DNA of 64,000 nucleotides from Methylomonas koyamae (GTDB lineage: Bacteria; Pseudomonadota; Gammaproteobacteria; Methylococcales; Methylomonadaceae), in NCBI RefSeq assembly GCF_001644025.1, contig NZ_LUUK01000183.1, positions 1 to 64,000 of the forward strand, read 5' to 3'. The notes under the pieces are model-generated. The model made no database searches. It was not told the DNA's origin and was given only the letters and a program-made list of their open reading frames with translations. Positions 1-64,000 of the stretch are shown piece after piece (positions within the stretch are counted from its first letter, which is position 1; the number at the start of each line of letters is the position of its first letter). A program made the translations under genes and the position numbers.

Positions 1-1
1 T

Positions 2-421
2 GTTAAAGGACCGCTTACCGAGTTGTCTCGGCTTCTATCCTCAATCGATCAGGAAGCTCAAGAACTACATCTCGATCAAGTTCGATTACTGGAGGCGGTA
101 GACACAGCTACTCTCACGCCGTACTCCTTTCAATTAATAGTGAAGTCTGAGTTTGGTGATGATGTTTTGATCGAAGACGCAGTAGATGCCTGCCGGATGT
201 ACATTGATCTTGGGTACAAGACCAACATCGATCTTCGCCAACATTTCCGCGATCCCAGAGTTGAGGAACTATACGTCTTTGTCCAAGACAAAATTGCGGC
301 CTCTGGCAAGAGCGGCCCTATATCCAAAATGGGCCGGTATACCTTCTGGAGTATCTTCGGTACTAGAATCGGTTCACCTGGCTTGAAGGAGTTCTTTGAT
401 GCTCTGCCGCCTGATATCTAA
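2..421 (+). CDS. Hypothetical protein, C-terminal part (left edge)
   Basis: The reading frame is open back to the first bases of the window, so the true start lies outside and only about 139 C-terminal residues are present; it stops with TAA at 419-421. The visible part is acidic and mostly helical in composition, with no signal peptide or membrane segment. An internal TTG at 23 could be mistaken for a start but has no ribosome-binding site. I do not recognise the family. It is followed directly by a block of short palindromes. Confidence 0.55.
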   Translation, partial: VKGPLTELSRLLSSIDQEAQELHLDQVRLLEAVDTATLTPYSFQLIVKSEFGDDVLIEDAVDACRMYIDLGYKTNIDLRQHFRDPRVEELYVFVQDKIAASGKSGPISKMGRYTFWSIFGTRIGSPGLKEFFDALPPDI

Positions 422-504
422 CCCAGCAATGCACCGGACCACCAAAAGCTACGCTTTTGCTGTCCGGTGATTTATACGTTTTCCTGATTAGCCAGGTACT
501 TCCT

Positions 505-703
505 CTAGCTCCCAAGCCCCAGCTTGGGAATACTCTCTCGGAAGCTCTAGCTTCCTATCCACATCCAAACTGGAAGCCGGAGCTTCCAAGACCTGGGTTC
601 CCGCCGGAGCTTGGGAACCAGATCAAGATTCCTCTGGTTCTCAAGCTTTGCAGGGGCGGAGCTTGCCGGCGAGGCATCCCCAAGTTCGGCGCTTGGGGAC
701 GGG
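505..703. repeat. Cluster of imperfect AGCTT-centred palindromes
   Basis: Five or six short dyads stand side by side: CCCAAGCCCCAGCTTGGG around 511-528, GGAAGCTCTAGCTTCC at 540-555, GGAAGCCGGAGCTTCC at 572-587, a GGTTCCC...GGGAACC dyad at 596-619, a weaker one near 631-654 and a CCCCAAG...CTTGGGG pair at 676-700. Each is 16-25 bp with a short centre, and the arms vary while remaining complementary, which suggests selection for the hairpin rather than for the sequence. They lie downstream of two converging genes. The spacers are too short and irregular for CRISPR. Confidence 0.6.
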
Positions 704-708
704 CAAAA

Positions 709-1266
709 TCACCAGGGGTTGGAAATTTGGCAATTCTGCGCGGTGACGTTGACCCAATTGACCGGTGCATTCGGGACGCCACCACCACCCAGTCCGCCTG
801 GCGCATATCGGCCGCTCGGCGCGGTACCCCCGGCAACCCAGGCGATGTTGTTATTGACTTCGTACTTCACGCTCACGCCAAAGCCGGCCACGCCCGCAAC
901 TACCCGGTCCACCTGGACCGCGGCGGCGTTTGCCGCGTTATTGAGTCCGGGGCCATTCAGCCGGTAGAGCGTGCTGGTATTGACATTCAGGGCGCCGATT
1001 AAAGGCCGCAATTCATTGACGACGTTCGCCCGCTGCGGACTGTTACAGAACACCAGGATGTCGCCCTGAATTCTAGGTCCCTCGGTACGGGCGATGAACA
1101 TCCCAAATTCGCGGTGTGCGTCGGCATATCTTGCCGGCGTTTGAGGAATGTGGATGGCGTATAGCTGTTGGTTGGTTACGAACACGACGCCGATGCAGGT
1201 GACAAACCCGGTGACGCCGACAGTTGTGTTGTGTACGCCGAATTCGTACATATTGGAGTAGTACAT
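709..1266 (-). CDS. Hypothetical protein, possible CheD/CNF1-like deamidase fold
   Basis: A 185-residue protein. I chose the ATG at 1264-1266 because a GAGGA ribosome-binding site lies six bases upstream; a longer reading to 1473 adds a low-complexity Arg-rich stretch and is unlikely to be coding. The N-terminal half has a Thr-Cys-Ile-Gly-Val motif (Cys24) followed 15 residues later by Ala-Ile-His-Ile-Pro (His39). This Cys/His arrangement recalls the CheD/CNF1 thiol deamidase fold. The C-terminal third is rich in Gly, Asn and Ala. There is no signal peptide. The family assignment is a pattern-level inference and could be wrong; the gene itself is likely. Confidence 0.5.
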   Translation of the reverse strand: MYYSNMYEFGVHNTTVGVTGFVTCIGVVFVTNQQLYAIHIPQTPARYADAHREFGMFIARTEGPRIQGDILVFCNSPQRANVVNELRPLIGALNVNTSTLYRLNGPGLNNAANAAAVQVDRVVAGVAGFGVSVKYEVNNNIAWVAGGTAPSGRYAPGGLGGGGVPNAPVNWVNVTAQNCQISNPW

Positions 1267-1753
1267 GCTGTGTCCTCGTAGTGCCGGCCGCCGCCGGAAA
1301 GACTTAAAAAGCGCCCGGCGCGATCGCGAGTGTGGTAGCAATCGGCGAGGCTTACGCCGCCGGAAAACCACGGAGGTGGACCGGGTGGAGCGGCAACGAT
1401 ACCCGGCTTTCTCGGCTTCCAGCTGGATTCTATTATCGGTCACGCCGGAGTGTTCCCACAAACCGGGCTTCAATTTATTGTTCGTTAGCGACCTTTGAAA
1501 ACTCGGGCAAGCGCCGATTTTGAAGGCTCCGCGTGAATCCGTACGCCGTGGTTTTCATCGGCGTCAATGAGGGCGGCGATCGATCCGGCCGCGTAGCAGG
1601 CTTTTTGCCGGCTAACTGGTTAATCGTTAACCAAATTTAACATCGGGAAACATTCAGTCTAATACCGGGAAAAATTCCCTAAGCCATTTCGCGCCGCTTC
1701 CCGAGAATAGCCGAGAAAAATTCTTTCTTAATCTCGGAAAAAAAGGACGCAAT
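1267..1753. other. Intergenic region with divergent promoters and dyads
   Basis: No gene is supported here. It separates the leftward hypothetical gene from the rightward VPLPA-CTERM/TonB locus. It holds a perfect dyad TGGTTAATCGTTAACCA (1617-1633) and a second one GGGAAAAATTCCC (1667-1679), listed separately. AT content rises from about 1610 to 1750, as expected for a promoter. Confidence 0.5.
1617..1633. promoter_or_regulatory. Candidate operator: 7-3-7 perfect inverted repeat
   Basis: TGGTTAA and TTAACCA flank a TCG centre with no mismatch. It lies about 120 bp upstream of the first VPLPA-CTERM gene. A second dyad (GGGAA-AAA-TTCCC, 1667-1679) follows. The cognate regulator is unknown. Confidence 0.4.
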
Positions 1754-2533
1754 ATGAGTTACCTCCCAAAATCGTTAAGCCGTTCCGTCAATTCGCTGGC
1801 TCTGGGTATCGGTCTGGCCTTGAGCCAAGGCGCGGCGGCGGCCACGCTGGATCTGGATTTCAGCTACCGCATGACGCCGGGCGCGGGCGCGCTAGGCACC
1901 ACGATCGCCACCGCTCATTTCGAAGACGTGATTACCAGCACCGGATTTAAAGGCATCGACCTGACTCTGACCAATGTCGGGTCGGATCTGGTGCCGGGCG
2001 TCGGTTCCACCAGTTACATCTCGGGCTTATTGTTGGCCTTCGATTTCGCCGACGAAGAATTGCCCAACATCATTATCGAGCAATTCGATGGCGACAACGC
2101 GCAATCCGACCGGTGGGAGCCGCAAGAAGACGTTGCGACCGTCGACGGCTTTACCTTTACTAGCGAACTGGGTTTCCCGAAAGGCACCTCGAATCCGTCT
2201 TCCTCGACCAGTTTGGCCAGCTTGCGAGTCGGCGACAGCGCCCATATCCAGTTCTGGTGGGATACCGGACTCGAGCAGGGCGACTTGACCGTCGCGGCGC
2301 TGGTCGAAGCCCTGCGCGGCGATTCGGCCGACGCTTCCATTCCTGACATCATGGCCGCGGTCAAAGTCCGTAGCCTGGGCGCGATAACCGGCGGCGAAAA
2401 TATCGAGTCGGTTGCGACCTTGGTGGTCGGCGCGGTCGAGCCGACCGCCGCGCCGGTGCCGGTCCCCGGCGCGTTGCCGTTATTCGCCTCGGCCTTGGCC
2501 GGCTTCGGGGTGTTGCGCCGCCGCCGCGCTTAA
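1754..2533 (+). CDS. VPLPA-CTERM sorting-domain secreted protein
   Basis: A 259-residue exported protein with an AAGGA ribosome-binding site at 1742. A signal peptide (hydrophobic stretch at residues 13-29, cleavage near Ala-Ala-Ala-Thr) is followed by a beta-rich body. The C-terminus is a classic exosortase signal: V-P-V-P-G-A-L-P-L-F, a hydrophobic helix and a closing RRRR cluster. Such tails are processed by exosortase and hold the protein at the cell surface. The body (about residues 31-225) is close to the N-terminal domain of the gene at 6072, so the two are paralogues flanking a TonB receptor. The ligand is unknown; surface binding linked to the receptor is an inference. Confidence 0.85.
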   Translation: MSYLPKSLSRSVNSLALGIGLALSQGAAAATLDLDFSYRMTPGAGALGTTIATAHFEDVITSTGFKGIDLTLTNVGSDLVPGVGSTSYISGLLLAFDFADEELPNIIIEQFDGDNAQSDRWEPQEDVATVDGFTFTSELGFPKGTSNPSSSTSLASLRVGDSAHIQFWWDTGLEQGDLTVAALVEALRGDSADASIPDIMAAVKVRSLGAITGGENIESVATLVVGAVEPTAAPVPVPGALPLFASALAGFGVLRRRRA

Positions 2534-2546
2534 ACCGTTGTTAGCG

Positions 2547-2589
2547 CCGCGCCGCCTCCAGGCTCTGCTCCCGCCGGGAGGCGGCGCGG
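2547..2589. repeat. Strong 13-bp inverted repeat between secreted-protein genes
   Basis: CCGCGCCGCCTCC (2547-2559) and its perfect complement (2577-2589) enclose a 17-nt loop. No U-run follows directly, so it may be an mRNA-stabilising hairpin or a Rho-assisted end rather than a simple terminator. It lies in the short gap before the next gene. Confidence 0.55.
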
Positions 2590-2638
2590 CCGCTAATGCT
2601 TGGCTGTTTTTTCCATTTCAATTCAAACAATAATAACG

Positions 2639-3475
2639 ATGAAACTTTCAACAAAATCCTGGCTGGTGGTTGGCGCAACCCTTTTGAACCTGTCCGCCGC
2701 GTCCGCAGCGACCACCACCCTGAACTTTAATTACATAGCCACCAATCTGTACGGCAGCAGTGGCGTCGCTAACGTCGCGAGCATTACCGTGACCGATTTG
2801 GCCGATCTGGGCTTGAACGGCGAGGGCTACGGCGGCGTGCGGGTGCAATTGACCGCCGGCGACCTGGCGCAATTTTCCAGCGGCGTGGCCGGTACCAAGG
2901 TGTGGATCTCTTCGTTCGAACTCAATTTTCCCGGTACCTCCACCGACAACGGTTACGAATTCAATAATCAGCACTGGAGCTATGTCGGCGGAGTCAATCT
3001 GGCGCCGGTCACTTCCGGCGGCTTGAGCGGCGGCATCGAATGGCAGGAAGACGGTGCCACCGACGGCTGGGGCGCGGCGGCCGGCGATCCGGCCTTCGAA
3101 CAAGAGTACAACTTCAGCGCCGAGACCTTGTTGGCCGGCACCAGCAGTACGATAGACCTTTACAACCGCGCCGGCTTTTCCGGCATCAGCGTGGCGAATT
3201 TACTGAATCCGGCCAACGCCGTCGAAAACGCCTTGCACCCGGAGCAAGCGGACGCGCTGGGCTGGATCAAATTGCGCGGCACCGGCAACGCCGATCCGGC
3301 CTTGCGCGGCGTTGCCGGCAGCGGCTTCTGGGGTAACTCGGCCACCGGCGGCAATCCGGCGCAGAATCGTTTGAACGTGCTGGCGATGGCGCCGGTCCCG
3401 TTGCCCGCCGCGCTGCCGTTATTTTTATCGGCGCTGGCCGGCATCGGTTTGATCGGCAAACGTCGGTCGCGCTGA
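2639..3475 (+). CDS. VPLPA-CTERM sorting-domain secreted protein
   Basis: A 278-residue exported protein. The start at 2639 (Met-Lys-Leu-Ser-Thr-Lys) gives a clean signal peptide ending near Ala-Ser-Ala-Ala; the in-frame ATG at 2600 would only lengthen it. No strong Shine-Dalgarno is visible. The C-terminus has V-P-L-P-A-A-L-P-L-F, a hydrophobic helix and K-R-R-S-R, the VPLPA-CTERM exosortase signal. The body is beta-rich with Gly/Asn/Ser loops and a Trp-rich middle and shows no catalytic motif I recognise. It lies between another sorted protein and a TonB receptor and is probably co-expressed with them. Confidence 0.8.
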   Translation: MKLSTKSWLVVGATLLNLSAASAATTTLNFNYIATNLYGSSGVANVASITVTDLADLGLNGEGYGGVRVQLTAGDLAQFSSGVAGTKVWISSFELNFPGTSTDNGYEFNNQHWSYVGGVNLAPVTSGGLSGGIEWQEDGATDGWGAAAGDPAFEQEYNFSAETLLAGTSSTIDLYNRAGFSGISVANLLNPANAVENALHPEQADALGWIKLRGTGNADPALRGVAGSGFWGNSATGGNPAQNRLNVLAMAPVPLPAALPLFLSALAGIGLIGKRRSR

Positions 3476-3542
3476 AAGCTAGTCGCGCGCCCGGTCGGCG
3501 CGTCGGTTCAACCGGGTTGCGGCCCTATCGGCCGCAGCCCCC

Positions 3543-6053
3543 ATGTTTATCAAGTTCATGAAGCCATTACAGCAGTCCGCCAAGCCGGTGGCCTTTGCCT
3601 TTCTGTGCGCCGCGTTCGGCGCCGAAGCCGCCGAATCCGAGACGGCCGGTCACGATACCCTGGAAGCGGTCGAAGTCGTCGACGTGACGCCGGTGCACGG
3701 GGTCGGCCTGGACAAGGACAAAATTCCGGCCAACGTGCAAACCGCCACCGACCGCGATTTGGATCGATCCGAAGCCAGCGATCTGACCTCGTTCATGAAC
3801 CGCACCACCGGTAGCGTGACGTTGAACGCCGCGCAAAACAATCCGCTGCAACCGGACCTGAATTTTCGGGGCTTCACCGCGTCGCCGTTGCTGGGTTTAC
3901 CGATGGGGATGAGCGTGTATGTGAATGGCGTGCGCTATAACGATCCGTTCGGCGATACCGTCAATTGGGACATGCTGCCGGAATCGATGATCAAGAGCAT
4001 GAACGTGTTCAGCGGCGCCAATCCCTTGTTCGGCTTGAATACCTTGGGCGGCGCGGTATCGCTGCAAACCAAGAACGGTTTCAATTCGCCGGGCCACGAA
4101 TTGGAGGCTTACGGCGGCGCCTGGGGCCGCAACGTGGTGTCGGCCGAAAGCGGCGGCAACGACGGCACTCTGGGCTATTTCGTGAATGTGCGGCGCTTCG
4201 CCGAAGACGGCTGGCGGGATTCCTCGCCGTCCGAGGCCATCAACGTCTACGGTTCGCTGGGCTGGCGTTCGGACAAATCGTCGCTGGATTTCAGCGCCTT
4301 GTACGGCAACAGCGACTTGATCGGCAACGGCGCGGTCCCCACCGAATTGTTGCGCGACAACCGCTCGGCGATATTTACCTCGCCCGACCGCACCGAAAAC
4401 GACATGAAATTTTTCACGTTGGAAGGCACGCATTGGCTCAACGATAAGGTGCAACTGGCCGGTAACGCGTTTTACCGCGATACGGTGACGCGATCCTTCA
4501 ACGGCGACGATACCGCCTACATCGATTGTTCCGAAGCCGGCGCGCTGTACGACCGCAATCTCGACGGCTTGCCGGCCTATCCGCTGTTTCCTGGCAGCGA
4601 CGGTTACAGCGGCGATAGCTTTTGGTCTTTCCTGGCCAGCCAGGGGATTTCCCGCGAACGCGCCGAGCCGGGCGACTGTCCCGACGACATCGCCGGCATG
4701 GCCGGTTCCGACATCCTGTCGCAATGGATAGTCCGCGACCAGAACGGCAATCCGGTCGGTTACGACGATCCCGATCACCCGTTGAACGCGATCAACAACA
4801 TCAGTACCCGCAAGCAAAAAAGCTTCGGCGCTACCGGACAGGCTACGTTTCAGCATAAATTGTTCGGGCTGAACAATCAGTTGATTACCGGCTTCGGTTA
4901 TAACCGGGGTATCGTCAACTACGGTTCTCAAGTGGAAATCGTCCGCTTGCTGGCCGACCGCAGTACCAGCCGCACCGGCATTTTCATACCTGACGACGCC
5001 ACCGGCCTGAAAGGCGGGACCACGACTTGGTCGGCGTTTTTCAACGATGCGCTGGACTTGACCGACCGCGTGACCTTGAGCTTCGGCGGTCGCTTTAACG
5101 ATACCGTGATCCGTTTGCTGGACAGCTTGGGCAACAGTCCGGAATTGAACGACAACCACGCTTACAGCCGTTTCAACCCGTCAGCCGGTTTGACCTGGAA
5201 AGTCAACGACAAACTGGGCGTTTACGGCGGTTACAGCGAATCGGCGCGAGCGCCGACCATCGTCGAACTGGCCTGTTCCGATCCCAACGCCGAATGCCGG
5301 CTGCCGAATGCCTTCCTGGCCGATCCGCATTTGCAGCAGGTCGTCGCCGAAAGCTTCGAGGCCGGATTTCGCGGCCAGCTCGATAAGGACACGGCCTGGA
5401 ACGTCGGGTTTTTTCATACCATCAACAAAAACGACATCATTTTCCAATCCACCGGCGGCGCGACGTCTAATGTCGGGTTTTTCTCGAACGTCGGCGATAC
5501 CCGCCGGGTGGGCATGGAAGCCGGTTTGTCCGGCGTATTTCGGGAAGATTGGCGCTGGTATTTGCGCTACAGTTTCGTTGACGCCACTTTCCAGAACAAC
5601 TTCTTCGTCAGCAGTCCCACCCATCCAGCCCGGATCGAAACCTTCGGCGCCAACGGCGAATACAGCGCGGTGATTCCGGTGGAAAAAGGTGACCGGATTC
5701 CCGGCATTCCGCAGCACAGTTTGAAACTGGGTTTGACGGTGCCGGTCACGACGGCGCTGACGGTCGGCGGCGACGGCCTATTCAATTCCGGACAGTTTCT
5801 GCGCGGCGACGAAGGCAATTTCCTGGGTTCGACCGATCCCTATTTCGTCATGAATCTGCACGCCAATTATCAGTGGACGCCGAATCTGGCGACCTTCCTG
5901 ATCATGGAAAACGTGTTCGACACCGATTACGAGTCCTTCGGCATGTTGGGCGAAGCCAACGAGTTGCCGGGCTTTCAAAACTACAGCAACCCGCGCTTTC
6001 TGGGACCGGGCGCGCCGTTCGGCGGCTGGGTCGGCGTGCGGTTGAAATTTTAA
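3543..6053 (+). CDS. TonB-dependent outer-membrane receptor
   Basis: An 836-residue outer-membrane receptor. After a signal peptide ending near residue 30 there is a plug domain (about 60-180, with Asn-Phe-Arg-Gly-Phe and Gly-Gly-Ala-Val-Ser) and a long beta-barrel ending in Val-Arg-Leu-Lys-Phe, the terminal aromatic used by the BAM machinery. Family members import siderophores, heme, cobalamin or metal chelates using TonB/ExbBD energy. The substrate cannot be read from sequence, and no ABC transporter or TonB lies beside it. Met6 (3558) is an alternative start; neither has a good ribosome-binding site. A TGCGGCC/GGCCGCA hairpin sits just upstream (3519-3537). The flanking sorted surface proteins suggest a shared uptake role. 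Confidence 0.9.
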   Translation: MFIKFMKPLQQSAKPVAFAFLCAAFGAEAAESETAGHDTLEAVEVVDVTPVHGVGLDKDKIPANVQTATDRDLDRSEASDLTSFMNRTTGSVTLNAAQNNPLQPDLNFRGFTASPLLGLPMGMSVYVNGVRYNDPFGDTVNWDMLPESMIKSMNVFSGANPLFGLNTLGGAVSLQTKNGFNSPGHELEAYGGAWGRNVVSAESGGNDGTLGYFVNVRRFAEDGWRDSSPSEAINVYGSLGWRSDKSSLDFSALYGNSDLIGNGAVPTELLRDNRSAIFTSPDRTENDMKFFTLEGTHWLNDKVQLAGNAFYRDTVTRSFNGDDTAYIDCSEAGALYDRNLDGLPAYPLFPGSDGYSGDSFWSFLASQGISRERAEPGDCPDDIAGMAGSDILSQWIVRDQNGNPVGYDDPDHPLNAINNISTRKQKSFGATGQATFQHKLFGLNNQLITGFGYNRGIVNYGSQVEIVRLLADRSTSRTGIFIPDDATGLKGGTTTWSAFFNDALDLTDRVTLSFGGRFNDTVIRLLDSLGNSPELNDNHAYSRFNPSAGLTWKVNDKLGVYGGYSESARAPTIVELACSDPNAECRLPNAFLADPHLQQVVAESFEAGFRGQLDKDTAWNVGFFHTINKNDIIFQSTGGATSNVGFFSNVGDTRRVGMEAGLSGVFREDWRWYLRYSFVDATFQNNFFVSSPTHPARIETFGANGEYSAVIPVEKGDRIPGIPQHSLKLGLTVPVTTALTVGGDGLFNSGQFLRGDEGNFLGSTDPYFVMNLHANYQWTPNLATFLIMENVFDTDYESFGMLGEANELPGFQNYSNPRFLGPGAPFGGWVGVRLKF

Positions 6054-6071
6054 GCTTTGCGCGGAGACGCC

Positions 6072-7778
6072 ATGAACAAACCATTATCGGCGCTTTGCAT
6101 CGCCGCGACTCTGATTGGCGGCGCGGCCGACGCCGCCACACTGGACCTGGTATTCAATTACCGGCTGACGCCGGCCGCCGGTACCGGCCAGACCGTCGCC
6201 ACCGCCCATTTCGAGGACGTGATCGACTCGAACGGCTTGCCGGCCGTCGATTTGCGCCTGACCAACGTCGCGTCCAATCTGGTGCCGGGCGTCGGCGCTA
6301 CCAGCTATATCTCGGGACTGTTGCTGGCCTTCGACTACACCGCGCCGGAATTGCCCGGCATCGTGGTCGAACAATTCGGCGACGACAGCGCCCAGTCCGA
6401 TCGTTGGGAACCGCAGGAAGACGTGGCCACCGTGGACGGTTTTACCTTTACCAGCGAATTGGGTTTCCCGCGTTCGGAGACGCCGAGCAGTGTCGGTGCC
6501 CGCTTGGCGGTCGGCGAAGTCGGCCATATTCAGTTTCAGAACGACGGTAGCCTGCCCAATGCCTTGACTGTAGACAAACTGGTCGCGGCGATACGCGGCG
6601 GCGGTGCAGATGTCGGCGCGCCGACGGTACTGGCGGCGGTCAAGGTGCGCAGTCTGCCCAATCTGACCGGCGGCGAGACGATAGAATCGGTGCCGACCGT
6701 CGTGATCGCGGCCGGCGTGCCCAGCGTCAATCACGCGCCGACCGCCGATGCCGGCGAGGATGCGGCCGTCGATACCGGCTCCACCGTGCAACTGGACGGC
6801 AGCGCTAGCAGCGATCCGGACAGCGACGCGATCGCCGCTTATCAATGGACGCAGCTATCCGGCGAGACGGTGACGCTGTCCAGCGCCACCGCCCAACGGC
6901 CCAGTTTTACCGCGCCGGCCACGGCCGGCACGCTGGTGTTCGCGTTGACCGTCAGCGACGGTAGTCTGCAAAGCGATCCGGATACCGTGACGATCACTGT
7001 CAACGCCGGCAATAACAATCCGCCGCCAAGCAATCGCGCGCCCAGCGTCGATGCCGGCGCCGACCAGTCGGTGGCCGAAGCCAGTCTGGTGACCTTGGCC
7101 GGCAGCGCCAGCGATGCCGACGGCGACGGTTTGAGTTATCAATGGGAGCAGACCGGCGGTACCGCCGTCAGCTTGCATAACCCGCAAAGCGCTACGGCCA
7201 GCTTCACCGCGCCCTGGCTGGCCAACGGCTCGGAAACCCTGAGTTTCAAACTGACCGTGACCGACGATGCGGCTAGCCCGGCCTCGGCCGAAGCGACGGT
7301 TGATGTGGTTGTCAACAACGACGACGGTTTGCTGGATTGCTCGCAAGCCAGGCCCAGCAAAACCTACTTATGGTCGCCGAACGGCGCGATGCAAAAAGTG
7401 CTGATTCAGGGTATCACCGGTCCCGGTATTGATACCGCCAAACCGAATTACGATTTGCGTATCGATGCGGTAAGCCAGGACGAACCGTTGAAAAACCCGG
7501 CGCTGAAAGACAAAACCAGTCCGGACGCCAAAATCACCCGCACCAAGCGCAGCGCGAAAAAGCCGCTGGCGCTGGATGTATTGCAATTGCGGGCGGAGCG
7601 CCAGGGCCTGCAACCGAAAAACCAGGCTTTCACCGGCAACGGCCGGGCCTATCGGGTGGCTTTTACCGCCAGCTACGCCGGTTTGTCCTGTCAGGGCGCG
7701 GTCAGCGTGATGGTGCCGCCGACGCGCGGTAGCGCGGTGACCGACGACGGTCAGCAATACGACGCCACCCGGCGCTAG
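6072..7778 (+). CDS. Secreted protein: VPLPA-paralogue domain plus two PKD-like domains
   Basis: A 568-residue exported protein starting at 6072 behind a GGAG site, 18 bp after the receptor. Residues 1-22 form a signal peptide. Residues about 23-215 closely match the body of the protein at 1754. Two PKD/Ig-like domains follow (about 222-315 and 322-420; each opens Asn-x-Ala-Pro-x-x-Asp-Ala-Gly and contains a Tyr-x-Trp-x-Gln/Glu core). The tail (421-568) is basic, with a Cys pair. Unlike its paralogue it has no VPLPA-CTERM tail. PKD domains usually mediate surface or carbohydrate contacts. The function is unknown; context suggests a partner of the receptor. Confidence 0.8.
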   Translation: MNKPLSALCIAATLIGGAADAATLDLVFNYRLTPAAGTGQTVATAHFEDVIDSNGLPAVDLRLTNVASNLVPGVGATSYISGLLLAFDYTAPELPGIVVEQFGDDSAQSDRWEPQEDVATVDGFTFTSELGFPRSETPSSVGARLAVGEVGHIQFQNDGSLPNALTVDKLVAAIRGGGADVGAPTVLAAVKVRSLPNLTGGETIESVPTVVIAAGVPSVNHAPTADAGEDAAVDTGSTVQLDGSASSDPDSDAIAAYQWTQLSGETVTLSSATAQRPSFTAPATAGTLVFALTVSDGSLQSDPDTVTITVNAGNNNPPPSNRAPSVDAGADQSVAEASLVTLAGSASDADGDGLSYQWEQTGGTAVSLHNPQSATASFTAPWLANGSETLSFKLTVTDDAASPASAEATVDVVVNNDDGLLDCSQARPSKTYLWSPNGAMQKVLIQGITGPGIDTAKPNYDLRIDAVSQDEPLKNPALKDKTSPDAKITRTKRSAKKPLALDVLQLRAERQGLQPKNQAFTGNGRAYRVAFTASYAGLSCQGAVSVMVPPTRGSAVTDDGQQYDATRR

Positions 7779-7987
7779 CGGTCAAGATGGTCGCCGGCGG
7801 CTGGTCCGAGTTTGCGCGGGGCAGGGTGGGCTGCGTTTAATTCTCGCTCGCCTAGAGGCAATCCTGTCAATCTCCGGCGCGGGCGCGGCCGGAGCGGCGC
7901 TTAAATCCGTATCGGCGGGATAGCGACGTGCGGGCAATGTATCAGCCGTTTGCTCGAAATTGGCCGATCTGAGCCAATTTCAATACA

Positions 7988-8959
7988 ATGCCTCCCAAAC
8001 GGTATTCGGGAGTGGTGGTGGCGACGTTATTTTGGTTACAAACCGGCGCATGCGGCGGCGAATCGCTGGCGATACTCAGTGCCCAATCGCCCAGCATCGA
8101 GCAACTGTTCGCGACGCACGGCGTCGAGCTGCTCTGGCATCCGTCCTTATCCAGCGCGTCTATGCGCGAGCACGACCGCCTGATCGAAGCCATAGGCGCC
8201 GGAGAACGGGCGCTGGATATTCTCTGCGTCGAAGGCAGCATTGTCACCGCGCCGCGCGGCACCGGCTTGTACGACAGTTATCGCGGGCGGGCACGGATGG
8301 AGATTGTCCGCGAGCTGGCTCAGCGCGCCGGCGTCGTGGTGGCGATGGGGACTTGCGCGGCGTTCGGCGGCGTGCATGCCGCCGCGCCGAATCCCAGCGA
8401 CTGCATCGGCTTGCAATTCGATCGTGACCTGCCGAGCGGTTTGCTACCGGCGGAATGGCGCTCGCGGCGCGGCTGGCCGGTGGTCAATCTGGCCGGCTGT
8501 CCGGCCCATCCGCATACCATGACGCAAACCCTGGCCTGGCTGGCGGCCGGCATGCCCTTGCCGCTGGACGAGCTGAATCGGCCGCTGGCCTTTTTCAATA
8601 CTGTCGTGCACCAAGGTTGCACCCGCAATGAGTACCACGAATACGACATCGAAGATACCGAATTCGGCGGCAAGGCGTGTCTGTTTTTTAATCTGGGTTG
8701 CCAGGGACCGATGACGCAAGCGGTGTGCAACAGCGACTTGTGGAACGGCGTAAACAGCAAGACCCGCGCCGGCGTGCCGTGTTTCGGCTGCACTTCGCCG
8801 GATTTTCCGCGTGAAGTCGATTTGTTCAGCACGGAAAAAATCGGCGACATTCCGGTGCGGCTGCCGATGGGCGTGGAACGGGCGCGTTACATGGCTTACA
8901 AGAATCTGGCTAGGGCGGCCGCGCCGGCGCGGGTCGAGGGCAAGGATATGGACGTCTGA
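7988..8959 (+). CDS. [NiFe]-hydrogenase small subunit, soluble, probable sensory type
   Basis: A 323-residue electron-transfer subunit without a Tat signal or C-terminal anchor, so cytoplasmic. Fe-S ligands are visible: proximal cluster Cys22, Cys123 and Cys171; distal His208, Cys211, Cys231, Cys238; medial Cys247, Cys265, Cys268. The second proximal Cys of the usual C-x-x-C is Glu25 (Ala-Cys-Gly-Gly-Glu). The upstream ATG has no ribosome-binding site; a GTG at 8018 preceded by GGGAG would remove ten residues and is a credible start. It overlaps the large subunit by one base (TGATG). Lack of a signal peptide, plus linkage to a c-di-GMP enzyme, favours an H2 sensor over an energy-conserving enzyme. 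Exact subgroup not assigned. Confidence 0.85.
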   Translation: MPPKRYSGVVVATLFWLQTGACGGESLAILSAQSPSIEQLFATHGVELLWHPSLSSASMREHDRLIEAIGAGERALDILCVEGSIVTAPRGTGLYDSYRGRARMEIVRELAQRAGVVVAMGTCAAFGGVHAAAPNPSDCIGLQFDRDLPSGLLPAEWRSRRGWPVVNLAGCPAHPHTMTQTLAWLAAGMPLPLDELNRPLAFFNTVVHQGCTRNEYHEYDIEDTEFGGKACLFFNLGCQGPMTQAVCNSDLWNGVNSKTRAGVPCFGCTSPDFPREVDLFSTEKIGDIPVRLPMGVERARYMAYKNLARAAAPARVEGKDMDV

Positions 8960-10488
8960 TGGCGCGGGTCGAGCTAAATGTCAATTTGAACCGGGTCGAG
9001 GGCGACCTGGAACTGGCGCTGAGTCTGGAAGATGGCGTGGTCGTGGAAGCGCGCACGGTCGGTACGCTGTATCGCGGTTTCGAACAAATTCTGGTCGGAC
9101 GTAGTCCGCGCGACGCCTTGGTTCTCACACCGAGAGTATGCGGGATTTGTGGCACCGCGCATTTGTACACGGCGGTGCTGGCCTTGGAGCACGCCTGGCG
9201 CGTGCCGGTTCCGGCCAATGCCACCCGGATTCGGAACGTTTGCCTAATCGCGGAAGGCATCCAAAACGATTTGCGGCAAACTTTCTTGTTCTTCGCGCCG
9301 GATTTCCGCAACGCCCGTTACCGCGACCGGCCGTGGTTCGCGGCGGCGGAGGCTGAGTTCGCGCCGTTCGCCGGGCGCGTGCACCGGGAAACCTTGGCGA
9401 TTACCCGAAGGGTCGTCGAAGTCGTCGCCCATTTCGGCGGGCAATGGCCGCATTCGTCGTACATGGTGCCGGGCGGCGTCACTTCGCCGGCCGATGCCCG
9501 CCGATTGCTTGCCTGCCGGACGATCTTCGCCGAAGTGCGCGAATGGTACGAGCGCATCGTGATCGGCGCGCCGCTGGACGAATGGTTGGCGCTGGATAGC
9601 GCCGCCGGTTATTTCGAGTGGCTGGAGCGGCCGGCGCATGCCGCCAGTGCATTGGGCTTGGTGAGCCGCTGCGCGCGCGACCTGGGTTTGCAACGGATGG
9701 CGGCCGGTACGCCGCATATGATCAGCTTCGGCGCTTGGTGCGATCCGGCCCACTGGGACGCGCCGCACAGCGCCCGATTGATGTCGGGCGGATTCTACGA
9801 CGGCGATACCGGGCGTATTGCCGAACTCGACCAAGCGCTGATTAACGAGCACGTCCGCCATTCCTGGTTCCGGCCGTATTCGGGCGGTCGCCATCCCTGG
9901 CAGGGCGAGACGATTCCGGATTACCAACCGGGCAGCGATCGTTACACCTGGGCGAAAGCGCCGCGCTACGCCGACAAGGTCGTGCAAACCGGCCCGTTGG
10001 CCGAATTGCTGATCGGCGGCGACGCCTTAATTGCCGATCTTTACGCGACCGAAGGCGGCAACGCCTGGTTGCGGCAATTTGCCAGGGTTCGCCGCATCGC
10101 TTACGAATTGGCGCAGGCCGAACGGCATTTGCACGAATTGGCCGAACATCTCGGCGAGCCGCATATCGCCAATCCGGCCAAGCATGCCGAAATCGACGGT
10201 GAAGGCTACGGCCTGATCATGGCGGCGCGCGGGGCGCTGGGACATTGGCTGCGGATACGCGGCGGCGTGATCGAAAAATACCAGATCGTCACGCCGACCG
10301 CCTGGAACGCCTCGCCGCGCGACAGCGCCGGGCTTCCCGGCCACTGGGAGCAAAGTCTGGTGGGGCTGAGCGTGGCCGACCCCGACGATCCGGTTGAAAT
10401 CGGCCACGTGATCCGTTCTCACGACCCTTGCCTGGTCTGTACCGTGCATATGCTGGAAACCGGCAAACGCTGGCGTTTCCTGCCGTGA
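8959..10488 (+). CDS. [NiFe]-hydrogenase large (catalytic) subunit
   Basis: A 509-residue active-site subunit. The N-terminal nickel motif Arg-Val-Cys-Gly-Ile-Cys-Gly-Thr-Ala-His has Cys61 and Cys64; the C-terminal motif Asp-Pro-Cys-Leu-Val-Cys-Thr-Val-His has Cys491 and Cys494. Twelve residues follow His497 (MLETGKRWRFLP), the usual position for the peptide removed by a maturation protease after nickel insertion. That matches the protease encoded next and differs from HoxC/HupV-type regulatory large subunits, which lack such a tail. It is translationally coupled to the small subunit. No hyp genes for cofactor assembly lie in the window, so they must be elsewhere. Confidence 0.92.
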   Translation: MARVELNVNLNRVEGDLELALSLEDGVVVEARTVGTLYRGFEQILVGRSPRDALVLTPRVCGICGTAHLYTAVLALEHAWRVPVPANATRIRNVCLIAEGIQNDLRQTFLFFAPDFRNARYRDRPWFAAAEAEFAPFAGRVHRETLAITRRVVEVVAHFGGQWPHSSYMVPGGVTSPADARRLLACRTIFAEVREWYERIVIGAPLDEWLALDSAAGYFEWLERPAHAASALGLVSRCARDLGLQRMAAGTPHMISFGAWCDPAHWDAPHSARLMSGGFYDGDTGRIAELDQALINEHVRHSWFRPYSGGRHPWQGETIPDYQPGSDRYTWAKAPRYADKVVQTGPLAELLIGGDALIADLYATEGGNAWLRQFARVRRIAYELAQAERHLHELAEHLGEPHIANPAKHAEIDGEGYGLIMAARGALGHWLRIRGGVIEKYQIVTPTAWNASPRDSAGLPGHWEQSLVGLSVADPDDPVEIGHVIRSHDPCLVCTVHMLETGKRWRFLP

Positions 10489-10499
10489 CGGTGACGTTG

Positions 10500-10952
10500 A
10501 TGCCGCATATCGTTTGTTTCGGCAATCCGCTGCACGGCGACGACGGCTTCGGCGCGGCGGTGTATACGCGCCTAAGCGAAACTCCGCTGCCGGACGGCTG
10601 GCGGGCGTTCGACGCCGGCACCTCGGGCTTGAACGCGCTGTGGTTGTTTCGGGACTGCGGCGAAGCCATCATCGTCGATAGCCTGGCGCCGGGCGCCGAG
10701 CCGGGCCGCTTGCGGGAATTGACGGCCGGCGATGTGCTGACCGAAGCCGCGCCGGTCGGGCACGGCGGCGGGGTTGGCTATTTGTTGCAAGCCTTGCAAG
10801 CGATGCCGGAACCGCCGCCGCGCGTCCGTATCGTCGCGGTCGAATCCGCCGACGTGTCGGCCTTTCGGCCGGGTTTATCCTCGCCGGTCGCGGCCGCCGT
10901 GGCGCCGGCCGTGGCGCTGATCCGTAGTTACATCGGAGCCGGCGATGACTGA
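10500..10952 (+). CDS. Hydrogenase maturation protease (HupD/HyaD family)
   Basis: About 150 residues, family M52 aspartate-type nickel-dependent peptidase that trims the large-subunit tail. The N-terminus has Gly-Asn-Pro-Leu-His-Gly-Asp-Asp-Gly-Phe-Gly, the family signature with the nickel-binding acidic residue, then Phe-Asp-Ala-Gly-Thr-Ser-Gly and a downstream His-Gly-Gly-Gly. A GTG at 10485 overlaps the large-subunit stop as GTGA and could be the coupled start; the ATG at 10500 is the conservative choice. Its presence implies that the large subunit is proteolytically matured. It overlaps the following gene by eight bases, so the whole block is one transcript. Confidence 0.85.
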   Translation: MPHIVCFGNPLHGDDGFGAAVYTRLSETPLPDGWRAFDAGTSGLNALWLFRDCGEAIIVDSLAPGAEPGRLRELTAGDVLTEAAPVGHGGGVGYLLQALQAMPEPPPRVRIVAVESADVSAFRPGLSSPVAAAVAPAVALIRSYIGAGDD

Positions 10953-13593
10953 CCAGGCCCTGCAAGCCGAATTGGAGTGGCTAAGGTTGGAGCTGGCCGC
11001 GTTGCGGCTGGCGAATTCCGCGTTGGAACAGCAAATGGTGAAGGGTGCCGAGCAAACCGACGCGATGATTCGGGCGTTGGAGACGCAAAGCAGCGCGCTA
11101 AGGGCGGCGAATCTACGGCAACTCAACCAAACCAATTTTACGCAGCGGGTGATGGACACCACCGGCGCGCTTGTGATCGTGCTGGGTCCGGACGGCAGAA
11201 TAAGCCAGATCAATCGGCGTTGTGCCGAAGCGATGGGCGAGCAAGCGGCGGCGATCGAGGGTCGCGTTTTGGACGAATGGCTGTTTCCCGACGAATTGCA
11301 AACCTTGATGGACCAATTGCCGGAATTGCCGTGGCCGGTGTATTCGCCGTTGTTCGAAACCCTGCGTCGGGCCGACGGTTACGCGGCCGAGCACCGTCTG
11401 GCCGATTCGAGCGGCGCGTTCCACGATTATTGGATGGAAGCAAGCCTACTGCACAGCCCGCAGGGTAAGGAAGAAGGCGCGGTGATTTGCGCCACCGACA
11501 TCAGTGCGTTGAAGAATCAGCAAAACCGTTTGCGGCGTAGCGAAAGCCTGTTGAAGGAAGCCCAACATATCGCGCAGTTGGGCCATTGGGAGCTGGATTT
11601 GGCGGCGGACCGCTTGATTTGGTCCGAGGAAGTTTGCCGGATATTCGAGTTGGACGCGGCGCGGGCGCCGGCCAACTATCAAGCGTTTCTGGCCTTGGTG
11701 CATCCGGACGACAGGGCCGCCGTCGATCAGGCCTACGCCGAGTCGCTGAACTCGCCGTGCGCGTTCGCGATCGATCACCGTTTGTTGCTGGCCGGCGATC
11801 GAATCAAATGGGTACACGAGCGTTGCGTCACGCATTACGACAGCGACGGCCGGCCGCTACGCTCGTTCGGCACGGTGCAGGACATTACCGCCCAGCGCGA
11901 TGCCGAGTCGGAGCAGGAACTGGCGGCCAGCGTGTTCGACAACAGCTTGAACGGCATCATGATTACCGATGCGAAGACCCGCATCATCAAGGTGAATCGG
12001 GCGTTTTCGGAAATCCTGGGTTACGCGCCGCCCGAGGTGCTGGGCCACAAAGCCAGACTGTTGAAATCCGGCAATCAGGACGCGCATTTTTACCGGAATT
12101 TGTGGCGCACTCTGGAACGCGACGGCAAATGGCAAGGCGAGATTTGGGATCGCCGCCGCGACGGCGGCGTGGTTCCACTGTGGCAGAGCATCTCGGTGGT
12201 GCGAGCGATGGACGGCCGCTTGCTGCATTACATCGGCGTGTTTTACGATCTTAGCGAACAAAAGCGCAACGCCGAGCACATTCACCGCTTGGCCTATTAC
12301 GACGTGTTGACCGGTCTGCCTAATCGGCAATTGCTGAACGAGCGCTGCGAACACGCGTTGCGGCGCGCGCAGCGCGACGGCCAGGGCTTGGCGGTCTTGT
12401 TCCTGGATTTGGATCGTTTCAAGCACGTCAACGATACCTTGGGTCATCCGGTCGGCGACGAGCTGTTGCGCGCGGTGGCGCAGCGTCTCAGGGACAGTTT
12501 GCGGGAAATCGATACCGTGGCCCGTCTGGGTGGCGACGAATTTATCGTTCTGCTTGAAGACACTCGCCACCAACCGGACATCGAACGGATCGCCGCCAAA
12601 ATTCTCGGCGCGCTGACCCTGCCGTTTAACGTCGCCGGCCATCGCCTGGACATCGGCACCTCGATAGGCATCAGTCGCTTTCCCGGCGACGGCAACGATG
12701 CGACCACGCTGATCAAACATGCCGATTTGGCGATGTACCGGGCCAAGGAACAGGGCAGGGGCAATTTCCAGTTTTACGAAGCCCATCTCACCGCCCGCGC
12801 CAACGAACGGCTGTATCTCGAAGGCGAGTTGCGCGAGGCCGTGGCGCGCGGCGAGCTGACATTGTATTACCAGCCGCAATACCGGGTCGGCGACGGCCGT
12901 CTGGCCGGCGCGGAAGTGTTGTTGCGTTGGTTTCATCGCGAATTGGGCATGATCCCGCCCGATAAATTCATTCCTATCGCCGAGGATTGCGGTTTGATCG
13001 TGCCGATCGGCGAATGGGTGTTGCTGATGGCTTGCCGGCAACTGAAGAGCTGGTTGGACTGCGGCTTGAATCTGCCACGCGTGGCGGTGAACTTGTCCGG
13101 CGTGCAAATTGAGCGCGGCAATATTCTGGCAATGGTCAGCCAGACCCTGGCCGCGACCGGCTTGCCGGCGAGCTGTCTGGAACTGGAAATCACCGAGACC
13201 TACATCATGCGTCAAGCGGAGTCCAATGTCGGCGTGCTGGAAGAATTGCGCGCGTTGGGCGTGACCTTGGCGATCGACGACTTCGGTACCGGGCATTCGT
13301 CGTTGGGATACTTGAAGCGACTGCCGGTCGCCAAACTGAAAATCGATCGCTCGTTTGTGATGGACATTCCGCAAGACAGCAACGACGTCGCCATTACCCG
13401 CGCCATTCTCGCCCTGGGTCAAAGTCTGAAGATGACGGTATTGGCCGAAGGCGTCGAAACCGCCGAACAGGCGGCGTTTTTGCGCGAACTAGAGTGCGAC
13501 GAAGTGCAGGGCTACTTTTTCGGCAACTGTTTGGATAGCGCGGCCTTCGCCAAGCTATTGCAAGTCGCGGCGGAGGCCGGCGAATTCAGCTAG
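10945..13593 (+). CDS. PAS-PAS-PAS-GGDEF-EAL c-di-GMP turnover protein
   Basis: An 882-residue soluble protein with a GGAG site six bases before the ATG. Order: coiled coil (about 5-60), three PAS domains (about 65-190, 205-315, 325-435), GGDEF (about 445-605) and EAL (about 625-870). The diguanylate cyclase site is intact (GGDEF at 529-533). The EAL signature reads Glu-Val-Leu (657-659), keeping the catalytic Glu; Asp-Asp-Phe-Gly-Thr-Gly, Lys-Ile-Asp and Ala-Glu-Gly-Val-Glu-Thr are also present, so both activities are plausible. No membrane segment. Being fourth in a hydrogenase unit and overlapping the protease gene, it most likely receives the redox or H2 signal through a PAS domain. The coupling is an inference. 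Confidence 0.92.
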   Translation: MTDQALQAELEWLRLELAALRLANSALEQQMVKGAEQTDAMIRALETQSSALRAANLRQLNQTNFTQRVMDTTGALVIVLGPDGRISQINRRCAEAMGEQAAAIEGRVLDEWLFPDELQTLMDQLPELPWPVYSPLFETLRRADGYAAEHRLADSSGAFHDYWMEASLLHSPQGKEEGAVICATDISALKNQQNRLRRSESLLKEAQHIAQLGHWELDLAADRLIWSEEVCRIFELDAARAPANYQAFLALVHPDDRAAVDQAYAESLNSPCAFAIDHRLLLAGDRIKWVHERCVTHYDSDGRPLRSFGTVQDITAQRDAESEQELAASVFDNSLNGIMITDAKTRIIKVNRAFSEILGYAPPEVLGHKARLLKSGNQDAHFYRNLWRTLERDGKWQGEIWDRRRDGGVVPLWQSISVVRAMDGRLLHYIGVFYDLSEQKRNAEHIHRLAYYDVLTGLPNRQLLNERCEHALRRAQRDGQGLAVLFLDLDRFKHVNDTLGHPVGDELLRAVAQRLRDSLREIDTVARLGGDEFIVLLEDTRHQPDIERIAAKILGALTLPFNVAGHRLDIGTSIGISRFPGDGNDATTLIKHADLAMYRAKEQGRGNFQFYEAHLTARANERLYLEGELREAVARGELTLYYQPQYRVGDGRLAGAEVLLRWFHRELGMIPPDKFIPIAEDCGLIVPIGEWVLLMACRQLKSWLDCGLNLPRVAVNLSGVQIERGNILAMVSQTLAATGLPASCLELEITETYIMRQAESNVGVLEELRALGVTLAIDDFGTGHSSLGYLKRLPVAKLKIDRSFVMDIPQDSNDVAITRAILALGQSLKMTVLAEGVETAEQAAFLRELECDEVQGYFFGNCLDSAAFAKLLQVAAEAGEFS

Positions 13594-13686
13594 GCATCGT
13601 GGGGAGCTGCAGGTGAAGCGTTAGCCGCGATTGAGGGTAGGGGCAATCGAGTCGGAACGGCGAACGGAGCGGGACATCGACGGCGT

Positions 13687-14571
13687 TTAACCCAATTCCG
13701 CCAGGAGCTGTTCCATCATGCGCTTGGCCTGGCTCTGATAGCCGCCGCCGAATAAATTCAGATGGTTGAGGATGTGGTAGAGGTTGTAGAGCGTGACGCG
13801 GGTTTTGTAGCCGCTGTCCAGCGGATATTCTCGTTGGTAGGCCGCGTAGAAATCGCGGCTGAAACCGCCGAACAATTCGGTCATCGCGATGTCCGCTTCG
13901 CGGTCGCCGTAATAACAAGCCGGATCGTACATCAGCGGTTGGCCTTGCGCGTCGCAGCCGGCGTTGCCGCCCCATAAATCGCCGTGCAACAGCGAAGGGT
14001 GGGGGCGGTAATCGCTGAAAAACTGGCCGACGCGTTCCCGCAAGCGTTCGCCCAAGCTTTGCAACGGGCCGCCATGGCCGTTCTCGGCGGCGATGCGCAA
14101 TTGTTCGCCCAAGCGCCGGTCGCGCCAAAATTCGACCCAGTCGTCGGCGCGCCGGTTGAATTGCGGCGTGGAGCCTATCGTATTGTCGCGATGCCAGCCG
14201 AACCAGGGCTGGCGTATCCGGTGCAAAGCGGCCAGCGCTTCGCCGAAGCGGCCGGCGGCGGTCGAATGCAGCGGGCCAAGCTCGACAAAGTGCAACACCA
14301 GATAGGATTGGTCGGCGAAACGGCCGTGGCAAATCGGCTCCGGTACCTCGACCGTGCCGGATTCGCGCAGTTCGCGCAATCCGGCGGCCTCGGCGGCGAA
14401 CATGTCCGCCAGCGACGCCCGGTTCAGCTTGACGAACCAATCCACCCCGTCGGCTCGCAAGCGGTAAGCGGCATTGATGTCGCCGCCGCCGACGCTGGCG
14501 ATGCGCGGATTCCGCAGCGTGCGGCCGGTGGTTTGTTGCAAATGTTGTAATAGTTCAGCGTTCAAGGTCAT
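13687..14571 (-). CDS. Fructosamine kinase family protein
   Basis: 294 residues; start at 14571 chosen for a GGAAACGA site just upstream. It has the aminoglycoside-phosphotransferase-like kinase fold: Gly-Gly-Gly-Asp-Ile-Asn near residue 30, Phe-Val-Lys-Leu-Asn (nucleotide Lys), catalytic loop Leu-Leu-His-Gly-Asp-Leu-Trp-Gly-Gly-Asn and metal-binding Asp-Pro-Ala-Cys-Tyr-Tyr-Gly-Asp-Arg-Glu-Ala-Asp. Family members phosphorylate protein-bound ketoamines or ribulosamines, starting their removal. It converges with the GGDEF-EAL gene and stands alone. Length matches the family. Confidence 0.9.
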   Translation of the reverse strand: MTLNAELLQHLQQTTGRTLRNPRIASVGGGDINAAYRLRADGVDWFVKLNRASLADMFAAEAAGLRELRESGTVEVPEPICHGRFADQSYLVLHFVELGPLHSTAAGRFGEALAALHRIRQPWFGWHRDNTIGSTPQFNRRADDWVEFWRDRRLGEQLRIAAENGHGGPLQSLGERLRERVGQFFSDYRPHPSLLHGDLWGGNAGCDAQGQPLMYDPACYYGDREADIAMTELFGGFSRDFYAAYQREYPLDSGYKTRVTLYNLYHILNHLNLFGGGYQSQAKRMMEQLLAELG

Positions 14572-14591
14572 TTCGTTTCCAGTGCGGCGGA

Positions 14592-15149
14592 TCAATCCCA
14601 AGCCGCTTCGTAAATGCTTTCGATGGGGATATTCAGTTCAACCGATGCTAGCGGGATCGTGGCGCCGTCGGTGTATATATTCATGTCCCAACCGTCGTCG
14701 GTACGCCGGTAAACGCGCACGTCCATGCAGCTTTGCGCGACCAGTACATATTCTTGCAGGCTGTCCAGTGACTGGTATAGCTGGCGCTTGTCCTCGCGGT
14801 CGAATTTGGCGGTGGAATCCGACAGGACTTCGACGACCAGTTTCGGCTGTTCGCGGAAATGGCTATCCGGCGCGGTCTCGCAAGTGACCATCAGATCGGG
14901 GTAAAAATACGCGTCCGCCGCGGCGACCTTTAATTTGACGTCGGACATGAACACTCGGCACGGCGTGCCGCGCAGGTGCTCCCTTAGGATAAAAGCGAGG
15001 TTTAGCGCGATGATGTTATGGCTGTCGCTGGTGCCGGTCATCGCGAACACCTCGCCGGCGACGTATTCATGCTTGATTGGGCTGGACAACTCCATTTCCA
15101 GATAATCTTCCGGCGTCAAGTGGTTCGATTTGGGCATCGGTACGGACAT
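14592..15149 (-). CDS. Uma2 family protein (DUF820, restriction-endonuclease fold)
   Basis: 185 residues with the Uma2/DUF820 layout: an N-terminal Leu-Thr-Pro-Glu-Asp-Tyr-Leu motif, Glu-Tyr-Val-Ala-Gly-Glu-Val-Phe, Tyr-Phe-Tyr-Pro-Asp-Leu-Met-Val and Leu-Val-Val-Glu-Val-Leu-Ser-Asp-Ser-Thr. The Pro-Asp and Val-Glu-Val-Leu pair are the PD-(D/E)XK nuclease residues. The cellular role of this family is not established. It ends 20 bp before the fructosamine kinase start and may share its transcript. Confidence 0.85.
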   Translation of the reverse strand: MSVPMPKSNHLTPEDYLEMELSSPIKHEYVAGEVFAMTGTSDSHNIIALNLAFILREHLRGTPCRVFMSDVKLKVAAADAYFYPDLMVTCETAPDSHFREQPKLVVEVLSDSTAKFDREDKRQLYQSLDSLQEYVLVAQSCMDVRVYRRTDDGWDMNIYTDGATIPLASVELNIPIESIYEAAWD

Positions 15150-15268
15150 GGGACGCTCCTGATCCTTAGGCTAGAAATATTTCTTATTGTTGATGGGATT
15201 GCCGGGTTTTGCAATCGGCGAATCGGCATTGCGGTTTATACGCGGATGTGCCGGACACCAGTGGCGGG

Positions 15269-15601
15269 CTAATCGCTCTTCGCGATTGTCGAATCCCAGT
15301 CGATGCGGCATTTTTCGCAGGTGAAGTGAATGGTCTCAGGCGCGCTAAGCCGTTTAGTACGCCGGTGCATCCATCGGTTGCAAGTCGGGCACTTGGCGAC
15401 GTACATACGTAGCGCTCCGATCAGCATCACAAAAATCCACATCATCATTAGCACGGCAATGCTTATTGTCTCCAGCGATTCGTCGTTCGGCTGATATGCG
15501 GCATAAAATGAGTATGCAAAGGGCACTACCGAAACCGCAAGAATCGACAGCATAACCTTCAGTGAGGTTTTAGCGTGGGTAGGATGAATTCGAGGAGTCA
15601 T
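15269..15601 (-). CDS. Small membrane protein with C-terminal zinc-ribbon-like motif
   Basis: 110 residues. Two hydrophobic segments (about residues 12-32 and 44-66) are followed by a cytosolic-looking tail with Cys-Pro-Thr-Cys and Cys-Glu-Lys-Cys pairs 23 residues apart, the spacing of a zinc ribbon. I do not recognise the family. It stands alone between the Uma2 gene and a repeat-bearing spacer. No function can be assigned beyond a membrane protein that may bind zinc. Confidence 0.55.
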   Translation of the reverse strand: MTPRIHPTHAKTSLKVMLSILAVSVVPFAYSFYAAYQPNDESLETISIAVLMMMWIFVMLIGALRMYVAKCPTCNRWMHRRTKRLSAPETIHFTCEKCRIDWDSTIAKSD

Positions 15602-15699
15602 GTGGCGGCCAGACGCTGAAAGTTATTGGTACCGGAGCGCAACGTAGTGGAAACCGACGCTGCGCGGCTTTATCGCGGAGCGTCATGTTGACCGTTATG

Positions 15700-15814
15700 T
15701 TAGGGTGGCATTACGCACCACTTCGGCTAGGACCGTAGGGTGCATAAGCGATAGCGTCATGCATCACAGATCGAAAAGTCAAATGGCGGAAGGCGTTGCG
15801 CTTTTCCACCCTAC
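15700..15814. repeat. TAGGGTGG...CCACCCTA bounded repeat
   Basis: The segment begins TAGGGTGG and ends with the perfect inverse CCACCCTA, with an internal second TAGGGTG start near 15736. It contains no gene. A shorter palindromic sequence with the same termini lies between mxaF and mxaJ (42487-42552), so this is probably a dispersed non-coding repeat family of this genome. Confidence 0.5.
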
Positions 15815-15836
15815 CTACTCATAGGCCAAATTCAAA

Positions 15837-17498
15837 TCACTTCCCCCAACTATCCCTCAACGTTACCGTCCGGTTAAACACCAATTTCCCCGGCTTACTA
15901 TCGACGCTGTCGGCGCAGAAATAGCCGGTGCGTTCGAATTGGTAACGGGTATCGGGCGTGGCGTTGGCGAGGCTGGCTTCGACGCGGGCGTCTGTCAAGA
16001 CTTCCAGCGAGTCGGGGTTGATGCCGTCGAGGAAATTGTCCAGCGTGTCCGGGTTGGGGTGGCTGAACAGGCGGTCGTAGAGGCGGATTTCCGCCGGCAG
16101 CGCGTGTTGTTCGGAGACCCAGTGAATCACGCCCTTGACCTTGCGCCCTTCCGGGTTCTTGCCTAGCGTGGCCGGGTCGTAGCTGCAACGCAGTTCGACG
16201 ACATTGCCGGCGGCGTCTTTAATGACTTCCTCGCATTTGATCACGTAAGAACCGCGCAAGCGCACTTCGCCGCCGGGCACCAGACGTTTGAAGTCTTTGG
16301 GCGGGTTTTCCATAAAGTCGTCTTGTTCGATCAATATCACTTTGCCGAACGCCACTTCGCGGCTGCCCATTTCCGGTTTTTGCGGGTGGTTGGCGATTTG
16401 GTAAGTCTCGCTCTTGCCGTCTTCCCAGTTAGTGATGACGACGGGCAACGGCCGCAAGACCGCCATCGCCCGTAACGCGTTGTCGTTGAGGTTGTCGCGG
16501 ATGCAGGTCTCCAGAAAGCTCATTTCTATCCAGGAGTTTTTCTTGGTCACGCCGATGCGCTCGCAGAAATCGCGGATCGCTTCCGGCGGTACGCCGGCGC
16601 GGCGCAGGCCGGAGATGGTCGGCATGCGCGGGTCGTCCCAGCCGGTGACGTGTTTTTCGGTGACCAGTTGCAGTAGTTTGCGCTTGCTGACGATGGTGTA
16701 TTCCAGTTGCAGGCGGGCGAACTCGATTTGCTGCGGGTGGCACGGCGTTTTTAGTTCGTCCAAGACCCAGTCGTAGAGCGGGCGGTGGTCTTCGAACTCC
16801 AGCGTGCAGATCGAGTGGGTGATGCCCTCCAGCATATCCGACAAACAGTGGGTGTAGTCGTACATCGGATAGATGCACCAGGCGTCGCCGGTGCGGTGGT
16901 GATGAGCACGGCGGATGCGGTAAATCGCCGGGTCGCGCATATTAATGTTGGGCGAAGCCATGTCGATTTTGGCACGCAGCACGTATTGGCCGTCGGCGAA
17001 CTCGCCGGCGCGCATGCGTTGGAACAGGTCCAGGTTTTCTTCGATAGGGCGGTCGCGGTCCGGGCTAGGCTTACCGGGTTCGGTCAGCGTGCCGCGATCC
17101 AAACGCATTTGTTCCGGCGTGGAACTGTCCACGTAAGCCTGACCTTGCATAATCAATTGCACCGCATAGTCGTACAAGGTCTCGAAATAATCGGAAGCGT
17201 GGTATTTGCCGGCCCATTGGAAGCCCAGCCAAGCCACGTCGCGCTCGATCGATTCCATATATTCGACGCTTTCCTTTTCCGGATTGGTATCGTCGAAACG
17301 CAGATTGCAGGTGCCGTTGTTTTCGGCGGCTAGCGTAAAGTTCAAGCAGATCGATTTGGCGTGGCCGATATGCAGATAGCCATTGGGCTCGGGCGGGAAG
17401 CGGGTGGCGACCCTGCCGTTGTTTTTAGCGGCGGCCAAATCCTCGGCGATGATGTGGCGGATGAAATTCGAAGAAACGGGGCTATCGGTCGCTGACAT
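15837..17498 (-). CDS. glnS: Glutaminyl-tRNA synthetase
   Basis: A 553-residue class I aminoacyl-tRNA synthetase that charges tRNA-Gln. Asn-Gly-Tyr-Leu-His-Ile-Gly-His carries the HIGH signature at residues 43-46, and Val-Ser-Lys-Arg-Lys is the KMSKS equivalent. Asp-Asp-Pro-Arg-Met-Pro-Thr-Ile and the C-terminal beta-barrel anticodon-binding domains are typical of GlnRS. Start at 17498 fits the family N-terminus (Ser-Asn-Phe-Ile-Arg-His-Ile-Ile); the frame stays open upstream to 17666 but that part is unlike the family. The ribosome-binding site is weak. Divergent from rpoH. Confidence 0.97.
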
Positions 17499-17643
17499 GG
17501 AGTAGGAAACGGGAAATTGGATAAAGCCGCAAATTTCGCGGGGTTGAACACTGTCGGCCATTTTAACGAGTTTAAACGGTACTCGCAAAGTGGCCGAACC
17601 GGTCCGGACGCGGCGAATATTCGCCGAAAATGCCGCTAACTTT

Positions 17644-17649
17644 TTGACT
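17644..17649 (+). promoter_or_regulatory. Candidate -35 box upstream of rpoH
   Basis: TTGACT lies 22 bp before the CIRCE operator. No confident -10 is visible: TTATTA or TATTAG at the CIRCE edge would be the partner at about 18-19 bp. The layout would put HrcA directly over the start region. Confidence 0.35.
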
Positions 17650-17670
17650 GAGAAGATTTTTATCAAATTA

Positions 17671-17697
17671 TTAGCACTCTCTGTATTCGAGTGCTAG
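17671..17697 (+). promoter_or_regulatory. CIRCE operator (HrcA site) upstream of rpoH
   Basis: TTAGCACTC (17671-17679), nine spacer bases, then GAGTGCTAG (17689-17697). This matches the CIRCE consensus TTAGCACTC-N9-GAGTGCTAA except for the last base. CIRCE is bound by the heat-shock repressor HrcA, normally at groESL or dnaK. Here it lies about 43 bp upstream of the rpoH start codon, on the rpoH side of the divergent glnS-rpoH spacer. Confidence 0.9.
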
Positions 17698-17739
17698 AAT
17701 TCTGTCAACACATAAACCATCAACGGAGTCTAGGCTGTT

Positions 17740-18591
17740 ATGAATAACTCTTTGGCTTTGCCGATCAACTTGTCGGTCGGGACATTCGATAATTATTTAA
17801 GCGTGATTGCCCGGATGCCCAAATTGAGCGCCGAGCACGAATATGCGTTGGCGGTCCGTTATCGCGACCTCGGCGATCTGGAAGCCGCCAAGGAACTGGT
17901 TATGTCCAATTTACGTTTTGTCGCCCACGTTGCGCGCGGTTATGCCGGTTACGGCTTGCCGATGGCGGACATCGTTCAGGAAGGCAATATCGGTTTGATG
18001 AAAGCGGTCAAACGTTTCGATCCGGATTTGGGCGTGCGGCTGGTGTCGTTCGCGGTGCATTGGATCAAAGCGGAAATCCACGAATACGTGATCAAAAACT
18101 GGCGTATCGTTAAGGTGGCTACCACCAAGGCGCAACGTAAATTGTTCTTCAATTTGCGGAAGCTGAAGAAAGACCTGAGCTACCTGAGCCGCGACGATGC
18201 CGAGGCGATTGCCGAAAATCTGGATGTCGACGTCAAAACCGTTTACGAGATGGAACGCCGTCTGGACGGGAGAGACGTGGGATTGGAGCCCAGCGACGAC
18301 GATAGCGACAACTCGCCGGCGCCGATTGCCTATCTGGAGCAGCAGGGCGCCGATCCGGCCTTACTGTTGGAGACTAGCGATTGGGAACACCGTAAGGAAG
18401 AGCTATTGCTGGACGCAATGGCGGGACTGGACGAGCGCAGCCGCGATATTCTCGCCAGCCGCTGGCTGGTGGAACAAAAAGCCACCTTGCATGAGCTGGC
18501 CGAGCGCTATCAGGTCTCCGCCGAGCGGATACGTCAGCTCGAACAAAACGCGATGAAAAAACTTAAAGCGGCGGTGATGTTGGAAGCTTAA
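17740..18591 (+). CDS. rpoH: RNA polymerase heat-shock sigma factor (sigma-32)
   Basis: 283 residues. Region 2 (about 50-120, with Asp-Ile-Val-Gln-Glu-Gly-Asn-Ile-Gly-Leu), the diagnostic RpoH box Gln-Arg-Lys-Leu-Phe-Phe-Asn-Leu-Arg at 132-140, and region 4 with a helix-turn-helix (about 250-280) are all present. Length and order match RpoH. It directs transcription of chaperone and protease genes on heat or misfolded-protein stress. A CIRCE element sits in its promoter, implying repression by HrcA as well as the usual post-transcriptional control. It is followed by tRNA-Leu. Confidence 0.96.
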   Translation: MNNSLALPINLSVGTFDNYLSVIARMPKLSAEHEYALAVRYRDLGDLEAAKELVMSNLRFVAHVARGYAGYGLPMADIVQEGNIGLMKAVKRFDPDLGVRLVSFAVHWIKAEIHEYVIKNWRIVKVATTKAQRKLFFNLRKLKKDLSYLSRDDAEAIAENLDVDVKTVYEMERRLDGRDVGLEPSDDDSDNSPAPIAYLEQQGADPALLLETSDWEHRKEELLLDAMAGLDERSRDILASRWLVEQKATLHELAERYQVSAERIRQLEQNAMKKLKAAVMLEA

Positions 18592-18726
18592 GGACACGCT
18601 AGGGTTTTCAATGCGACAAGGACGCGCCGCGCTCTAAGTAGGGCGAGGCGAAAATGAAAACTCTAAACCTCGCAATTAAAAAGAGGTTGCGCGGTAATAA
18701 AATTGCAGTATAATGGTTGCTTCTGT

Positions 18727-18811
18727 GCCGGGGTGGTGAAACTGGTAGACGCGCCGGATTCAAAATCCGGTTCCTTCGGGAGTGTCGGTTCGATTCCGAC
18801 CCTCGGTACCA
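18727..18811 (+). tRNA. tRNA-Leu(CAA)
   Basis: An 85-nt class II tRNA with encoded CCA. The anticodon stem CCGGA/TCCGG closes the loop TTCAAAA, giving anticodon CAA (codon UUG). A long variable arm, the GGTTCGATTCC T-arm and the 3' CGGTACCA end are present. The acceptor stem begins with a G-U pair (G1-U72). A Rho-independent terminator follows 33 bp downstream. Confidence 0.95.
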
Positions 18812-18843
18812 CAGATTTATGCACGCAAGTGCAACGAAGTACA

Positions 18844-18879
18844 AAAACCCGCAAGCTGTCTGGCTTAGCGGGTTTTTTA
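18844..18879 (+). terminator. Rho-independent terminator after tRNA-Leu
   Basis: AAACCCGC and GCGGGTTT form the stem around a 16-nt loop, and six T residues follow. It ends the tRNA-Leu transcript. Confidence 0.8.
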
Positions 18880-19342
18880 TTGTCCAGAATACTTCAAGCA
18901 AATGCAGGCGCTTTTACAGCGACAATGCCCGCGAAACTTTCTTCCCCACCGCTTGCGCTGTCCGCAACATCACAAAGCCCGCCGTTTCGAAATTCAATGA
19001 CCGCCCGGAGTCGGCTGAAAGCCGATCGGCAATATCAAGTTGCCGGCTGATTTTGCTATCGCCCGGCCACTGTAAGGACGTAATTTCAACCCGGCAAAAC
19101 ACAATTAACCAGCACACGTAGCCGGTTTTCCAGCCACTGAATGAAAACGCTGGTCAATGGGGTTAAATTACCCTATATTTAATACAGTAATTTTTGACGC
19201 TCATTTTGGCTTTTTTCGGCGGGTTGCCGGCAAAGGCGTCTGGCTTCATCCTGGTTTTTTACAACAAGTCTAAATTTCTCCTGCCCACTCGGACTGGCCG
19301 ACAGTATCAACGGATTTGGGCAAATCGCATTTCATTACTCCA
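18880..19342. other. Intergenic region without a supported gene
   Basis: A weak leftward frame of 67 codons (18914-19117) has no ribosome-binding site and no recognised family. The last 200 bp are AT-richer (short T-runs near 19185-19275) and probably hold the promoter of the gene at 19357. I see no integrase remnant next to the tRNA. Confidence 0.4.
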
Positions 19343-19356
19343 TCAAGGAGGCTCTT

Positions 19357-20481
19357 ATGAATAAGATCAAACACAAACCAAGTCTTGCGGTCGCTTGCCT
19401 GCTGATCGTACCGGGTTTATCGACCCCAACCATCGGCATAGCCGAAACAGGTAATGTGGTGTTATGGAACAAACTGGGGAGTAACGCCGAGGTGACCCAT
19501 AGCGAAGTAGGACCGGATGGCACCCTAATGGGCGGCAATTACGCTTATGAGCCGGGCAAATTCGGCAACGGCTACGTTCGTAAAGGCCTTTGGAACTGGG
19601 TTGAGTTCCCAGGCCAAATTATGCGAAATCTCGCGCAACGCGGCGCGATCTCGATGTGGATCATCCCCAAGGTCACCCAGCCGCAACCCTACAACTACGG
19701 CGTTTTCGGATTGCTTGGTCACCCCTATTCAGGACAAACGGATACTTTTTTTCTCTACTGGGGCGACGGCGTTACCGGCCAGGGTATTTTCGGCGGCATA
19801 GGCTCGGCTGGAATATTGACCCCAAACGAACCCAAACAGTTTGTCGCGCAAATCGGCACGCCGTTCCACGCCGCGATTGCCTGGAATGTCAATGGCATAG
19901 AAGGCGGCAGCGATAGATTGAGAGTTTACCGCGACGGACAACTGATCAGTTCAAGTTCCGCATCATGGAACCCGGCGGCCATTCCCGCCGCGGGCTTTGT
20001 TTTAGGTAGTAGCGCGGAATCCGACGGCAACTCTTACGACAAGTACATCGTCGACAATGTGGTCGCCTACGATTACGCCAAAACCGACTTTTCCGACCGA
20101 TTCATCGAAAATCCGGTGGATTGCCAAGTAGGCGAGCTGCCCGAGCTATCGGCCAACATCAGCAAAAAGTCCGGTACCCAAAGCGCCCGTATCTGGACGA
20201 TTTCGCTCGGTAACGATAGCCGTTGTCCGGCGGAAAACGCCCAAATCGACGCATTGAATCTAACCCAAGTAGCTGGTGCGGCTTGTGCTCCAACGGTGAC
20301 CACGCCAGCCAGTTTCCCATTGGGCGTTGGCAATATCGCCGCCGGCGCGCAGGTGAGCGGTACGGCCAGCATCAACTTCAACGGTTGCCCTAACGTCGCC
20401 AGATTTAAAGTCAGCATTCCGTTTAGCAGTAACGACGGCGAAGTATCCGGATCTAAAACCTTGACCAATCAATTCCGCTAA
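19357..20481 (+). CDS. Secreted LamG/concanavalin-like protein
   Basis: 374 residues with a strong AAGGAGG site eight bases before the ATG. The signal peptide covers about residues 1-30. Residues about 35-250 resemble a LamG/concanavalin-type jelly-roll: an opening Phe-Gly-Asn-Gly-Tyr, Gly-Ala-Ile-Ser-Met-Trp-Ile strand, Arg-Val-Tyr-Arg-Asp-Gly-Gln-Leu-Ile and a closing Tyr-Ile-Val-Asp-Asn-Val-Val strand. The C-terminal 110 residues form a second beta domain with four Cys. LamG folds bind glycans or proteins. It has no sorting tail of its own but is followed 22 bp later by a sorted protein, so they are likely one operon. Confidence 0.7.
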   Translation: MNKIKHKPSLAVACLLIVPGLSTPTIGIAETGNVVLWNKLGSNAEVTHSEVGPDGTLMGGNYAYEPGKFGNGYVRKGLWNWVEFPGQIMRNLAQRGAISMWIIPKVTQPQPYNYGVFGLLGHPYSGQTDTFFLYWGDGVTGQGIFGGIGSAGILTPNEPKQFVAQIGTPFHAAIAWNVNGIEGGSDRLRVYRDGQLISSSSASWNPAAIPAAGFVLGSSAESDGNSYDKYIVDNVVAYDYAKTDFSDRFIENPVDCQVGELPELSANISKKSGTQSARIWTISLGNDSRCPAENAQIDALNLTQVAGAACAPTVTTPASFPLGVGNIAAGAQVSGTASINFNGCPNVARFKVSIPFSSNDGEVSGSKTLTNQFR

Positions 20482-20503
20482 TTGTTAATTCGGAGATATT
20501 CTG

Positions 20504-21070
20504 ATGATGAAACGCATATTCTTGTTAGCCGGCTTGTTATTCATACTGCCAAGCACCCAGGCCTCGACCGCATTCCAATTGGAGCCCGCCAATGGCGCAA
20601 TCGCAGGTTACCGTGGCGATACCGTGGGTTGGGGTTTCCTACTGACCAATACCCAAAACTTTCTGGTCGTGACCGGCGCGGAATTTCAATCCTCAAGCTC
20701 GCCGGGTACCTTTACCGACTTTATCAGCGCACCCGATAATTTCTTCGTCGTAGGGCCGGGCTTTGGCGCCAGTACGGCCTGGGGACAATCGTTCGATGAC
20801 AGCAACCAAACCGGATTGGGCCGCTTTAAAATTGCCGACGATGCCGCTCAAGGGACTAGCTACGGCCAGATCGTACTGACCTACGACTTATTCGCCCGCA
20901 GCCCGTTCAATCCCGCATTCGATCCCGACACCGATACACTGTCCAACGGCAATGTGTTAACGGCAAACGCTTCGATCACCGTCAATACCGTACCGATACC
21001 CGCGGCCTTCTGGTTGTTTGCTTCGGCACTGGCTGGATTAGGGATTTCGCGGCGACCCTACCGCCGTTGA
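20504..21070 (+). CDS. VPxPA-CTERM sorting-domain secreted protein
   Basis: 188 residues with a GGAG site upstream. A signal peptide (residues 1-20) is followed by a beta-rich domain that opens Phe-Gln-Leu-Glu-Pro, as in several PEP-CTERM proteins. The C-terminus has V-P-I-P-A-A-F-W-L-F, a hydrophobic helix and R-R-P-Y-R-R, an exosortase-type sorting signal. It is probably attached to or released at the surface after exosortase processing. Co-transcribed with the LamG-like protein. Ligand unknown. Confidence 0.75.
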   Translation: MMKRIFLLAGLLFILPSTQASTAFQLEPANGAIAGYRGDTVGWGFLLTNTQNFLVVTGAEFQSSSSPGTFTDFISAPDNFFVVGPGFGASTAWGQSFDDSNQTGLGRFKIADDAAQGTSYGQIVLTYDLFARSPFNPAFDPDTDTLSNGNVLTANASITVNTVPIPAAFWLFASALAGLGISRRPYRR

Positions 21071-21090
21071 ACTAAATTAGCCGCTCAGCC

Positions 21091-21126
21091 AACGCCGCCG
21101 CCAAACCCGAGGCGGCGGCTTTCAAA
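21091..21126 (+). terminator. Terminator after the secreted-protein pair
   Basis: GCCGCCGCC and GGCGGCGGC form a nine-pair stem with a short loop, followed by TTTC and then AAAAATTTTT. The U-run is short, so termination may be partial. Confidence 0.6.
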
Positions 21127-21425
21127 AATTTTTCGCCGGTTTTTTGTTATGGGTATGGCTGCGAAAGCCGACATCCAGATGCCGCAGAGAGGGAGTTTGC
21201 CGTCCCTGGCCGAGGATGTCCGCTTCCCGGCGAGCGCGAAGGCCTTACTCCATGTTGATTCGCTAGGATTGGCGGCGGGGCGAAACGAGTCATTGTCGTC
21301 CGCCCCGATAAACTTAATTTAGGCGCGGCGATTAGTCCGCCAAACCCGTTAAGCCAACCGACCCCGACGCGGCATGCACGGCTCACCCGCGCCAGGGTAG
21401 CGCAACACAAACGCGATCCCTTCGG
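21127..21425. other. Intergenic region, nothing recognised
   Basis: About 300 bp between two converging genes. No coding frame with a ribosome-binding site and no clear repeat is visible; several GGCGGGG/CCCCGCC-like pairs near 21274-21306 could form a hairpin. Confidence 0.4.
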
Positions 21426-22046
21426 TCACGGCGCGCAATTGACCACCAATTCGTCGCTGAACTGGCCGACTTCATGGTCTTTTTGCACATACACCGCCGT
21501 ATAGCGACGCAATTCCGGCTTACCCGGTACCAACAGAGCGCGGTTATCGATAAAGTGAGTCTGGGTTTCCCGCGCCAGAAACATGAACTCCGCGTCGTTA
21601 TCGCGCTGGCAGTACAAATTGATGCCGTCGCTGCCGCCCTTCAAAAAACTAAATTCCACAACCCCGCCGGTTTGATCGATCGCTTTCAATACCGGTTTGG
21701 CCTCGGATAAATCCTGAGAGGACTCGCTGCCGATGATGCCCAGCAAATTGCCGATGGCCTGGGTATAGTTGCTCAGCGTTTTAATGCGCCTAGCCAAAAT
21801 CCGGGTATGACCGCCCGACTGAATACAGGCCGCGGTTTTCTCCGCATTGGCATGCTGAGCCGCCGCCGCGCTGATGTTGGAAGCGGCAATTTTGCTGTGC
21901 AAAGCCTCGTTATCGTTGACGATTACCGCAATATCGTCATCGGACAAGCCCAATTTTTCCTTTAATGCGATCAGATTGTCTTTAAAACGATCATGCCAAA
22001 GCAGCAGCTCGCCATCGGAGCGGGGTAAATAATCGGATTTAGCCAT
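21426..22046 (-). CDS. Conserved hypothetical protein
   Basis: 206 residues. The start at 22046 is supported by AAGGAG seven bases upstream. The N-terminus (Lys-Ser-Asp-Tyr-Leu-Pro-Arg-Ser-Asp-Gly-Glu) opens an alpha-helical half (about 10-110) followed by a beta-sandwich-like half (about 115-206), resembling a family of cytoplasmic proteins that pair a helical domain with a fibronectin-III-like domain. There is no signal peptide. Function unknown; it stands alone. Confidence 0.65.
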   Translation of the reverse strand: MAKSDYLPRSDGELLLWHDRFKDNLIALKEKLGLSDDDIAVIVNDNEALHSKIAASNISAAAAQHANAEKTAACIQSGGHTRILARRIKTLSNYTQAIGNLLGIIGSESSQDLSEAKPVLKAIDQTGGVVEFSFLKGGSDGINLYCQRDNDAEFMFLARETQTHFIDNRALLVPGKPELRRYTAVYVQKDHEVGQFSDELVVNCAP

Positions 22047-22361
22047 GGTAAGACTCCTTAAAAAAGGACAGCGCCGGGATTGACCGTTAGCGCGGAGGCT
22101 GGTCAATAGCGGAGAAGTGATGATAAGAAGAGGGGATTTAGACTAGCGAATAAGCTAAGTCTTAGTGGATTGTAGATCAGCTTGCGCATCACTGGGGTGA
22201 GACCAATTGTCGCAGTTCCGCGCCGACCGGCCAGCGGATATAACTAGACGCTATAAGGTTCGGACCGATTTCGGCATCGGCGCTGCCGGCCAAGCCGCGT
22301 TCGCGGCCATCGTTGGCAATCGCGGCGCGTGGATTTCGCCGCACGCTTTCGCCGGTCCGGA

Positions 22362-22592
22362 AAGTCGCGCGGTATTTCGGTTCCACCGCGCCGGAAAATC
22401 AGCCCACCGCACGGTAAATCGAGTCCACCGTACGCTCGGTCGGTTCCACCGCGCATTCCAGGCGTCAGAACGCACGGTCGAGTCGCCCGACCGCGCCATC
22501 GCCGGCTTCCACCGTACGGTTAAAGCGTTCCACCGTACGGTTTACCCGCGCTACCGCGCGGAAAATTCAGCGGTCAGCGCGGACCGGGTAGC
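22362..22592. repeat. Degenerate 21-bp tandem repeat (about 10 units)
   Basis: Consecutive 21-base units begin at 22383, 22404, 22425, 22446, 22467, 22488, 22509, 22530 and 22551, most opening CCACCGYRCGG; weaker units flank them. Units at 22509 and 22530 are nearly identical over their first 13 bases. Because 21 is a multiple of three, an open frame is kept on both strands (for example His-Arg-Thr-Val-x-x-Phe heptads on +). No ribosome-binding site or convincing start supports a gene. The spacer from 22047 to 22887 has no other recognised feature. Confidence 0.75.
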
Positions 22593-22887
22593 CCGTGGCG
22601 CCGCACTCCGGGCGTCTGGGGCGGTATTCGACGATGGCGGCAAGCTAGCCGGGTATCGGCGGAGACGCATGGGCAAGGCCGCTGTGCCGACCGAGCCTGA
22701 CTGGACAGTGGTCGAGTCGGCTGGCTCTATGGATGCGGCCGTCGAGAAAACCGGGGCGATTCCGTGCGGTTCGCAAGCTCACCGGTATCGGCGCCAGCGG
22801 ATGTTGCGAGCAGAGGTAGGGGCGGCAAAATTGCCCACCGTTCGAATCCGCGTGGGCAGAAAACCTTGTCCATCCTAGCCAACGGCG

Positions 22888-23133
22888 CTAACCAAGATCG
22901 TTGGAGCGCTGGGTTAAGCTGGTTGATGTTTTCGCCACTTCCAGCAAATACCGAAGTGCTTTATTCACCGCCTCATCATTCGGAAAAGCCTCTGCAATGT
23001 CCGGGTCAAGGAGTACCACATTGGTTTCTTCCTTAATTCGGTTCGCATACTTGCCGCGCACGATCTCACCGAAATCCGAACGTTGATATTCCGGTCGAAG
23101 CTCATCCGCCGTTTCTGATTTAACCTTCTTCAT
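22888..23133 (-). CDS. Antitoxin of a BrnT-type toxin-antitoxin pair
   Basis: 81 residues from the ATG at 23133 (Met-Lys-Lys-Val-Lys-Ser-Glu-Thr); a longer reading from 23148 adds five residues. It overlaps the end of the toxin gene by 14 bases, the usual toxin-first, antitoxin-second order of brnTA-like modules. The central Val-Arg-Gly-Lys-Tyr-Ala and Phe-Pro-Asn-Asp-Glu-Ala-Val-Asn-Lys-Ala-Leu-Arg stretches recur in the BrnT-associated antitoxin family. It presumably neutralises the toxin and represses the operon. Confidence 0.75.
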   Translation of the reverse strand: MKKVKSETADELRPEYQRSDFGEIVRGKYANRIKEETNVVLLDPDIAEAFPNDEAVNKALRYLLEVAKTSTSLTQRSNDLG

Positions 23134-23392
23134 AAATTTGCCTCTCAATGTTTGTGGCTAGTCGTGCCGATATTATGCGAATTGCAATACCTCTTTCGGT
23201 ATGCGATACCGTGAGCAAACGCCCTTGGGAAGAAATGCCGAATGTAATAAAACGCTCCTCGTCGTTCGAATGATCAGGGTCCTGAGTTGTTGCCGAAAAT
23301 ACATCGCGTAACGCGCTGCTCGCCTCTTCAAAGGTGACGCCATGCTTACGCTGGTTTATTACGGCTTTTTTTGGATCCCATTCAAAATGCAT
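23120..23392 (-). CDS. brnT: BrnT family toxin
   Basis: 90 residues. The N-terminus Phe-Glu-Trp-Asp-Pro-Lys-Lys-Ala-x-x-Asn-x-x-Lys-His-Gly-Val-Thr-Phe-Glu-Glu-Ala is the BrnT signature, and the C-terminus has Ile-Arg-Ile-Ile-Ser-Ala-Arg. BrnT proteins have a RelE-like ribonuclease fold and slow growth under stress when not bound by antitoxin. Overlaps the antitoxin gene. The pair lies at the lower end of a row of small co-oriented genes, consistent with a mobile or cassette region. Confidence 0.88.
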   Translation of the reverse strand: MHFEWDPKKAVINQRKHGVTFEEASSALRDVFSATTQDPDHSNDEERFITFGISSQGRLLTVSHTERGIAIRIISARLATNIERQIYEEG

Positions 23393-23544
23393 ATTCGGTA
23401 ACTTGTGTTGCCATCGCTCGGCGGAATAGCTGGAGCGTTCTGCTTTACGGGTGCATACCCAATTTTTTCAAGCTGTTCCAAGTGCCCGGAACCCATGTTG
23501 CAAATGTGTTTTGAACCGCAGCGACATTGATCGGGCAATTGCAA
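23359..23544 (-). CDS. Doubtful small Cys-rich frame
   Basis: 61 codons starting only from TTG, with a Cys-Arg-Cys-Gly-Ser-Lys-His-Ile-Cys core. It overlaps the toxin start by 34 bases. A different frame from the ATG at 23564 gives about 39 codons. Neither has a clear ribosome-binding site. It is kept because it fills the space between an attC-like site and the toxin gene and may be a cassette with a decayed gene. Confidence 0.25.
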   Translation of the reverse strand: MQLPDQCRCGSKHICNMGSGHLEQLEKIGYAPVKQNAPAIPPSDGNTSYRICILNGIQKKP

Positions 23545-23584
23545 CTTGTCTTGTCGTTGCTCATGTCAATTTTTGTTATTTGAG

Positions 23585-23652
23585 GCCGAACGCTTAGCTC
23601 ACCCGATGGAAATCGCATAGTGGTTATAGTTGGGTGACGTGATTAGTTAGCG
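23585..23652 (-). repeat. attC-like site C (degenerate)
   Basis: On the minus strand a GCTAAC box starts the element at the stop codon of the DUF6228-like gene, GTCACCC pairs with GGGTGAG across about 27 nt, and the element closes at GCGTTCGGC. The order (xYYAAC box, paired arms, GTT end) is that of integron attC sites, but the final box departs from GTTRRRY. Confidence 0.35.
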
Positions 23653-24060
23653 ATCGTTCAACGGAAATACGTGGCTGACATTCTTAAATATTTTCTCAAG
23701 CTGACCAGCCTCCAAACCAAGAATGGCATAAAGCCTAAAATTCCCGGACGGATCAACCATTTCAATTCTCAAAGTAACGTGTCCAAGTGATGTGGTTGTC
23801 GCTGAGAGACTAAGTTCACCGTCAAGCGCTGACCAAACTTTTTCACCTTCCCATCCTTTCCATGATTCCGCCATTTCTTGAAATAGGAGACTAGGTGGAC
23901 CCGAGAGATATGTAGAGGATTGAACTTCGCCAACGAATGGCGCTTCGGTTACCGAGGCAACGAAATCAATTGCATCGCTTGTGCTCCCCGACAAACGAAA
24001 GCTTAGCCTCGTGGCGTCGTCACAAGATTTTATTGAAACTGTTTCCATAATGGGCGCCAA
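23647..24060 (-). CDS. DUF6228-like small protein
   Basis: 137 residues, or 133 from the second Met at 24048; no strong ribosome-binding site settles the start. Motifs fit the DUF6228 type as I know it: Leu-Phe-x-x-Met-Ala-x-x-Trp-x-Gly-Trp-x-Gly in the middle, Gly-His-Val-Thr-Leu-Arg-Ile and a C-terminal Gly-x-Glu-Ala-Gly-Gln-Leu-Glu. Such small beta-rich proteins often occur as immunity or accessory genes. It lies between attC-like sequences in a row of leftward genes. Confidence 0.6.
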   Translation of the reverse strand: MAPIMETVSIKSCDDATRLSFRLSGSTSDAIDFVASVTEAPFVGEVQSSTYLSGPPSLLFQEMAESWKGWEGEKVWSALDGELSLSATTTSLGHVTLRIEMVDPSGNFRLYAILGLEAGQLEKIFKNVSHVFPLNDR

Positions 24061-24097
24061 CGTGAGAAGGTATCCCTGTTGACCGCAGGATTAGCCC
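24049..24097 (-). repeat. attC-like site B (short)
   Basis: Read on the minus strand, GGCTAAT directly follows the stop of the HEPN-like gene, then GGTCAACAGGG and CCTTCTCAC form imperfect arms, ending at ACGTTGGC before the next start. It is shorter than typical attC sites and its ends are imperfect. Confidence 0.3.
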
Positions 24098-24694
24098 TCA
24101 TATCGGGGGCCTGCCGGTCCATGAGTGCAATGCGTGCGGTAAGTTGTCCGGGGGAATGCCTCTCAAGGTAAACACCTCACAGAGAAATGCCTCGGCGGTG
24201 TGCAGTGCCTCAAACGCTGCCTGCACGGAAAGAGATTCGTAAGCTGTGATATCGGCCAATCCATGAATTGAAATGCCGGGAATAGAAAGCGTTTCATGGG
24301 AACTTGTGAAGTGCATTAGGTTGTGTCGCAGATTCTTCAACTCGATAAACCGTTGCCCAGCACCTTTATCTAGGGGAAGCCTCTGGCCGAATACAAGTTT
24401 TGGCCAATTTTTTATCTTTCTGTCGAGGCCGCATTGCGTACGAGCTAACTCTTCGGAAATTTCCTGAGCGGCGTGAGCATAGGCCGGCTCACTGATTAGG
24501 ACGCGAAAGTAGACGTTGAAAAATACCTCGACACATTGAACTGCCAGGATGACGCAGAGTGCTGCGTCTTGACGAAGCGCCGACTCATCTTTCGCGGCGT
24601 GCGCTTCTGCGACACGCGCGCAGAGTCGACGCAGGGCTTGGAACAGCTCCCACACCATGCGATTTGGGGATGACAGTGTGCGATCCGTGGTCAT
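24098..24694 (-). CDS. Hypothetical protein, candidate HEPN domain
   Basis: 198 residues, almost entirely helical. Near residue 125 it has Leu-Arg-His-Asn-Leu-Met-His-Phe, an R-x4-H motif in a helix after a Leu-Lys-Asn segment, as in HEPN ribonuclease domains found in toxin, abortive-infection and defence proteins. Other HEPN landmarks are not clear enough for a firm call. It starts at 24694, abutting an attC-like element, and belongs to the leftward cassette-like row. A nuclease role is an inference. Confidence 0.5.
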   Translation of the reverse strand: MTTDRTLSSPNRMVWELFQALRRLCARVAEAHAAKDESALRQDAALCVILAVQCVEVFFNVYFRVLISEPAYAHAAQEISEELARTQCGLDRKIKNWPKLVFGQRLPLDKGAGQRFIELKNLRHNLMHFTSSHETLSIPGISIHGLADITAYESLSVQAAFEALHTAEAFLCEVFTLRGIPPDNLPHALHSWTGRPPI

Positions 24695-24757
24695 TAGCGT
24701 GGAAGTGAGCGGCCCGCGCGGCTTTTCACGCAGTCCCTCTCAACTGACGGGTTAGGC
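24694..24757 (-). repeat. attC-like site A (best candidate)
   Basis: On the minus strand the element begins with GCCTAAC (RYYYAAC consensus), followed by CCGTCAGTTGAGAGGGA and, after a GC-rich centre, GCCGCTCACTTCC, whose arms are complementary with an extra unpaired base, as in integron attC sites. The 3' end reads ACGCTAATG where GTTRRRY is expected, so that box is mutated. The plus strand therefore ends with the typical GACGGGTTAGGC. Confidence 0.5.
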
Positions 24758-24776
24758 TCTACTCGGTGAGAGCGAT

Positions 24777-25118
24777 CTACTGTGTCCAATGGTTATGAAC
24801 CTCGGTAACCTGATTTGCCCAAAATGTAAGCCGAGAAATCTGTTCGCGGCCGCCGTTGTAACGGCCAAACTCCTGAGCAATGGCAAAGAATCCCTCACCT
24901 GGATTGTTGTCATTTCCGCGGTGAACAATAAGAGCGGTCAGCATTGGCCTTCCTTCTGCGTGTTCATGAACCGCAATCTCGCCTAGCAATCTGGCGATTT
25001 CATCACGATCTTCGTCTCTATCCATAGATAAGCCGACTAATGGCGATACGTCGCTGTAGGTGGCTAGTTGTCTTGCTCTTGCAAGCCGCACAAGCTCGTC
25101 GTAAAGGGTTTGGTTCAT
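24777..25118 (-). CDS. Hypothetical cassette-type protein
   Basis: 113 residues. The N-terminal half is helical (Leu-Tyr-Asp-Glu-Leu-Val-Arg-Leu-Ala-Arg-Ala-Arg), then a Gly-rich segment Val-His-Arg-Gly-Asn-Asp-Asn-Asn-Pro-Gly-Glu-Gly-Phe-Phe. No family name is certain; I associate similar proteins with accessory regions. It is the most upstream gene of the leftward row and is followed by the best attC-like site. Confidence 0.55.
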   Translation of the reverse strand: MNQTLYDELVRLARARQLATYSDVSPLVGLSMDRDEDRDEIARLLGEIAVHEHAEGRPMLTALIVHRGNDNNPGEGFFAIAQEFGRYNGGREQISRLTFWANQVTEVHNHWTQ

Positions 25119-25424
25119 GGTTTTCTTTCTTTTACCTAATTAGTAATTAAACAGCTTCCGTATACCATTCGGCAATCAAAACTAATGACCGGTAACGGGC
25201 TGTAGGCATCATTGAATCACTGGATCGACCGATTGCAGCCGGGCTAGTGTTCGCTGCCAGTTTATTCGATTTTACTCCCAATAACACCATTGCCATGCCG
25301 GATAAATCCGCAGGATTGAATTGTAAGGTGCCGCCTTCCTTGGCGGCTTTTGTTAACGCATTTCTCCGAACACGTTAAACCGGGTATTCCGGGTAATCGA
25401 GTGCCTGCTACGTGGCTCCGGTCC
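25119..25424. other. Intergenic region with T-rich hairpin
   Basis: No gene seen. GCCGCC...GGCGGC followed by TTTTGTT around 25331-25353 looks like a rightward terminator remnant. No integron integrase or attI site is visible upstream of the small-gene row. Confidence 0.4.
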
Positions 25425-25525
25425 TATTGATCACGGTTATTCCGTTTAAGCTGAGCTCGGCTAAGCCCAGGCGGTGTGCCCTTCGACAGGCTCAGGGCGA
25501 ACGGTATTTGAAGGCCCGGTTAATA
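25425..25525. repeat. MITE-like CTTCGACAGGCTC repeat, copy 1
   Basis: About 101 bp, ends TATTGATC.../...GGTTAATA in inverse relation, with the core CCTTCGACAGGCTCAGG and the CCGTTyr.../...CGAACGG inner arms. It lies three bases before the stop codon of hmuV. Four more copies occur between 28.3 and 34.2 kb. Confidence 0.8.
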
Positions 25526-25527
25526 AC

Positions 25528-26343
25528 TCATTGCTCCTGAACGCCCGGCGCTACTTGCCGCCGCGGAATCACCAACGGCGCGTCCGGGTTTTGCGGATGA
25601 CGGCTGATGCTGACCGGGTAGGCGAATACTTGCCGGATCAGCTCGCTGTTCAGGGTTTGCGCCGGCGTGCCGATGGCGGCCAGCCGGCCTTGATGCAATA
25701 GCGCGATGCGGTCGGCGTACAGCGCGGCTAGGTTCAGGTCGTGCAACACCGCCAACACCCCGGCGTGTTGTTCATCGGCGAAGCGGCGGGCGATGGCCAG
25801 CACCGCGTGCTGATGGGCCAGGTCCAGCGCCGAGGTGGGTTCGTCCAGCAACAAATAGCGATGCAGCGGGTCTTGCGGTTCCCAGATTTGCGCCAGCACC
25901 CGCGCCAGTTGCACTCGTTGGCGTTCGCCGCCGGACAGCGTGGTGTAGATGCGCTCGGCCAGATGGCCGGTATCGGTCATCGCCAGCGCGTGTTCGGCGA
26001 TGGCCCGGTTTCGCGCGGCGCTGTGGGTTTTGCGTTGCGGGCTGCGGCCCATCAAGGCCACGTCGCGCACCGTGAAGCGGAATGCCAGTCCGGCGCTTTG
26101 CGGCAACACGCCGCGCAGCAATGCCGCCTGTTGCGGCGGCCATTCCGCCAGCAGCCGGCCGTTCATCGTCACTTGGCCGGCGAACGGCGCCAGTTCGCCG
26201 CTGATGGCCCGCAGCAGGCTGGATTTGCCGGCGCCGTTCGGGCCGGCCACGGCCAGTACTTCGCCGGGGCGCAGTGTCAGCGTCACGCCATCTAGCAAGG
26301 TTTTCGCGCCGACGCGCAGGCTCAGGTCTATGGCTTGCAACAT
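25528..26343 (-). CDS. hmuV: Heme ABC transporter ATP-binding protein
   Basis: 271 residues. Walker A Gly-Pro-Asn-Gly-Ala-Gly-Lys-Ser (34-41), signature Leu-Ser-Gly-Gly-Glu-Arg-Gln, Walker B Leu-Leu-Leu-Asp-Glu-Pro-Thr and the switch His in Val-Leu-His-Asp-Leu-Asn are all intact. It matches the HmuV/FecE type of iron-complex importers and powers heme uptake across the inner membrane. Starts one base after hmuU ends, last gene of the heme operon. Confidence 0.95.
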   Translation of the reverse strand: MLQAIDLSLRVGAKTLLDGVTLTLRPGEVLAVAGPNGAGKSSLLRAISGELAPFAGQVTMNGRLLAEWPPQQAALLRGVLPQSAGLAFRFTVRDVALMGRSPQRKTHSAARNRAIAEHALAMTDTGHLAERIYTTLSGGERQRVQLARVLAQIWEPQDPLHRYLLLDEPTSALDLAHQHAVLAIARRFADEQHAGVLAVLHDLNLAALYADRIALLHQGRLAAIGTPAQTLNSELIRQVFAYPVSISRHPQNPDAPLVIPRRQVAPGVQEQ

Positions 26344-26344
26344 G

Positions 26345-27439
26345 TCAATGGCCCATCAGTTTTTGCCGGAACAGCAGCCACAGAAAAAACGGACTGCCGA
26401 GCAGGCCGGTGACGATGCCGATCGGGATTTCGGCCGGCGCCGCCAAACTGCGGGCCAGGTAGTCGGCGCAGATCAACAATAAGGCGCCGAGCAGCGCCGA
26501 CGCGGGCAATAGCCAGCGGTGGTCCGGCCCTAGGGCCAGTCGCAATAGATGCGGCACCACCAGACCGACGAAGCCGATCACGCCGGACAATGCCACCGCC
26601 GCGCCGACGCCGAGCGCAACCAAGGCCACCACGCCGGTTTTGATGCGTTCGACCGGAAATCCCAGATGGCCGGCTTCGGCTTCACCGAGCAGCAAGGCGT
26701 TCAAGGCATCGGCCAGCCACGGCAACAGCAGCAAATTGGCCAGTAAAAACGGCGCACCGATGGCGACGCCGTCCCAGCCGGCACCGTTAAGGCTGCCCAG
26801 GCTCCAGAAGGTCAAGCTGCGCAACTGGTCGTCGTCGGCCAGATAGACCAGCAAGCCGGTGGCCGAGCCGGCCAGCGCGTTGATGGCGATGCCGGACAGC
26901 AACAGCGAGGCTACGTCCAGCCGCTCGCCGCTGTCGGCCAGCCGGTACACCAGCCAACTGACCGCAAAGCCGCCAACTATGGCCGCGACCGGCAATAAAT
27001 AGGCGCCGAATGCGCCGGCCACGGCGCCGAACAGACTGTCGCGCAACACGATGACCGCCACCGCGGCCAGCGCCGCGCCGCTGGAAACGCCGATCAAGGC
27101 CGGATCGGCCAGCGGATTGCGGAATAAACCCTGCATCGCCGCGCCGGACGCCGCCAAGGCTCCCCCGACCAGCAATCCCAACACCAGGCGCGGCGCGCGA
27201 ATCACCAACAGCACCGCTTGCTGGTCGGTGCCGAACGGCCAGGGCAGGGCGATACCGAAGCGGTCGGCGACGATGGCGACGGCCTGGCCGGCCGAGATGG
27301 CGACCGCGCCGCTGCCCAGCGCGGCCAAGGCGGCGACGGCCAGCAGCAATGCCAGCAGCCAGCACAGGCCGGCGCGGCTCAAGCTCGGTTTTAGCCGAAG
27401 ACGCGGTCCGGCCGTCGCCATCACGGCATGGACGGTCAT
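26345..27439 (-). CDS. hmuU: Heme ABC transporter permease
   Basis: 364 residues with about ten membrane segments in the FecCD/BtuC fold. Arg-Ala-Pro-Arg-Leu near residue 80, Gly-Ala-Ala-Met-Gln-Gly-Leu-Phe-Arg-Asn-Pro-Leu-Ala-Asp-Pro and Gly-x-Ile-Gly-Phe-Val-Gly-Leu-Val-Val-Pro-His are the family motifs. It starts inside the hmuT stop (ATGA overlap), so the two are coupled. Forms the heme channel with HmuV. Confidence 0.95.
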   Translation of the reverse strand: MTVHAVMATAGPRLRLKPSLSRAGLCWLLALLLAVAALAALGSGAVAISAGQAVAIVADRFGIALPWPFGTDQQAVLLVIRAPRLVLGLLVGGALAASGAAMQGLFRNPLADPALIGVSSGAALAAVAVIVLRDSLFGAVAGAFGAYLLPVAAIVGGFAVSWLVYRLADSGERLDVASLLLSGIAINALAGSATGLLVYLADDDQLRSLTFWSLGSLNGAGWDGVAIGAPFLLANLLLLPWLADALNALLLGEAEAGHLGFPVERIKTGVVALVALGVGAAVALSGVIGFVGLVVPHLLRLALGPDHRWLLPASALLGALLLICADYLARSLAAPAEIPIGIVTGLLGSPFFLWLLFRQKLMGH

Positions 27440-28479
27440 CGGCCTGCCCCTACGTCGGCGGCAACTGCCGGTTCGCCGTGCAGCCGTTTGGCTAGTTCCA
27501 GCACGGCCTGGCCGCTGTGCAAGCCAAAGCCGAGCAAGGCCAGGGTATCGACGATAAAGACTTTACGTTGTTGGCCGGCCGGCGTTTGGGCGATGCCGGG
27601 TTGTCGGTAGAACGCCTCCAGGCCGCCGATGGCGTTGGCGGCCACATCGGTTAGTAGAATCACGTCCGGCGCGGCGGCGACCATCGCCTCGGTGCCTATC
27701 GGTTTGTTGCCTTGCAGTTCGCCGGCGGCGTTGATGGCGCCGGCCAGCGTTAACACCGCGTCGGCGGCGGTGCCGCGCCCTGAAGCCAGCGGCGCGCCGT
27801 GAGCCACCGCCATTAAAAACAGCACCTTGGGTTGCTCGACGCGTTGCGCGCGCCACTGTGCCAATCGGTCGAAGTCGGCTTGCACCTGGCCGGCCAGTGC
27901 CCGACCTTGCTCGGGCTTATCCAGCAAGGCGGCGATCGCGCCGATTTTGGCGGTGATGCCGGCGGCGGAATAGTCCTCGGCTAGCGTTTGAATTTGCACG
28001 CCGGCCGCGCGCAATTGCTCCAGCACCGCCGGCGGGCCGGCGTGGGCGCTGGCCAGCACCAGGTCCGGGTTTAGCGACAACACGCCTTCGGCCGACAGCG
28101 TGCGCATGTAGCCGACTTGCGGCAGCGCCTGGGCGGCGGCCGGGATCAGGCTGGTGGTGTCGACGCCGACCAGACGCTCCGCGCCGTCTAGGGCGTAGAC
28201 GATTTCGGTCAGCGCGCCGCCGACCGAGACGATGCGGCTCGGCACGGTGGCGTCGGCCGGCGCGGCGGCGGTTAGCCAAAAGAGGGCCGCGCAGGCGGCT
28301 CGCGCAAGTTTATGGCTTATTGATCCGGCCCTTAAGTGTGTGAACCGTTCGTGCTGATTTGGTAGAAGTACAAGCCGCCTTTCGACAGGCTCAAGGCGAA
28401 CGGATATTAAAACTTCACTAGGCCGGATCAATAGGGATGTAGTCTGTTTCATGTTGGGTTTTTCGTTTGATTCATTCAT
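27436..28479 (-). CDS. hmuT: Hemin-binding periplasmic protein, 5' end altered by a repeat
   Basis: 347 residues in the long reading; Met10 (28452) is another start. Residues about 75-340 form the class III periplasmic binding fold of HmuT (Ile-Val-Ser-Val-Gly-Gly-Ala-Leu-Thr-Glu-Ile; Gly-Val-Asp-Thr-Thr-Ser; Leu-Val-Leu-Ala-Ser). It delivers heme to HmuUV. The hydrophobic core of the signal peptide (about 58-77) is preceded by roughly 40 residues encoded by a MITE-like repeat (28318-28433), so the n-region is abnormally long. Export may be impaired unless an internal non-ATG start is used. Function otherwise as for the family. Confidence 0.88.
   Translation of the reverse strand: MNESNEKPNMKQTTSLLIRPSEVLISVRLEPVERRLVLLPNQHERFTHLRAGSISHKLARAACAALFWLTAAAPADATVPSRIVSVGGALTEIVYALDGAERLVGVDTTSLIPAAAQALPQVGYMRTLSAEGVLSLNPDLVLASAHAGPPAVLEQLRAAGVQIQTLAEDYSAAGITAKIGAIAALLDKPEQGRALAGQVQADFDRLAQWRAQRVEQPKVLFLMAVAHGAPLASGRGTAADAVLTLAGAINAAGELQGNKPIGTEAMVAAAPDVILLTDVAANAIGGLEAFYRQPGIAQTPAGQQRKVFIVDTLALLGFGLHSGQAVLELAKRLHGEPAVAADVGAGR
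28318..28433. repeat. MITE-like repeat, copy 2 (inside hmuT 5' end)
   Basis: 116 bp bounded by perfect 13-bp inverted repeats TATTGATCCGGCC and GGCCGGATCAATA, with the CTTTCGACAGGCTCAAGG core. It encodes about residues 16-54 of the long HmuT reading. Confidence 0.85.
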
Positions 28480-28485
28480 TAGGCC

Positions 28486-28589
28486 CTATTTATCCCTGGT
28501 GCTCCGTTCGGGCTGGGTTCGTCGAAGCTCGAGGTAGTTCGCCCTTCGACAGGCTCAGGACGAACGGTATTTAATGGCAGGATTGATAG
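28486..28589. repeat. MITE-like repeat, copy 3 (between hugZ and hmuT)
   Basis: About 104 bp from CTATTTATCC to GGATTGATAG, containing CTCCGTTCGGGCTGGGTTCGT and the CTTCGACAGGCTCAGG core with the outer CGAACGG arm. It fills most of the hugZ-hmuT spacer, only 53 bp from copy 2. Confidence 0.8.
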
Positions 28590-28620
28590 GCTGCCTCGCT
28601 CGCGGCTAAAGTCGCTCCGC

Positions 28621-29157
28621 CTATGCCGGCGCTTCGGCCGGTTCGCGGGTCTGGTGGCCGACGTCGTTGACGTGGCGGATTTGCGCCAAGTCGTCGCCTT
28701 CAATCGCGAACGCCTTGGCGAAACCTTGCACGAAACTGCCGCGTTGCGGCCGTATCCGGAACAAATGAAAGTCCTGCATTTTTCGTAATTGGCGGATGAA
28801 GGCGCCGAATTTTTCCTCGAACAGACTCATCAGGTATTCGAAGGATGCGGTATCGCGGTCGATTTCGGCGGCGGCGCAGTGGTAGGTCACGCGCTGGCGG
28901 GCGAACAAGTGCGCGGCCTTGGTTTCGTCTTCGACGAACAGCAGACAGACCTTGCCGTTGTCGAGCAGGTTACGGGTATGGGCGGATAGTTCGCTGACGT
29001 AAATGTAGTAGTCGCCGTCGTGGCGCACGTAGGCGGCGTAACTGGCTTCCGGTTCGCCGGCGGCGCCGACGGTCGCCATCAGCACCGAGTCGAAGCTTTG
29101 CGGCAGGGCTTGACAGGCGGCGCGGACTTGGTCGAGATCGATGTTTGGGTGGTTCAT
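28621..29157 (-). CDS. hugZ: HugZ/HutZ family heme utilisation protein
   Basis: 178 residues with the FMN-binding split-barrel (pyridoxamine-phosphate-oxidase-like) fold used by HugZ/HutZ: Val-Leu-Met-Ala-Thr-Val, Tyr-Ala-Ala-Tyr-Val, Tyr-Tyr-Ile-Tyr-Val-Ser-Glu-Leu-Ser-Ala-His-Thr and a C-terminal Phe-Arg-Ile-Arg-Pro-Gln-Arg-Gly-Ser-Phe-Val. Family members bind and degrade heme to release iron in the cytoplasm. Lies between hmuS and hmuT. Confidence 0.88.
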   Translation of the reverse strand: MNHPNIDLDQVRAACQALPQSFDSVLMATVGAAGEPEASYAAYVRHDGDYYIYVSELSAHTRNLLDNGKVCLLFVEDETKAAHLFARQRVTYHCAAAEIDRDTASFEYLMSLFEEKFGAFIRQLRKMQDFHLFRIRPQRGSFVQGFAKAFAIEGDDLAQIRHVNDVGHQTREPAEAPA

Positions 29158-29196
29158 GATAAAAGTTCTCCGGGAAAAAATGACAAAGTGGTCGGG

Positions 29197-30342
29197 CTAG
29201 ACCTGGGTTGGTCTTGGGGATGCCGAGCGCTGTAGTGCCGCCAGGAAGTCGCGCCACGGCGGACTCTCGCCGGCGTCTTCGTCGAATTCGCCGCATAGCG
29301 CCGCGACGGTTCGGCCGGCGCCGTCGCGCAGCAGCAGGCCGCTAAAGCGTTGGTGGCGGAAGGCTAGTTCGGCGATCGCCAAGTGATCGATGGCGGTCTC
29401 GTTTAAATGCAGATTGAACTGGGGATCGAGGATGTTGAACCAGGGACCGGTAATCCGCAGGTTTTGCACCGGGCCGGCATGGACTTGCAACGCGGCGCGG
29501 CTGGCGGTCAGGATGTGGATAGGCAGCAAGGCTTGCGCCAGTTGACCGACGAAATCCCGAAACAGCCCGGCCGGCAGGCACGCGGCCGCTTGCCGGGTTT
29601 CGGCGTGGCGCCACAATGCGGTCCAGCGCTGCCATTGGGCCGGCAACTCCGGCTGCGGGTTTAGCCACGGCGCGCCGGGCGCGGTGGCGGGCAGTTCCAG
29701 CCGTGCCGACTGATCGGCGGCGCGAAAGCGCTCGACTAAATCCCGATAGGCTTCGATATTCGCGCCTTGGTTTATGACCCCGGCCCGATTGCTCGAGGGC
29801 ATTCCGTTCGGGCTCGGTTCGTCTAAGCCCGAGGTCGTTCGTCCTTCGACAGGCTCGGGGCGAACGGTCTTTAAGGGTTGGGATAATAGATATATCTTGT
29901 GGACGGCTTCGCCGTCGGCACCGAAGAATTGCAGACTGCGGCGCGGGCCGTCGGCCGACGCTTCGCTGACCGCGTAAGCGCAATACCAGTCGCTTAGCGC
30001 CAGACACAGGTCGATGCGGCGGCCGGCGACGATCGCCAGCCGGCCGTGGACTTGCGGCCGAGCGTATTCGCCGGTTTTTTCGTGGACGGCGGCGGCGTTG
30101 CGGGTCAGCGCCATCACCGGTCCCAGTGCGGCGACGCCGCTCAGCAGCGCCGGCCAGTCGCCGGCTTGCAGCCGGATGACGTTGTCGCCGCAGCCCGAGG
30201 CCAACAGTTCCGCTTCGCTGACGCCCAGCGTGGCGGCCGCGTCGCGTATCCGCAGATGCGGCCGGCAGCTTAGCAATTCGCGCCATGCGGCTTTTAAGGT
30301 GTCCGGCGCGGTGGCGTCTTGGGTCAATTGAATGTTTAGCAT
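29197..30342 (-). CDS. hmuS: Hemin-degrading factor HmuS/HemS with in-frame repeat insert
   Basis: 381 residues; start at 30342 chosen for TAGGAG upstream. Two tandem ChuX/HemS-type halves are visible (about 15-190 and 195-375), with Val-His-Lys-Ile-Tyr-Leu near 145 and Phe-Asn-Leu-His-Leu-Asn-Glu in the second half. The protein handles or degrades heme in the cytoplasm. A MITE-like repeat (29771-29889) encodes roughly residues 152-190, including the tell-tale VRPEPVEGR, and adds about 40 residues to a protein that is usually near 340. The frame stays open across the insert, so a full protein is still made, but the linker between strands is altered. Activity is uncertain. Confidence 0.88.
   Translation of the reverse strand: MLNIQLTQDATAPDTLKAAWRELLSCRPHLRIRDAAATLGVSEAELLASGCGDNVIRLQAGDWPALLSGVAALGPVMALTRNAAAVHEKTGEYARPQVHGRLAIVAGRRIDLCLALSDWYCAYAVSEASADGPRRSLQFFGADGEAVHKIYLLSQPLKTVRPEPVEGRTTSGLDEPSPNGMPSSNRAGVINQGANIEAYRDLVERFRAADQSARLELPATAPGAPWLNPQPELPAQWQRWTALWRHAETRQAAACLPAGLFRDFVGQLAQALLPIHILTASRAALQVHAGPVQNLRITGPWFNILDPQFNLHLNETAIDHLAIAELAFRHQRFSGLLLRDGAGRTVAALCGEFDEDAGESPPWRDFLAALQRSASPRPTQV
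29771..29889. repeat. MITE-like repeat, copy 4 (inside hmuS)
   Basis: About 119 bp with TTCCGTTCGGGCTCGGTTCGT, the CTTCGACAGGCTCGGGG core and CGAACGG; the outer ends TTTATGACCC and GGGATAATA are imperfect inverses. No stop codon is introduced in the hmuS frame. Confidence 0.82.
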
Positions 30343-30413
30343 AGCGAATCTCCTACAGGTCGAGGAAGGGGCCGCCTTGCGCGGCGGGGGGCTCGCGCAA
30401 GGCGGCGGTCGCA

Positions 30414-31151
30414 TCAAGCGGCCAGGGAGTTACGGCGGTTCGCGTAGAGCAGCGACATCAGACCGGTACCGAACATCCAAACCGCCGCCGGCAACGGCAC
30501 GTTGGAAATCGGTCCGCCCGAGGTAGTCAGCGGACCGATGTCGATTGCCACTTGGCCCAGGCTCAGGCTGGGTTCGGCGCTGCCGAACGTGAATTGATAG
30601 CTGGCCGCCGCGGTCGGCAGATCCCAAAAGGCCAGATACTGCACCAGCGCGACCGCGCCGAACGAGCTGTCGTAGGCCGGATCGTAGTAGGTCTGCGCGG
30701 TATAGGTCGGCGCCTCGCCGTTGAGCAGAATGTTGGAGTAATTGGCTTCGACGCCCCAGGTTTCGAATTGCAGCACCGCGCGGGTGGCGCCGGAAGTACT
30801 GCCGCTCAGCGAGGCGACGAAGTTTTCGACGACGCTGAAGCTGTACAGATTGCCCGAGCCGGCCACGAAGGTGCCGCTGTTCCAGGCCAGATTGGCATTG
30901 CTGGTGCCGGCGCTGCCGACGTCCGGCGCGGCGGTGCGAGTGCCGGGGTAGGAACTGTCGACGAAGGTGTCCCACTCCGCGTAGAGCGTGCCGGTGTCGC
31001 CGCGATCCCAACCGCCCCAAGCGGCTTCGCTCGGGGTGTCGAAGCCGTAGCCGGCCGCGTAGGGATCGGGATTGTTGGTGTAATCGGCGTTGGCGATGCC
31101 GGCAACGGCCAGCAGGCTGGCGATCAGGGTCGATTGATGCAAGTGTTTCAT
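30414..31151 (-). CDS. VPLPA-CTERM secreted protein of the heme operon
   Basis: 245 residues from 31151 (Met-Lys-His-Leu-His-Gln); signal peptide to about residue 23 (Ala-Asn-Ala). The body is beta-rich with many Tyr and Trp (Tyr-Thr-Asn-Asn-Pro-Asp-Pro-Tyr-Ala-Ala-Gly-Tyr near the mature N-terminus). The C-terminus V-P-L-P-A-A-V-W-M-F, hydrophobic helix and R-R-N is an exosortase sorting signal. It sits between the receptor/small-protein genes and hmuS, so it is probably induced by iron starvation. A surface hemophore or heme-binding role is a reasonable guess; no known hemophore sequence is evident. Confidence 0.8.
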   Translation of the reverse strand: MKHLHQSTLIASLLAVAGIANADYTNNPDPYAAGYGFDTPSEAAWGGWDRGDTGTLYAEWDTFVDSSYPGTRTAAPDVGSAGTSNANLAWNSGTFVAGSGNLYSFSVVENFVASLSGSTSGATRAVLQFETWGVEANYSNILLNGEAPTYTAQTYYDPAYDSSFGAVALVQYLAFWDLPTAAASYQFTFGSAEPSLSLGQVAIDIGPLTTSGGPISNVPLPAAVWMFGTGLMSLLYANRRNSLAA

Positions 31152-31297
31152 GGGTAATGTCCTTTGAATGAATGTGAACGCAGCTCTTCGCCAGGAAGAC
31201 GGTGCGCGGGTATTGCCGAATATACGATCCGCCGCTTCGGCCCCGAGCCGGCGATCCACGATGGCTGACGCCATCGGCGGTGGCGGATGGAAAAAAC

Positions 31298-31546
31298 TCA
31301 TGAGGTTTCGTCCAGGCCAGCCCGCTCGCGCGGCGGCGCGGCGAGTTCCGTCGGCGGCCGGTAGCGGGACTGGAAATCCACGACGTAGCGGTATTGCTTG
31401 CCGCAATGAATGATGACTTCCTTCTGGCCGCGCTTGAGCAGGCGCATTTCCACGCGCAGTTCGCCGAAGCCGTCGTGGTGCAACAGTTCGTCGAACAAGG
31501 CTTCCAGTTGTTTTTTCGGGCCGTTGGCCCGGTGGCTATGATTCAT
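31298..31546 (-). CDS. Small conserved-looking protein of the heme operon
   Basis: 82 residues, start 11 bp after the receptor stop. Residues 8-60 look structured: Leu-Phe-Asp-Glu-Leu-Leu-His-His-Asp-Gly-Phe-Gly-Glu-Leu-Arg-Val-Glu-Met, then Lys-Glu-Val-Ile-Ile-His-Cys-Gly-Lys-Gln-Tyr-Arg-Tyr-Val-Val. The tail is Pro/Arg-rich. Cys48 with neighbouring His could bind metal or heme, but this is a guess. No signal peptide. I do not know the family. Confidence 0.6.
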   Translation of the reverse strand: MNHSHRANGPKKQLEALFDELLHHDGFGELRVEMRLLKRGQKEVIIHCGKQYRYVVDFQSRYRPPTELAAPPRERAGLDETS

Positions 31547-31557
31547 CGTGGTTCTCT

Positions 31558-33981
31558 TCAGTAAGCGATTTTCAGCGTGACGCCGAGGTTGCGGCCGGGC
31601 CGGGAATAGCGGTCGCGGATGTCGGCATTGGCGAACGGACCCAAATTCCGGTGCGGATTGCTTTCCTGGGTGTCCACGTCTTCCCAATCGATGTAACGGC
31701 TGTCGAAGACGTTGAACACACCGAGGTTTAGGCTGACGTGCGGATTGATCCGGTAATAGGCGTTGAAATCGACGACGCCGTAGCCGCTGGTCAAATAGCT
31801 GGCGTCGGCCGGCGCCGCGGCCGCCTGTTTGGGGCCGACCAGGGTCAGGATCAGTTCGCCGCCCCAATCGCCGGCGGCTCGATCGTAACGCAGGCCGACC
31901 ACGCCCTTGATAGGACTGATCTTACGCAACGCGACATCGTCGCTCCGGCCGCTACGCAGATTGGTACCTTCGGTGTAGGAGCCACTCAGCAGCAGGCTGG
32001 CGCCGGACAGTTCGGGCCAAAACCAATCCAGAAATACTTGGCTCTTGAATTCGACGCCTTGCATGCGGATGGGATCGGGGCTGTTGACGGTTTGAAAGGT
32101 CAGGTATTGGCAGCCGCTGCCTTGGTCGCAGATGGTCGCGTCGTACATGAAGTCCTCGTAGTCGTTGCGGAACAAGGTCGCGTCGAATTGGCCGGCGCTG
32201 CCCTGGCCGCGCAAGCCGACTTCGGCGCCGACGCTGGTTTCCGGAGTCAAGGCGCTGTTGGGTATTGTGGTGTAGCCGAAGGTGGCATTGGTAAAGCCCA
32301 GATTGCTGTCGCTGAAGTTGGGACCCCGGAAGCCGTGGCTATATTGGCCGTGCAGCGTGAAGGTGGCGTTCAAATGCAGCAGCGCGCCGAATTTGGGTAG
32401 AAAGGCTTCGGCGTCCTTAATGGTCGGTACGATGGGGGCCGCGCCTTCCGCGACGGCTTGGGCCGAAGCCTTTTCGAACAGGTAATCGCTTTGCGGCAAT
32501 AGCCGGTAGTATTCCCAACGGCCGCCGGGGATCAGTTCGACGCGCCGGCCGAATAGGCCTATCGTGTCCTGCAGGTAAGCGCCGGCCTTGGTAACGGTGC
32601 TGAGCGGAAAGTCGCGCACCGGAAATTCGTCGGGCAGTATCGTATGGGTGACGGTACCCTTGCCGTTGCCGCACTCCGGGGTGACGCCGCCCTGGCGCGG
32701 CGGACGCGGTTTGCCGGTCAGGCAGGTCAGGGTGCCGTCGCGCTGCTGGGCCACGCTGTTTTTGCTGATCTGGCCGCCGTATTGCAGATCGTGCTCGCCG
32801 ACGGCGAACTGGAAATGCTTGTCCAGTCGCAGTTGGCCGCCTAAGTCCTGGTTATCGAAATCGAAGATGCGCTCGACCAATACGTGGCCGTTGGCGTTGG
32901 AGGTCCGGTCCTGAAAAGTGACCTGGCGGGTGGCCGAGCGTTGCGTGTAAAACTGCCAGAAGACTTGGTCGAACAGCGGCGTTTGCACGGCTTTCAGCGT
33001 GTGGTCCAGTGCCAGCCGCCAACGCGATTGGTCGTCGTCGGTCAACATCCGGTTGACGAAGCGGTTGCTGATGTCCAGATTCTGGCCGTACAACGCGTCG
33101 AACTCCGAGACTTTGTTCAGCCATTCGCCGCTGATCCGCAGCACGTTGTCGTCGTTGAAGCGGTACAGCAATTTAGCCAGCAGGTTGTAACCCTGATTGT
33201 CTTGCGGGCTGGGCAGGGTTCGCCGCGCATCGCGGCTGTCGATGCCGCCTTGGTTGTCGGTTTCGTTGCCGTGGCTGTGGGTGAACACCGCTAATCCCTC
33301 CCAGCCGCCCAGCGCGCCGGCGGCGGTGCCGGTTTGGCTGAATTGGTTATCGGTGGTGTTGTAATGCAATTTCAGGCCGGTATAGCTGGGTTTGCCGAAT
33401 ACCTTTAAATAGTCTTGCGGGTCCTTGGTGACGAAATTGACGGTGCCGCCCAGCGCGTCGCCGCCATAGGCCGCCGGGCCGCTGCCGCGTACGATCTCGA
33501 CCGCTTTCAGCGCGTCCATGTCCACCGCGTTGCGGGTTGAATTGGCGAACGAGCCGATGCTGAAGCTATCCGGCAGGCGCACGCCGTCGATCTGCATCAA
33601 TACCCGGTTGCCGCCTAGTCCGCGTATCGTGAAGCCGGTCGAGCCGAAACGTTGCGGATCGCTGCCGACATTGACACCGGGTTCGTAGCGAATCAGATCC
33701 TTGATGTCGCGGACCATGCGTTGCTCTATCGTCGCCGCTTCTATCGTCGATTGGGTACCGGCTGAGGCGGTCTTTTTGACTTCCGCGGCGGATTTGACCG
33801 TGACGGTCGGTAGCTCGAGGTCTTCCGCCGCGTCCGTGGAAGGCTCTTCGGCGTGTGTCGGACCGGCCAGCAGCCACAGCATCAGGCACAGCCGGCAATG
33901 CCGCGCATCCCGCTTGGGCAGCGGCTTCGGATAGCGGCGTCGGATGCCGGGTATCGTCGAAAATTCGTGTATGTCAACCAT
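31558..33981 (-). CDS. TonB-dependent hemoglobin/heme outer-membrane receptor
   Basis: About 807 residues; Met at 33993 is an alternative start four residues earlier. The plug (about 55-185) contains Ile-Arg-Gly-Leu-Gly-Gly-Asn-Arg-Val and Gly-Gly-Asp-Ala-Leu-Gly-Gly. The barrel carries Phe-Arg-Gly-Pro-Asn-Phe, a variant of the FRAP box of hemoglobin/heme receptors, and ends Lys-Ile-Ala-Tyr with a terminal aromatic. It moves heme across the outer membrane using the TonB-ExbBD complex encoded upstream. The N-terminus is unusually basic before the signal core (Leu-Cys-Leu-Met-Leu-Trp-Leu-Leu-Ala-Gly). Confidence 0.92.
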   Translation of the reverse strand: MVDIHEFSTIPGIRRRYPKPLPKRDARHCRLCLMLWLLAGPTHAEEPSTDAAEDLELPTVTVKSAAEVKKTASAGTQSTIEAATIEQRMVRDIKDLIRYEPGVNVGSDPQRFGSTGFTIRGLGGNRVLMQIDGVRLPDSFSIGSFANSTRNAVDMDALKAVEIVRGSGPAAYGGDALGGTVNFVTKDPQDYLKVFGKPSYTGLKLHYNTTDNQFSQTGTAAGALGGWEGLAVFTHSHGNETDNQGGIDSRDARRTLPSPQDNQGYNLLAKLLYRFNDDNVLRISGEWLNKVSEFDALYGQNLDISNRFVNRMLTDDDQSRWRLALDHTLKAVQTPLFDQVFWQFYTQRSATRQVTFQDRTSNANGHVLVERIFDFDNQDLGGQLRLDKHFQFAVGEHDLQYGGQISKNSVAQQRDGTLTCLTGKPRPPRQGGVTPECGNGKGTVTHTILPDEFPVRDFPLSTVTKAGAYLQDTIGLFGRRVELIPGGRWEYYRLLPQSDYLFEKASAQAVAEGAAPIVPTIKDAEAFLPKFGALLHLNATFTLHGQYSHGFRGPNFSDSNLGFTNATFGYTTIPNSALTPETSVGAEVGLRGQGSAGQFDATLFRNDYEDFMYDATICDQGSGCQYLTFQTVNSPDPIRMQGVEFKSQVFLDWFWPELSGASLLLSGSYTEGTNLRSGRSDDVALRKISPIKGVVGLRYDRAAGDWGGELILTLVGPKQAAAAPADASYLTSGYGVVDFNAYYRINPHVSLNLGVFNVFDSRYIDWEDVDTQESNPHRNLGPFANADIRDRYSRPGRNLGVTLKIAY

Positions 33982-34133
33982 GTGTTGTCGCAAGCAGTCG
34001 GAATCGCTGGCTGCCTGGCACGCTGGCTAGGGGGCTGACGGGGTTTAAGGTCAAATAATTTCGACAGGCCGTTTGGGCCTTGTCGTTCGCCGAGTTGGCC
34101 GGTCGGCCAATCCGATTTATAAAGCGGTCCCAT

Positions 34134-34235
34134 CTATCACGGGTATTTCCGTTCGGGCTGGGTTCGGCTAAGCCCAGGCTGGCGTGCCCTTCGACAGGCT
34201 CGGGGCGAACGGTGTTTATAAGGGCCGGGTTAATT
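34134..34235. repeat. MITE-like repeat, copy 5
   Basis: About 102 bp with TTCCGTTCGGGCTGGGTTCGG, the CCTTCGACAGGCTCGGGG core and CGAACGG. It lies between the receptor gene and exbD and directly abuts the element at 34236. Confidence 0.8.
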
Positions 34236-34384
34236 CTACTTTGTCAGATTTAAGCAATGCCGTCATGCCCGCCGGGACGCGGGCATCCAGTGCCATGGAT
34301 GGCAAGCTTCGATCCGTCCGTGGGGTCTGGATTTCGGCAATCCCTGCCGAAATGACGAGCACTACCGAGAATCTGACAAGGTAG
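34236..34384. mobile_element. 149-bp MITE-like element with 15-bp inverted ends
   Basis: Ends CTACTTTGTCAGATT (34236-34250) and AATCTGACAAGGTAG (34370-34384) are inverse with one mismatch. Inside lie a second pair CGTCATGCCCGCC... and ...GCCGAAATGACG, as in dispersed REP-like sequences. Non-coding; too small for a transposase. Confidence 0.7.
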
Positions 34385-34712
34385 CATTAATAAATCGGTA
34401 CTTTCTCTATCAGCCGGAGACGCCATGGCGTCGTCGGGCCGTTCGATGGCTTGGCGGCAAACGGAAGGGTGACATCCTTGTCGGCCGACCTATCCTGGTC
34501 GGCATCCGTCGCAGTCACGACCGCCGCGCTGTTCAAACGGCGGTTCGCGGCAGCCTTGCCATCAGTGCTCGGGTTCCGCGCCGGGAGCAGTACCGATAAC
34601 ATCGGAATTCGCATGCGTGCTCCGTGAGACTAGCGTTGTCCTCGAGTATTCGGCTACCTGGCGGTCGAAGGCTGGGTGGCGGGTTGGCCGGATCGCGGTC
34701 CGGCCGCGCGGG
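34385..34712. other. Spacer downstream of exbD
   Basis: Contains a 75-codon leftward frame (34387-34614) without family resemblance or ribosome-binding site; probably not a gene. No terminator is obvious, so transcription may continue from exbD into the receptor gene through the repeats. Confidence 0.35.
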
Positions 34713-35135
34713 TTAAGGTTTTTCCGGCTCGGAGACGAAACCGATTCGGGTGACGCCGGCCTTGGCGGCATCGGCCAAGGTCTCGGCAACGAAACGGTAC
34801 GGCACGTTTTGGTCGGCGCGCACATGCAGTTCCGGCTGTTCGGGCGACTGGGCGATTTCCGTCAGGCGTCGCCGACATTCGTCGCGGTCGATCGCGTCTC
34901 GATTCCAGAATATCCCGCCGTCCGCGTCGATGGACAGCGCGATCGGCGGCTGCTCGGGCCGTTGCGGAATGCTGCTGGCCTTGGGCAGGTCGATTTTCAC
35001 CGCGTGGGTCATCATCGGCGCGGTGATCATGAAAATCACCAGCAGCACCAGCATTACGTCGATCAACGGGATCATGTTGATTTCCGACACGGTGTGGCCG
35101 CCGGCGCCCTGTTTGTCGAAGCCGCCGAAAGCCAT
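34713..35135 (-). CDS. exbD: ExbD biopolymer transport protein
   Basis: 140 residues: short cytosolic N-terminus, one membrane helix (about 20-42, with the essential Asp in Ile-Pro-Leu-Ile-Asp-Val-Met-Leu) and a periplasmic domain. Partner of ExbB in the proton-driven motor for TonB. Its ATG overlaps the exbB stop by one base. Confidence 0.95.
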   Translation of the reverse strand: MAFGGFDKQGAGGHTVSEINMIPLIDVMLVLLVIFMITAPMMTHAVKIDLPKASSIPQRPEQPPIALSIDADGGIFWNRDAIDRDECRRRLTEIAQSPEQPELHVRADQNVPYRFVAETLADAAKAGVTRIGFVSEPEKP

Positions 35136-35866
35136 TAGTGTTCTCCGCCGACGTAAGCCAGTTCCGCGCCGATGGGCTGAGTGGGGATCTGGCCCGGATT
35201 CAGCGCGCTGCCGGTGGTCAGGAAGGCAAACAGATCATGGGCGAAGCCGTCCAGGCGCGACAGCAACAGGCGATTGCCGCGCACGCAGTCGTTATAGGCC
35301 AGTACCGCCGGAATCGCGACCGCCAAACCCAGGCCGGTCATGATCAGCGCTTCGCCGACCGGTCCGGCGATTTGGTCCAGGGTTGCCAGTCCGCCCTGGC
35401 CGATACCGACCAGCGCGTGATAAACCCCCCACACCGTGCCGAACAGGCCGACGAAAGGCGCGGTGCTGGCGATCGAGGCGAGCGCGGTCAGGCCCCATTC
35501 CAGTTGGGCGGTTTCTTCGTCGATGGCGCGGCGCATCGCTCGGGTCAGAAAGTCGCTCGCCGAGCCGGCTTGCTGCAACCCGTGGCCGTGGCGGGCGTGA
35601 TGCTGACTGGCCGCCAGCGCATGCCGGGTTAGGTTGCTGAATGGATCGCGGCCTCGTACCTGGCTCGCGACCTCGGATAAGGTGTCCGCGTTCCAGAAGC
35701 GGCGCAGAAAGTCGTCGGCTTGGCGCCGCACGCGCACCGCGCGCCACGCTTTCACGACGATGAAATACCAACTGGCCACCGACATCGTCAGCAGCAGGCC
35801 GAACAAGCCGGCCCCGACGCTGTCGGTTTGGCTCAGAAAGTGATTGAGGCTTTGGTTGAGTTCCAT
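35135..35866 (-). CDS. exbB: ExbB/MotA-TolQ-ExbB family channel protein
   Basis: 243 residues with three membrane helices (about 15-38, 130-150, 165-190). Ala-Pro-Phe-Val-Gly-Leu-Phe-Gly-Thr-Val-Trp-Gly and Gly-Pro-Val-Gly-Glu-Ala-Leu-Ile-Met-Thr-Gly-Leu-Gly-Leu-Ala-Val-Ala-Ile-Pro-Ala are family motifs. Proton-conducting part of the TonB motor. Follows tonB by three bases. Confidence 0.95.
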   Translation of the reverse strand: MELNQSLNHFLSQTDSVGAGLFGLLLTMSVASWYFIVVKAWRAVRVRRQADDFLRRFWNADTLSEVASQVRGRDPFSNLTRHALAASQHHARHGHGLQQAGSASDFLTRAMRRAIDEETAQLEWGLTALASIASTAPFVGLFGTVWGVYHALVGIGQGGLATLDQIAGPVGEALIMTGLGLAVAIPAVLAYNDCVRGNRLLLSRLDGFAHDLFAFLTTGSALNPGQIPTQPIGAELAYVGGEH

Positions 35867-35869
35867 GGT

Positions 35870-36661
35870 TTATCCTTCCAGAGAGAATGAAACGGGTATC
35901 ACGACCCAGGCGGAGACGGTTTGTTCGCCGCGTTTGGCGGGCACGAAGCGCCATTGTTTGACGGTTTCCAGCGCGGCTTGGTCGAGGCGGTCGTAGCCGC
36001 TGGTTTTGCGCAACGTGACTTGGTCCACTCCGCCGTCGCCGTTGACCAGGACCCGGAGCAGGACCTTGCCTTGCTCGCCCAGTTGGCGGGAGGCGGGCGG
36101 GTAGGTAGGCGCTGGATTGTTCAGATAATCGGCATTCAGGTTCGGTAGGCTCAACGGCGCGGAGGCGTTGGCGGTTTCCGCTGGCGCGGATGTCGGCGCG
36201 GGCGCCGAAGGGGTGATTGCGGGGGTTGGCGCGGATTCGGCGGGCGGCAATTCCGGTATGGGTTCCGGCGCGGCGCTTGAGGCGGATTCATGGTTGGCCG
36301 CCGCGATTAGACGCGGTTGCTTGAGCGGCTTGGCGGCGGCCTTGGTTTTGTTGACCGCCTTGGCCGGTGTCGGGACCGGCGGTTTTGGCTGGACTTGCGG
36401 CGGCTCCGATGCCGGTTGGGCGCTATTGATCCATTCCACCATGATGGGGCGCGGCGGCGTCGGCGATGGTTGGGTATCACTGTTCGGCATCAAGCCGAAC
36501 CAGGTCAGATGCAGTCCGATTGCCAAAACCAAACCTAAGCCGCTTTCGTTGATTTCAGCGGTGCGTGCGGTGATGGCTGCGGATTGATACGGACGCTCGG
36601 CCGGCAAAAAGCGCATCGGCGCCAGGCAGGATAGCGAACGTAAGCGGTGGGTCGGTAACAT
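35870..36661 (-). CDS. tonB: TonB energy-transducing protein
   Basis: 263 residues. N-terminal membrane anchor (about 35-55), a long Pro/Ala/Lys-rich periplasmic linker (70-180), and the TonB C-terminal domain (185-263: Tyr-Pro-Pro-Ala-Ser-Arg-Gln-Leu-Gly-Glu-Gly-Lys-Val-Leu-Leu-Arg-Val; Trp-Arg-Phe-Val-Pro-Ala). It contacts the TonB box of outer-membrane receptors. Dedicated to the heme receptor by context. The cytosolic N-terminus is somewhat long. Confidence 0.95.
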   Translation of the reverse strand: MLPTHRLRSLSCLAPMRFLPAERPYQSAAITARTAEINESGLGLVLAIGLHLTWFGLMPNSDTQPSPTPPRPIMVEWINSAQPASEPPQVQPKPPVPTPAKAVNKTKAAAKPLKQPRLIAAANHESASSAAPEPIPELPPAESAPTPAITPSAPAPTSAPAETANASAPLSLPNLNADYLNNPAPTYPPASRQLGEQGKVLLRVLVNGDGGVDQVTLRKTSGYDRLDQAALETVKQWRFVPAKRGEQTVSAWVVIPVSFSLEG

Positions 36662-36735
36662 GACAGCCTCTCCGTCAAGGGTGGAAAAGATTGGCTGGCT
36701 ACCGGAGGGTGGCTGGCTGAGGTGGATGGAACGCG

Positions 36736-36921
36736 CTATTTGGTCAAAATCAGTTTGCCGTTGCTGGTAATGCGCAGTCGGTATTCTTCGCCTTGGTGCT
36801 CAATGACGATCTCGGTTTGGGCGCCGAACAGCGCGCGACTGTTCAGTCGCGGTCGGTTGCGCAAGGCCTCGGCATTGGCGCCGGCGGTTTTTGCCGTTGG
36901 GTTGGTGTTGGTTTCGGTCAT
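36736..36921 (-). CDS. hemP: Hemin uptake protein HemP
   Basis: 61 residues. The C-terminal half reads Ser-Arg-Ala-Leu-Phe-Gly and Tyr-Arg-Leu-Arg-Ile-Thr-Ser-Asn-Gly-Lys-Leu-Ile-Leu-Thr-Lys, the HemP/HmuP family signature. Members are small cytosolic proteins found at the head of heme-uptake operons and can act as co-activators of the receptor gene. Position fits. Confidence 0.92.
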   Translation of the reverse strand: MTETNTNPTAKTAGANAEALRNRPRLNSRALFGAQTEIVIEHQGEEYRLRITSNGKLILTK

Positions 36922-36951
36922 AGGTTTCTTCCGGAATGGGTCGCGACGAAT

Positions 36952-37227
36952 TTACTGGTATCGCGGCAGGCCGCCGTCCCGCCGATCAAGCAATAAGCCC
37001 GTCACGCGCTGCCAGTGGTCGTGCAGTTGTAAATACATATCGCGACTGGCGGCGGTATGGTCCAATTGCGGATGGCTTAACAGCAGCGCCAGCTGGCTGA
37101 CGATGCGGTGCGCTAGTTTCGGGCAATGCCGGCCGTTGATGAATTGGGTCATTAGCAAGCAGGTCATCGTGTGTAGCTGCGTCAATTCACGGCCGTGGGC
37201 CGGGCTGGATAGTTGATCGTCGAACAT
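36952..37227 (-). CDS. Hypothetical protein, first gene of the heme operon
   Basis: 91 residues from the ATG at 37227 (GCGGAGG upstream supports it). Helical, with several His and Cys residues (His-Thr-Met-Thr-Cys, His-Cys-Pro-Lys-Leu-Ala-His-Arg). No signal peptide. It is the first gene behind the Fur-controlled promoter; resembles small helical proteins often found beside hemP, but I cannot name the family. Confidence 0.65.
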   Translation of the reverse strand: MFDDQLSSPAHGRELTQLHTMTCLLMTQFINGRHCPKLAHRIVSQLALLLSHPQLDHTAASRDMYLQLHDHWQRVTGLLLDRRDGGLPRYQ

Positions 37228-37334
37228 GATGCCTCCGCAAACTTTGGAAATGATCAAAAACGCCGCACGCTGTTTAACGTGTTCAAGTTGTGCAGGTGCG
37301 GCGTGACAGGACGAGAGAACACTGTCGGTTACAA

Positions 37335-37362
37335 ATGATAATGATTCTCAAATTCGAGTCAA
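37335..37362 (-). promoter_or_regulatory. Fur box over a sigma-70 promoter for the heme operon
   Basis: On the minus strand -35 TTGACT (37357-37362) and -10 TATCAT (37335-37340) are 16 bp apart. The plus-strand sequence TGATAAT-G-ATTCTCA (37336-37350) matches the 7-1-7 Fur consensus with one mismatch and covers the -10 and spacer. Iron-bound Fur would block the promoter. Confidence 0.85.
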
Positions 37363-37647
37363 GCGGAATTTTTGGGTGATATCGTAAGAGGGGCTTAAAA
37401 GACTTTGCGTTTGCAGGATTCGAGGGTTTAGAGCAACGCGTTTACATTGGTGTGCGAATGTCGCCGAAAGTTAGTACCCGGTAAGTATGGAAATGGCCGG
37501 AGTTGCGGGTATTTCGGTGACGGAGGGGGCAGCAATAGACCTGACTGCGCCGGTTTGCGGACGCGATCGGTAACGGATTGTTGGTGATGGGGTGGTGAGG
37601 CGCGCCCGACGAATCTGCGGGCGCGCGAAGAAAGGTCTCTGTGCTGG

Positions 37648-38298
37648 TTAAATCCAGTCGGAATCGCTGTCATCGACGGCATCGGCGTCATAGCCGCTAT
37701 CGTCGCCGACCAAATAGTCGTTGCGATTATCGTCCGCTTGGGCGGTCTGGATTGCGTCGTCGCCGTAATAGTTGTTGATGACGGTTTGTTCCGGCATCAA
37801 TTCGTTGGCGCCGTTGTGATTTCCCCAGGCAGATCCGCCGAAGCCGCTACCGTGGTGCCCCAACAGGCTTTCGATACCTTGAAACAAAAACGATCCCGCC
37901 ACGACCCCAGCCGCCGTGGTGGCGATGTTGCCGAGAAAACTGGAACCGCCGCCGAAACTGCTCGCTTGCGACGGCATTGCCGCCGTTCTAGGGGGCTGGT
38001 AGCTGCCGGCACCCGGAACGCCCGCGCCCGACGGTTGCGCCCACGGGTCGTTTTGCAAAAATCCGCCGCGTTGCGGCGTGTTCTGCAATTGGTTTTGAAG
38101 CTCGGCGATTTGTGCTTTCGCGGCGTTTAGGGCTTGGTCTTGCAACATCGCGCGTTGGACCAGCAGGTAGGCGGCATCCGGCTGTCGCGCGACTGCCTGG
38201 GCGATCAGCGCTTCGGCTTCGGCGTCCTTGGCGGTCAATTTGAATTCGCTCAAGGGTTTCAAAAACTGGGTAAGTTGATCGCGTTCTTGTGGATTCAT
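37648..38298 (-). CDS. DUF2076 family protein
   Basis: 216 residues. The N-terminus Met-Asn-Pro-Gln-Glu-Arg-Asp-Gln-Leu-Thr-Gln-Phe-Leu and Asp-Ala-Ala-Tyr-Leu-Leu-Val-Gln-Arg-Ala are typical of DUF2076; a coiled coil follows, then a Gly-rich segment with one possible membrane helix (about 122-142) and an acidic Asp-rich tail. Periplasmic ligand-binding has been suggested by others for the family; I cannot confirm it. Single gene. Confidence 0.85.
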   Translation of the reverse strand: MNPQERDQLTQFLKPLSEFKLTAKDAEAEALIAQAVARQPDAAYLLVQRAMLQDQALNAAKAQIAELQNQLQNTPQRGGFLQNDPWAQPSGAGVPGAGSYQPPRTAAMPSQASSFGGGSSFLGNIATTAAGVVAGSFLFQGIESLLGHHGSGFGGSAWGNHNGANELMPEQTVINNYYGDDAIQTAQADDNRNDYLVGDDSGYDADAVDDSDSDWI

Positions 38299-38603
38299 AG
38301 GAATGGCTCCCTGACGTTAAAATAAGCCGGCCCCGCGGCCGGTGTCGCAACTGACTGCCGGATCGGCATAAAGTTTCCAAGAGTCTGGGGATGGCTGGCG
38401 GATTTTCAATAGCACTGCGATCTCGCGTGGTGTTGGGAAAGTCACGAATTACGCGGTGTGAACTTAGAGCCAGGCACGCATTGAGCCGGGCAGAGGAGCC
38501 GGCCAAGCGAAGAAGCTGTCGCCGGCCATATAGCCGGCGACAGACTGAAGCGAATCGGACTGGGTAAGCGTTGCGGGCTCGGTCCTTTCGCCGGAGAGAC
38601 GGT
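38299..38603. other. Spacer between rpe and the DUF2076 gene
   Basis: No gene is supported. A GCCGGC...GCCGGC-type repeat (GTCGCCGGC...GCCGGCGAC, 38518-38541) can form a strong hairpin and may end the leftward rpe transcript. Confidence 0.45.
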
Positions 38604-39275
38604 TTACTGGGCTTTCGCCAATTCGGCGCGCATTTCGGCGATGACGGCTTTGTAATCGGGCTTGCCGAAGATCGCCGAACCGGCGACGAAGGTGTCGGCG
38701 CCCGCTTCCTTAATCTCGCGGATATTGGCGGCGTTGACACCGCCGTCGATTTCCAGGCGGATGTCCAAACCGCTGTCGTCGATGATTTTTCTGACCTGGC
38801 GCAATTTAGGCAGCGCGGAAGGCAGGAAAGACTGGCCGCCGAAGCCGGGGTTGACCGACATCAGCAAAATCATGTCGCATTTGTCCAGGACGTGGTCGAG
38901 GAAGGACAGCGGCGTGGCCGGGTTGAAGACCAGGCCGGATTTGCAGCCGTGGTCGCGGATCATTTGCAGGCTGCGGTCGATGTGGCGCGAGGCTTCCGGG
39001 TGGAAGGTGATGTAACTGGCGCCGGCCTTGGCGAAGTCGGGAATGATGCGATCGACCGGTTCAATCATCAAATGCACGTCGATCGGCGCGGTCACGCCGT
39101 GCTTGCGCAACGCGTCGCAAACCAAGGGGCCTATCGTCAGATTCGGTACAAAATGGTTGTCCATCACATCGAAATGCACAATATCCGCGCCGGCATTCAA
39201 CACGTTGACGACTTCCTCGCCCAAACGCGCGAAGTCGGCGGAAAGTATGGAGGGTGCAATCAGATTATCAGCCAT
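38604..39275 (-). CDS. rpe: Ribulose-phosphate 3-epimerase
   Basis: 223-residue TIM-barrel enzyme interconverting ribulose 5-phosphate and xylulose 5-phosphate. [10 protein letters not shown] at the N-terminus, [12 protein letters not shown], Val-Asn-Pro-Gly-Phe-Gly-Gly-Gln and Glu-Ile-Asp-Gly-Gly-Val carry the metal and catalytic residues. Start chosen by AGGAT upstream. In a RuMP-pathway methanotroph it helps regenerate the formaldehyde acceptor. Confidence 0.97.
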
Positions 39276-39459
39276 TTTTTTTATCCTGTTGGTGAGGTGA
39301 AGACCCGACATTATATTAAGTATTCGCGGTGAATTTCGGTTTTTTTGGCCGTAGTCAGCCGGGCGCTAGCTAGGTTCGGCGAGTCCGTGTCGGGACGGTT
39401 TTTAGCTGGGATTCGAGGATGGGCGAGTGTGAGGTCGCTTCGCCTCTGGAGGCTGTCGT

Positions 39460-39497
39460 AAAAATCAAAACAGAACCCTCTTCCGCGAGGAGAGGGG
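39460..39497 (-). terminator. Terminator after mxaB-type gene
   Basis: On the minus strand CCCTCT and AGAGGG pair around a nine-base loop, then TTCTGTTTTGATTTTT. It lies 20 bp after the response-regulator stop. An additional GGCTGTCGT/ACGACAGCC pair encloses the whole region. Confidence 0.5.
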
Positions 39498-39516
39498 GCG
39501 TTAACGATACCCGCCC

Positions 39517-40284
39517 TCAGACGACAGCCGTATTGATGTCCGACGCCGGTTTGACGATGCCTTGCCGGCTGGCCAGCAAGGTCAGCTCCGCCATATTTTT
39601 TACGCCCAGTTTGTCCTTGATCGCGGTCGCGTGGTTGCAAACGGTTTTGTAACTCAGGCAGAGTTTTTCGGCGGCCTCCCGCGACGTCAAGCCGTTCGCC
39701 AACAGGCAGAAAATGTCGAATTCGCGCGGCGACAAGGCCTTGATCTTGGTCTCTTCATCCTGGTCCACGGCCATATTGATCGCCAGCTGCTGGGCGATAT
39801 CCGGATCGACATAGGTACCGCCCTCGGCGATCGTGCACACCGCCGTCACCAAGGTGTCGGGCTCGTTGTTTTTAGTGATGTAACCTTTCGCGCCGGCTTT
39901 GATCGCCCTGGTCACGTAAACCAGCTCGTTGTGGATGCTGAACACCAGGATGCGGCACTGCGGGTGTCGGCTCAACAGGCGGCGTATCGACTCGAAGCCG
40001 CCCAATCCGGGCATCGACAAATCCATGACCACGACATCCGGCGTCTGCTTGGAATAGAGTTGGCAAGCGGTTTCGCCACGGTCCGCCTCGTAAATTTCGC
40101 CGATGCGTTCCGATAGACCTAGGTAGGTTTTATAACCGGTTCTGACGACCGCGTGGTCGTCTACCAGCAAGACATTGATTTTACGATTCACTGAGTTCAG
40201 CCGGAAAAAAGTGGGTTGGATTGCCGGCGGCGTTGATGCGTCGGATCCGGGTTTGCACAGCGGCTTCGATGCCGCAGTGGTCAT
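39517..40284 (-). CDS. mxaB: NarL/LuxR-type response regulator, probable MxaB
   Basis: Receiver domain with Val-Leu-Leu-Val-Asp-Asp-His, phospho-acceptor Asp in Val-Val-Met-Asp-Leu-Ser-Met-Pro-Gly and Lys in Tyr-Ile-Thr-Lys, then a LuxR helix-turn-helix (Leu-Ser-Pro-Arg-Glu-Phe-Asp-Ile; Leu-Thr-Ser-Arg-Glu-Ala-Ala-Glu). The ATG at 40284 gives a 255-residue protein with a 31-residue N-terminal tail unlike the family; a GTG at 40191 would start next to the receiver but neither has a good ribosome-binding site. It is divergent from mxaF, the position of MxaB, which activates methanol dehydrogenase genes in related methanotrophs. Its sensor kinase is not in the window. Confidence 0.85.
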   Translation of the reverse strand: MTTAASKPLCKPGSDASTPPAIQPTFFRLNSVNRKINVLLVDDHAVVRTGYKTYLGLSERIGEIYEADRGETACQLYSKQTPDVVVMDLSMPGLGGFESIRRLLSRHPQCRILVFSIHNELVYVTRAIKAGAKGYITKNNEPDTLVTAVCTIAEGGTYVDPDIAQQLAINMAVDQDEETKIKALSPREFDIFCLLANGLTSREAAEKLCLSYKTVCNHATAIKDKLGVKNMAELTLLASRQGIVKPASDINTAVV

Positions 40285-40673
40285 GATGCCCGTTTTCGTC
40301 GATTCGGACTATGGGAGCTTTTCCTGTTCTGATCGCGGTGTCGCGTGGTTGTACGGGAATATTTCTCGACAATTTTCTTGTCATTTTCCCCGTTTCTTCA
40401 TGGATTCTTCCGTAACGCCGCAAGGGGGGCTTTCTTTACCATTTGCGGCAGCATGGCACGGCCGGTCTTAAGTCTTCGTGTGCGACTTGATCGAGACGGC
40501 TGATGTGAAAAGGCGATGGTTTCGCCGCGGGTTCCCGGATCAAGCCTAAGTCGAGCGCACCCCCGTTCGGTTTCGGTGGGGACTGTCGTCGGCGCATCGG
40601 CTTTTTAACCTAAGGCTCCCTTAAACCTGATCTGTCGGGCCATGCACCCCACATAAACAACACAGGAGGATTC
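40285..40673. promoter_or_regulatory. mxaB-mxaF divergent control region
   Basis: This 389-bp spacer should hold the strong mxaF promoter and its MxaB site, but I see no confident -35/-10 pair. Candidate elements are TTAACC...TTAAAC near 40606-40626 and a short CCCC...GGGG dyad near 40560-40583. The ribosome-binding site AGGAGG (40665-40670) is excellent. Confidence 0.5.
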
Positions 40674-42482
40674 ATGCAAATTTCACGATTTGCCAAGCAG
40701 GTCACGACATCGGCTCTATTGACGAGCGCCGCGCTGGCCGTGTCGCAATCGGCACAGGCGAATAAGGAACTTGAACAATTGTCCAAGCAAAACACCAACT
40801 GGGTGATGCAGACCAAGGACTACAGTTCCACGCATTTCAGCGAGTTGATCGACATCAATGCCAATAACGTCAAGAATTTGAAAGTTGCGTGGTCGTTTTC
40901 GACCGGCGTACTGAACGGTCATGAAGGTGGCCCCTTGGTCGTCGACGGCATCATGTACGTGCATACGCCGTATCCGAATAACGTGTTTGCCCTGGATTTG
41001 AACAATCCCGACAAGATTTTTTGGCAATTCAAGCCTAAGCAAAATCCCGCCGCTCGCGCCGTGGCTTGCTGCGACGTCGTCAATCGCGGGCTGGCATATG
41101 CACCGGCGGGCAAGGATTACCCCGCCACGATCTTTCTGAATCAGTTGGACGGTCACATCGTCGCGCTGAACGCCAAGACCGGCGAAGTTTTGTGGAAAAT
41201 GGAAAATTCCGACATCGCGATGGGTTCGACTCTGACCATGGCGCCGTTCGTCGTCAAGGACAAAGTCATCGTCGGTTCCGCCGGAGCCGAGTTGGGCGTG
41301 CGCGGTTATGCCACGGCCTACAACATCAAGGATGGCAAGCAGGCGTGGCGGGTGTACGCGACCGGTCCCGACGAAGACTTGAAACTCGCGAGAGACTTTA
41401 ATAACGCCAATCCGCATTACGGTCAGTTTGGCTTGGGACAAAAAACCTGGGAAGGCGACGCCTGGAAAATCGGCGGCGGCACCAACTGGGGTTGGTACGC
41501 TTACGATAGCGACCTGGAGATGCTGTACTACGGTTCCGGTAACCCCGCGCCGTGGAACGAAACCATGCGGCCCGGCGATAACAAATGGACCATGACGATC
41601 TGGGGGCGCGACGTTAACACCGGCGAAGCCAAGTTCGGCTACCAAAAAACGCCGCACGACGAGTGGGACTATGCCGGCGTCAACTACATGGGCTTGTCCG
41701 AGCAAGTGGTCAACGGCAAAAAACGCAAATTGCTGACTCACCCCGACCGGAACGGTCTGGTTTACACCCTGGATCGTGAAAATGGCGATTTGATCAATGC
41801 CTTCAAAATCGACGACACCGTCAACTGGGTGAAAAAAGTCGATTTGCAAACCGGCTTGCCGATCCGCGACCCGGAATATTCGACACACATGGACCACCAA
41901 GCCACTGGCATCTGTCCGTCGGCGATGGGTTACCACAACCAAGGTATCGAATCCTACGATCCGAACAAGCAATTGTTCTTCATGGGTACCAACCACATCT
42001 GCATGGACTGGGAACCGTTCATGCTGCCTTACCGCGCGGGTCAGTTCTTCGTCGGCGCGACTTTGAACATGTACCCGGGTCCGAAAGGCACCTTGGGACA
42101 AGTTAAGGCGATGAACTCGGTCACCGGCAAAATGGAATGGGAAGTTCAGGAGAAATTCGCGGTTTGGGGCGGCACCACCGCGACGGCCGGCGACTTGGTG
42201 TTCTACGGCACCTTGGACGGCTACATCAAGGCCCGTCATTCCAAAACCGGCGAGGAACTGTGGAAGTTCAAACTGCCTTCCGGCGTCATCGGTCACCCGA
42301 TTACCTATAAACACAACAACAAACAATATGTTGCGATTTATTACGGTGTCGGCGGCTGGCCAGGCGTCGGCTTGGTATTCGACCTAGCCGACCCAACCGC
42401 CGGTCTCGGTGCGGTGGGTGCGTTCAAGGAGTTGGCGCATTACACCCAAATGGGCGGCGGCGTCATGGTGTTCTCGCTGTAA
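40674..42482 (+). CDS. mxaF: Methanol dehydrogenase large subunit (PQQ-dependent)
   Basis: 602-residue periplasmic quinoprotein that oxidises methanol to formaldehyde. Signal peptide to about residue 29 (Gln-Ala-Asn). The eight-bladed propeller is evident from repeated Trp motifs; the vicinal disulfide is Cys132-Cys133 (Ala-Cys-Cys-Asp-Val). Sequence type and the presence of mxaGI/J and assembly genes mark it as the calcium MxaF, not lanthanide XoxF. AGGAGG seven bases before the ATG. Forms a heterotetramer with MxaI and passes electrons to MxaG. A palindromic repeat separates it from mxaJ, which may leave mxaF mRNA more abundant. Confidence 0.98.
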
Positions 42483-42486
42483 ATCG

Positions 42487-42552
42487 TAGGGTGGGCACAT
42501 TGTGCCCACCTTTGGTCGACCGAATCGGTGGGTATTGCATGCCCACCCTACG
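42487..42552. repeat. GTAGGGTGGGCA palindromic repeat between mxaF and mxaJ
   Basis: 66 bp with perfect 12-bp inverted ends GTAGGGTGGGCA and TGCCCACCCTAC and an internal GGTGGGCACA/TGTGCCCACC hairpin. It begins five bases after the mxaF stop and ends 14 bp before the mxaJ start. Confidence 0.85.
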
Positions 42553-42566
42553 CTGAAATCCAAACC

Positions 42567-43409
42567 ATGAAAAAAGCGATACATATTTTTACCGCGTTGG
42601 CGCTGGGTATCGGGTCTGCCTGCGCCCAAGCCGAACCACCGGCCTTGAAAGTCTGCACGGCGGAAAACGAAATGCCTTACGCCAACAAAGCCGGCGAAGG
42701 CTTCGAAAACAAACTGGCGCAATACGTTGCGGAGCAACTGGGTCGCAAGCTGGAAGCGGTGACTTGGACCGATCCGCGTTACTTCATCCGCGACTTCGTC
42801 GACAAAGGCTTGTGCGACGTGGTGATGGGTGTCGATCACGGCGATCCGCGTTTGCTGACCACGCTGCCGTATTACCGGTCCGGCTATGTCTTCATTACCC
42901 GCGAGCAAGATCATTTGGACCTGCGGAACTGGGACAGCCCGGCGTTGAAAACCGCCAAGCGCATCGCGTTCGCGCCTGGTACGCCGGCGGAAACCATGCT
43001 CAGGGCGATAGGCCGTTACAACGACATGTTCAGCTATCAGCAAGAGCTGGTCGGGTTCAAATCCAAGCGCAATCAGTACGTCAAGTACGACAACGACAAG
43101 CTGGTGAATGAAGTGGCTACCGGCAAAGCGGAAATCGCCGTGTTATGGGGGCCGGCCGCGGCGCGTTACGTTAAAGCGTCCAATACCCCGTTGACGATGA
43201 CGGTAATACCGGACGACAACAAGCGAGCCGACGGTGAAAAAGTCGGTTTCCACTACAGCACCTCGATCGGCGTGCGTAAGGGCGAAGTCGCGTTGTTGGA
43301 GCAATTGAACAAAATTGTAAGAGACAAGCAAGACGAGATCGGCGAACTGCTGGAAGCGGAAGGTATTCCGCTACTGGACGAACCCGAGACCGCCTTGTCC
43401 ATGAACTAA
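42567..43409 (+). CDS. mxaJ: MxaJ periplasmic solute-binding-like protein
   Basis: 280 residues. Start at 42567 gives a clean signal peptide (to about residue 23); the frame extends upstream into the repeat. The mature part has the SBP-3 fold (Leu-Lys-Val-Cys-Thr-Ala-Glu-Asn-Glu-Met-Pro-Tyr; Gly-Leu-Cys-Asp-Val-Val-Met-Gly-Val). MxaJ is required for making active methanol dehydrogenase, probably in assembly of the large subunit with its partners. No Shine-Dalgarno is visible because the repeat occupies that place. Confidence 0.95.
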   Translation: MKKAIHIFTALALGIGSACAQAEPPALKVCTAENEMPYANKAGEGFENKLAQYVAEQLGRKLEAVTWTDPRYFIRDFVDKGLCDVVMGVDHGDPRLLTTLPYYRSGYVFITREQDHLDLRNWDSPALKTAKRIAFAPGTPAETMLRAIGRYNDMFSYQQELVGFKSKRNQYVKYDNDKLVNEVATGKAEIAVLWGPAAARYVKASNTPLTMTVIPDDNKRADGEKVGFHYSTSIGVRKGEVALLEQLNKIVRDKQDEIGELLEAEGIPLLDEPETALSMN

Positions 43410-43425
43410 CAGGAATCATCGACAA

Positions 43426-43902
43426 ATGAAATACAAAACCTTTTTGAGCGGCGCGGCCGCGATGTTGGCGATTGCCGCCGTCTCGACGGCACGGGCCGAC
43501 ATCACTCTGCGCCATGCCTTGACCGGCGAAACTCTGGATCTGAGTTTTGCCAAGAAGGGCGGCAATACCGACAAGTTCAAGCAATTCATGCAAACCGGTA
43601 AGAACCCGTACAACGGCGACGCGGAGGCTATCAAGAAGGGCGAAAGCCTATACATGACCGGTTGTTCCGGCTGCCACGGGCACGAGGCGGAAGGTAAGCT
43701 GGGGCCGGGACTGGCCGACGACTATTGGACCTATCCGCGCAACGCCACCGACGTGGGTTTGTTCGAGGTGCTGTTTGGCGGCGCCAACGGCATGATGGGG
43801 CCTCAGTACGTTACGTTCAGCACGGACGAAATGTTGCACATCATGGCTTTCATACGCCACATCTACAAAGGCGACCCGAAAAAGGCGGACTGGTTGAAAT
43901 AA
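43426..43902 (+). CDS. mxaG: Cytochrome c-L, methanol dehydrogenase electron acceptor
   Basis: 158 residues. Signal peptide to about residue 24; one heme site Cys80-Ser-Gly-Cys83-His84, and Met ligand candidates in Asn-Gly-Met-Met-Gly-Pro. Direct acceptor of electrons from PQQ in MxaFI. Shorter than alphaproteobacterial homologues. Follows mxaJ by 16 bp. Confidence 0.95.
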   Translation: MKYKTFLSGAAAMLAIAAVSTARADITLRHALTGETLDLSFAKKGGNTDKFKQFMQTGKNPYNGDAEAIKKGESLYMTGCSGCHGHEAEGKLGPGLADDYWTYPRNATDVGLFEVLFGGANGMMGPQYVTFSTDEMLHIMAFIRHIYKGDPKKADWLK

Positions 43903-43977
43903 GGTCGCTTCACTCCGGATTGACTACGTCGCGACGTTGGCGCGCCCGGAATTCCAAATACTTATCAGGAGATCAAC

Positions 43978-44259
43978 ATGAAACACTTTTTGACCTTAAG
44001 CAGCGCAACATTGGCTCTGACTCTGGCGGCGTCCGCCCAGGCCTATGACGGTACCAAATGTAAGGAAGCCGGTAACTGCTGGGAACCGAAACCGGGTTAT
44101 CCCGCGCAAGTGGCCGGTAGCAAATACGACCCGAAACACGATGTCAACGAACTGAACAAGCAAAGTCAATCGATCAAGGAAATGGAGGCCCGCAACGCCA
44201 AACGCAGCGAAATTCTGGCCAAAACCGGCAAGTTCGTCTACGACGTCGAAGGTCAATAA
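43978..44259 (+). CDS. mxaI: Methanol dehydrogenase small subunit
   Basis: 93 residues: signal peptide (1-22) and a Lys-rich mature chain with Tyr-Asp-Gly-Thr-Lys-Cys-Lys-Glu-Ala-Gly-Asn-Cys-Trp-Glu-Pro-Lys-Pro-Gly-Tyr and a long C-terminal helix, the standard MxaI form with one disulfide. AGGAG before the ATG. Wraps around MxaF in the alpha2beta2 enzyme. Confidence 0.97.
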   Translation: MKHFLTLSSATLALTLAASAQAYDGTKCKEAGNCWEPKPGYPAQVAGSKYDPKHDVNELNKQSQSIKEMEARNAKRSEILAKTGKFVYDVEGQ

Positions 44260-44279
44260 GCCCGAGCGAGACGGTTAAA

Positions 44280-44523
44280 AGCCGCTTGGCGACCGCGAAC
44301 GGATCGCCAGTGGTTTTTCGACCAAGGCAGGCGGCGAACACCGAGGTGTTCGCGCGGGCGTCGTCACCAGGCCCTTAGGACGCCGCCAGGGAAGGCGGCA
44401 ACCCTAGAGACCAGTCTAACGGAATAGGCTTGGACCGCTGGACTTGCGGCAAGGGTAGGCCGTGCGTTTGGCCCAAGATAAGACTGAAGCTCACGGCTCC
44501 GGGCACCGCCCGGAGTTTTTTTG
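44280..44523 (+). ncRNA. Candidate structured RNA/attenuator between mxaI and mxaR
   Basis: No coding frame. Successive stems are visible: GCGAACACC/GGTGTTCGC (44334-44353), GGCGTC/GACGCC (about 44357-44385), AGGG/CCCT, CCAG/CTGG and a final CTCCGGGC/GCCCGGAG. The series ends with a T-run. I could not match it to a known riboswitch class by eye. It may be the processed 3' end of mxaFJGI mRNA, a small RNA, or an attenuating leader of mxaR. Confidence 0.4.
44497..44523 (+). terminator. Rho-independent terminator before mxaR
   Basis: CTCCGGGC and GCCCGGAG form an eight-pair stem with an ACC loop, followed by seven T residues. It separates the structural genes mxaFJGI from the assembly genes, which would then be transcribed by read-through or a separate promoter. 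Confidence 0.85.
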
Positions 44524-44553
44524 CCTATATGCCCGTAACGGGCCAAGCTAAAC

Positions 44554-45573
44554 ATGATCACCGAACATACGCTAGCTAGCCGGCGCGACGATGCGCTGGC
44601 GCTGGAAAACCAGATAAACCGGATTGTCGTCGGCCAGCGGACGGCGGTGCGCAATCTCCTGATCGCGGTATTCGCTCGCGGTCACGTGCTGCTGGAAGGT
44701 CAAGTCGGCGTCGGCAAGACCACGCTACTGCGTACCGTCGCGCAAGGACTGGGCGGTCGCTATCAGCGCATCGAAGGCACCATCGATTTGATGCCCGCCG
44801 ATTTGATTTACTACACCTACCTGAACCAGGACGGCCGGCCTTGCGTGGATCCCGGTCCGCTGCTCAAGCAAGGCGAGCAGTTATCGGTGTTTTTCTTCAA
44901 CGAAATCAATCGAGCCCGGCCGCAAGTGCATTCGCTGCTGTTGCGGGTCATGGCCGAGCGCGCGGTTGGCGCGTTCAACCGCGAATACCGGATGCCGCAC
45001 ATGTTGGTATTCGCCGATCGCAACCGGGTGGAACGCGAAGAAACTTTCGAATTGCCGGCGGCGGCGCGCGACCGGTTCCTGATGGAAATCAACATCGCCG
45101 CGCCCGGCGACGATGCGGTATTGGACGAATTGATGTTCGATCCGCGCTTTCACGATGTCGACGCCTTAATCGCCGGCATGGCGGAGTCCGGTATCGGCTA
45201 TCAAAACCTGAACGCGCTGGGCGAGGCGATTCAACAACGCGTTCAAACCAGTCCGGCGCTACGCAAATACGCGCTGGATCTGGCCAAGGCCAGCGGCGAT
45301 CCCAAGGCGTACGGGATTAGTTTGAGCGATGTCGAGATGGAGCGCTTGCTGCACGCCGGTGTCAGTCCGCGCGGCATGAGTTATCTGATCCGCGCCGCCA
45401 AGGTTCGGGCTTGGCTGGAACAGCGCGACAGCTTGTGGCCCGAGGATATCCAGGCGGTGTTCGCGCCGACGATGAGTCACCGCTTGTTCTTGAATCCGAT
45501 CTACGCCTACCGTCACGACGAGCTGTTGCCGGCCTTGGTCGGCGAAATCCTCAATCACATCGCAGCACCTTGA
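44554..45573 (+). CDS. mxaR: MoxR-type AAA+ ATPase
   Basis: 339 residues. Walker A Gly-Gln-Val-Gly-Val-Gly-Lys-Thr-Thr (49-57), Walker B Phe-Phe-Phe-Asn-Glu-Ile-Asn-Arg-Ala-Arg, and the C-terminal lid. MoxR ATPases work with VWA proteins as chaperones; here with MxaS, MxaC and MxaL in activating methanol dehydrogenase. The usual Walker B Asp is Asn (Phe-Asn-Glu), a small departure. No strong ribosome-binding site. Confidence 0.93.
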   Translation: MITEHTLASRRDDALALENQINRIVVGQRTAVRNLLIAVFARGHVLLEGQVGVGKTTLLRTVAQGLGGRYQRIEGTIDLMPADLIYYTYLNQDGRPCVDPGPLLKQGEQLSVFFFNEINRARPQVHSLLLRVMAERAVGAFNREYRMPHMLVFADRNRVEREETFELPAAARDRFLMEINIAAPGDDAVLDELMFDPRFHDVDALIAGMAESGIGYQNLNALGEAIQQRVQTSPALRKYALDLAKASGDPKAYGISLSDVEMERLLHAGVSPRGMSYLIRAAKVRAWLEQRDSLWPEDIQAVFAPTMSHRLFLNPIYAYRHDELLPALVGEILNHIAAP

Positions 45574-45578
45574 GTCCC

Positions 45579-46205
45579 ATGAACTGGAAAACTTTGTTAC
45601 GCGCCATGATTCCGCACGCCGGACTCGGCCATTTATTGGAAACCTATTTGACTTGGTCGGGCGTCGGCATCATCAGCTCGTTTATCGCCAGCGCCCTGGA
45701 TGCTTATTCCGACATTCCCTACGCGGCCTACTACACCAGCGCGTTGAATGACGCGGTCGGTTTCAAATTCTGGATTTTGTTGTCGGTGATTGGCGTTCTG
45801 CTGTTCTGCCTCAGTGTGCCGGTGCTGTATCTGGCGCTACGTTTTCCCGGATTGGCCGGGTTTTCGGCGCGGATGCGCCGCTTTACCTATACCTTTTTTT
45901 TGGTGGCCTTCGACGAAGGGGCATTGATGATCGGCATCTTGACCGCGAATTTTGTCGATACTAACGAGCGAATTTCCCTGCTCGCCAGCAAGTCGTTCTT
46001 ATTCAGCGATGTCGGATTTTTTACGATTGTGGCGCTGTTAATTCTGGATTCCCTATTGTGGCTGGTCGGCGAGGCTATTTATAGCCGTAATGAGCGCGGT
46101 TACTCCGGCGTCGTCGAACTGCTGGTCAACGCGCCGCTGAAATATTCGCTGCCCGGTTACTGCCTGGTCACCGGTTTGGTGGTTCAGGTCATCGTGTCGC
46201 AATAG
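45579..46205 (+). CDS. Uncharacterised membrane protein in the mxa operon
   Basis: 208 residues, start at 45579, five bases after mxaR; the frame runs upstream inside mxaR but the protein begins at Met-Asn-Trp-Lys. About five hydrophobic helices (around 25-45, 70-95, 110-130, 145-165, 185-205). No cofactor or enzyme motif. It lies between mxaR and mxaS, where it breaks the canonical mxaRS order, so it probably serves methanol dehydrogenase assembly or its membrane localisation. I cannot name it. Confidence 0.8.
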   Translation: MNWKTLLRAMIPHAGLGHLLETYLTWSGVGIISSFIASALDAYSDIPYAAYYTSALNDAVGFKFWILLSVIGVLLFCLSVPVLYLALRFPGLAGFSARMRRFTYTFFLVAFDEGALMIGILTANFVDTNERISLLASKSFLFSDVGFFTIVALLILDSLLWLVGEAIYSRNERGYSGVVELLVNAPLKYSLPGYCLVTGLVVQVIVSQ

Positions 46206-46269
46206 CTGCCGGCGGAGCCGATCCTTCCTACATGCCGATCCAAGTCCACCGCTAGCTGCATCGAGTTTC

Positions 46270-47127
46270 ATGGCGATCAATATCGAACCTTTCCAATACC
46301 GCTTGTCGGGTCCGGCTGTTCAAGTCTATCCCGGAGCGCACCCAGGGCAGATGGTCGGCAACGGACAATTGTTCAAGCGGCACGAAGCCCTGATCGCGAG
46401 GCCGGACCCCCGACGGATAGACCTGCGCGCCAGTCTGCTAGACCCGTTTGGCCAGTACCGGGTTAAGGCGCATCAGGAGCATAGCCGGGTCGAAGTCATG
46501 GTGCTGGCCGACTTGTCGGCCTCGATGGCTTTCGTCGGCCGGCGCGATAAACGCCGAACGATCGTCGAAATATTACTGGCGATCGTCGAATCCGCCCATG
46601 TCGCGGGAGATCGGGTGGGCTTCGCCGGGTTCGGCGCGGCCGATAAGCCATTGGTGTTTCAACCGCCCGGATCGATAGACCTCGGCGGCGTGGAGCATTG
46701 GTTTGAGGCCTTGTCTCGACTTAAGTTAATGCCGGGGTGCGATGGCTTGTGGCGGGCGCGAGCCTATCTGCCGGCTCGACGTTCCCTGGTGTTTTTGATC
46801 GGCGATGGTCATTGGCCGCTGGTTCGCTTGCCCGCGTTGCTGGCGAGTCTGGGCCGTCACGAATTGGTGCCCTTGCTACTCTGGGACGAACAGGAATATC
46901 TGACCATGCCGGACTGGGGCTTGTTGGCCTGGCAAGATCTGGAAACCGGACGTCGCCGCCGCGTATGGATGCGGCCGGCATTGAAACGTCGTATCGAAAC
47001 CGCCTATCAGCAACGCCGTCGGCAACTGCAGCACGCATTCCGGGCCTTCGGTCACGAGCCGATGTTTATCGAGCAAGGGTACCGGGCCGAGCAATTCAAC
47101 CAGTACTTTCTAGCACGGGCGGCATGA
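46270..47127 (+). CDS. mxaS: MxaS, DUF58 protein
   Basis: 285 residues of the DUF58/VWA-like type: Val-Glu-Val-Met-Val-Leu-Ala-Asp-Leu-Ser-Ala-Ser-Met is the DxSxS metal-site motif, preceded by basic Arg-Arg-Ile-Asp-Leu-Arg-Ala. Cytosolic. Functions with the MxaR ATPase in methanol dehydrogenase maturation. Stop overlaps mxaA start (ATGA). Confidence 0.9.
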   Translation: MAINIEPFQYRLSGPAVQVYPGAHPGQMVGNGQLFKRHEALIARPDPRRIDLRASLLDPFGQYRVKAHQEHSRVEVMVLADLSASMAFVGRRDKRRTIVEILLAIVESAHVAGDRVGFAGFGAADKPLVFQPPGSIDLGGVEHWFEALSRLKLMPGCDGLWRARAYLPARRSLVFLIGDGHWPLVRLPALLASLGRHELVPLLLWDEQEYLTMPDWGLLAWQDLETGRRRRVWMRPALKRRIETAYQQRRRQLQHAFRAFGHEPMFIEQGYRAEQFNQYFLARAA

Positions 47128-48104
47128 TGCGCGCGCCGAGTAACCTATGCCGCCAAGAAGGCCGGCCTTGTTCGCCGGCGTCGGCGCTTGCCGAACGTCG
47201 GCGAGCCGTCGTTTACTGGATTCGTGCCGGGGTATTGAGCTTGACCGCCGGATTATTGGCGGCATGCTCCGCCGCGCCGATCCGGCCGGTCAGCGCATGG
47301 CGGGTCGAGACGCCACGGCCTTTCGGCTACCAAATCGGCGATACAATACCGATGCGGATCACCGTGCAGACCCGTTCCGGCGTGGTATTGCACGCGGACA
47401 GCCTGCCCAAGCCCGGACCGATGAACCGATGGTTGCATCTGCGGCAAGCGGAGGTCGAGCCGTTGGGCGACGACGAATATCGGGTGAATTTGGAATATCA
47501 GGTGTTCTACGCGCCGCTGGAGGTCAAGGCGCTGACGATTCCGGGTTTCCCGTTGCGTTTCAGTCAGCACGGGCAAAGCCTCGAAGAGCGAGTCCCGGAC
47601 TGGCAATTTACCGTGGCGCCGCTACGCGAGTTGATCGCCCGCCAGGATGAAGCCGGTGAGTATCTGCGCCCCGATCAGCCGCCGGCGCGAATCGCGGATG
47701 CCGATGTTCTGCGAAATTTGCTGGTCGCGGGTCTGGCGGCGCTGGCGCTTGGCTTGCGGCTGGCTTGGCAATACGGCTATTTGCCGGGACTACCCCGGCG
47801 TAGCCTATTCAAGCGCGCCGGTCGGCAATTGCGCGGCCTGCGGGCCGTGCAAATGGCCGAAGCGCTGACGGTCATGCACGGCGCGTTGAATCGCTTGCAC
47901 GGCGGACCGCTATTCGGGCACCGACTGGAAGATTTTTTCGGAGCCCACCCGCATTACCGGCCGTTGCAAGCCGAGTTGAGCTGGTTCTTCGACTATTCCA
48001 ACCGGTTTTTCTTTGCCGACCAGACGGCCGCGACCGACGACGCGATCGAGCGCTTACGCCGACTCTGCGGCCAGTGTCGAGATGTCGAACGGGGCGCCCG
48101 ATGA
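47124..48104 (+). CDS. mxaA: MxaA, calcium-insertion accessory protein
   Basis: 326 residues from 47124 (a second ATG follows at 47127). A hydrophobic segment ending Leu-Leu-Ala-Ala-Cys-Ser (around residue 47) looks like a lipobox, so it may be a lipoprotein; a second membrane helix lies near 205-225. MxaA, with MxaK and MxaL, is needed to place calcium in methanol dehydrogenase. The 30 residues ahead of the signal are unusually long. Overlaps both neighbours by four bases. Confidence 0.85.
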   Translation: MMRAPSNLCRQEGRPCSPASALAERRRAVVYWIRAGVLSLTAGLLAACSAAPIRPVSAWRVETPRPFGYQIGDTIPMRITVQTRSGVVLHADSLPKPGPMNRWLHLRQAEVEPLGDDEYRVNLEYQVFYAPLEVKALTIPGFPLRFSQHGQSLEERVPDWQFTVAPLRELIARQDEAGEYLRPDQPPARIADADVLRNLLVAGLAALALGLRLAWQYGYLPGLPRRSLFKRAGRQLRGLRAVQMAEALTVMHGALNRLHGGPLFGHRLEDFFGAHPHYRPLQAELSWFFDYSNRFFFADQTAATDDAIERLRRLCGQCRDVERGAR

Positions 48105-49102
48105 ATTTGGCTGTGGAACAGGTCTGGCCGCTGGCCGGTTTACTACTATGCGCGTTGCCGCTGTGGCGTTTGGGCATGCGTGCCGGCGAACATCCGGCGC
48201 TGGACTTGCTGCCGGCCGATCCGTTCTCGAATTTGGTAGACGCGCTGCTCCGTCTGCTCGGCGCGTTGACGATCGCGGCGCTGGTGTTGGGTTTGGCTGG
48301 GCCGTATCGCAAGGAGCAGCAGGTGGAGCGCATCGGCCACGGCGCCCACATCGTGTTGTTGCTGGATCGCAGCAATAGCATGGACAACACGTTCGCCGGT
48401 AAGGCACCCGACGTCGGGCATCTCAACGGGGGGAGCGGCGAAGAATCGAAGGCGGCGGCGGCCCGCCGATTGCTGACCCAGTTTGTCGATCATCGCGATC
48501 ACGATTTGATCGGCGTCGCGGCCTACAGTACTTCGCCGTTGTTCGTGATGCCGTTGACCGAAAACAAGCCGGCGGTGCGGGCGGCGATCGCCGCGACGGC
48601 CCAGCCGGCGCTGGCCTATACCAACGTCAGCAAGGGCTTGGCCTTGGCGTTATCGTATTTCGACGACCAGCCGGTATCGGGTTCGCGTATCGTTTTGCTG
48701 GTCTCGGACGGAGCGGCGGTGATAGACCCGGACAGCGAGGCCAAATTGCGCCAGTTGTTCAAGCAACGTCAAGTGCGCTTGTACTGGGTGTTTTTGCGCA
48801 CCGCGAACAGTCCCGGTTTGTTCGAGATGCCGACCGATCCGCGCGACGACAACGCGCAAGCCATGCCCGAACGCTATTTACATTTATTTTTTTCCAGCCT
48901 GAATATTCCCTATCAAGCTTACGAAGCCGAAAATCCCGGTGCGATGCGTCAGGCGATAGACGATATCAATCGTTTGGAGCATCGCCCCTTGCACTATTTC
49001 GAACGGATTCCCAAGCAGGATTTAACGCCGCTGTGCTACCGAGTCGCCGCCGGGCTAGCGGCTTTGCTGATAGGCGCCAAACTTTGCGAGGTCAAATACT
49101 GA
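48101..49102 (+). CDS. mxaC: MxaC, VWA-domain membrane protein
   Basis: 333 residues. Two N-terminal membrane helices (5-25, 48-68), a VWA domain with the MIDAS motif Asp89-Arg-Ser-Asn-Ser93, and a C-terminal helix (about 310-330). Start at 48101 overlaps the mxaA stop as ATGA. Part of the membrane complex that matures methanol dehydrogenase. Confidence 0.9.
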   Translation: MNLAVEQVWPLAGLLLCALPLWRLGMRAGEHPALDLLPADPFSNLVDALLRLLGALTIAALVLGLAGPYRKEQQVERIGHGAHIVLLLDRSNSMDNTFAGKAPDVGHLNGGSGEESKAAAARRLLTQFVDHRDHDLIGVAAYSTSPLFVMPLTENKPAVRAAIAATAQPALAYTNVSKGLALALSYFDDQPVSGSRIVLLVSDGAAVIDPDSEAKLRQLFKQRQVRLYWVFLRTANSPGLFEMPTDPRDDNAQAMPERYLHLFFSSLNIPYQAYEAENPGAMRQAIDDINRLEHRPLHYFERIPKQDLTPLCYRVAAGLAALLIGAKLCEVKY

Positions 49103-49662
49103 TGCGCGGTCTCACACACGGTTTGCTGTGGGCGGGCTTGCTGACCGCACTGTTGGTCGGTTTGGTACAAGGAGCCCGTCTCTATCGGCTGGCCGGCCAA
49201 AACCAATTGATCGAGCAATTGCTGGCCGGTCGCGACGTAGAGGTCGAAGATCTGGCCGACGCGCCGCCGTCTCTACGGATGGCGAGAGCGGTGTATTTGC
49301 GCAAGGCCGGCCGCTACGACGATGCCTTGGCCACCTTGAACGTATTGCTGCGGCAGGCCCCGCCGGCCTTGCAGGCACAGGCGCGTTACAATCTGGGGAA
49401 TTTGTATATGGCGCAGGCGCAGGAAAAGCTACACGCCGGCAATATCAACGATGCGACGCCGTTGGTCGGCTTGGCTAAGCAAGCCTATCGCGACGCACTG
49501 ATCGCCGAGCCGGGCTACTGGGATGCCAAGTACAATCTGGAAGTGGCGATGCGGCTGTTGCCGGAAATGGATAGGGTCAACAGCGGTCACGAACCGGACG
49601 ACGGTCGGGAAAAGACCCAGCTGTGGACCACGCTGCCCGGATTTCCGCGCGGTTTGCCATGA
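49102..49662 (+). CDS. mxaK: MxaK, TPR-containing accessory protein
   Basis: 186 residues. One N-terminal membrane helix (8-28) and tetratricopeptide-like repeats (Arg-Met-Ala-Arg-Ala-Val-Tyr-Leu-Arg-Lys-Ala-Gly-Arg-Tyr-Asp-Asp-Ala-Leu; Ala-Arg-Tyr-Asn-Leu-Gly-Asn-Leu-Tyr). Start overlaps the mxaC stop (TGATG). Works with MxaA and MxaL in calcium insertion. Confidence 0.88.
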   Translation: MRGLTHGLLWAGLLTALLVGLVQGARLYRLAGQNQLIEQLLAGRDVEVEDLADAPPSLRMARAVYLRKAGRYDDALATLNVLLRQAPPALQAQARYNLGNLYMAQAQEKLHAGNINDATPLVGLAKQAYRDALIAEPGYWDAKYNLEVAMRLLPEMDRVNSGHEPDDGREKTQLWTTLPGFPRGLP

Positions 49663-49727
49663 GCAGTGCCCAACGCGCACGCCGGGGTCTCGGCGCCGGC
49701 CGTCTCATTATGCATCGTTGAATCGCC

Positions 49728-50657
49728 ATGCCCGGACCGAATTTTAGAGACTACCGCTGGTGGCTGTTAGTGCTGGCGCTATTGATGACCGTGCTGGCCG
49801 CGACGGGCCCGACTCGACAACGGCAGCGTCCGCTATACCAGTTGATCTTCGTCGTGGATATTACCCGCAGCATGAATACCGAAGATTATGTGCGGGAAGG
49901 GCGAGCCGTCAGCCGGCTGGACTTTGTCAAACACAGTCTGCGCGAGCAACTGCTGGCGTTGCCGTGCCAATCGCGCGTCGGTTTGGGGATATTCACCGAA
50001 CGCCGATCGGCGCTGTTGTTCGAGCCCATCGAAGTCTGCTCCGGCTTCAACGAAATCGACGCGGCGTTGGCGGCATTGGATTGGCGGATGGCGTGGGCCG
50101 CCGATAGTCGGATCGCCGCCGGCCTGGCCAGGACTTTGGAAGATTTCAAAACACGCGAGGAAACCTTGGTGTTCTTGACCGACGGCCAGGAGGCGCCTCC
50201 GCCCAACGCGCGCTACCAGCCCGATCTCGGCGAGTTTCGCGGTCAAGTGCAAGGCGTGATTATCGGCGTCGGCGGCGATAACCCCGCGCCGATTCCCAAA
50301 TTCGATGCCAACGGCCAGCGCCTGGGTTTTTACAAACCCGAAGATGTCCCGCATCGCTCGACCTTCGGCGAATCCGATCTTAACCCGGAAAAAATTCAAG
50401 GCTATGACGCTCGCAATGCGCCGTTCGGTAGCCAAGCGGTGATCGGCGACGAGCATTTGAGCCGCCTCCACGAAGATTATCTGAGACGCTTGGCCGCCGA
50501 GGCTGGATTGAGCTATCAACGTCTGACCGATCCCGGTAGTTTGCGGCTGGCCTTGCAACAAGCGGCATTCGCCAAATCCGGTGTCGTTTCCGAAGATGTT
50601 GCCTGGCAATACGCCGGTCTGGCGCTGTTGGCGCTGGTGGGCGTTTTCGTAAAATAG
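49728..50657 (+). CDS. mxaL: MxaL, VWA-domain accessory protein
   Basis: 309 residues. N-terminal membrane helix (10-27), VWA domain with Asp44-Ile-Thr-Arg-Ser48 (a Thr variant of the MIDAS motif), and a C-terminal helix (290-309). The last mxa gene here; mxaD, present in some operons, does not follow. Gap to mxaK is 65 bp. Confidence 0.9.
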   Translation: MPGPNFRDYRWWLLVLALLMTVLAATGPTRQRQRPLYQLIFVVDITRSMNTEDYVREGRAVSRLDFVKHSLREQLLALPCQSRVGLGIFTERRSALLFEPIEVCSGFNEIDAALAALDWRMAWAADSRIAAGLARTLEDFKTREETLVFLTDGQEAPPPNARYQPDLGEFRGQVQGVIIGVGGDNPAPIPKFDANGQRLGFYKPEDVPHRSTFGESDLNPEKIQGYDARNAPFGSQAVIGDEHLSRLHEDYLRRLAAEAGLSYQRLTDPGSLRLALQQAAFAKSGVVSEDVAWQYAGLALLALVGVFVK

Positions 50658-50667
50658 GTCGGGTAAA

Positions 50668-50902
50668 TATCGGTGACCCAAGCAAAAACTGCCTTGTCGT
50701 CGAATTGTACAGAATTGGGATTGTATCGTTTCCCGATCACGGCGAGGACGCCGAAGAGTTGAGTTCGCTGGCTGACGGGGTAAGGTATGCCGTCAAGAAA
50801 TCCGGTAAGACCGCCTTTGCCTTTTATGCGCCGGACACGGCGCACCCGTCGTACCAGCGACTTAGTTCGGCGGCGGCAGAACGTAGCGAAATGTTAGATT
50901 AA
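50668..50902 (+). pseudogene. C-terminal relic of a GGDEF domain
   Basis: One frame reads Arg-Ile-Gly-Ile-Val-Ser-Phe-Pro-Asp-His-Gly-Glu-Asp-Ala-Glu-Glu-Leu, then Leu-Ala-Asp-Gly-Val-Arg-Tyr-Ala-Val-Lys-Lys-Ser-Gly-Lys and Phe-Ala-Phe-Tyr: the end of a diguanylate cyclase domain (compare GIS.FP..G.DA..L...AD.AMY.AK..GR). The catalytic GGDEF part is absent, and the frame is open upstream only into mxaL. It overlaps the end of alkB on the other strand by 41 bp. Confidence 0.6.
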
Positions 50903-51437
50903 TCCTGGGATCGGCGACTTCCGGTGCCGGCGGGACGCTGTGCCGCCAATCGTGTTGAAAGGATGGTCGCATCGTCAGTAGCGTGCCTGCGTTTAGTCGG
51001 GTGCTGCCTTGTTCCCCGCTTCGCTTGTGGCGGTAGGCGAAGGTACGGGGGGCGCCCAAACTCAGCGAAGCGATCAACGGTTCGTCTCCCATTTCGCGTT
51101 CGTTGTCCGAATGCCAGCCGACGTAGTCGTTGCCGTCGCGGTAGAGATTCACCAGTACCGCGTTGAATTTCGCGTTCAAACGGCACTCGATAGCGGCTCT
51201 TAGTTCGGACAACAACGGGGTCCAGGGCCGGGCGACCAGCAGATTGTTGCTGTAACTGTAACGAATGCCGGGGTCGGCATGCCAAGTTTGCTGTCTCGGC
51301 AGTTCGAACCAGCGTTCACCGACTTGGTAACGGTTGTTTGGCCAATCCTGTTCGTCGAGCAAGCGTTCGAGGAGTTGCCGACAGTCGGCTTGGTTGTAAA
51401 ATCCCTCGATTAACTCAAGTTCGGGAACGGCGCTCAT
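50862..51437 (-). CDS. AlkB-like 2-oxoglutarate/Fe(II) dioxygenase
   Basis: 191 residues. Iron ligands His109-Ser-Asp111 and His166; the family's Arg-Ile-Asn-Leu-Thr-Phe-Arg (178-184) binds 2-oxoglutarate. Substrate-side Ser-Tyr-Ser-Asn-Asn-Leu. AlkB enzymes remove alkyl groups from nucleic-acid bases, using O2. It begins inside the last codons of the hemerythrin gene (ATGA), so they are translated together. Length matches ALKBH2/3-like bacterial proteins. Confidence 0.92.
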   Translation of the reverse strand: MSAVPELELIEGFYNQADCRQLLERLLDEQDWPNNRYQVGERWFELPRQQTWHADPGIRYSYSNNLLVARPWTPLLSELRAAIECRLNAKFNAVLVNLYRDGNDYVGWHSDNEREMGDEPLIASLSLGAPRTFAYRHKRSGEQGSTRLNAGTLLTMRPSFQHDWRHSVPPAPEVADPRINLTFRYVLPPPN

Positions 51438-51850
51438 GCGGCGTTGGTGTCTCCGGCGCGCGCGTTCGCTTGATGGATATGGGCGGCCAACGCGCTATCC
51501 ATCGTCGCGACATGTAATTTGAACCATTGCGGCAGCCTGTCTTTGACGAAGGCGCGCCCGAACGGAATCAGGCCTTTGTCGATGCGCGACTGAAATTGTT
51601 TGAATTCGGCCAAAACGCGCTGGTGTTCGCCTTTGTGTTCGGTTTCCGCCGGGAAGGCGAAGGTTTGCATCAATTGGTTTTCCAGCTCGAAGTGCTGTTC
51701 GGTATGGTGATAGAGTTCGCGGAACAGGGCGGGAAATTCGTTATTGTCCGCGCTATCCAACTGATTTACCAACGCGATGAAGGATTGATGGTCGTGATCG
51801 ATCGCGTCGTATCCGACCGGGGCCGTTTCGGCCGCCGAAAGTAAGGTCAT
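51434..51850 (-). CDS. Bacteriohemerythrin
   Basis: 138 residues in a four-helix bundle. Di-iron ligands are recognisable: His21 in Asp-His-Asp-His, the His-Thr-Glu-Gln-His-Phe-Glu-Leu-Glu segment, His-Lys-Gly-Glu-His and the final His-Val-Ala-Thr-Met-Asp. Carries O2; in methanotrophs such proteins are linked with oxygen supply to methane oxidation. ATG at 51850 with GGA five bases upstream; a GTG at 51859 is possible. Directly coupled to alkB. Confidence 0.92.
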   Translation of the reverse strand: MTLLSAAETAPVGYDAIDHDHQSFIALVNQLDSADNNEFPALFRELYHHTEQHFELENQLMQTFAFPAETEHKGEHQRVLAEFKQFQSRIDKGLIPFGRAFVKDRLPQWFKLHVATMDSALAAHIHQANARAGDTNAA

Positions 51851-52009
51851 GTCGTCCACCCAAACGATAGTTGATGTTTACGGAACGGATTTCTTATCGA
51901 GATTTTTAAGCAGATTTTATGCCCGACACATGAGGTGTCGTCGGCGTGACCCGACCAAGGGGTGGCAGCGGCGCCGGGCGCCAAACTGCCACATCAAGGT
52001 CGATCAATA

Positions 52010-52372
52010 TTAGCCTTTGCCGGGTAACATACCGACCGTGCCGGGTTTGATACGTTTACAACTGACGACAATGTCTTCCTGGTGACAGCGTTTTAAATCG
52101 GCTTGGTTTCCGCAACTGTCGCAAACGGTGTTACCCGCGGTTTTGATTTCTTCGACGTGCCAACCGTAACCTTGGGTTTGGCAGAACTTCTTGCTGAAGC
52201 GTTCGATGTTATAGGGTTTGGCCGCGGCGTCGCGCGCCTTGGGTTCGGCGTCGCAATGCGCCGGTGCCAGACTATTGGCCATCAGGTCGCGATAAATATA
52301 TTCGGTGGCTTGCAGCGGTGTGTTGATCAACATGGTCAGCAGCAAACTTAACATAAACGGAAATTTGCGCAT
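52010..52372 (-). CDS. Small secreted Cys-rich protein
   Basis: 120 residues: signal peptide to about residue 23 (Leu-Gln-Ala-Thr) and a mature chain with six Cys, including Cys-Asp-Ser-Cys, enough for three disulfides or a metal site. No known family recognised. Starts two bases after the upstream small membrane-protein gene ends, so the two are co-expressed. Confidence 0.6.
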   Translation of the reverse strand: MRKFPFMLSLLLTMLINTPLQATEYIYRDLMANSLAPAHCDAEPKARDAAAKPYNIERFSKKFCQTQGYGWHVEEIKTAGNTVCDSCGNQADLKRCHQEDIVVSCKRIKPGTVGMLPGKG

Positions 52373-52374
52373 GT

Positions 52375-52560
52375 TCAGTCCTCCCGGTTGGCGATGACGC
52401 GGATATTCATTAAACGGTGTTCCTCGTTGATTTGGTCCTTGATGGGGGCGAATTTTTCGTTTTCGTTCAGCTTGACCGCCAATATCGCGCCGACGACCAC
52501 GACGACCGTCACGACAACATACAGTACGAAATGATCTTTCTCTTGGTGTACTTCACTCAT
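52375..52560 (-). CDS. Small single-span membrane protein
   Basis: 61 residues: a short charged N-terminus, a Val-rich helix (about 12-32) and a polar helical tail with Glu, Asn and Lys. AGGT-type ribosome-binding site (GAGGTAAACC) precedes the ATG. Probably an envelope partner of the following Cys-rich protein. Unknown family. Confidence 0.6.
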   Translation of the reverse strand: MSEVHQEKDHFVLYVVVTVVVVVGAILAVKLNENEKFAPIKDQINEEHRLMNIRVIANRED

Positions 52561-53001
52561 GGTTTACCTCTTATTTTCGGCGATGGCCGAAGTCGGGTCT
52601 AGTAAGAATGGAAGCCGGTATTGTCGGCCAACTTCGGCCGGGAACTCGATTTCCGGTTTCGCTACCGGCGGACGCCGGACAAGAGGAATAGGCCGGATGG
52701 TTGGTGGATCTGTGCCGGAAGGTCGGGCGCGGCCGAGGGCAAGAGCCGCGCGCAACCAACAATTCAAAAACCGCGTGATCGGCGTCCGTTATTGGTAGCG
52801 AATCGAAACAATATAACAAGCGGCCGGGCTTGTCAAACAAATATCGTTTCAATATTAATAATGGGCGTCGTCGCTTCGGGGCGTGCGATCCAAGGACGAA
52901 GAATAGGCCGCTGATTCAGGACGACCAGAGGGCCTGCGACCGGCCGGTCAACGGCTGGTGGTTAGCCGAATCATGTTTTGGGCCGTGAGTGTAAACCGCG
53001 A
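52561..53001. other. Intergenic region, no supported gene
   Basis: Frames present on both strands have no ribosome-binding site and shadow each other. An AT-rich patch near 52800-52865 may contain the leftward promoter of the small-protein pair. Nothing else recognised. Confidence 0.4.
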
Positions 53002-53547
53002 TCACTCCGGGGTGGCTTTGCGGTCCAGATAACTGTCCTTGAGTTTGACGTAGTGCGACGCGGAGTAGGCCAAAAAGATCTTCTCGTCGTCGGTTAGCGC
53101 GCGAGCGGCCTTGGCGGGTACGCCGATGTACAGATATCCGCCTTCCAATTTTTTACCCGGCGGCACTAGCGCGCCGGCACCCAGCATGCTGTAGTCGCCG
53201 AGCACCGCCCCGTCCATGATGATGGCGCCAATGCCGATCAGGCAATAATTGCCTATCGTGCACCCGTGAATAACGGCGCGATGACCGATCGTGACGGACT
53301 CGCCTATCCTTAGGGGATAGCCGCTCGGCGAATAGTCGCCAGCGTGCGACACGTGCAAGATGGAGCCGTCTTGAACATTGCTGGCATTACCGATGCAAAT
53401 TTTCTCCACGTCGCCGCGCAAGACTGCGGTTGGCCAGACCGAAACGTCGTCGCCCAATTCTACGCTACCGATGACGACGGCGGTTTCGTCGATCAGGACA
53501 CGCTCGCCGAGCTTGGGTTTGCTGGATTGATAGGTTCTGATTGCCAC
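53002..53547 (-). CDS. Gamma-carbonic-anhydrase-like hexapeptide protein (YrdA type)
   Basis: 181 residues of left-handed beta-helix hexapeptide repeats (Ile-Gly-Ser-Val-Glu-Leu-Gly-Asp-Asp-Val-Ser-Val-Trp-Pro) with metal-ligand His candidates in Ile-Leu-His-Val-Ser-His and Ile-Gly-His-Arg-Ala-Val-Ile-His-Gly. Gln and Asp in Asn-Val-Gln-Asp-Gly-Ser also fit the gamma-CA fold. Many family members are not proven carbonic anhydrases. Single gene. Confidence 0.9.
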   Translation of the reverse strand: MAIRTYQSSKPKLGERVLIDETAVVIGSVELGDDVSVWPTAVLRGDVEKICIGNASNVQDGSILHVSHAGDYSPSGYPLRIGESVTIGHRAVIHGCTIGNYCLIGIGAIIMDGAVLGDYSMLGAGALVPPGKKLEGGYLYIGVPAKAARALTDDEKIFLAYSASHYVKLKDSYLDRKATPE

Positions 53548-53701
53548 GTGAACTCCTGTTCTTTGCCATAATTGCCAAAATGTTACGCAATTGCACGATG
53601 CCGCGCCAGTACTGAAAAGAAGCTTGGTGGGCGTGGAACTTTATTTTCAAAAGTGGCGGCATGGTCGATGACGTCGGAGCGGACTTTATAGGGAACCGAA
53701 A

Positions 53702-54349
53702 ATGGCGAAATGTAGCGCGTGTTCCGCGCCGTTGGCGGCGAATAGTCAGATTTGCCGGTATTGCGGTGTGCGCAATGATATCGATCTATCGGGCAAGTAT
53801 GATTTCAGCCCGATTGGGACTCAGACCTCGAGAATTTGTCCGGTGTGCGACACCCCGTTGCAAACCGTGGCACTGAAAGGCGAACAGGTTTTGCATATCG
53901 AACGTTGCGAGACTTGTTATGGCTTGTTTTTCGATCCTGGGGAAATCGAAACTTTGTTGGTGCGGACGGCCGGATCGACATTGGCTGTCGATCGGGCTTG
54001 GTTGGACGGCATTAACCGCGAGCGCTATTCGGCGGACGCGCGCGTCCGTTACTTAAAGTGTCCGGTATGCCGAGTGTTGATGAACCGGGTACTGTACGGT
54101 TACCGTAGCGGCGTGGTAGTGGATCGTTGCGCGAGTCACGGCGTATGGCTGGACGGCGGTCAAATCAGTCATTTGCTGGAGTGGCAGCGGGCGGGAGGTC
54201 GAATGTTGGCGAAAAAGCGTCCGGTGGCCAAGCGGCAATCCGCCGCCAATGCTAAATCGGCAACACTTTCTACCATGAAAGCGGCGCGTGATGGCGACTC
54301 ACGCGATTGGTTGGCGGTCGCCGAATTGTTGGCGAATTTGTTGTCTTAA
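53702..54349 (+). CDS. Zinc-ribbon protein (zf-TFIIB type)
   Basis: 215 residues. Cys-Ser-Ala-Cys...Cys-Arg-Tyr-Cys at the N-terminus, then two zf-TFIIB-like modules: Cys-Pro-Val-Cys...Glu-Arg-Cys-Glu-Thr-Cys-Tyr-Gly-Leu-Phe-Phe-Asp and Cys-Pro-Val-Cys...Val-Asp-Arg-Cys-Ala-Ser-His-Gly-Val-Trp-Leu-Asp-Gly-Gly. The last lacks one Cys (His in place). C-terminal tail basic, then a short helix. Probably a nucleic-acid or protein-binding factor. It converges with the next gene, overlapping four bases. Confidence 0.8.
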   Translation: MAKCSACSAPLAANSQICRYCGVRNDIDLSGKYDFSPIGTQTSRICPVCDTPLQTVALKGEQVLHIERCETCYGLFFDPGEIETLLVRTAGSTLAVDRAWLDGINRERYSADARVRYLKCPVCRVLMNRVLYGYRSGVVVDRCASHGVWLDGGQISHLLEWQRAGGRMLAKKRPVAKRQSAANAKSATLSTMKAARDGDSRDWLAVAELLANLLS

Positions 54350-56430
54350 GCGGCCGACGGTGTGGTCGGAGCGGGATTCCAGTACGGATCCGCTTTCAAA
54401 TGAATCGCCAGCTGCGCTTGCAGGCGGGCATAAATCTCGGGAAATTCCGACGCTACATCCCGATAGGCGTCGGTTTCCAAATCGTAGAGTTGGTACACCG
54501 GGCCGCGGTGGGTCGCGATGCAAATCAATTTCCAGCGCTCGTCTTGTATCGAACGGCTCTTCGCTTGGATAACGGTTGGATAATACTTGGCGTTGATGAC
54601 CAATGTGCCGGCTTGCTGGTCGGGGATGTCCAACAATTCGACGATGTTGGGGTAAAGGATTTGCTCGGGATGCAGGCCCGGCACCTTGCCGAGCCAAATT
54701 CCGGTTTCCTGATAGGCGTATAGATTGGGCGATCGGTTTTCAAGAATGTAGGGCATCAGGTTGGTGCCCGGCAAATGCTCCGGAACGTCCAGCTTCAACC
54801 AGCCAAGCAATGTCGGCATCACATCCACGGCGCGGCAAACCGGCTCGAACTTGACGCCTTTCGGCATGCCGGGGCCTTTCATGACCAGCGGGATGCGGCC
54901 GCTTGGATCCTTGCCTAACAGCGTGTTGCCTTGCCCCCAACAGCCGGTCTCGAAAAAATCGGCGCCGTGGTCGCTGTAAATCACAATCAGCGTGTTTTCG
55001 GACAAACCCGATTGTTCGATAAAATCAACGATTTTGCCGACCTCGTCGTCGAATTGTCTGACGCAGCTGTCGTAGAGATTGATGATCTGCGGTACGTCGA
55101 AATAATCCGAACCTCTCTGCTGTTTATCGACGATTTCGCAAGGCGTGGCGAGTTTGGTCATGATGAATTTCGACTCGCCTCGGTAATTCTCAGGTGTGAA
55201 TAACTTGTAATAGGGGTAATCGCAGGTAAACGGAACGTGCGTGGTCGAGGTAAACAGATTCAGAAAAAACGGGCGCTCCTCTCGCGCCGCCGACGCAATA
55301 AATTGGCGGCATTCCCGGCCTAGCTTACCGGTCAGCGGCATACCAGCCAGATAATACAACTCTGGCAGGTACTTTTTTCCCAGTGAATTGTTGGTAAACA
55401 ACGATAAAAAACCGCGAATGACGGACGGTCCTTGTCTGAACAACAACTTGAGATTCCACTGATCTTCGGGCAACGATACGGTTTCGAATCCGAAGTCTAT
55501 TTTCCCGAAGTCCGCGCCGGCCCAGTCGGAAACCGCTAGGGTCGAATAGCCTTGGGCTTTTAAGCACTGCACTAAACTTGGATGAGGTAGCCGGCATTCC
55601 TCCGCGGACGGGTAGTTGTCGCGAATGCCATGTTGGTAGGGCCATAAACCCGAAAACAACGACGCGACACTGGGCGCCGTTCTAGCCACCGGGGTTATAC
55701 AGTTTCCAAGTAACACGCCGTCGGCGCACAACTTGTCGATATTCGGTGTCAGATTTCTGCGATAGCGATAAGCGCCAAGGCGGTCGCAACGCAAGGTGTC
55801 GGCACCGATCATGACAATGTTCGGGAAGGACGGTGATTTTGGTTTGGATTCGAGCGGCGCGGGTTCCTTGACCCTAATACTGATCGCTAACCAACCGTAT
55901 ATAAGGTTGATCGCGAAAATATAAACGGTTTCCGGAAGAGCCGCTGAAAACAAGCTCAAGCCTGATATTGTCACCCAAACGAAGATGCCAGCGAATTTGA
56001 TTGATTTCAATATTGCAGGCGTCAATGCGTCGTGCAGTCCATATAGCCTGGAAAAACGATACTGAAACGATAATTGAATCGCGCCTGGAGAAAATAATAA
56101 TTGGTAACAAAAGAAATATCCAATCACAAGAGCACTCGAGCATAAGCCGAAAAAAAATGCTGTCGAGGTTTTGAATTCGATATTCAATAGTAGAGCGCAA
56201 CTTTGCCAGAATATAGGACCCGGCAACGCCGTCAATAGAAATATCACGTAACACCAAAGGGCTAAGCGAAGACCGGCATAAACCATGTGCCAGCGAAATT
56301 TCCGTTCAACTTCCTCCGGAATTCCAGGGCCGGTTCGCGAATAGTTGTGCCAGGTTTGGCTGATTAAAGCGACCATGCCAAATAACGAGGAAAGGCAAGC
56401 GGAGTAGAGGAGCTGGGCGACAGTTTCCAT
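54346..56430 (-). CDS. Membrane sulfatase-fold transferase with Thr in place of formylglycine Cys
   Basis: 694 residues. Four or five N-terminal membrane helices (to about 185), then an alkaline-phosphatase/sulfatase domain: metal Asp211 in Ile-Gly-Ala-Asp-Thr-Leu-Arg, Thr251-Ala-Pro-Ser-Val where sulfatases have Cys-x-Pro-Ser-Arg, and Tyr-Ser-Asp-His-Gly-Ala-Asp-Phe-Phe-Glu. Thr is the nucleophile in phosphoethanolamine and phosphoglycerol transferases, so this is more likely to transfer a phospho-group onto a glycan or lipid than to cleave sulfate. Precedes the glycan cluster on the same strand. AT content rises through its upstream half. Confidence 0.75.
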   Translation of the reverse strand: METVAQLLYSACLSSLFGMVALISQTWHNYSRTGPGIPEEVERKFRWHMVYAGLRLALWCYVIFLLTALPGPIFWQSCALLLNIEFKTSTAFFFGLCSSALVIGYFFCYQLLFSPGAIQLSFQYRFSRLYGLHDALTPAILKSIKFAGIFVWVTISGLSLFSAALPETVYIFAINLIYGWLAISIRVKEPAPLESKPKSPSFPNIVMIGADTLRCDRLGAYRYRRNLTPNIDKLCADGVLLGNCITPVARTAPSVASLFSGLWPYQHGIRDNYPSAEECRLPHPSLVQCLKAQGYSTLAVSDWAGADFGKIDFGFETVSLPEDQWNLKLLFRQGPSVIRGFLSLFTNNSLGKKYLPELYYLAGMPLTGKLGRECRQFIASAAREERPFFLNLFTSTTHVPFTCDYPYYKLFTPENYRGESKFIMTKLATPCEIVDKQQRGSDYFDVPQIINLYDSCVRQFDDEVGKIVDFIEQSGLSENTLIVIYSDHGADFFETGCWGQGNTLLGKDPSGRIPLVMKGPGMPKGVKFEPVCRAVDVMPTLLGWLKLDVPEHLPGTNLMPYILENRSPNLYAYQETGIWLGKVPGLHPEQILYPNIVELLDIPDQQAGTLVINAKYYPTVIQAKSRSIQDERWKLICIATHRGPVYQLYDLETDAYRDVASEFPEIYARLQAQLAIHLKADPYWNPAPTTPSAA

Positions 56431-56456
56431 TAAAATGCGCTACGGCCGAGTTAAAT

Positions 56457-57719
56457 TTAGTAAGCGGGGATTCGTTTATGTTTCTTAAGCCCCGAATTGG
56501 TCGCGGATATTTGCGCCAGCTCCTCCAGAGCGAATTTTTTGATTAGCACGGCAATGAAAACTAAATGATAAAGTAAATCCCAATACGACAAGCCTAAAAA
56601 TAAAGTTCCGATCATATAGCAGATCAGAGATGCCCTAAGCATCAGACAGTAATATCCGACCCATTCCAGTTCCGGGATGCCTTTGGTTTTTCGCATGAGC
56701 AGCGTTAGGTTGACTAACGAGCCAGCCAACAGCGAGAACCACAAGCCAAACGCCACAAAACCGTGCTCGGCTAGGATTTCCACGTAAGAACTGTGCCAAT
56801 CGCGTAAGGTCACGAACTTCCACCCTTCAAAACCGCAACCGGTAAACGGATGACTTACCGCATAATTCCAGCCGTCGGTCCAGGCAACGATGCGGCCCAT
56901 AGCCGATTGATCTTCTTCATAGCTTTCCATGGTATGCATGCGTCCGAACCATTCATCCGGTAAATAATCCTTAACGAAAAATACCCCGACGAAAACCAGT
57001 GGAATCGTTAAATATTTCCGTCCTGAGTTTGAAATCAAGATGAACGTCAATGCAATCATTGTCAATAACGCGCCGCGAGACCAAGAGGATAAAGCGGCCG
57101 CGTAAATAACCGGTACCGAAAATAAAGTAACTCTCTTCAATAATTCATTTTTGAGTTCGCGTCGAAAGATTAATAATAATGGAATAACCATTAGCATTGC
57201 TATCGCGAATTGATTGTTGTCTTCGAATTGAGTACCTGGTGGACCGTAAACTCGATGAGAAAACCCTTTGGCTATCGCGAATATTCCTCCTTTGACGGCT
57301 ACAATGCCGATAGAAATACCAATAGTCGATATCAGGTAGTACAATTTAGTTCTTGTGTTGATTAGAGTCAGTGTAAAGTAAAACGGTATATATATTTTTG
57401 TGACAAACCAGAAGCGGGACCAAGCAATATCTTGAAGCGGCGACTGAGTCGTCGTAAACATGAAATACACCCATAATAAGAAGAAGACGGTGACTCTCCA
57501 GTCTTTGGGTATCGGTTGCTTATCTTTGGTGGTAAATGTACTGATTACGACAACCAAAAATAAAATCATGTAAACCGGTAAGGTGCGTACGAAGCCCCAA
57601 GCATAGGCATGAGGATTCATGTAACTGAAAATCGCCAGTGACAAAACGCCCCACCAAGGCCGTTTGATAGCGGCTACAATGCAGCCTGAAAGAAAGATAA
57701 GTACAACGATGTCGCGCAC
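56457..57719 (-). CDS. Putative O-glycosylation ligase, exosortase A system type
   Basis: 420 residues with about ten membrane helices and the Wzy/O-antigen-ligase layout; a large periplasmic loop holds Tyr-Gly-Pro-Pro-Gly-Thr-Gln-Phe-Glu-Asp-Asn-Asn-Gln and His-Ser-Ser-Tyr-Val-Glu-Ile-Leu-Ala-Glu-His-Gly. The opening Met-Arg-Asp-Ile-Val-Val and Tyr-Met-Asn-Pro-His are typical of the ligase linked to exosortase A. It may add glycans to PEP/VPLPA-CTERM proteins or polymerise a surface glycan. Confidence 0.82.
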   Translation of the reverse strand: MRDIVVLIFLSGCIVAAIKRPWWGVLSLAIFSYMNPHAYAWGFVRTLPVYMILFLVVVISTFTTKDKQPIPKDWRVTVFFLLWVYFMFTTTQSPLQDIAWSRFWFVTKIYIPFYFTLTLINTRTKLYYLISTIGISIGIVAVKGGIFAIAKGFSHRVYGPPGTQFEDNNQFAIAMLMVIPLLLIFRRELKNELLKRVTLFSVPVIYAAALSSWSRGALLTMIALTFILISNSGRKYLTIPLVFVGVFFVKDYLPDEWFGRMHTMESYEEDQSAMGRIVAWTDGWNYAVSHPFTGCGFEGWKFVTLRDWHSSYVEILAEHGFVAFGLWFSLLAGSLVNLTLLMRKTKGIPELEWVGYYCLMLRASLICYMIGTLFLGLSYWDLLYHLVFIAVLIKKFALEELAQISATNSGLKKHKRIPAY

Positions 57720-57737
57720 GTGAGGCCTGTGTGTTGA

Positions 57738-58691
57738 TTAGATCCTATAGTCTGGGTTTTCTTTCCATCGACTAAAGTAACCGCATATTTGCCCAAGTGC
57801 ATGTGTGAAATTCATGCATTTCCTTAATTCAAGTTTTTGGTTCTTTAATGCCAAAGTTAGCCACAAAAAAAATAATTTTAATGCCTGACTAAATAGAAAT
57901 AGAGGAACTCCAAAAAAATTGCGTTTATATTTAATTCCGCAATTATAGGCGCTTCTAAAGCCGGAGCTAAAATGTAATTTTAGGAAGTAGCTAGGCTTCA
58001 ACCGCCAAGGTTCGACGGAATGTAGAACCGTCATATCTGGGCGGTAGCGGATTTTCATAGCGGAATTCAGAAGGAGGCCGAACATCATAACATCTTCACC
58101 GCCACCGATTGCTTTTCCCTGCCTGTCGTAACGCTTGTCGAACCGTAGATCTGGATTTTCGCGGAATATTTTCATGTCGTATGCGATATTCGCAGTCCAT
58201 AACGGTGTGTCCTTACTTGTCACCCAAAACGGCGCTTCACCGTAATCAGTGGCGGCGAGAAAGCCAAGTAATTCGTCTCCGAGCCATTTTGGCCGTCGTT
58301 GACCAGTGAAGTCGACCACCACTTTCCCTCCGGCAACTTGAGCACCTTCGTTGCAGATGGCGTCGGTAGCAGCGTATAGCAGTCCGGGTAATGGAATTTC
58401 ATCATCGTCGATAAATACCATTATGTCAGAAGTCATCGCTTCAATTAAACAGCGGTTGCGGGCCGCGACGATGCCTTGTTCGGTTTCGGTAACCCATCGA
58501 AGCGTAGCTCCTGGGTTTGTCGACAATTCGGCTAGTTCGAGTTCGGTGTGGTCGGTACTGTTGTTGTTAACGACTAAAATTTCGTAAGGGATAGGGCATT
58601 CTTGCTCCCGAATAGCATCCACTAATTTTCGAAGCCGATCGGCCCGATTGTAGCTGCACATGGCATAAGTTAGTTTTAGTTTTGGATCCAT
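57738..58691 (-). CDS. Glycosyltransferase family 2
   Basis: 317 residues. GT-A fold: Tyr-Ala-Met-Cys-Ser-Tyr-Asn-Arg-Ala, Glu-Ile-Leu-Val-Val-Asn-Asn-Asn-Ser-Thr-Asp, metal-binding Phe-Ile-Asp-Asp-Asp-Glu and Gly-Gly-Gly-Glu-Asp. A C-terminal hydrophobic part (about 255-285) suggests membrane association. Likely adds a sugar in the surface-glycan pathway. Confidence 0.9.
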   Translation of the reverse strand: MDPKLKLTYAMCSYNRADRLRKLVDAIREQECPIPYEILVVNNNSTDHTELELAELSTNPGATLRWVTETEQGIVAARNRCLIEAMTSDIMVFIDDDEIPLPGLLYAATDAICNEGAQVAGGKVVVDFTGQRRPKWLGDELLGFLAATDYGEAPFWVTSKDTPLWTANIAYDMKIFRENPDLRFDKRYDRQGKAIGGGEDVMMFGLLLNSAMKIRYRPDMTVLHSVEPWRLKPSYFLKLHFSSGFRSAYNCGIKYKRNFFGVPLFLFSQALKLFFLWLTLALKNQKLELRKCMNFTHALGQICGYFSRWKENPDYRI

Positions 58692-58922
58692 TTGTTCGAC
58701 ATAGCGAAAATGATTTAAGGAAGCTCGTAACGGATATCTTTAGGGTCTTTAGCAACTCCGGTAGAGAGTGTAGACAAAAAATATTTTTATCGCCATGAAA
58801 CTAAAAGATGATCTGGTAGTTGACCGCCTATCTGGACGCGATGGGCTTTAAAATCAATGGGTTGTTAATTGGTTGCCGATGCCAGCTGACGCTGGTTCGT
58901 TTGCAGAAATACAGAAGGAAAA

Positions 58923-59696
58923 TCACTCGGACTTTACTAATCCGAGTCGATCTAGGACTCTGTCGGAATAATAACGCATCACTTTCGGCCAAGAGACATC
59001 ATTATCGGCAAAAGACAGTTTTCGCGCTAAAATCTTGTCATCGTCGCCGGAAAAAATGGTAATTCTCCGAATTAACAGCGGATTTGGCTCTAAATGTAGC
59101 CATCCTGGCTGAGTAGTACACGCCAAGTTGTATCCCGCCTCCCTCGCGGCGATCAGCGAATCAGTGTTATAACGGCCGAAAGGGTAGGCTAGGCTGGTGA
59201 CCGAGCTATTTGTCAAAGTTTCTAACAGTTTCTTCGAGTGAATAAGTTCGTCGATTTGCGCGTTTAGGTGGAGGCTTGGTAGTTCTCTATGGCTGCAGGT
59301 GTGAGAGCCGATTTCCATTTGGTTGCGATGCATATCCAGAATTTGTACGTGCGACAGCAAGTCGTTTTGAGGCGATCGGAAAGGTAGCCAGTTTGCGCTG
59401 TTGGAGATGTGTTTTGTCGCTATAAACCAAGTCGCCTTCATTTGGTTTTCTAACAAAGGTAAATATGCTCCTAAGTAATTATCGAGATAGCCGTCGTCAA
59501 ATGTTAGGATGACTGTCTTTTCTGGAAGCGATTTTATATCGAGTAAATCTCTAAATAACGCAGTATGCCAGCCGTTTTTTTTAAAGTATTGTATGTGCTT
59601 TTTAAACAGGCGAGCCTGTAAGGAATACCGGGAGATAGGTGTCTCTTTCGGTGTTCCGTGATACATTAATACGATGGGGCTAGGATATCGGCTCAT
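58923..59696 (-). CDS. Polysaccharide deacetylase (NodB/CE4 domain)
   Basis: 257 residues. Thr-Phe-Asp-Asp-Gly-Tyr (Asp67/Asp68), Gly-Ser-His-Thr-Cys-Ser-His metal motif near 128-134 and Tyr-Pro-Phe-Gly-Arg-Tyr are the CE4 catalytic motifs. Removes acetyl groups from a glycan. No signal peptide is seen, as in several exosortase-locus deacetylases. Confidence 0.92.
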   Translation of the reverse strand: MSRYPSPIVLMYHGTPKETPISRYSLQARLFKKHIQYFKKNGWHTALFRDLLDIKSLPEKTVILTFDDGYLDNYLGAYLPLLENQMKATWFIATKHISNSANWLPFRSPQNDLLSHVQILDMHRNQMEIGSHTCSHRELPSLHLNAQIDELIHSKKLLETLTNSSVTSLAYPFGRYNTDSLIAAREAGYNLACTTQPGWLHLEPNPLLIRRITIFSGDDDKILARKLSFADNDVSWPKVMRYYSDRVLDRLGLVKSE

Positions 59697-59909
59697 ATTG
59701 ATTAATATTTTTATTGGTTTTCGATATTTAACATATTTTTAGTGATTAATATGTGAATGCTTGTGAAATATGCCGAAACTCTGCTGAGTTATCGTGAGCC
59801 GATGCTTCTAAAAAGTCTGCTAAAATTAATTGAATGCTTCATGTTTTTATATTGGCTCTTATGAAATTTTATTTTTGGATGTATAGGATTTTAATGATTT
59901 TGAGGTGTT

Positions 59910-60857
59910 ATGTCTGATAATCCACTTGTATCAATAATTATGCCGTGCTTCAATGCGGCAAAGTATATTGAAAATACAATTACACGTTTATTCGAGCAAA
60001 CCTATTCTTGTTTTGAGCTTATTGTGGTTGACGATGGTTCTCGCGACGAAAGTTTGGCAATTTTAAACCGTTTATCCGGCTACTATCCAGCGATATCGGT
60101 TGTGACGCAAGCTAACCAAGGGGCTGGTGCCGCGAGGAATGTGGGATTAAAGTTGGCGCGCGGTGAATTTGTGGCTTTTTTGGATGCTGATGATGGTTGG
60201 GATGCGGAGTTCTTAAGTGTGATGGTAACGGAGTTAGTGTCGAATCCCGATGTCGTGCTGGTTTACTGTGGTTGGCAAAATCTGGGGTTGCAGGACAAGT
60301 TTTGTCGACCTTATATTCCGGATGATTTTGAACGCAAGGAAAAGATTCTTGAGATTTTGGCTGCTTGTCCTTGGCCAATTCACGCTGCTTTGATTCGTAA
60401 GGCTGTTATTGACCAAGTTGGTGGGTTTGATGAATCCTTGACGTCGTGTATGGATTATGATTTGTGGCTGCGCATAGCAATACCGGGGCTTATTCATCGG
60501 GTTGAGAAAGTATTGGCCTATTATTTTCACCATGACGGTGATCAGATTACTAAGAATCGGTTAAAAATCGCACTAAATCACTGGCATGTTCAGCAGAAGT
60601 TTTTGCGTGCTCATCCGGATGTTGTTAATAAGATTGGGAAAGAACGAGTGGCTGATGTTACTAAGGGGAGATTGTTGCGGCAAGCATATAAAAATTTTTG
60701 GGATCGAGATTTGATAACCGCGCAAACTTTGTTTAGGAAGTTGTTATTTTCCGGTTATTTTTGTATTGCCGATTTAAAGTACATGTTGCCCGCTTTACTG
60801 CCGTATGGTTTGTATCGCAATTTAATTGTTTTTTTTGATCGAGGCGATCAAAAATAA
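59910..60857 (+). CDS. Glycosyltransferase family 2
   Basis: 315 residues. Val-Ser-Ile-Ile-Met-Pro-Cys-Phe-Asn-Ala, Leu-Ile-Val-Val-Asp-Asp-Gly-Ser, metal motif Phe-Leu-Asp-Ala-Asp-Asp-Gly-Trp and Ser-Cys-Met-Asp-Tyr-Asp-Leu-Trp-Leu-Arg. Only rightward gene of the glycan cluster, with the lowest GC of the window. Donor and acceptor unknown. Confidence 0.92.
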   Translation: MSDNPLVSIIMPCFNAAKYIENTITRLFEQTYSCFELIVVDDGSRDESLAILNRLSGYYPAISVVTQANQGAGAARNVGLKLARGEFVAFLDADDGWDAEFLSVMVTELVSNPDVVLVYCGWQNLGLQDKFCRPYIPDDFERKEKILEILAACPWPIHAALIRKAVIDQVGGFDESLTSCMDYDLWLRIAIPGLIHRVEKVLAYYFHHDGDQITKNRLKIALNHWHVQQKFLRAHPDVVNKIGKERVADVTKGRLLRQAYKNFWDRDLITAQTLFRKLLFSGYFCIADLKYMLPALLPYGLYRNLIVFFDRGDQK

Positions 60858-60926
60858 TCGACTGGTACTTCTGCTGAATTGATTTTATGGTTTTTTATCA
60901 TAATGGTGGATATTAAATTTTAGTTC

Positions 60927-62405
60927 TTATGCTGTTTTATATTTTTTAATTCGCAAAAGCCCTTTCCATTTCTCCGCTTCCGATTTTAGCGACTGGATAG
61001 GTAGCGCTAGGAACAAAAAAGTGTAAAAGGCGCTACCGGATGTTACTAAACAAAATAGCCGTAATTTTATCTCCAAATTGGGTTGGTATCGATCCAGGGC
61101 CCATGCAGTTACGGCTAGTTCGATAAATAATAAGCTATTTAAAATTATTGCGGGTTTCAATGCTGTCAGTAGGTTGTGTAATGAAACTCGAATTTTATTC
61201 ATAGCTACTAATGTAGCGGTAAGGTGTATAAAAACAATGCCAGGTAACAATGCTAAAGATATTATGGTTAAATCGCCTTGTTTTGTTCCGTACCAACAGC
61301 CTGCGCTGATTGTAAGCAGACTGACAAATTGAAGTATTATTTCAGCGCCGAGTGTATTTTGGGCTGCAAGAACGGCTCCAGATGGGTTTCCTATGCATGC
61401 GAACATTCTAGATATTGAAATTATTTGGAGTGGAGCGGCGGCCGGCAACCATTTTTCGCCGAAAATGGTTATTATAAATTCTTCCGATGTCCAGAGTAGG
61501 CCTACATAAAATGGGAAGGTGTAAGTTGTGACTAAAGTTATGGTCCTTAGGAAGATATATTTACTTTTATCCAGGTTGTCTTGATAGGAGGATAATGCTC
61601 TGAAAACTGTATCGTATGCTGATGCGGCAATAAATGAAAATGGGTAGGCGCTTAGGCTTTCGCCTTTGTTAAAAAGTCCTACGCTATATGGGCCCAATGT
61701 TTTTCCAATTATAAAATTTGGAGCTTGATTGCGTAGATAAACTAAAATATCGTTTGCGGTAAACTTCGCCCCCATTATGCCGAGATTTTTGGCTATTTGG
61801 TAATCGTATTTAATGCGCAACGGGAGTCTTGCAAAATAAATTGTAAGGGGAATTATGGTTATAGCGCCGACCAGCCCGCCCCATATTAGGCTCCATACGC
61901 CGTGATTGTAATGAGCAAAAGTTATGCTGGCAATACCGGTTGCTAGTCCGCTTATTATTGCATTTGTGGTTATTATATTAAACTTCATGTCCCTAATTAA
62001 TTTCGATCTAGGTACATTAAGGAATGGTCTGGTTAGGAAGCTCAAGGCGGATACGCGAATTAGATCCGTATAGATAGGATTGCGCATGTAATCGGCCAAG
62101 TACGGAGCAGAATAGTAGAATAACGCATAGATGACGCAGCAGATCAACAATTGGACTGTAAATACAACTTGAAAATGGGCGGCATGCACTTGCTTTGCTT
62201 GGATTAGGGCGCCGCCCATGCCTGCGCCTGATATGAATCCCGCCAGTCCCGTGAAGATTTGGATGGCAACTACCAGGCCAAAATCTTCCGGGGTTAATAA
62301 TCTAGCGAGTATTACACCGAATAAGAACTGACTGGTTTGTTCGGCAAATTTCCCAATTACCACCCAAATGCTGTTTTTTCGGATTTGATCTTTTGGTTGA
62401 GTCAT
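60927..62405 (-). CDS. Lipid-linked oligosaccharide flippase (MOP/Wzx type)
   Basis: 492 residues with about 12-14 membrane helices. Arg-Leu-Leu-Thr-Pro-Glu-Asp-Phe-Gly-Leu-Val at 35-45 and Arg-Ser-Lys-Leu-Ile-Arg-Asp-Met-Lys-Phe are features of WzxC/polysaccharide export flippases. Moves lipid-linked repeat units across the inner membrane. AT-rich. Confidence 0.9.
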   Translation of the reverse strand: MTQPKDQIRKNSIWVVIGKFAEQTSQFLFGVILARLLTPEDFGLVVAIQIFTGLAGFISGAGMGGALIQAKQVHAAHFQVVFTVQLLICCVIYALFYYSAPYLADYMRNPIYTDLIRVSALSFLTRPFLNVPRSKLIRDMKFNIITTNAIISGLATGIASITFAHYNHGVWSLIWGGLVGAITIIPLTIYFARLPLRIKYDYQIAKNLGIMGAKFTANDILVYLRNQAPNFIIGKTLGPYSVGLFNKGESLSAYPFSFIAASAYDTVFRALSSYQDNLDKSKYIFLRTITLVTTYTFPFYVGLLWTSEEFIITIFGEKWLPAAAPLQIISISRMFACIGNPSGAVLAAQNTLGAEIILQFVSLLTISAGCWYGTKQGDLTIISLALLPGIVFIHLTATLVAMNKIRVSLHNLLTALKPAIILNSLLFIELAVTAWALDRYQPNLEIKLRLFCLVTSGSAFYTFLFLALPIQSLKSEAEKWKGLLRIKKYKTA

Positions 62406-62836
62406 TTTGGGGTGTGCTTTTTATTGATTGCAGGTGTGGAAGTTGCTGATAATCAACTAACGGTTCGTATGCTATCGAATCTATTCGATAGATCGTAGTA
62501 ACAGTTTGGTGGGTATTCCCGAGCTTTAAATTAAACTTATATGTTGGAGAAAAAAATCGTCGGGTCTTTTTTGATTTTCCATTCTAGTGGCTTGCGATAT
62601 AAGCCTAACGTCTTTAAGTCGGTCTATAAAATCATTTCTCGGCTGTTCTCGGATCATTCTGCTTGGTCGCGCGTTGGTGGGGAGAGGTCGCTCACATTGT
62701 TTGGTTATCGGCTTGATGAGCCAGTCAAGCGCATGAGACCGGGCTTTTCCCTTATCTAGTCCAACAGGTTCTCCTTGGATCGCGGATCGCTGCCACATTT
62801 TAGCCGAAGTTGAGGGGAGCGGGGGTAAGTGAATAA
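62406..62836. other. AT-rich spacer with a perfect 9-2-9 dyad
   Basis: CTATCGAAT-CT-ATTCGATAG at 62472-62491 is a perfect inverted repeat about 65 bp upstream of the flippase start, a possible operator. Small frames at 62526-62798 on both strands shadow each other and have no family resemblance. Confidence 0.45.
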
Positions 62837-62873
62837 CCTAGCACTTTACTAGGTAAATAAATTGGACTAGAAT
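62837..62873 (+). promoter_or_regulatory. Promoter and operator of the sufR-type gene
   Basis: TTTACT (62845-62850) and TAGAAT (62868-62873) are 17 bp apart. The dyad CCTAG-N7-CTAGG (62837-62853) overlaps the -35 box, the natural place for autorepression by the Rrf2 regulator it precedes. Confidence 0.55.
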
Positions 62874-62894
62874 GGTCTCAATTGTGAGGTTTGA

Positions 62895-63344
62895 ATGTTG
62901 AAGCTTAGTAAGTTGACCGACTACGCAACCGTGATACTTAGCGTGATCGCGCGGGACCAATCCCGCGTACATGTGGCCTTAGAGCTGTCTAGGATCACGG
63001 GGATTGCGCTGCCCACGGTCAGTAAAATCTTGAAGATATTAACCAAGGCCGGCGTACTTGCTTCCGTTCGAGGTGCGAAAGGCGGCTATTCGTTGGCCAG
63101 GGAGCCGGAACGGATTTCGGTGGCTACCGTCATCAGTGCCTTGGAGGGGCCGATCGCCTTGACCGAATGTACCGTTTCTCACAAAGGTTGCGATCAAGCC
63201 AGCGGTTGTCGGATTCAAGGCAGGTGGCACCTGCTGAACGACCGGATCGCTCAAGCGTTGGAGTCGGTTTCGTTAGCCGACATGATCGTTCCGTTCAAAC
63301 CGCCCGAAGAAGTCACGATACCCGTGAGTCGTTTATTCCGTTAA
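62895..63344 (+). CDS. Rrf2-family SUF system regulator (SufR type)
   Basis: 149 residues. Winged helix-turn-helix of the IscR/Rrf2 family (Leu-Thr-Asp-Tyr-Ala-Thr-Val-Ile-Leu; [10 protein letters not shown]; [12 protein letters not shown]) and three cluster ligands Cys92, Cys99 and Cys105. It senses Fe-S cluster status and controls suf genes. GAGG upstream. It precedes sufB by 16 bp, so they form one operon. Confidence 0.92.
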
Positions 63345-63360
63345 TTCAGCGAGAGTGCCC

Positions 63361-64000
63361 ATGTCCGCAACCGCCCAAGAAATCGAACAACTGATCAGTC
63401 AGGAATACAAGCAAGGCTTCGTCACTGAATTGGAGGTCGACACCTTTCCGCCCGGTCTCGACGAAGACGTGATCCGCAGGCTGTCCAAGGTGAAGAACGA
63501 ACCGGAATTCATGCTGGAATACCGTTTGAAAGCCTTTCGCCACTGGCAAACCATGCCGGCGCCGGATTGGGCTCAGCTCAAGATCGATCCTATCGATTAT
63601 CAAGCCATCAGCTATTACTCGGCGCCAAAATCCAAAAAGGCCGGACCGAAGTCTCTGGACGAAGTTGACCCGGAATTGTTGGATACCTATAAAAAGCTCG
63701 GCATACCGCTAGACGAACAAGAACGTCTGGCCGGCATCGCAGTCGATGCCGTGTTTGACAGCGTATCGGTTGCAACCACGTTTAAAGGCAAGTTGAAAGA
63801 CGCCGGCGTGATTTTCTGCCCGATTTCCGAAGCGTTGCAAGAACATCCGGACTTGGTTAAGCAATACCTCGGTACCGTGGTGCCGGTTGGCGACAACTTT
63901 TTCGCCGCGTTGAATTCAGCGGTATTCACCGACGGGTCTTTCGTTTACATTCCCAAAGGCGTGCGTTGTCCGATGGAGTTATCGACCTATTTCCGGATCA
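63361..64000 (+). CDS. sufB: Fe-S cluster assembly scaffold SufB, N-terminal part
   Basis: At least 213 residues; the frame runs off the right edge with no stop. [11 protein letters not shown], Pro-Gly-Leu-Asp-Glu-Asp-Val-Ile-Arg and Phe-Ile-x-Ile-Pro-Lys-Gly-Val (here Phe-Val-Tyr-Ile-Pro-Lys-Gly-Val) match SufB. It builds Fe-S clusters with SufC and SufD on sulfur from SufSE. Confidence 0.95.

Follow-up and report, generated by a model that had tools for sequence, protein, structure and literature searches.

The window, the 64,000-nucleotide stretch of Methylomonas koyamae DNA analysed here, carries four intact plus-strand open reading frames encoding a [NiFe]-hydrogenase small subunit (hupS), a large subunit (hupL), a hydrogenase maturation protease and a PAS-GGDEF-EAL protein, all with Pfam matches above the cut-off (Table 1). 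The matched domains are Oxidored_q6 and NiFe_hyd_SSU_C in hupS, NiFeSe_Hases in hupL and HycI in the protease. Overlaps of 1 bp (hupS/hupL) and 8 bp (protease/PAS-GGDEF-EAL gene) were found; hupL and the protease overlap by 4 bp if the latter starts at GTG 10485 and are otherwise separated by an 11-bp gap. This bears out the four-gene unit of overlapping frames described in the original prediction. That prediction also excluded a membrane subunit, in agreement with the absence of a cytochrome b gene among the neighbouring frames on inspection of the window's ORF list. HypD is encoded elsewhere in the genome. With the small subunit as query, no relatives were found in viral contigs.

Table 1. 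Features of the hydrogenase unit in the window.
Feature	Position	Strand	Basis or remark
Promoter-like site TTGGCC-18-TACAAT, 5' of hupS	7960..7989	+	consensus match only
hupS, [NiFe]-hydrogenase small subunit	ORF 7988-8959, likely 8018..8959	+	PF01058 + PF14720
hupL, [NiFe]-hydrogenase large subunit, 509 aa	8959..10488	+	PF00374
Hydrogenase maturation protease	10485 (GTG) or 10500 (ATG)..10952	+	PF01750, TIGR00072 above cut-off
Coil-PAS-PAS-PAS-GGDEF-EAL protein, 882 aa	10945..13593	+	Pfam PAS, GGDEF, EAL
Coil + PAS1 module, about residues 3-190	10951..11514	+	common to kinase-type partners
Second PAS, PAS_3 type	11557..11904	+	missing in the 4 Rieske-type partners of alignment A3
Third PAS	11908..12264	+	Pfam
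GGDEF domain	12292..12762	+	GGDEF motif and RxxD (REID) intact
EAL domain, EVL variant	12826..13524	+	all other scored motifs present

A methionine occupies the position of GTG 8018 in all nine aligned relatives of hupS (four start there, five carry it inside a longer frame), GGGAG ends 5 bases upstream of this codon, and the -10 of the sole promoter-like site found, a consensus match only (one observed against 0.1 expected), sits on ATG 7988. The true start is therefore probably GTG 8018, giving 313 aa, instead of ATG 7988. By inspection, no twin-arginine motif was seen at the N-terminus, as expected from the earlier claim that a Tat signal is lacking. In the 323-aa numbering, the residues aligned with cluster ligands are H208, C211, C231 and C238 (distal), C247, C265 and C268 (medial) and C22, C123 and C171 (proximal). 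One proximal-cluster cysteine is replaced, by E/D here and by N in the Huc-type L137, and is Cys in HoxB; this replacement places the cluster set nearer the uptake type.

The large subunit contains the pairs C61/C64 and C491/C494, presumably the Ni-binding cysteines, and a tail of 12 residues beyond H497. Its best solved matches are 7uus and 7utd (2e-101; next match 4e-64). The nearest solved relatives of the hydrogenase, 7utd, 7uus and 7uur, are titled 'Hydrogenase-2' and are, we assume, Huc, a group 2 uptake enzyme. The L2 motif of hupL is RSHDPCLVCTVH, in which H stands for the F of SFDxCLVCTVH in all 44 rows of the window's clade. The latter sequence is given as the group 2c consensus in the available part of PMC4853749, where the Thiomargarita motif is quoted with the same H for F.

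The window hydrogenase is a group 2 enzyme. In a tree covering group 2 and a group 1 outgroup, its large subunit lies far from the outgroup; it thereby avoids, as far as group 1 goes, the energy-conserving placement that the original prediction had set against its own reading. It most likely belongs to HydDB group 2c, 'diguanylate cyclase-linked (putative)'. The label reaches the clade via M. tundripaludum as named in the accessible text of PMC4853749: L068 (M. tundripaludum SV96), the putative counterpart of that paper's genes, falls within the window's 44-row clade with support of 100/100, and a diguanylate cyclase/phosphodiesterase gene adjoins the window hydrogenase. Group 2b fits poorly, as 12 residues follow H497, a protease gene is present, the partner is not a histidine kinase and the hydrogenase does not group with HoxC. 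Group 2a is likewise disfavoured: L137, L138 and L049, which we infer to be group 2a (L137 from its NifU-Rieske gene), form a separate clade, and no Rieske HMM match lies beside the 13 window-lineage rows.

The proposal that some group 2 sensory hydrogenases control c-di-GMP, mentioned in the original prediction, has a counterpart in the HydDB table, which lists 2c as diguanylate cyclase-linked, and H2 sensing via c-di-GMP had been proposed for 2c by 2016 (PMC5037454, in the portion available). Group 2c is also reported in Methylobacter (PMC4853749 and PMC12810054, in the parts available). As the proposal dates to 2016 at the latest, the idea of an H2 sensor acting through c-di-GMP is not new; in the literature searched, part of it in excerpt, it stands as a published proposal and no experiment was found. 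The H2-sensor reading remains the best fit to the comparative evidence but loses its novelty.

Conservation of the gene order was surveyed in a sample of the best 80 of 525. The close set comprises 32 family genomes whose hydrogenase is at least 55% identical to that of the window, some represented by pieces cut by contig ends. A GGDEF-EAL partner lies beside the hydrogenase in all 32, so the order is not due to chance. With none of these close relatives lacking it, the loss from most relatives that would have counted against the original prediction was not observed. The window's own flanking genes, among the loci compared, recur only at L189, from the same species.

Output modules differ across the wider tree. 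Within the 44-row clade, which includes the 13-row window lineage, 26 partners are GGDEF-EAL proteins and 17 are histidine kinases; in the outer 43-row clade, a kinase lies downstream at 34 loci, a GGDEF gene without a kinase at 3, and nothing was seen at 6. In the subunit tree, the hydrogenases linked to GGDEF-EAL are not monophyletic (AU p 5e-9, for groups partly picked after viewing a first tree), and both this tree and the coil-PAS1 tree reject a single origin of the GGDEF-EAL coupling. The coil-PAS module tree is much like the hydrogenase tree and recovers its main groups; both place L062 and the kinase-type L063 together with the window lineage (100/100 and 100/98). At four loci, the protease is fused in frame to a PAS-kinase. 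The GGDEF-EAL parts of the two lineages share a mean identity of 46%, against 44% and 43% to window-genome paralogues, and a short branch with SH-aLRT 85 unites them; as sequences, they neither prove nor exclude one source.

These patterns bear on two rival explanations. An uptake hydrogenase feeding cell metabolism, whose only tie to the GGDEF-EAL gene is a shared transcript, would suit the tail, the protease and the proximal-cluster site, which resemble catalytic enzymes, as well as a best solved match assumed to be an uptake enzyme, Huc. This is nevertheless improbable, given the partner in all 32 close genomes, the closely matching input-module tree, at least two other [NiFe]-hydrogenases in the same genome and, by inspection of the ORF list, no electron-transfer subunit beside the hydrogenase. 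Control could also run in reverse, with the PAS-GGDEF-EAL protein sensing redox or another ligand and the protein or c-di-GMP gating the hydrogenase. PAS domains often bind ligands of their own, and the partner has three; yet kinase-type siblings join the same input module to another output, an arrangement more in keeping with sensing by the hydrogenase, so reverse control is very improbable.

The unit is probably best explained as a cytosolic 2c-type [NiFe]-hydrogenase serving as an H2 sensor that would signal via coil-PAS1 to a c-di-GMP enzyme, judging from gene content, order, intact motifs, conservation, phylogeny and the change of output module. This reading is favoured because the partner is retained where flanking genes are not, because the window's GGDEF and EAL motifs are intact while the coil-PAS1 tree follows that of the hydrogenase, and because of the protease/PAS-kinase fusions, the downstream kinases of the outer clade and HypD in the genome. 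The protease would trim the hupL tail after nickel insertion, as the tail and the adjoining gene suggest, and the matching trees point to docking of the mature small/large-subunit dimer on coil-PAS1. Oxidation of H2 could then alter the redox or docking state of coil-PAS1 and shift the diguanylate cyclase/phosphodiesterase balance, and with it the c-di-GMP level. Counting against a sensor are the tail and protease, in contrast to the tailless HoxC, the replaced proximal cysteine, the generic PAS1 folds and an unspecific coil-PAS1 HMM. Fold matches to PAS1 were generic PAS domains (DosP, LOV, NifL, MmoS, FixL) from which no redox cofactor was assignable; the HMM also picks up C. necator HoxJ and, in many Rieske-type partners, the second PAS. 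By BLAST, HoxJ and the coil-PAS1 of the window are not significantly similar (E 0.07).

A Rieske [2Fe-2S] domain heads the partner in 20 of the 32 close genomes, and the window type (12/32) lacks it. Of 18 aligned rows, 17 retain the full set of four Rieske ligands. The claim that the hydrogenase has no electron partner therefore holds for the window, whose own frames show no Rieske domain (Pfam and ORF list inspection), but fails for sister lineages. The possibility of an overlooked Rieske domain or gene in the window lineage was rejected: searching the same strand up to 6.5 kb away with neighbourhood HMMs built from few seeds, and part of the proteins with Pfam, gave no match in the 13 rows. 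Two regular-expression matches were discarded: the one at L057 comes from a ring-hydroxylating oxygenase gene that lies upstream of hupS and, although its Rieske domain is genuine, is unrelated, and the one at L099 has no Pfam match. For model mc462098c5c4e, the fold matches listed are all PAS and none covers the Rieske part; because the PAS domain filled them, that part has sequence support only. In sister lineages, the Rieske domain ahead of the coil would take electrons first; the window lineage has none, so electrons or contact would pass to the PAS directly or to an unlinked carrier.

Alternatively, coil-PAS1 could read an H2-driven conformational change of HupSL with no net electron transfer, the Rieske domain being structural or accessory. 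Consistent with this, the Rieske HMM has no match in the window lineage (13 of 44 rows), nor in the four protease-kinase fusions, four Vibrio/Enterovibrio loci and L063 (partner or same strand within 6.5 kb), and PAS1 has no assigned cofactor. However, conserved ligands would be needless in a merely structural domain, and continuous H2 oxidation is described as a prerequisite for sensing by RH (PMC10073562, available part), so pure docking appears rather unlikely. For the preferred H2 sensor, the comparison suggests that the electron-carrying part and the signalling end are swappable. We tentatively propose, at somewhat less than even confidence, a modular H2-sensing chassis in which a hydrogenase, protease and coil-PAS1 reader co-evolve, a Rieske [2Fe-2S] first acceptor is optional (fused or as a separate gene), and c-di-GMP and kinase outputs have been exchanged at least twice over the hydrogenase tree. 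If so, the signalling protein of the Rieske lineages would itself be the electron acceptor of a sensory hydrogenase, and the relay would have been lost from, or never present in, the window lineage.

The cytoplasmic electron acceptor of RH, a proven H2 sensor, is described as unknown in the accessible text of PMC5665086. Rieske-bearing siblings make the acceptor of sensory hydrogenases testable: the domain at the head of their partners is a candidate acceptor, within the signalling protein itself, that can be followed by spectroscopy and altered by mutation. Siblings of the kinase and c-di-GMP types, which share one input module, can also be exchanged experimentally. No title on a Rieske-GGDEF or Rieske-kinase hydrogenase partner was found in the literature search, and the available part of PMC10787695 has nothing on them; the 2c class-founding paper may describe one. 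For methanotrophs, the sensor would tie sediment H2 to the decision to attach or swim.

Among known systems, the window unit is a further member of the putative class 2c, and the sensing idea is sound, though not new. It shares with HydDB 2c, as far as the excerpts describe it, a cytosolic group 2 hydrogenase adjoining a c-di-GMP enzyme, with Methylobacter another holder, but its L2 motif is SHDPCLVCTVH rather than the quoted SFDxCLVCTVH, and the Rieske domain seen in the M. tundripaludum type is absent from its lineage. Histidine-kinase kin in the same clade fall outside 'diguanylate cyclase-linked', which suggests that the name may cover only part of the lineage. Like HoxBC-HoxJ and HupUV-HupT (2b), the unit pairs a hydrogenase of two subunits with an adjacent signalling protein that contains PAS domains; it differs in its separate clade and in that the 2b output is a kinase. 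The proven sensor subunit HoxC stops at its final His and does not require C-terminal trimming; the HoxBC stretch examined carries no annotated protease gene. With Huc (2a), the unit shares the C-terminal tail, the protease and the best solved match (7utd, if this is Huc), yet it lies in a separate clade, and L137 and L138 have no annotated kinase or GGDEF gene. The Rieske protein HucE is required for H2 oxidation by Huc (PMC6883350, available part), and L137 neighbours a NifU-Rieske gene. The accessible text of PMC12727194 places a NifU-Rieske cluster and an EAL-GGDEF-PAS cluster near [NiFe]-hydrogenase genes as separate clusters. Unlike the Rieske of Huc, that of the window's relatives, where present, is fused to or lies beside the signalling protein.

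All four ORFs of the unit, described in the original prediction as overlapping one another, are present and intact, and each is assigned by Pfam above cut-off. The last base of the hupS TGA is the first base of the hupL ATG, a GTGA at the end of hupL offers a possible protease start (an alternative ATG lies past an 11-base gap), and the protease and GGDEF-EAL genes have 8 bp in common. The true hupS start is probably GTG 8018 rather than ATG 7988, because Met occupies that position in 9/9 aligned relatives (as first residue in four, within a longer ORF in five) and because the -10 box of the single promoter-like site found upstream of hupS lies on ATG 7988.

The four-gene unit is real and conserved in close kin. 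In a survey of 237 Methylomonadaceae genomes requiring a hydrogenase match at E 1e-90 or better, 35 matched, 32 with at least 55% identity over the aligned part and three with 40-45%; some genomes are counted both here and among the compared loci. The predicted link to a c-di-GMP enzyme held in the gene order, a GGDEF-EAL partner (the signalling protein encoded beside the hydrogenase) being kept in 32/32 close genomes. This partner is split over two ORFs in G095 (locus L197) and extends past the contig end in G090 and G224; the contig of G007 (L048) starts within hupL, and no hupS was seen there. The three distant genomes carry a hybrid kinase as partner (G227), a HoxBCJ-like gene set (G133) and no partner seen at the locus (G074). 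Within the genus the distribution is patchy (10/36 genomes, plus the same-species genome G162 from the family survey). Among the loci compared, the flanking genes of the window were found only at the same-species locus L189, consistent with the unit moving as one piece.

Against solved structures, both subunits matched 7uus/7utd ('Hydrogenase-2') best (large, E 2e-101, next 4e-64; small, E 5e-82, next 6e-34), which we take to be mycobacterial Huc, a group 2 enzyme. In a 96-row large-subunit tree, the window's hupL falls inside a 44-row clade (SH-aLRT 100). Outside it lie HoxC (L136), accompanied by L050, and three rows of Huc type (L137, L138, L049). A further three rows are Gram-positive (L118, L122, L133), and another 43 form a second clade. 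The C-terminus in 44/44 clade rows is RSHDPCLVCTVH followed by a short tail. At the corresponding place SFD or SYD stands in the remaining group 2 rows, and HoxC ends at the His, without a tail. This His-for-Phe exchange in the L2 motif (see table) is common to 44/44 clade rows, and no group 2 row listed from outside the clade shows it.

Methylobacter tundripaludum SV96 (L068) belongs to the window's clade, and Thiomargarita genes called group 2c in PMC4853749 are reported there to have M. tundripaludum genes as top hits. The 2c label is likely rather than settled, because the consensus quoted in that paper has F where the clade has H. The HydDB table (PMC5037454) lists 2c as 'Diguanylate cyclase-linked (putative)', with an undetermined role that may be to sense H2 and regulate processes via cyclic di-GMP production; the H2-sensor interpretation in the original prediction is therefore an already published proposal. 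The window's genome encodes two further [NiFe]-hydrogenase large subunits (contigs C155 and C189), one closest to E. coli hydrogenase 1 and the other to group 3 models, and contig C151 holds a weak match.

From 525 confirmed loci the best 80 were compared, so they are no fair sample. The 44-row clade has 26 GGDEF-EAL partners (including the window's), 17 histidine kinases and one partner cut by a contig end (L062). A Rieske match is present in 13 of the 26 and absent from 13, and in 7/17 kinases the HMM detects a Rieske domain within the kinase protein itself, that of L078 being broken. In 4/17 kinases an in-frame fusion puts the protease at the N-terminus.

Features at the compared loci and in the window
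Feature	Position	Remark
protease + histidine kinase-receiver fusion	L074:9262-11823	beside 2c-like hydrogenase genes, Pfam HycI
protease + histidine kinase-receiver fusion	L075:9511-12630	beside 2c-like hydrogenase genes, Pfam HycI
protease + histidine kinase-receiver fusion	L076:9226-12627	beside 2c-like hydrogenase genes, Pfam HycI
protease + histidine kinase-receiver fusion	L087:8381-11539	beside 2c-like hydrogenase genes, Pfam HycI
partner with intact GGDEF	L058:7984-10617	Sedimenticola hydrogenitrophicus; 0 of scored EAL motifs
split partner	L066:9992-12606	also L197; two ORFs through a frameshift or an assembly error, in one Methylobacter MAG
stand-alone Rieske gene, 112 residues	L065:3819-4154	SAR324 MAG; between protease and kinase genes
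hupL L2 motif	window 10417-10449	RSHDPC for usual RSFDPC; His for Phe, 3 residues before first L2 cysteine

Output motifs were scored with simple patterns. The window's partner has GGDEF, RxxD and all scored EAL motifs, with EVL in place of EAL. The S. hydrogenitrophicus partner may be a cyclase only; three scored EAL motifs are missing in L061 and L135, and L044/L045 carry SGDEF instead of GGDEF.

GGDEF-EAL-linked hydrogenases occupy two places on a two-subunit tree (50 rows, 826 columns) and are joined in 0/200 bootstrap trees; forcing them into a single clade lowers the likelihood by 110 log units (AU test, p 5e-9). For the partner's ~194-residue reader module, coil-PAS1 (44 rows, L079 half filled), a single GGDEF-EAL clade was also rejected (p 0.0011). 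The main groups of the module tree are those of the hydrogenase tree, L065 lacking a firm place, and the window's lineage groups with L062 and the kinase-type L063 (100/98). These matching groups indicate that reader and hydrogenase stay paired while the output is exchanged.

In the outer 43-row clade, drawn from the same best 80 of 525, a same-strand kinase lies within 6.5 kb downstream in 34/43 loci and a GGDEF gene without a kinase in 3/43; neither was found within that distance in 6/43, some on short contigs. Three of the 34 (L120, L131, L113) also have a receiver-GGDEF gene downstream, a possible phosphorelay route to c-di-GMP.

An HMM built in this analysis detects an N-terminal Rieske domain in the partners of 20/32 close genomes; 12/32, including the window's, are without it. 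Pfam finds Rieske in 4/11 partners of one alignment and, above cut-off, in L065, L070, L068, L045, L080, L130 and L195; it was not found by Pfam in L082, though the motif is intact, or in L078, where it is broken. In an alignment of 18 rows, C58, H60 and C78 never vary, and 17/18 have H81. A single Rieske-region sequence matched solved Rieske proteins weakly (best E 0.017), and a 17-row profile reached E 0.01 or better with 25 distinct solved sequences. By name or by family, each of the 25 is a Rieske ferredoxin, a subunit of b6f or bc1 type, or an oxygenase. The model of the M. tundripaludum partner (residues 1-323, mean pLDDT 84) shows a beta domain, one ~70-residue helix and a PAS; that of the window's first 330 residues (mean pLDDT 87) repeats this long helix and PAS and adds another PAS after them. 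The stand-alone SAR324 gene represents the Rieske-partner arrangement without the fusion.

In the Rieske lineages, electrons from H2 would pass to the Rieske cluster and change coil-PAS1. In the window's lineage the hydrogenase would be coupled to its partner without a Rieske part; this is the weakest step, since fold matches of the module found no PAS1 cofactor and coupling by docking fits as well. Taken as a whole, the unit most likely senses H2 and acts on c-di-GMP, and it is a further member of an already named, putative class, probably group 2c. What is added to the published 2c proposal is the comparison of modules across relatives.

Two known systems frame this reading. HoxC of the regulatory hydrogenase (RH) is described as lacking a cleaved C-terminal tail (PMC10073562), and the RH electron acceptor is called 'yet unknown' (PMC5665086); Huc depends on HucE, a NifU-Rieske protein (PMC6883350). 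The predicted proteins of the 2c-like clade combine RH-like and Huc-like traits, an uptake-like enzyme joined to a signalling protein. Unlike tailless HoxC, the 2c-like large subunit has a tail and a protease. These it shares with the uptake hydrogenase Huc, as some 2c-like lineages share the Rieske part, but there the Rieske part sits on a signalling protein.
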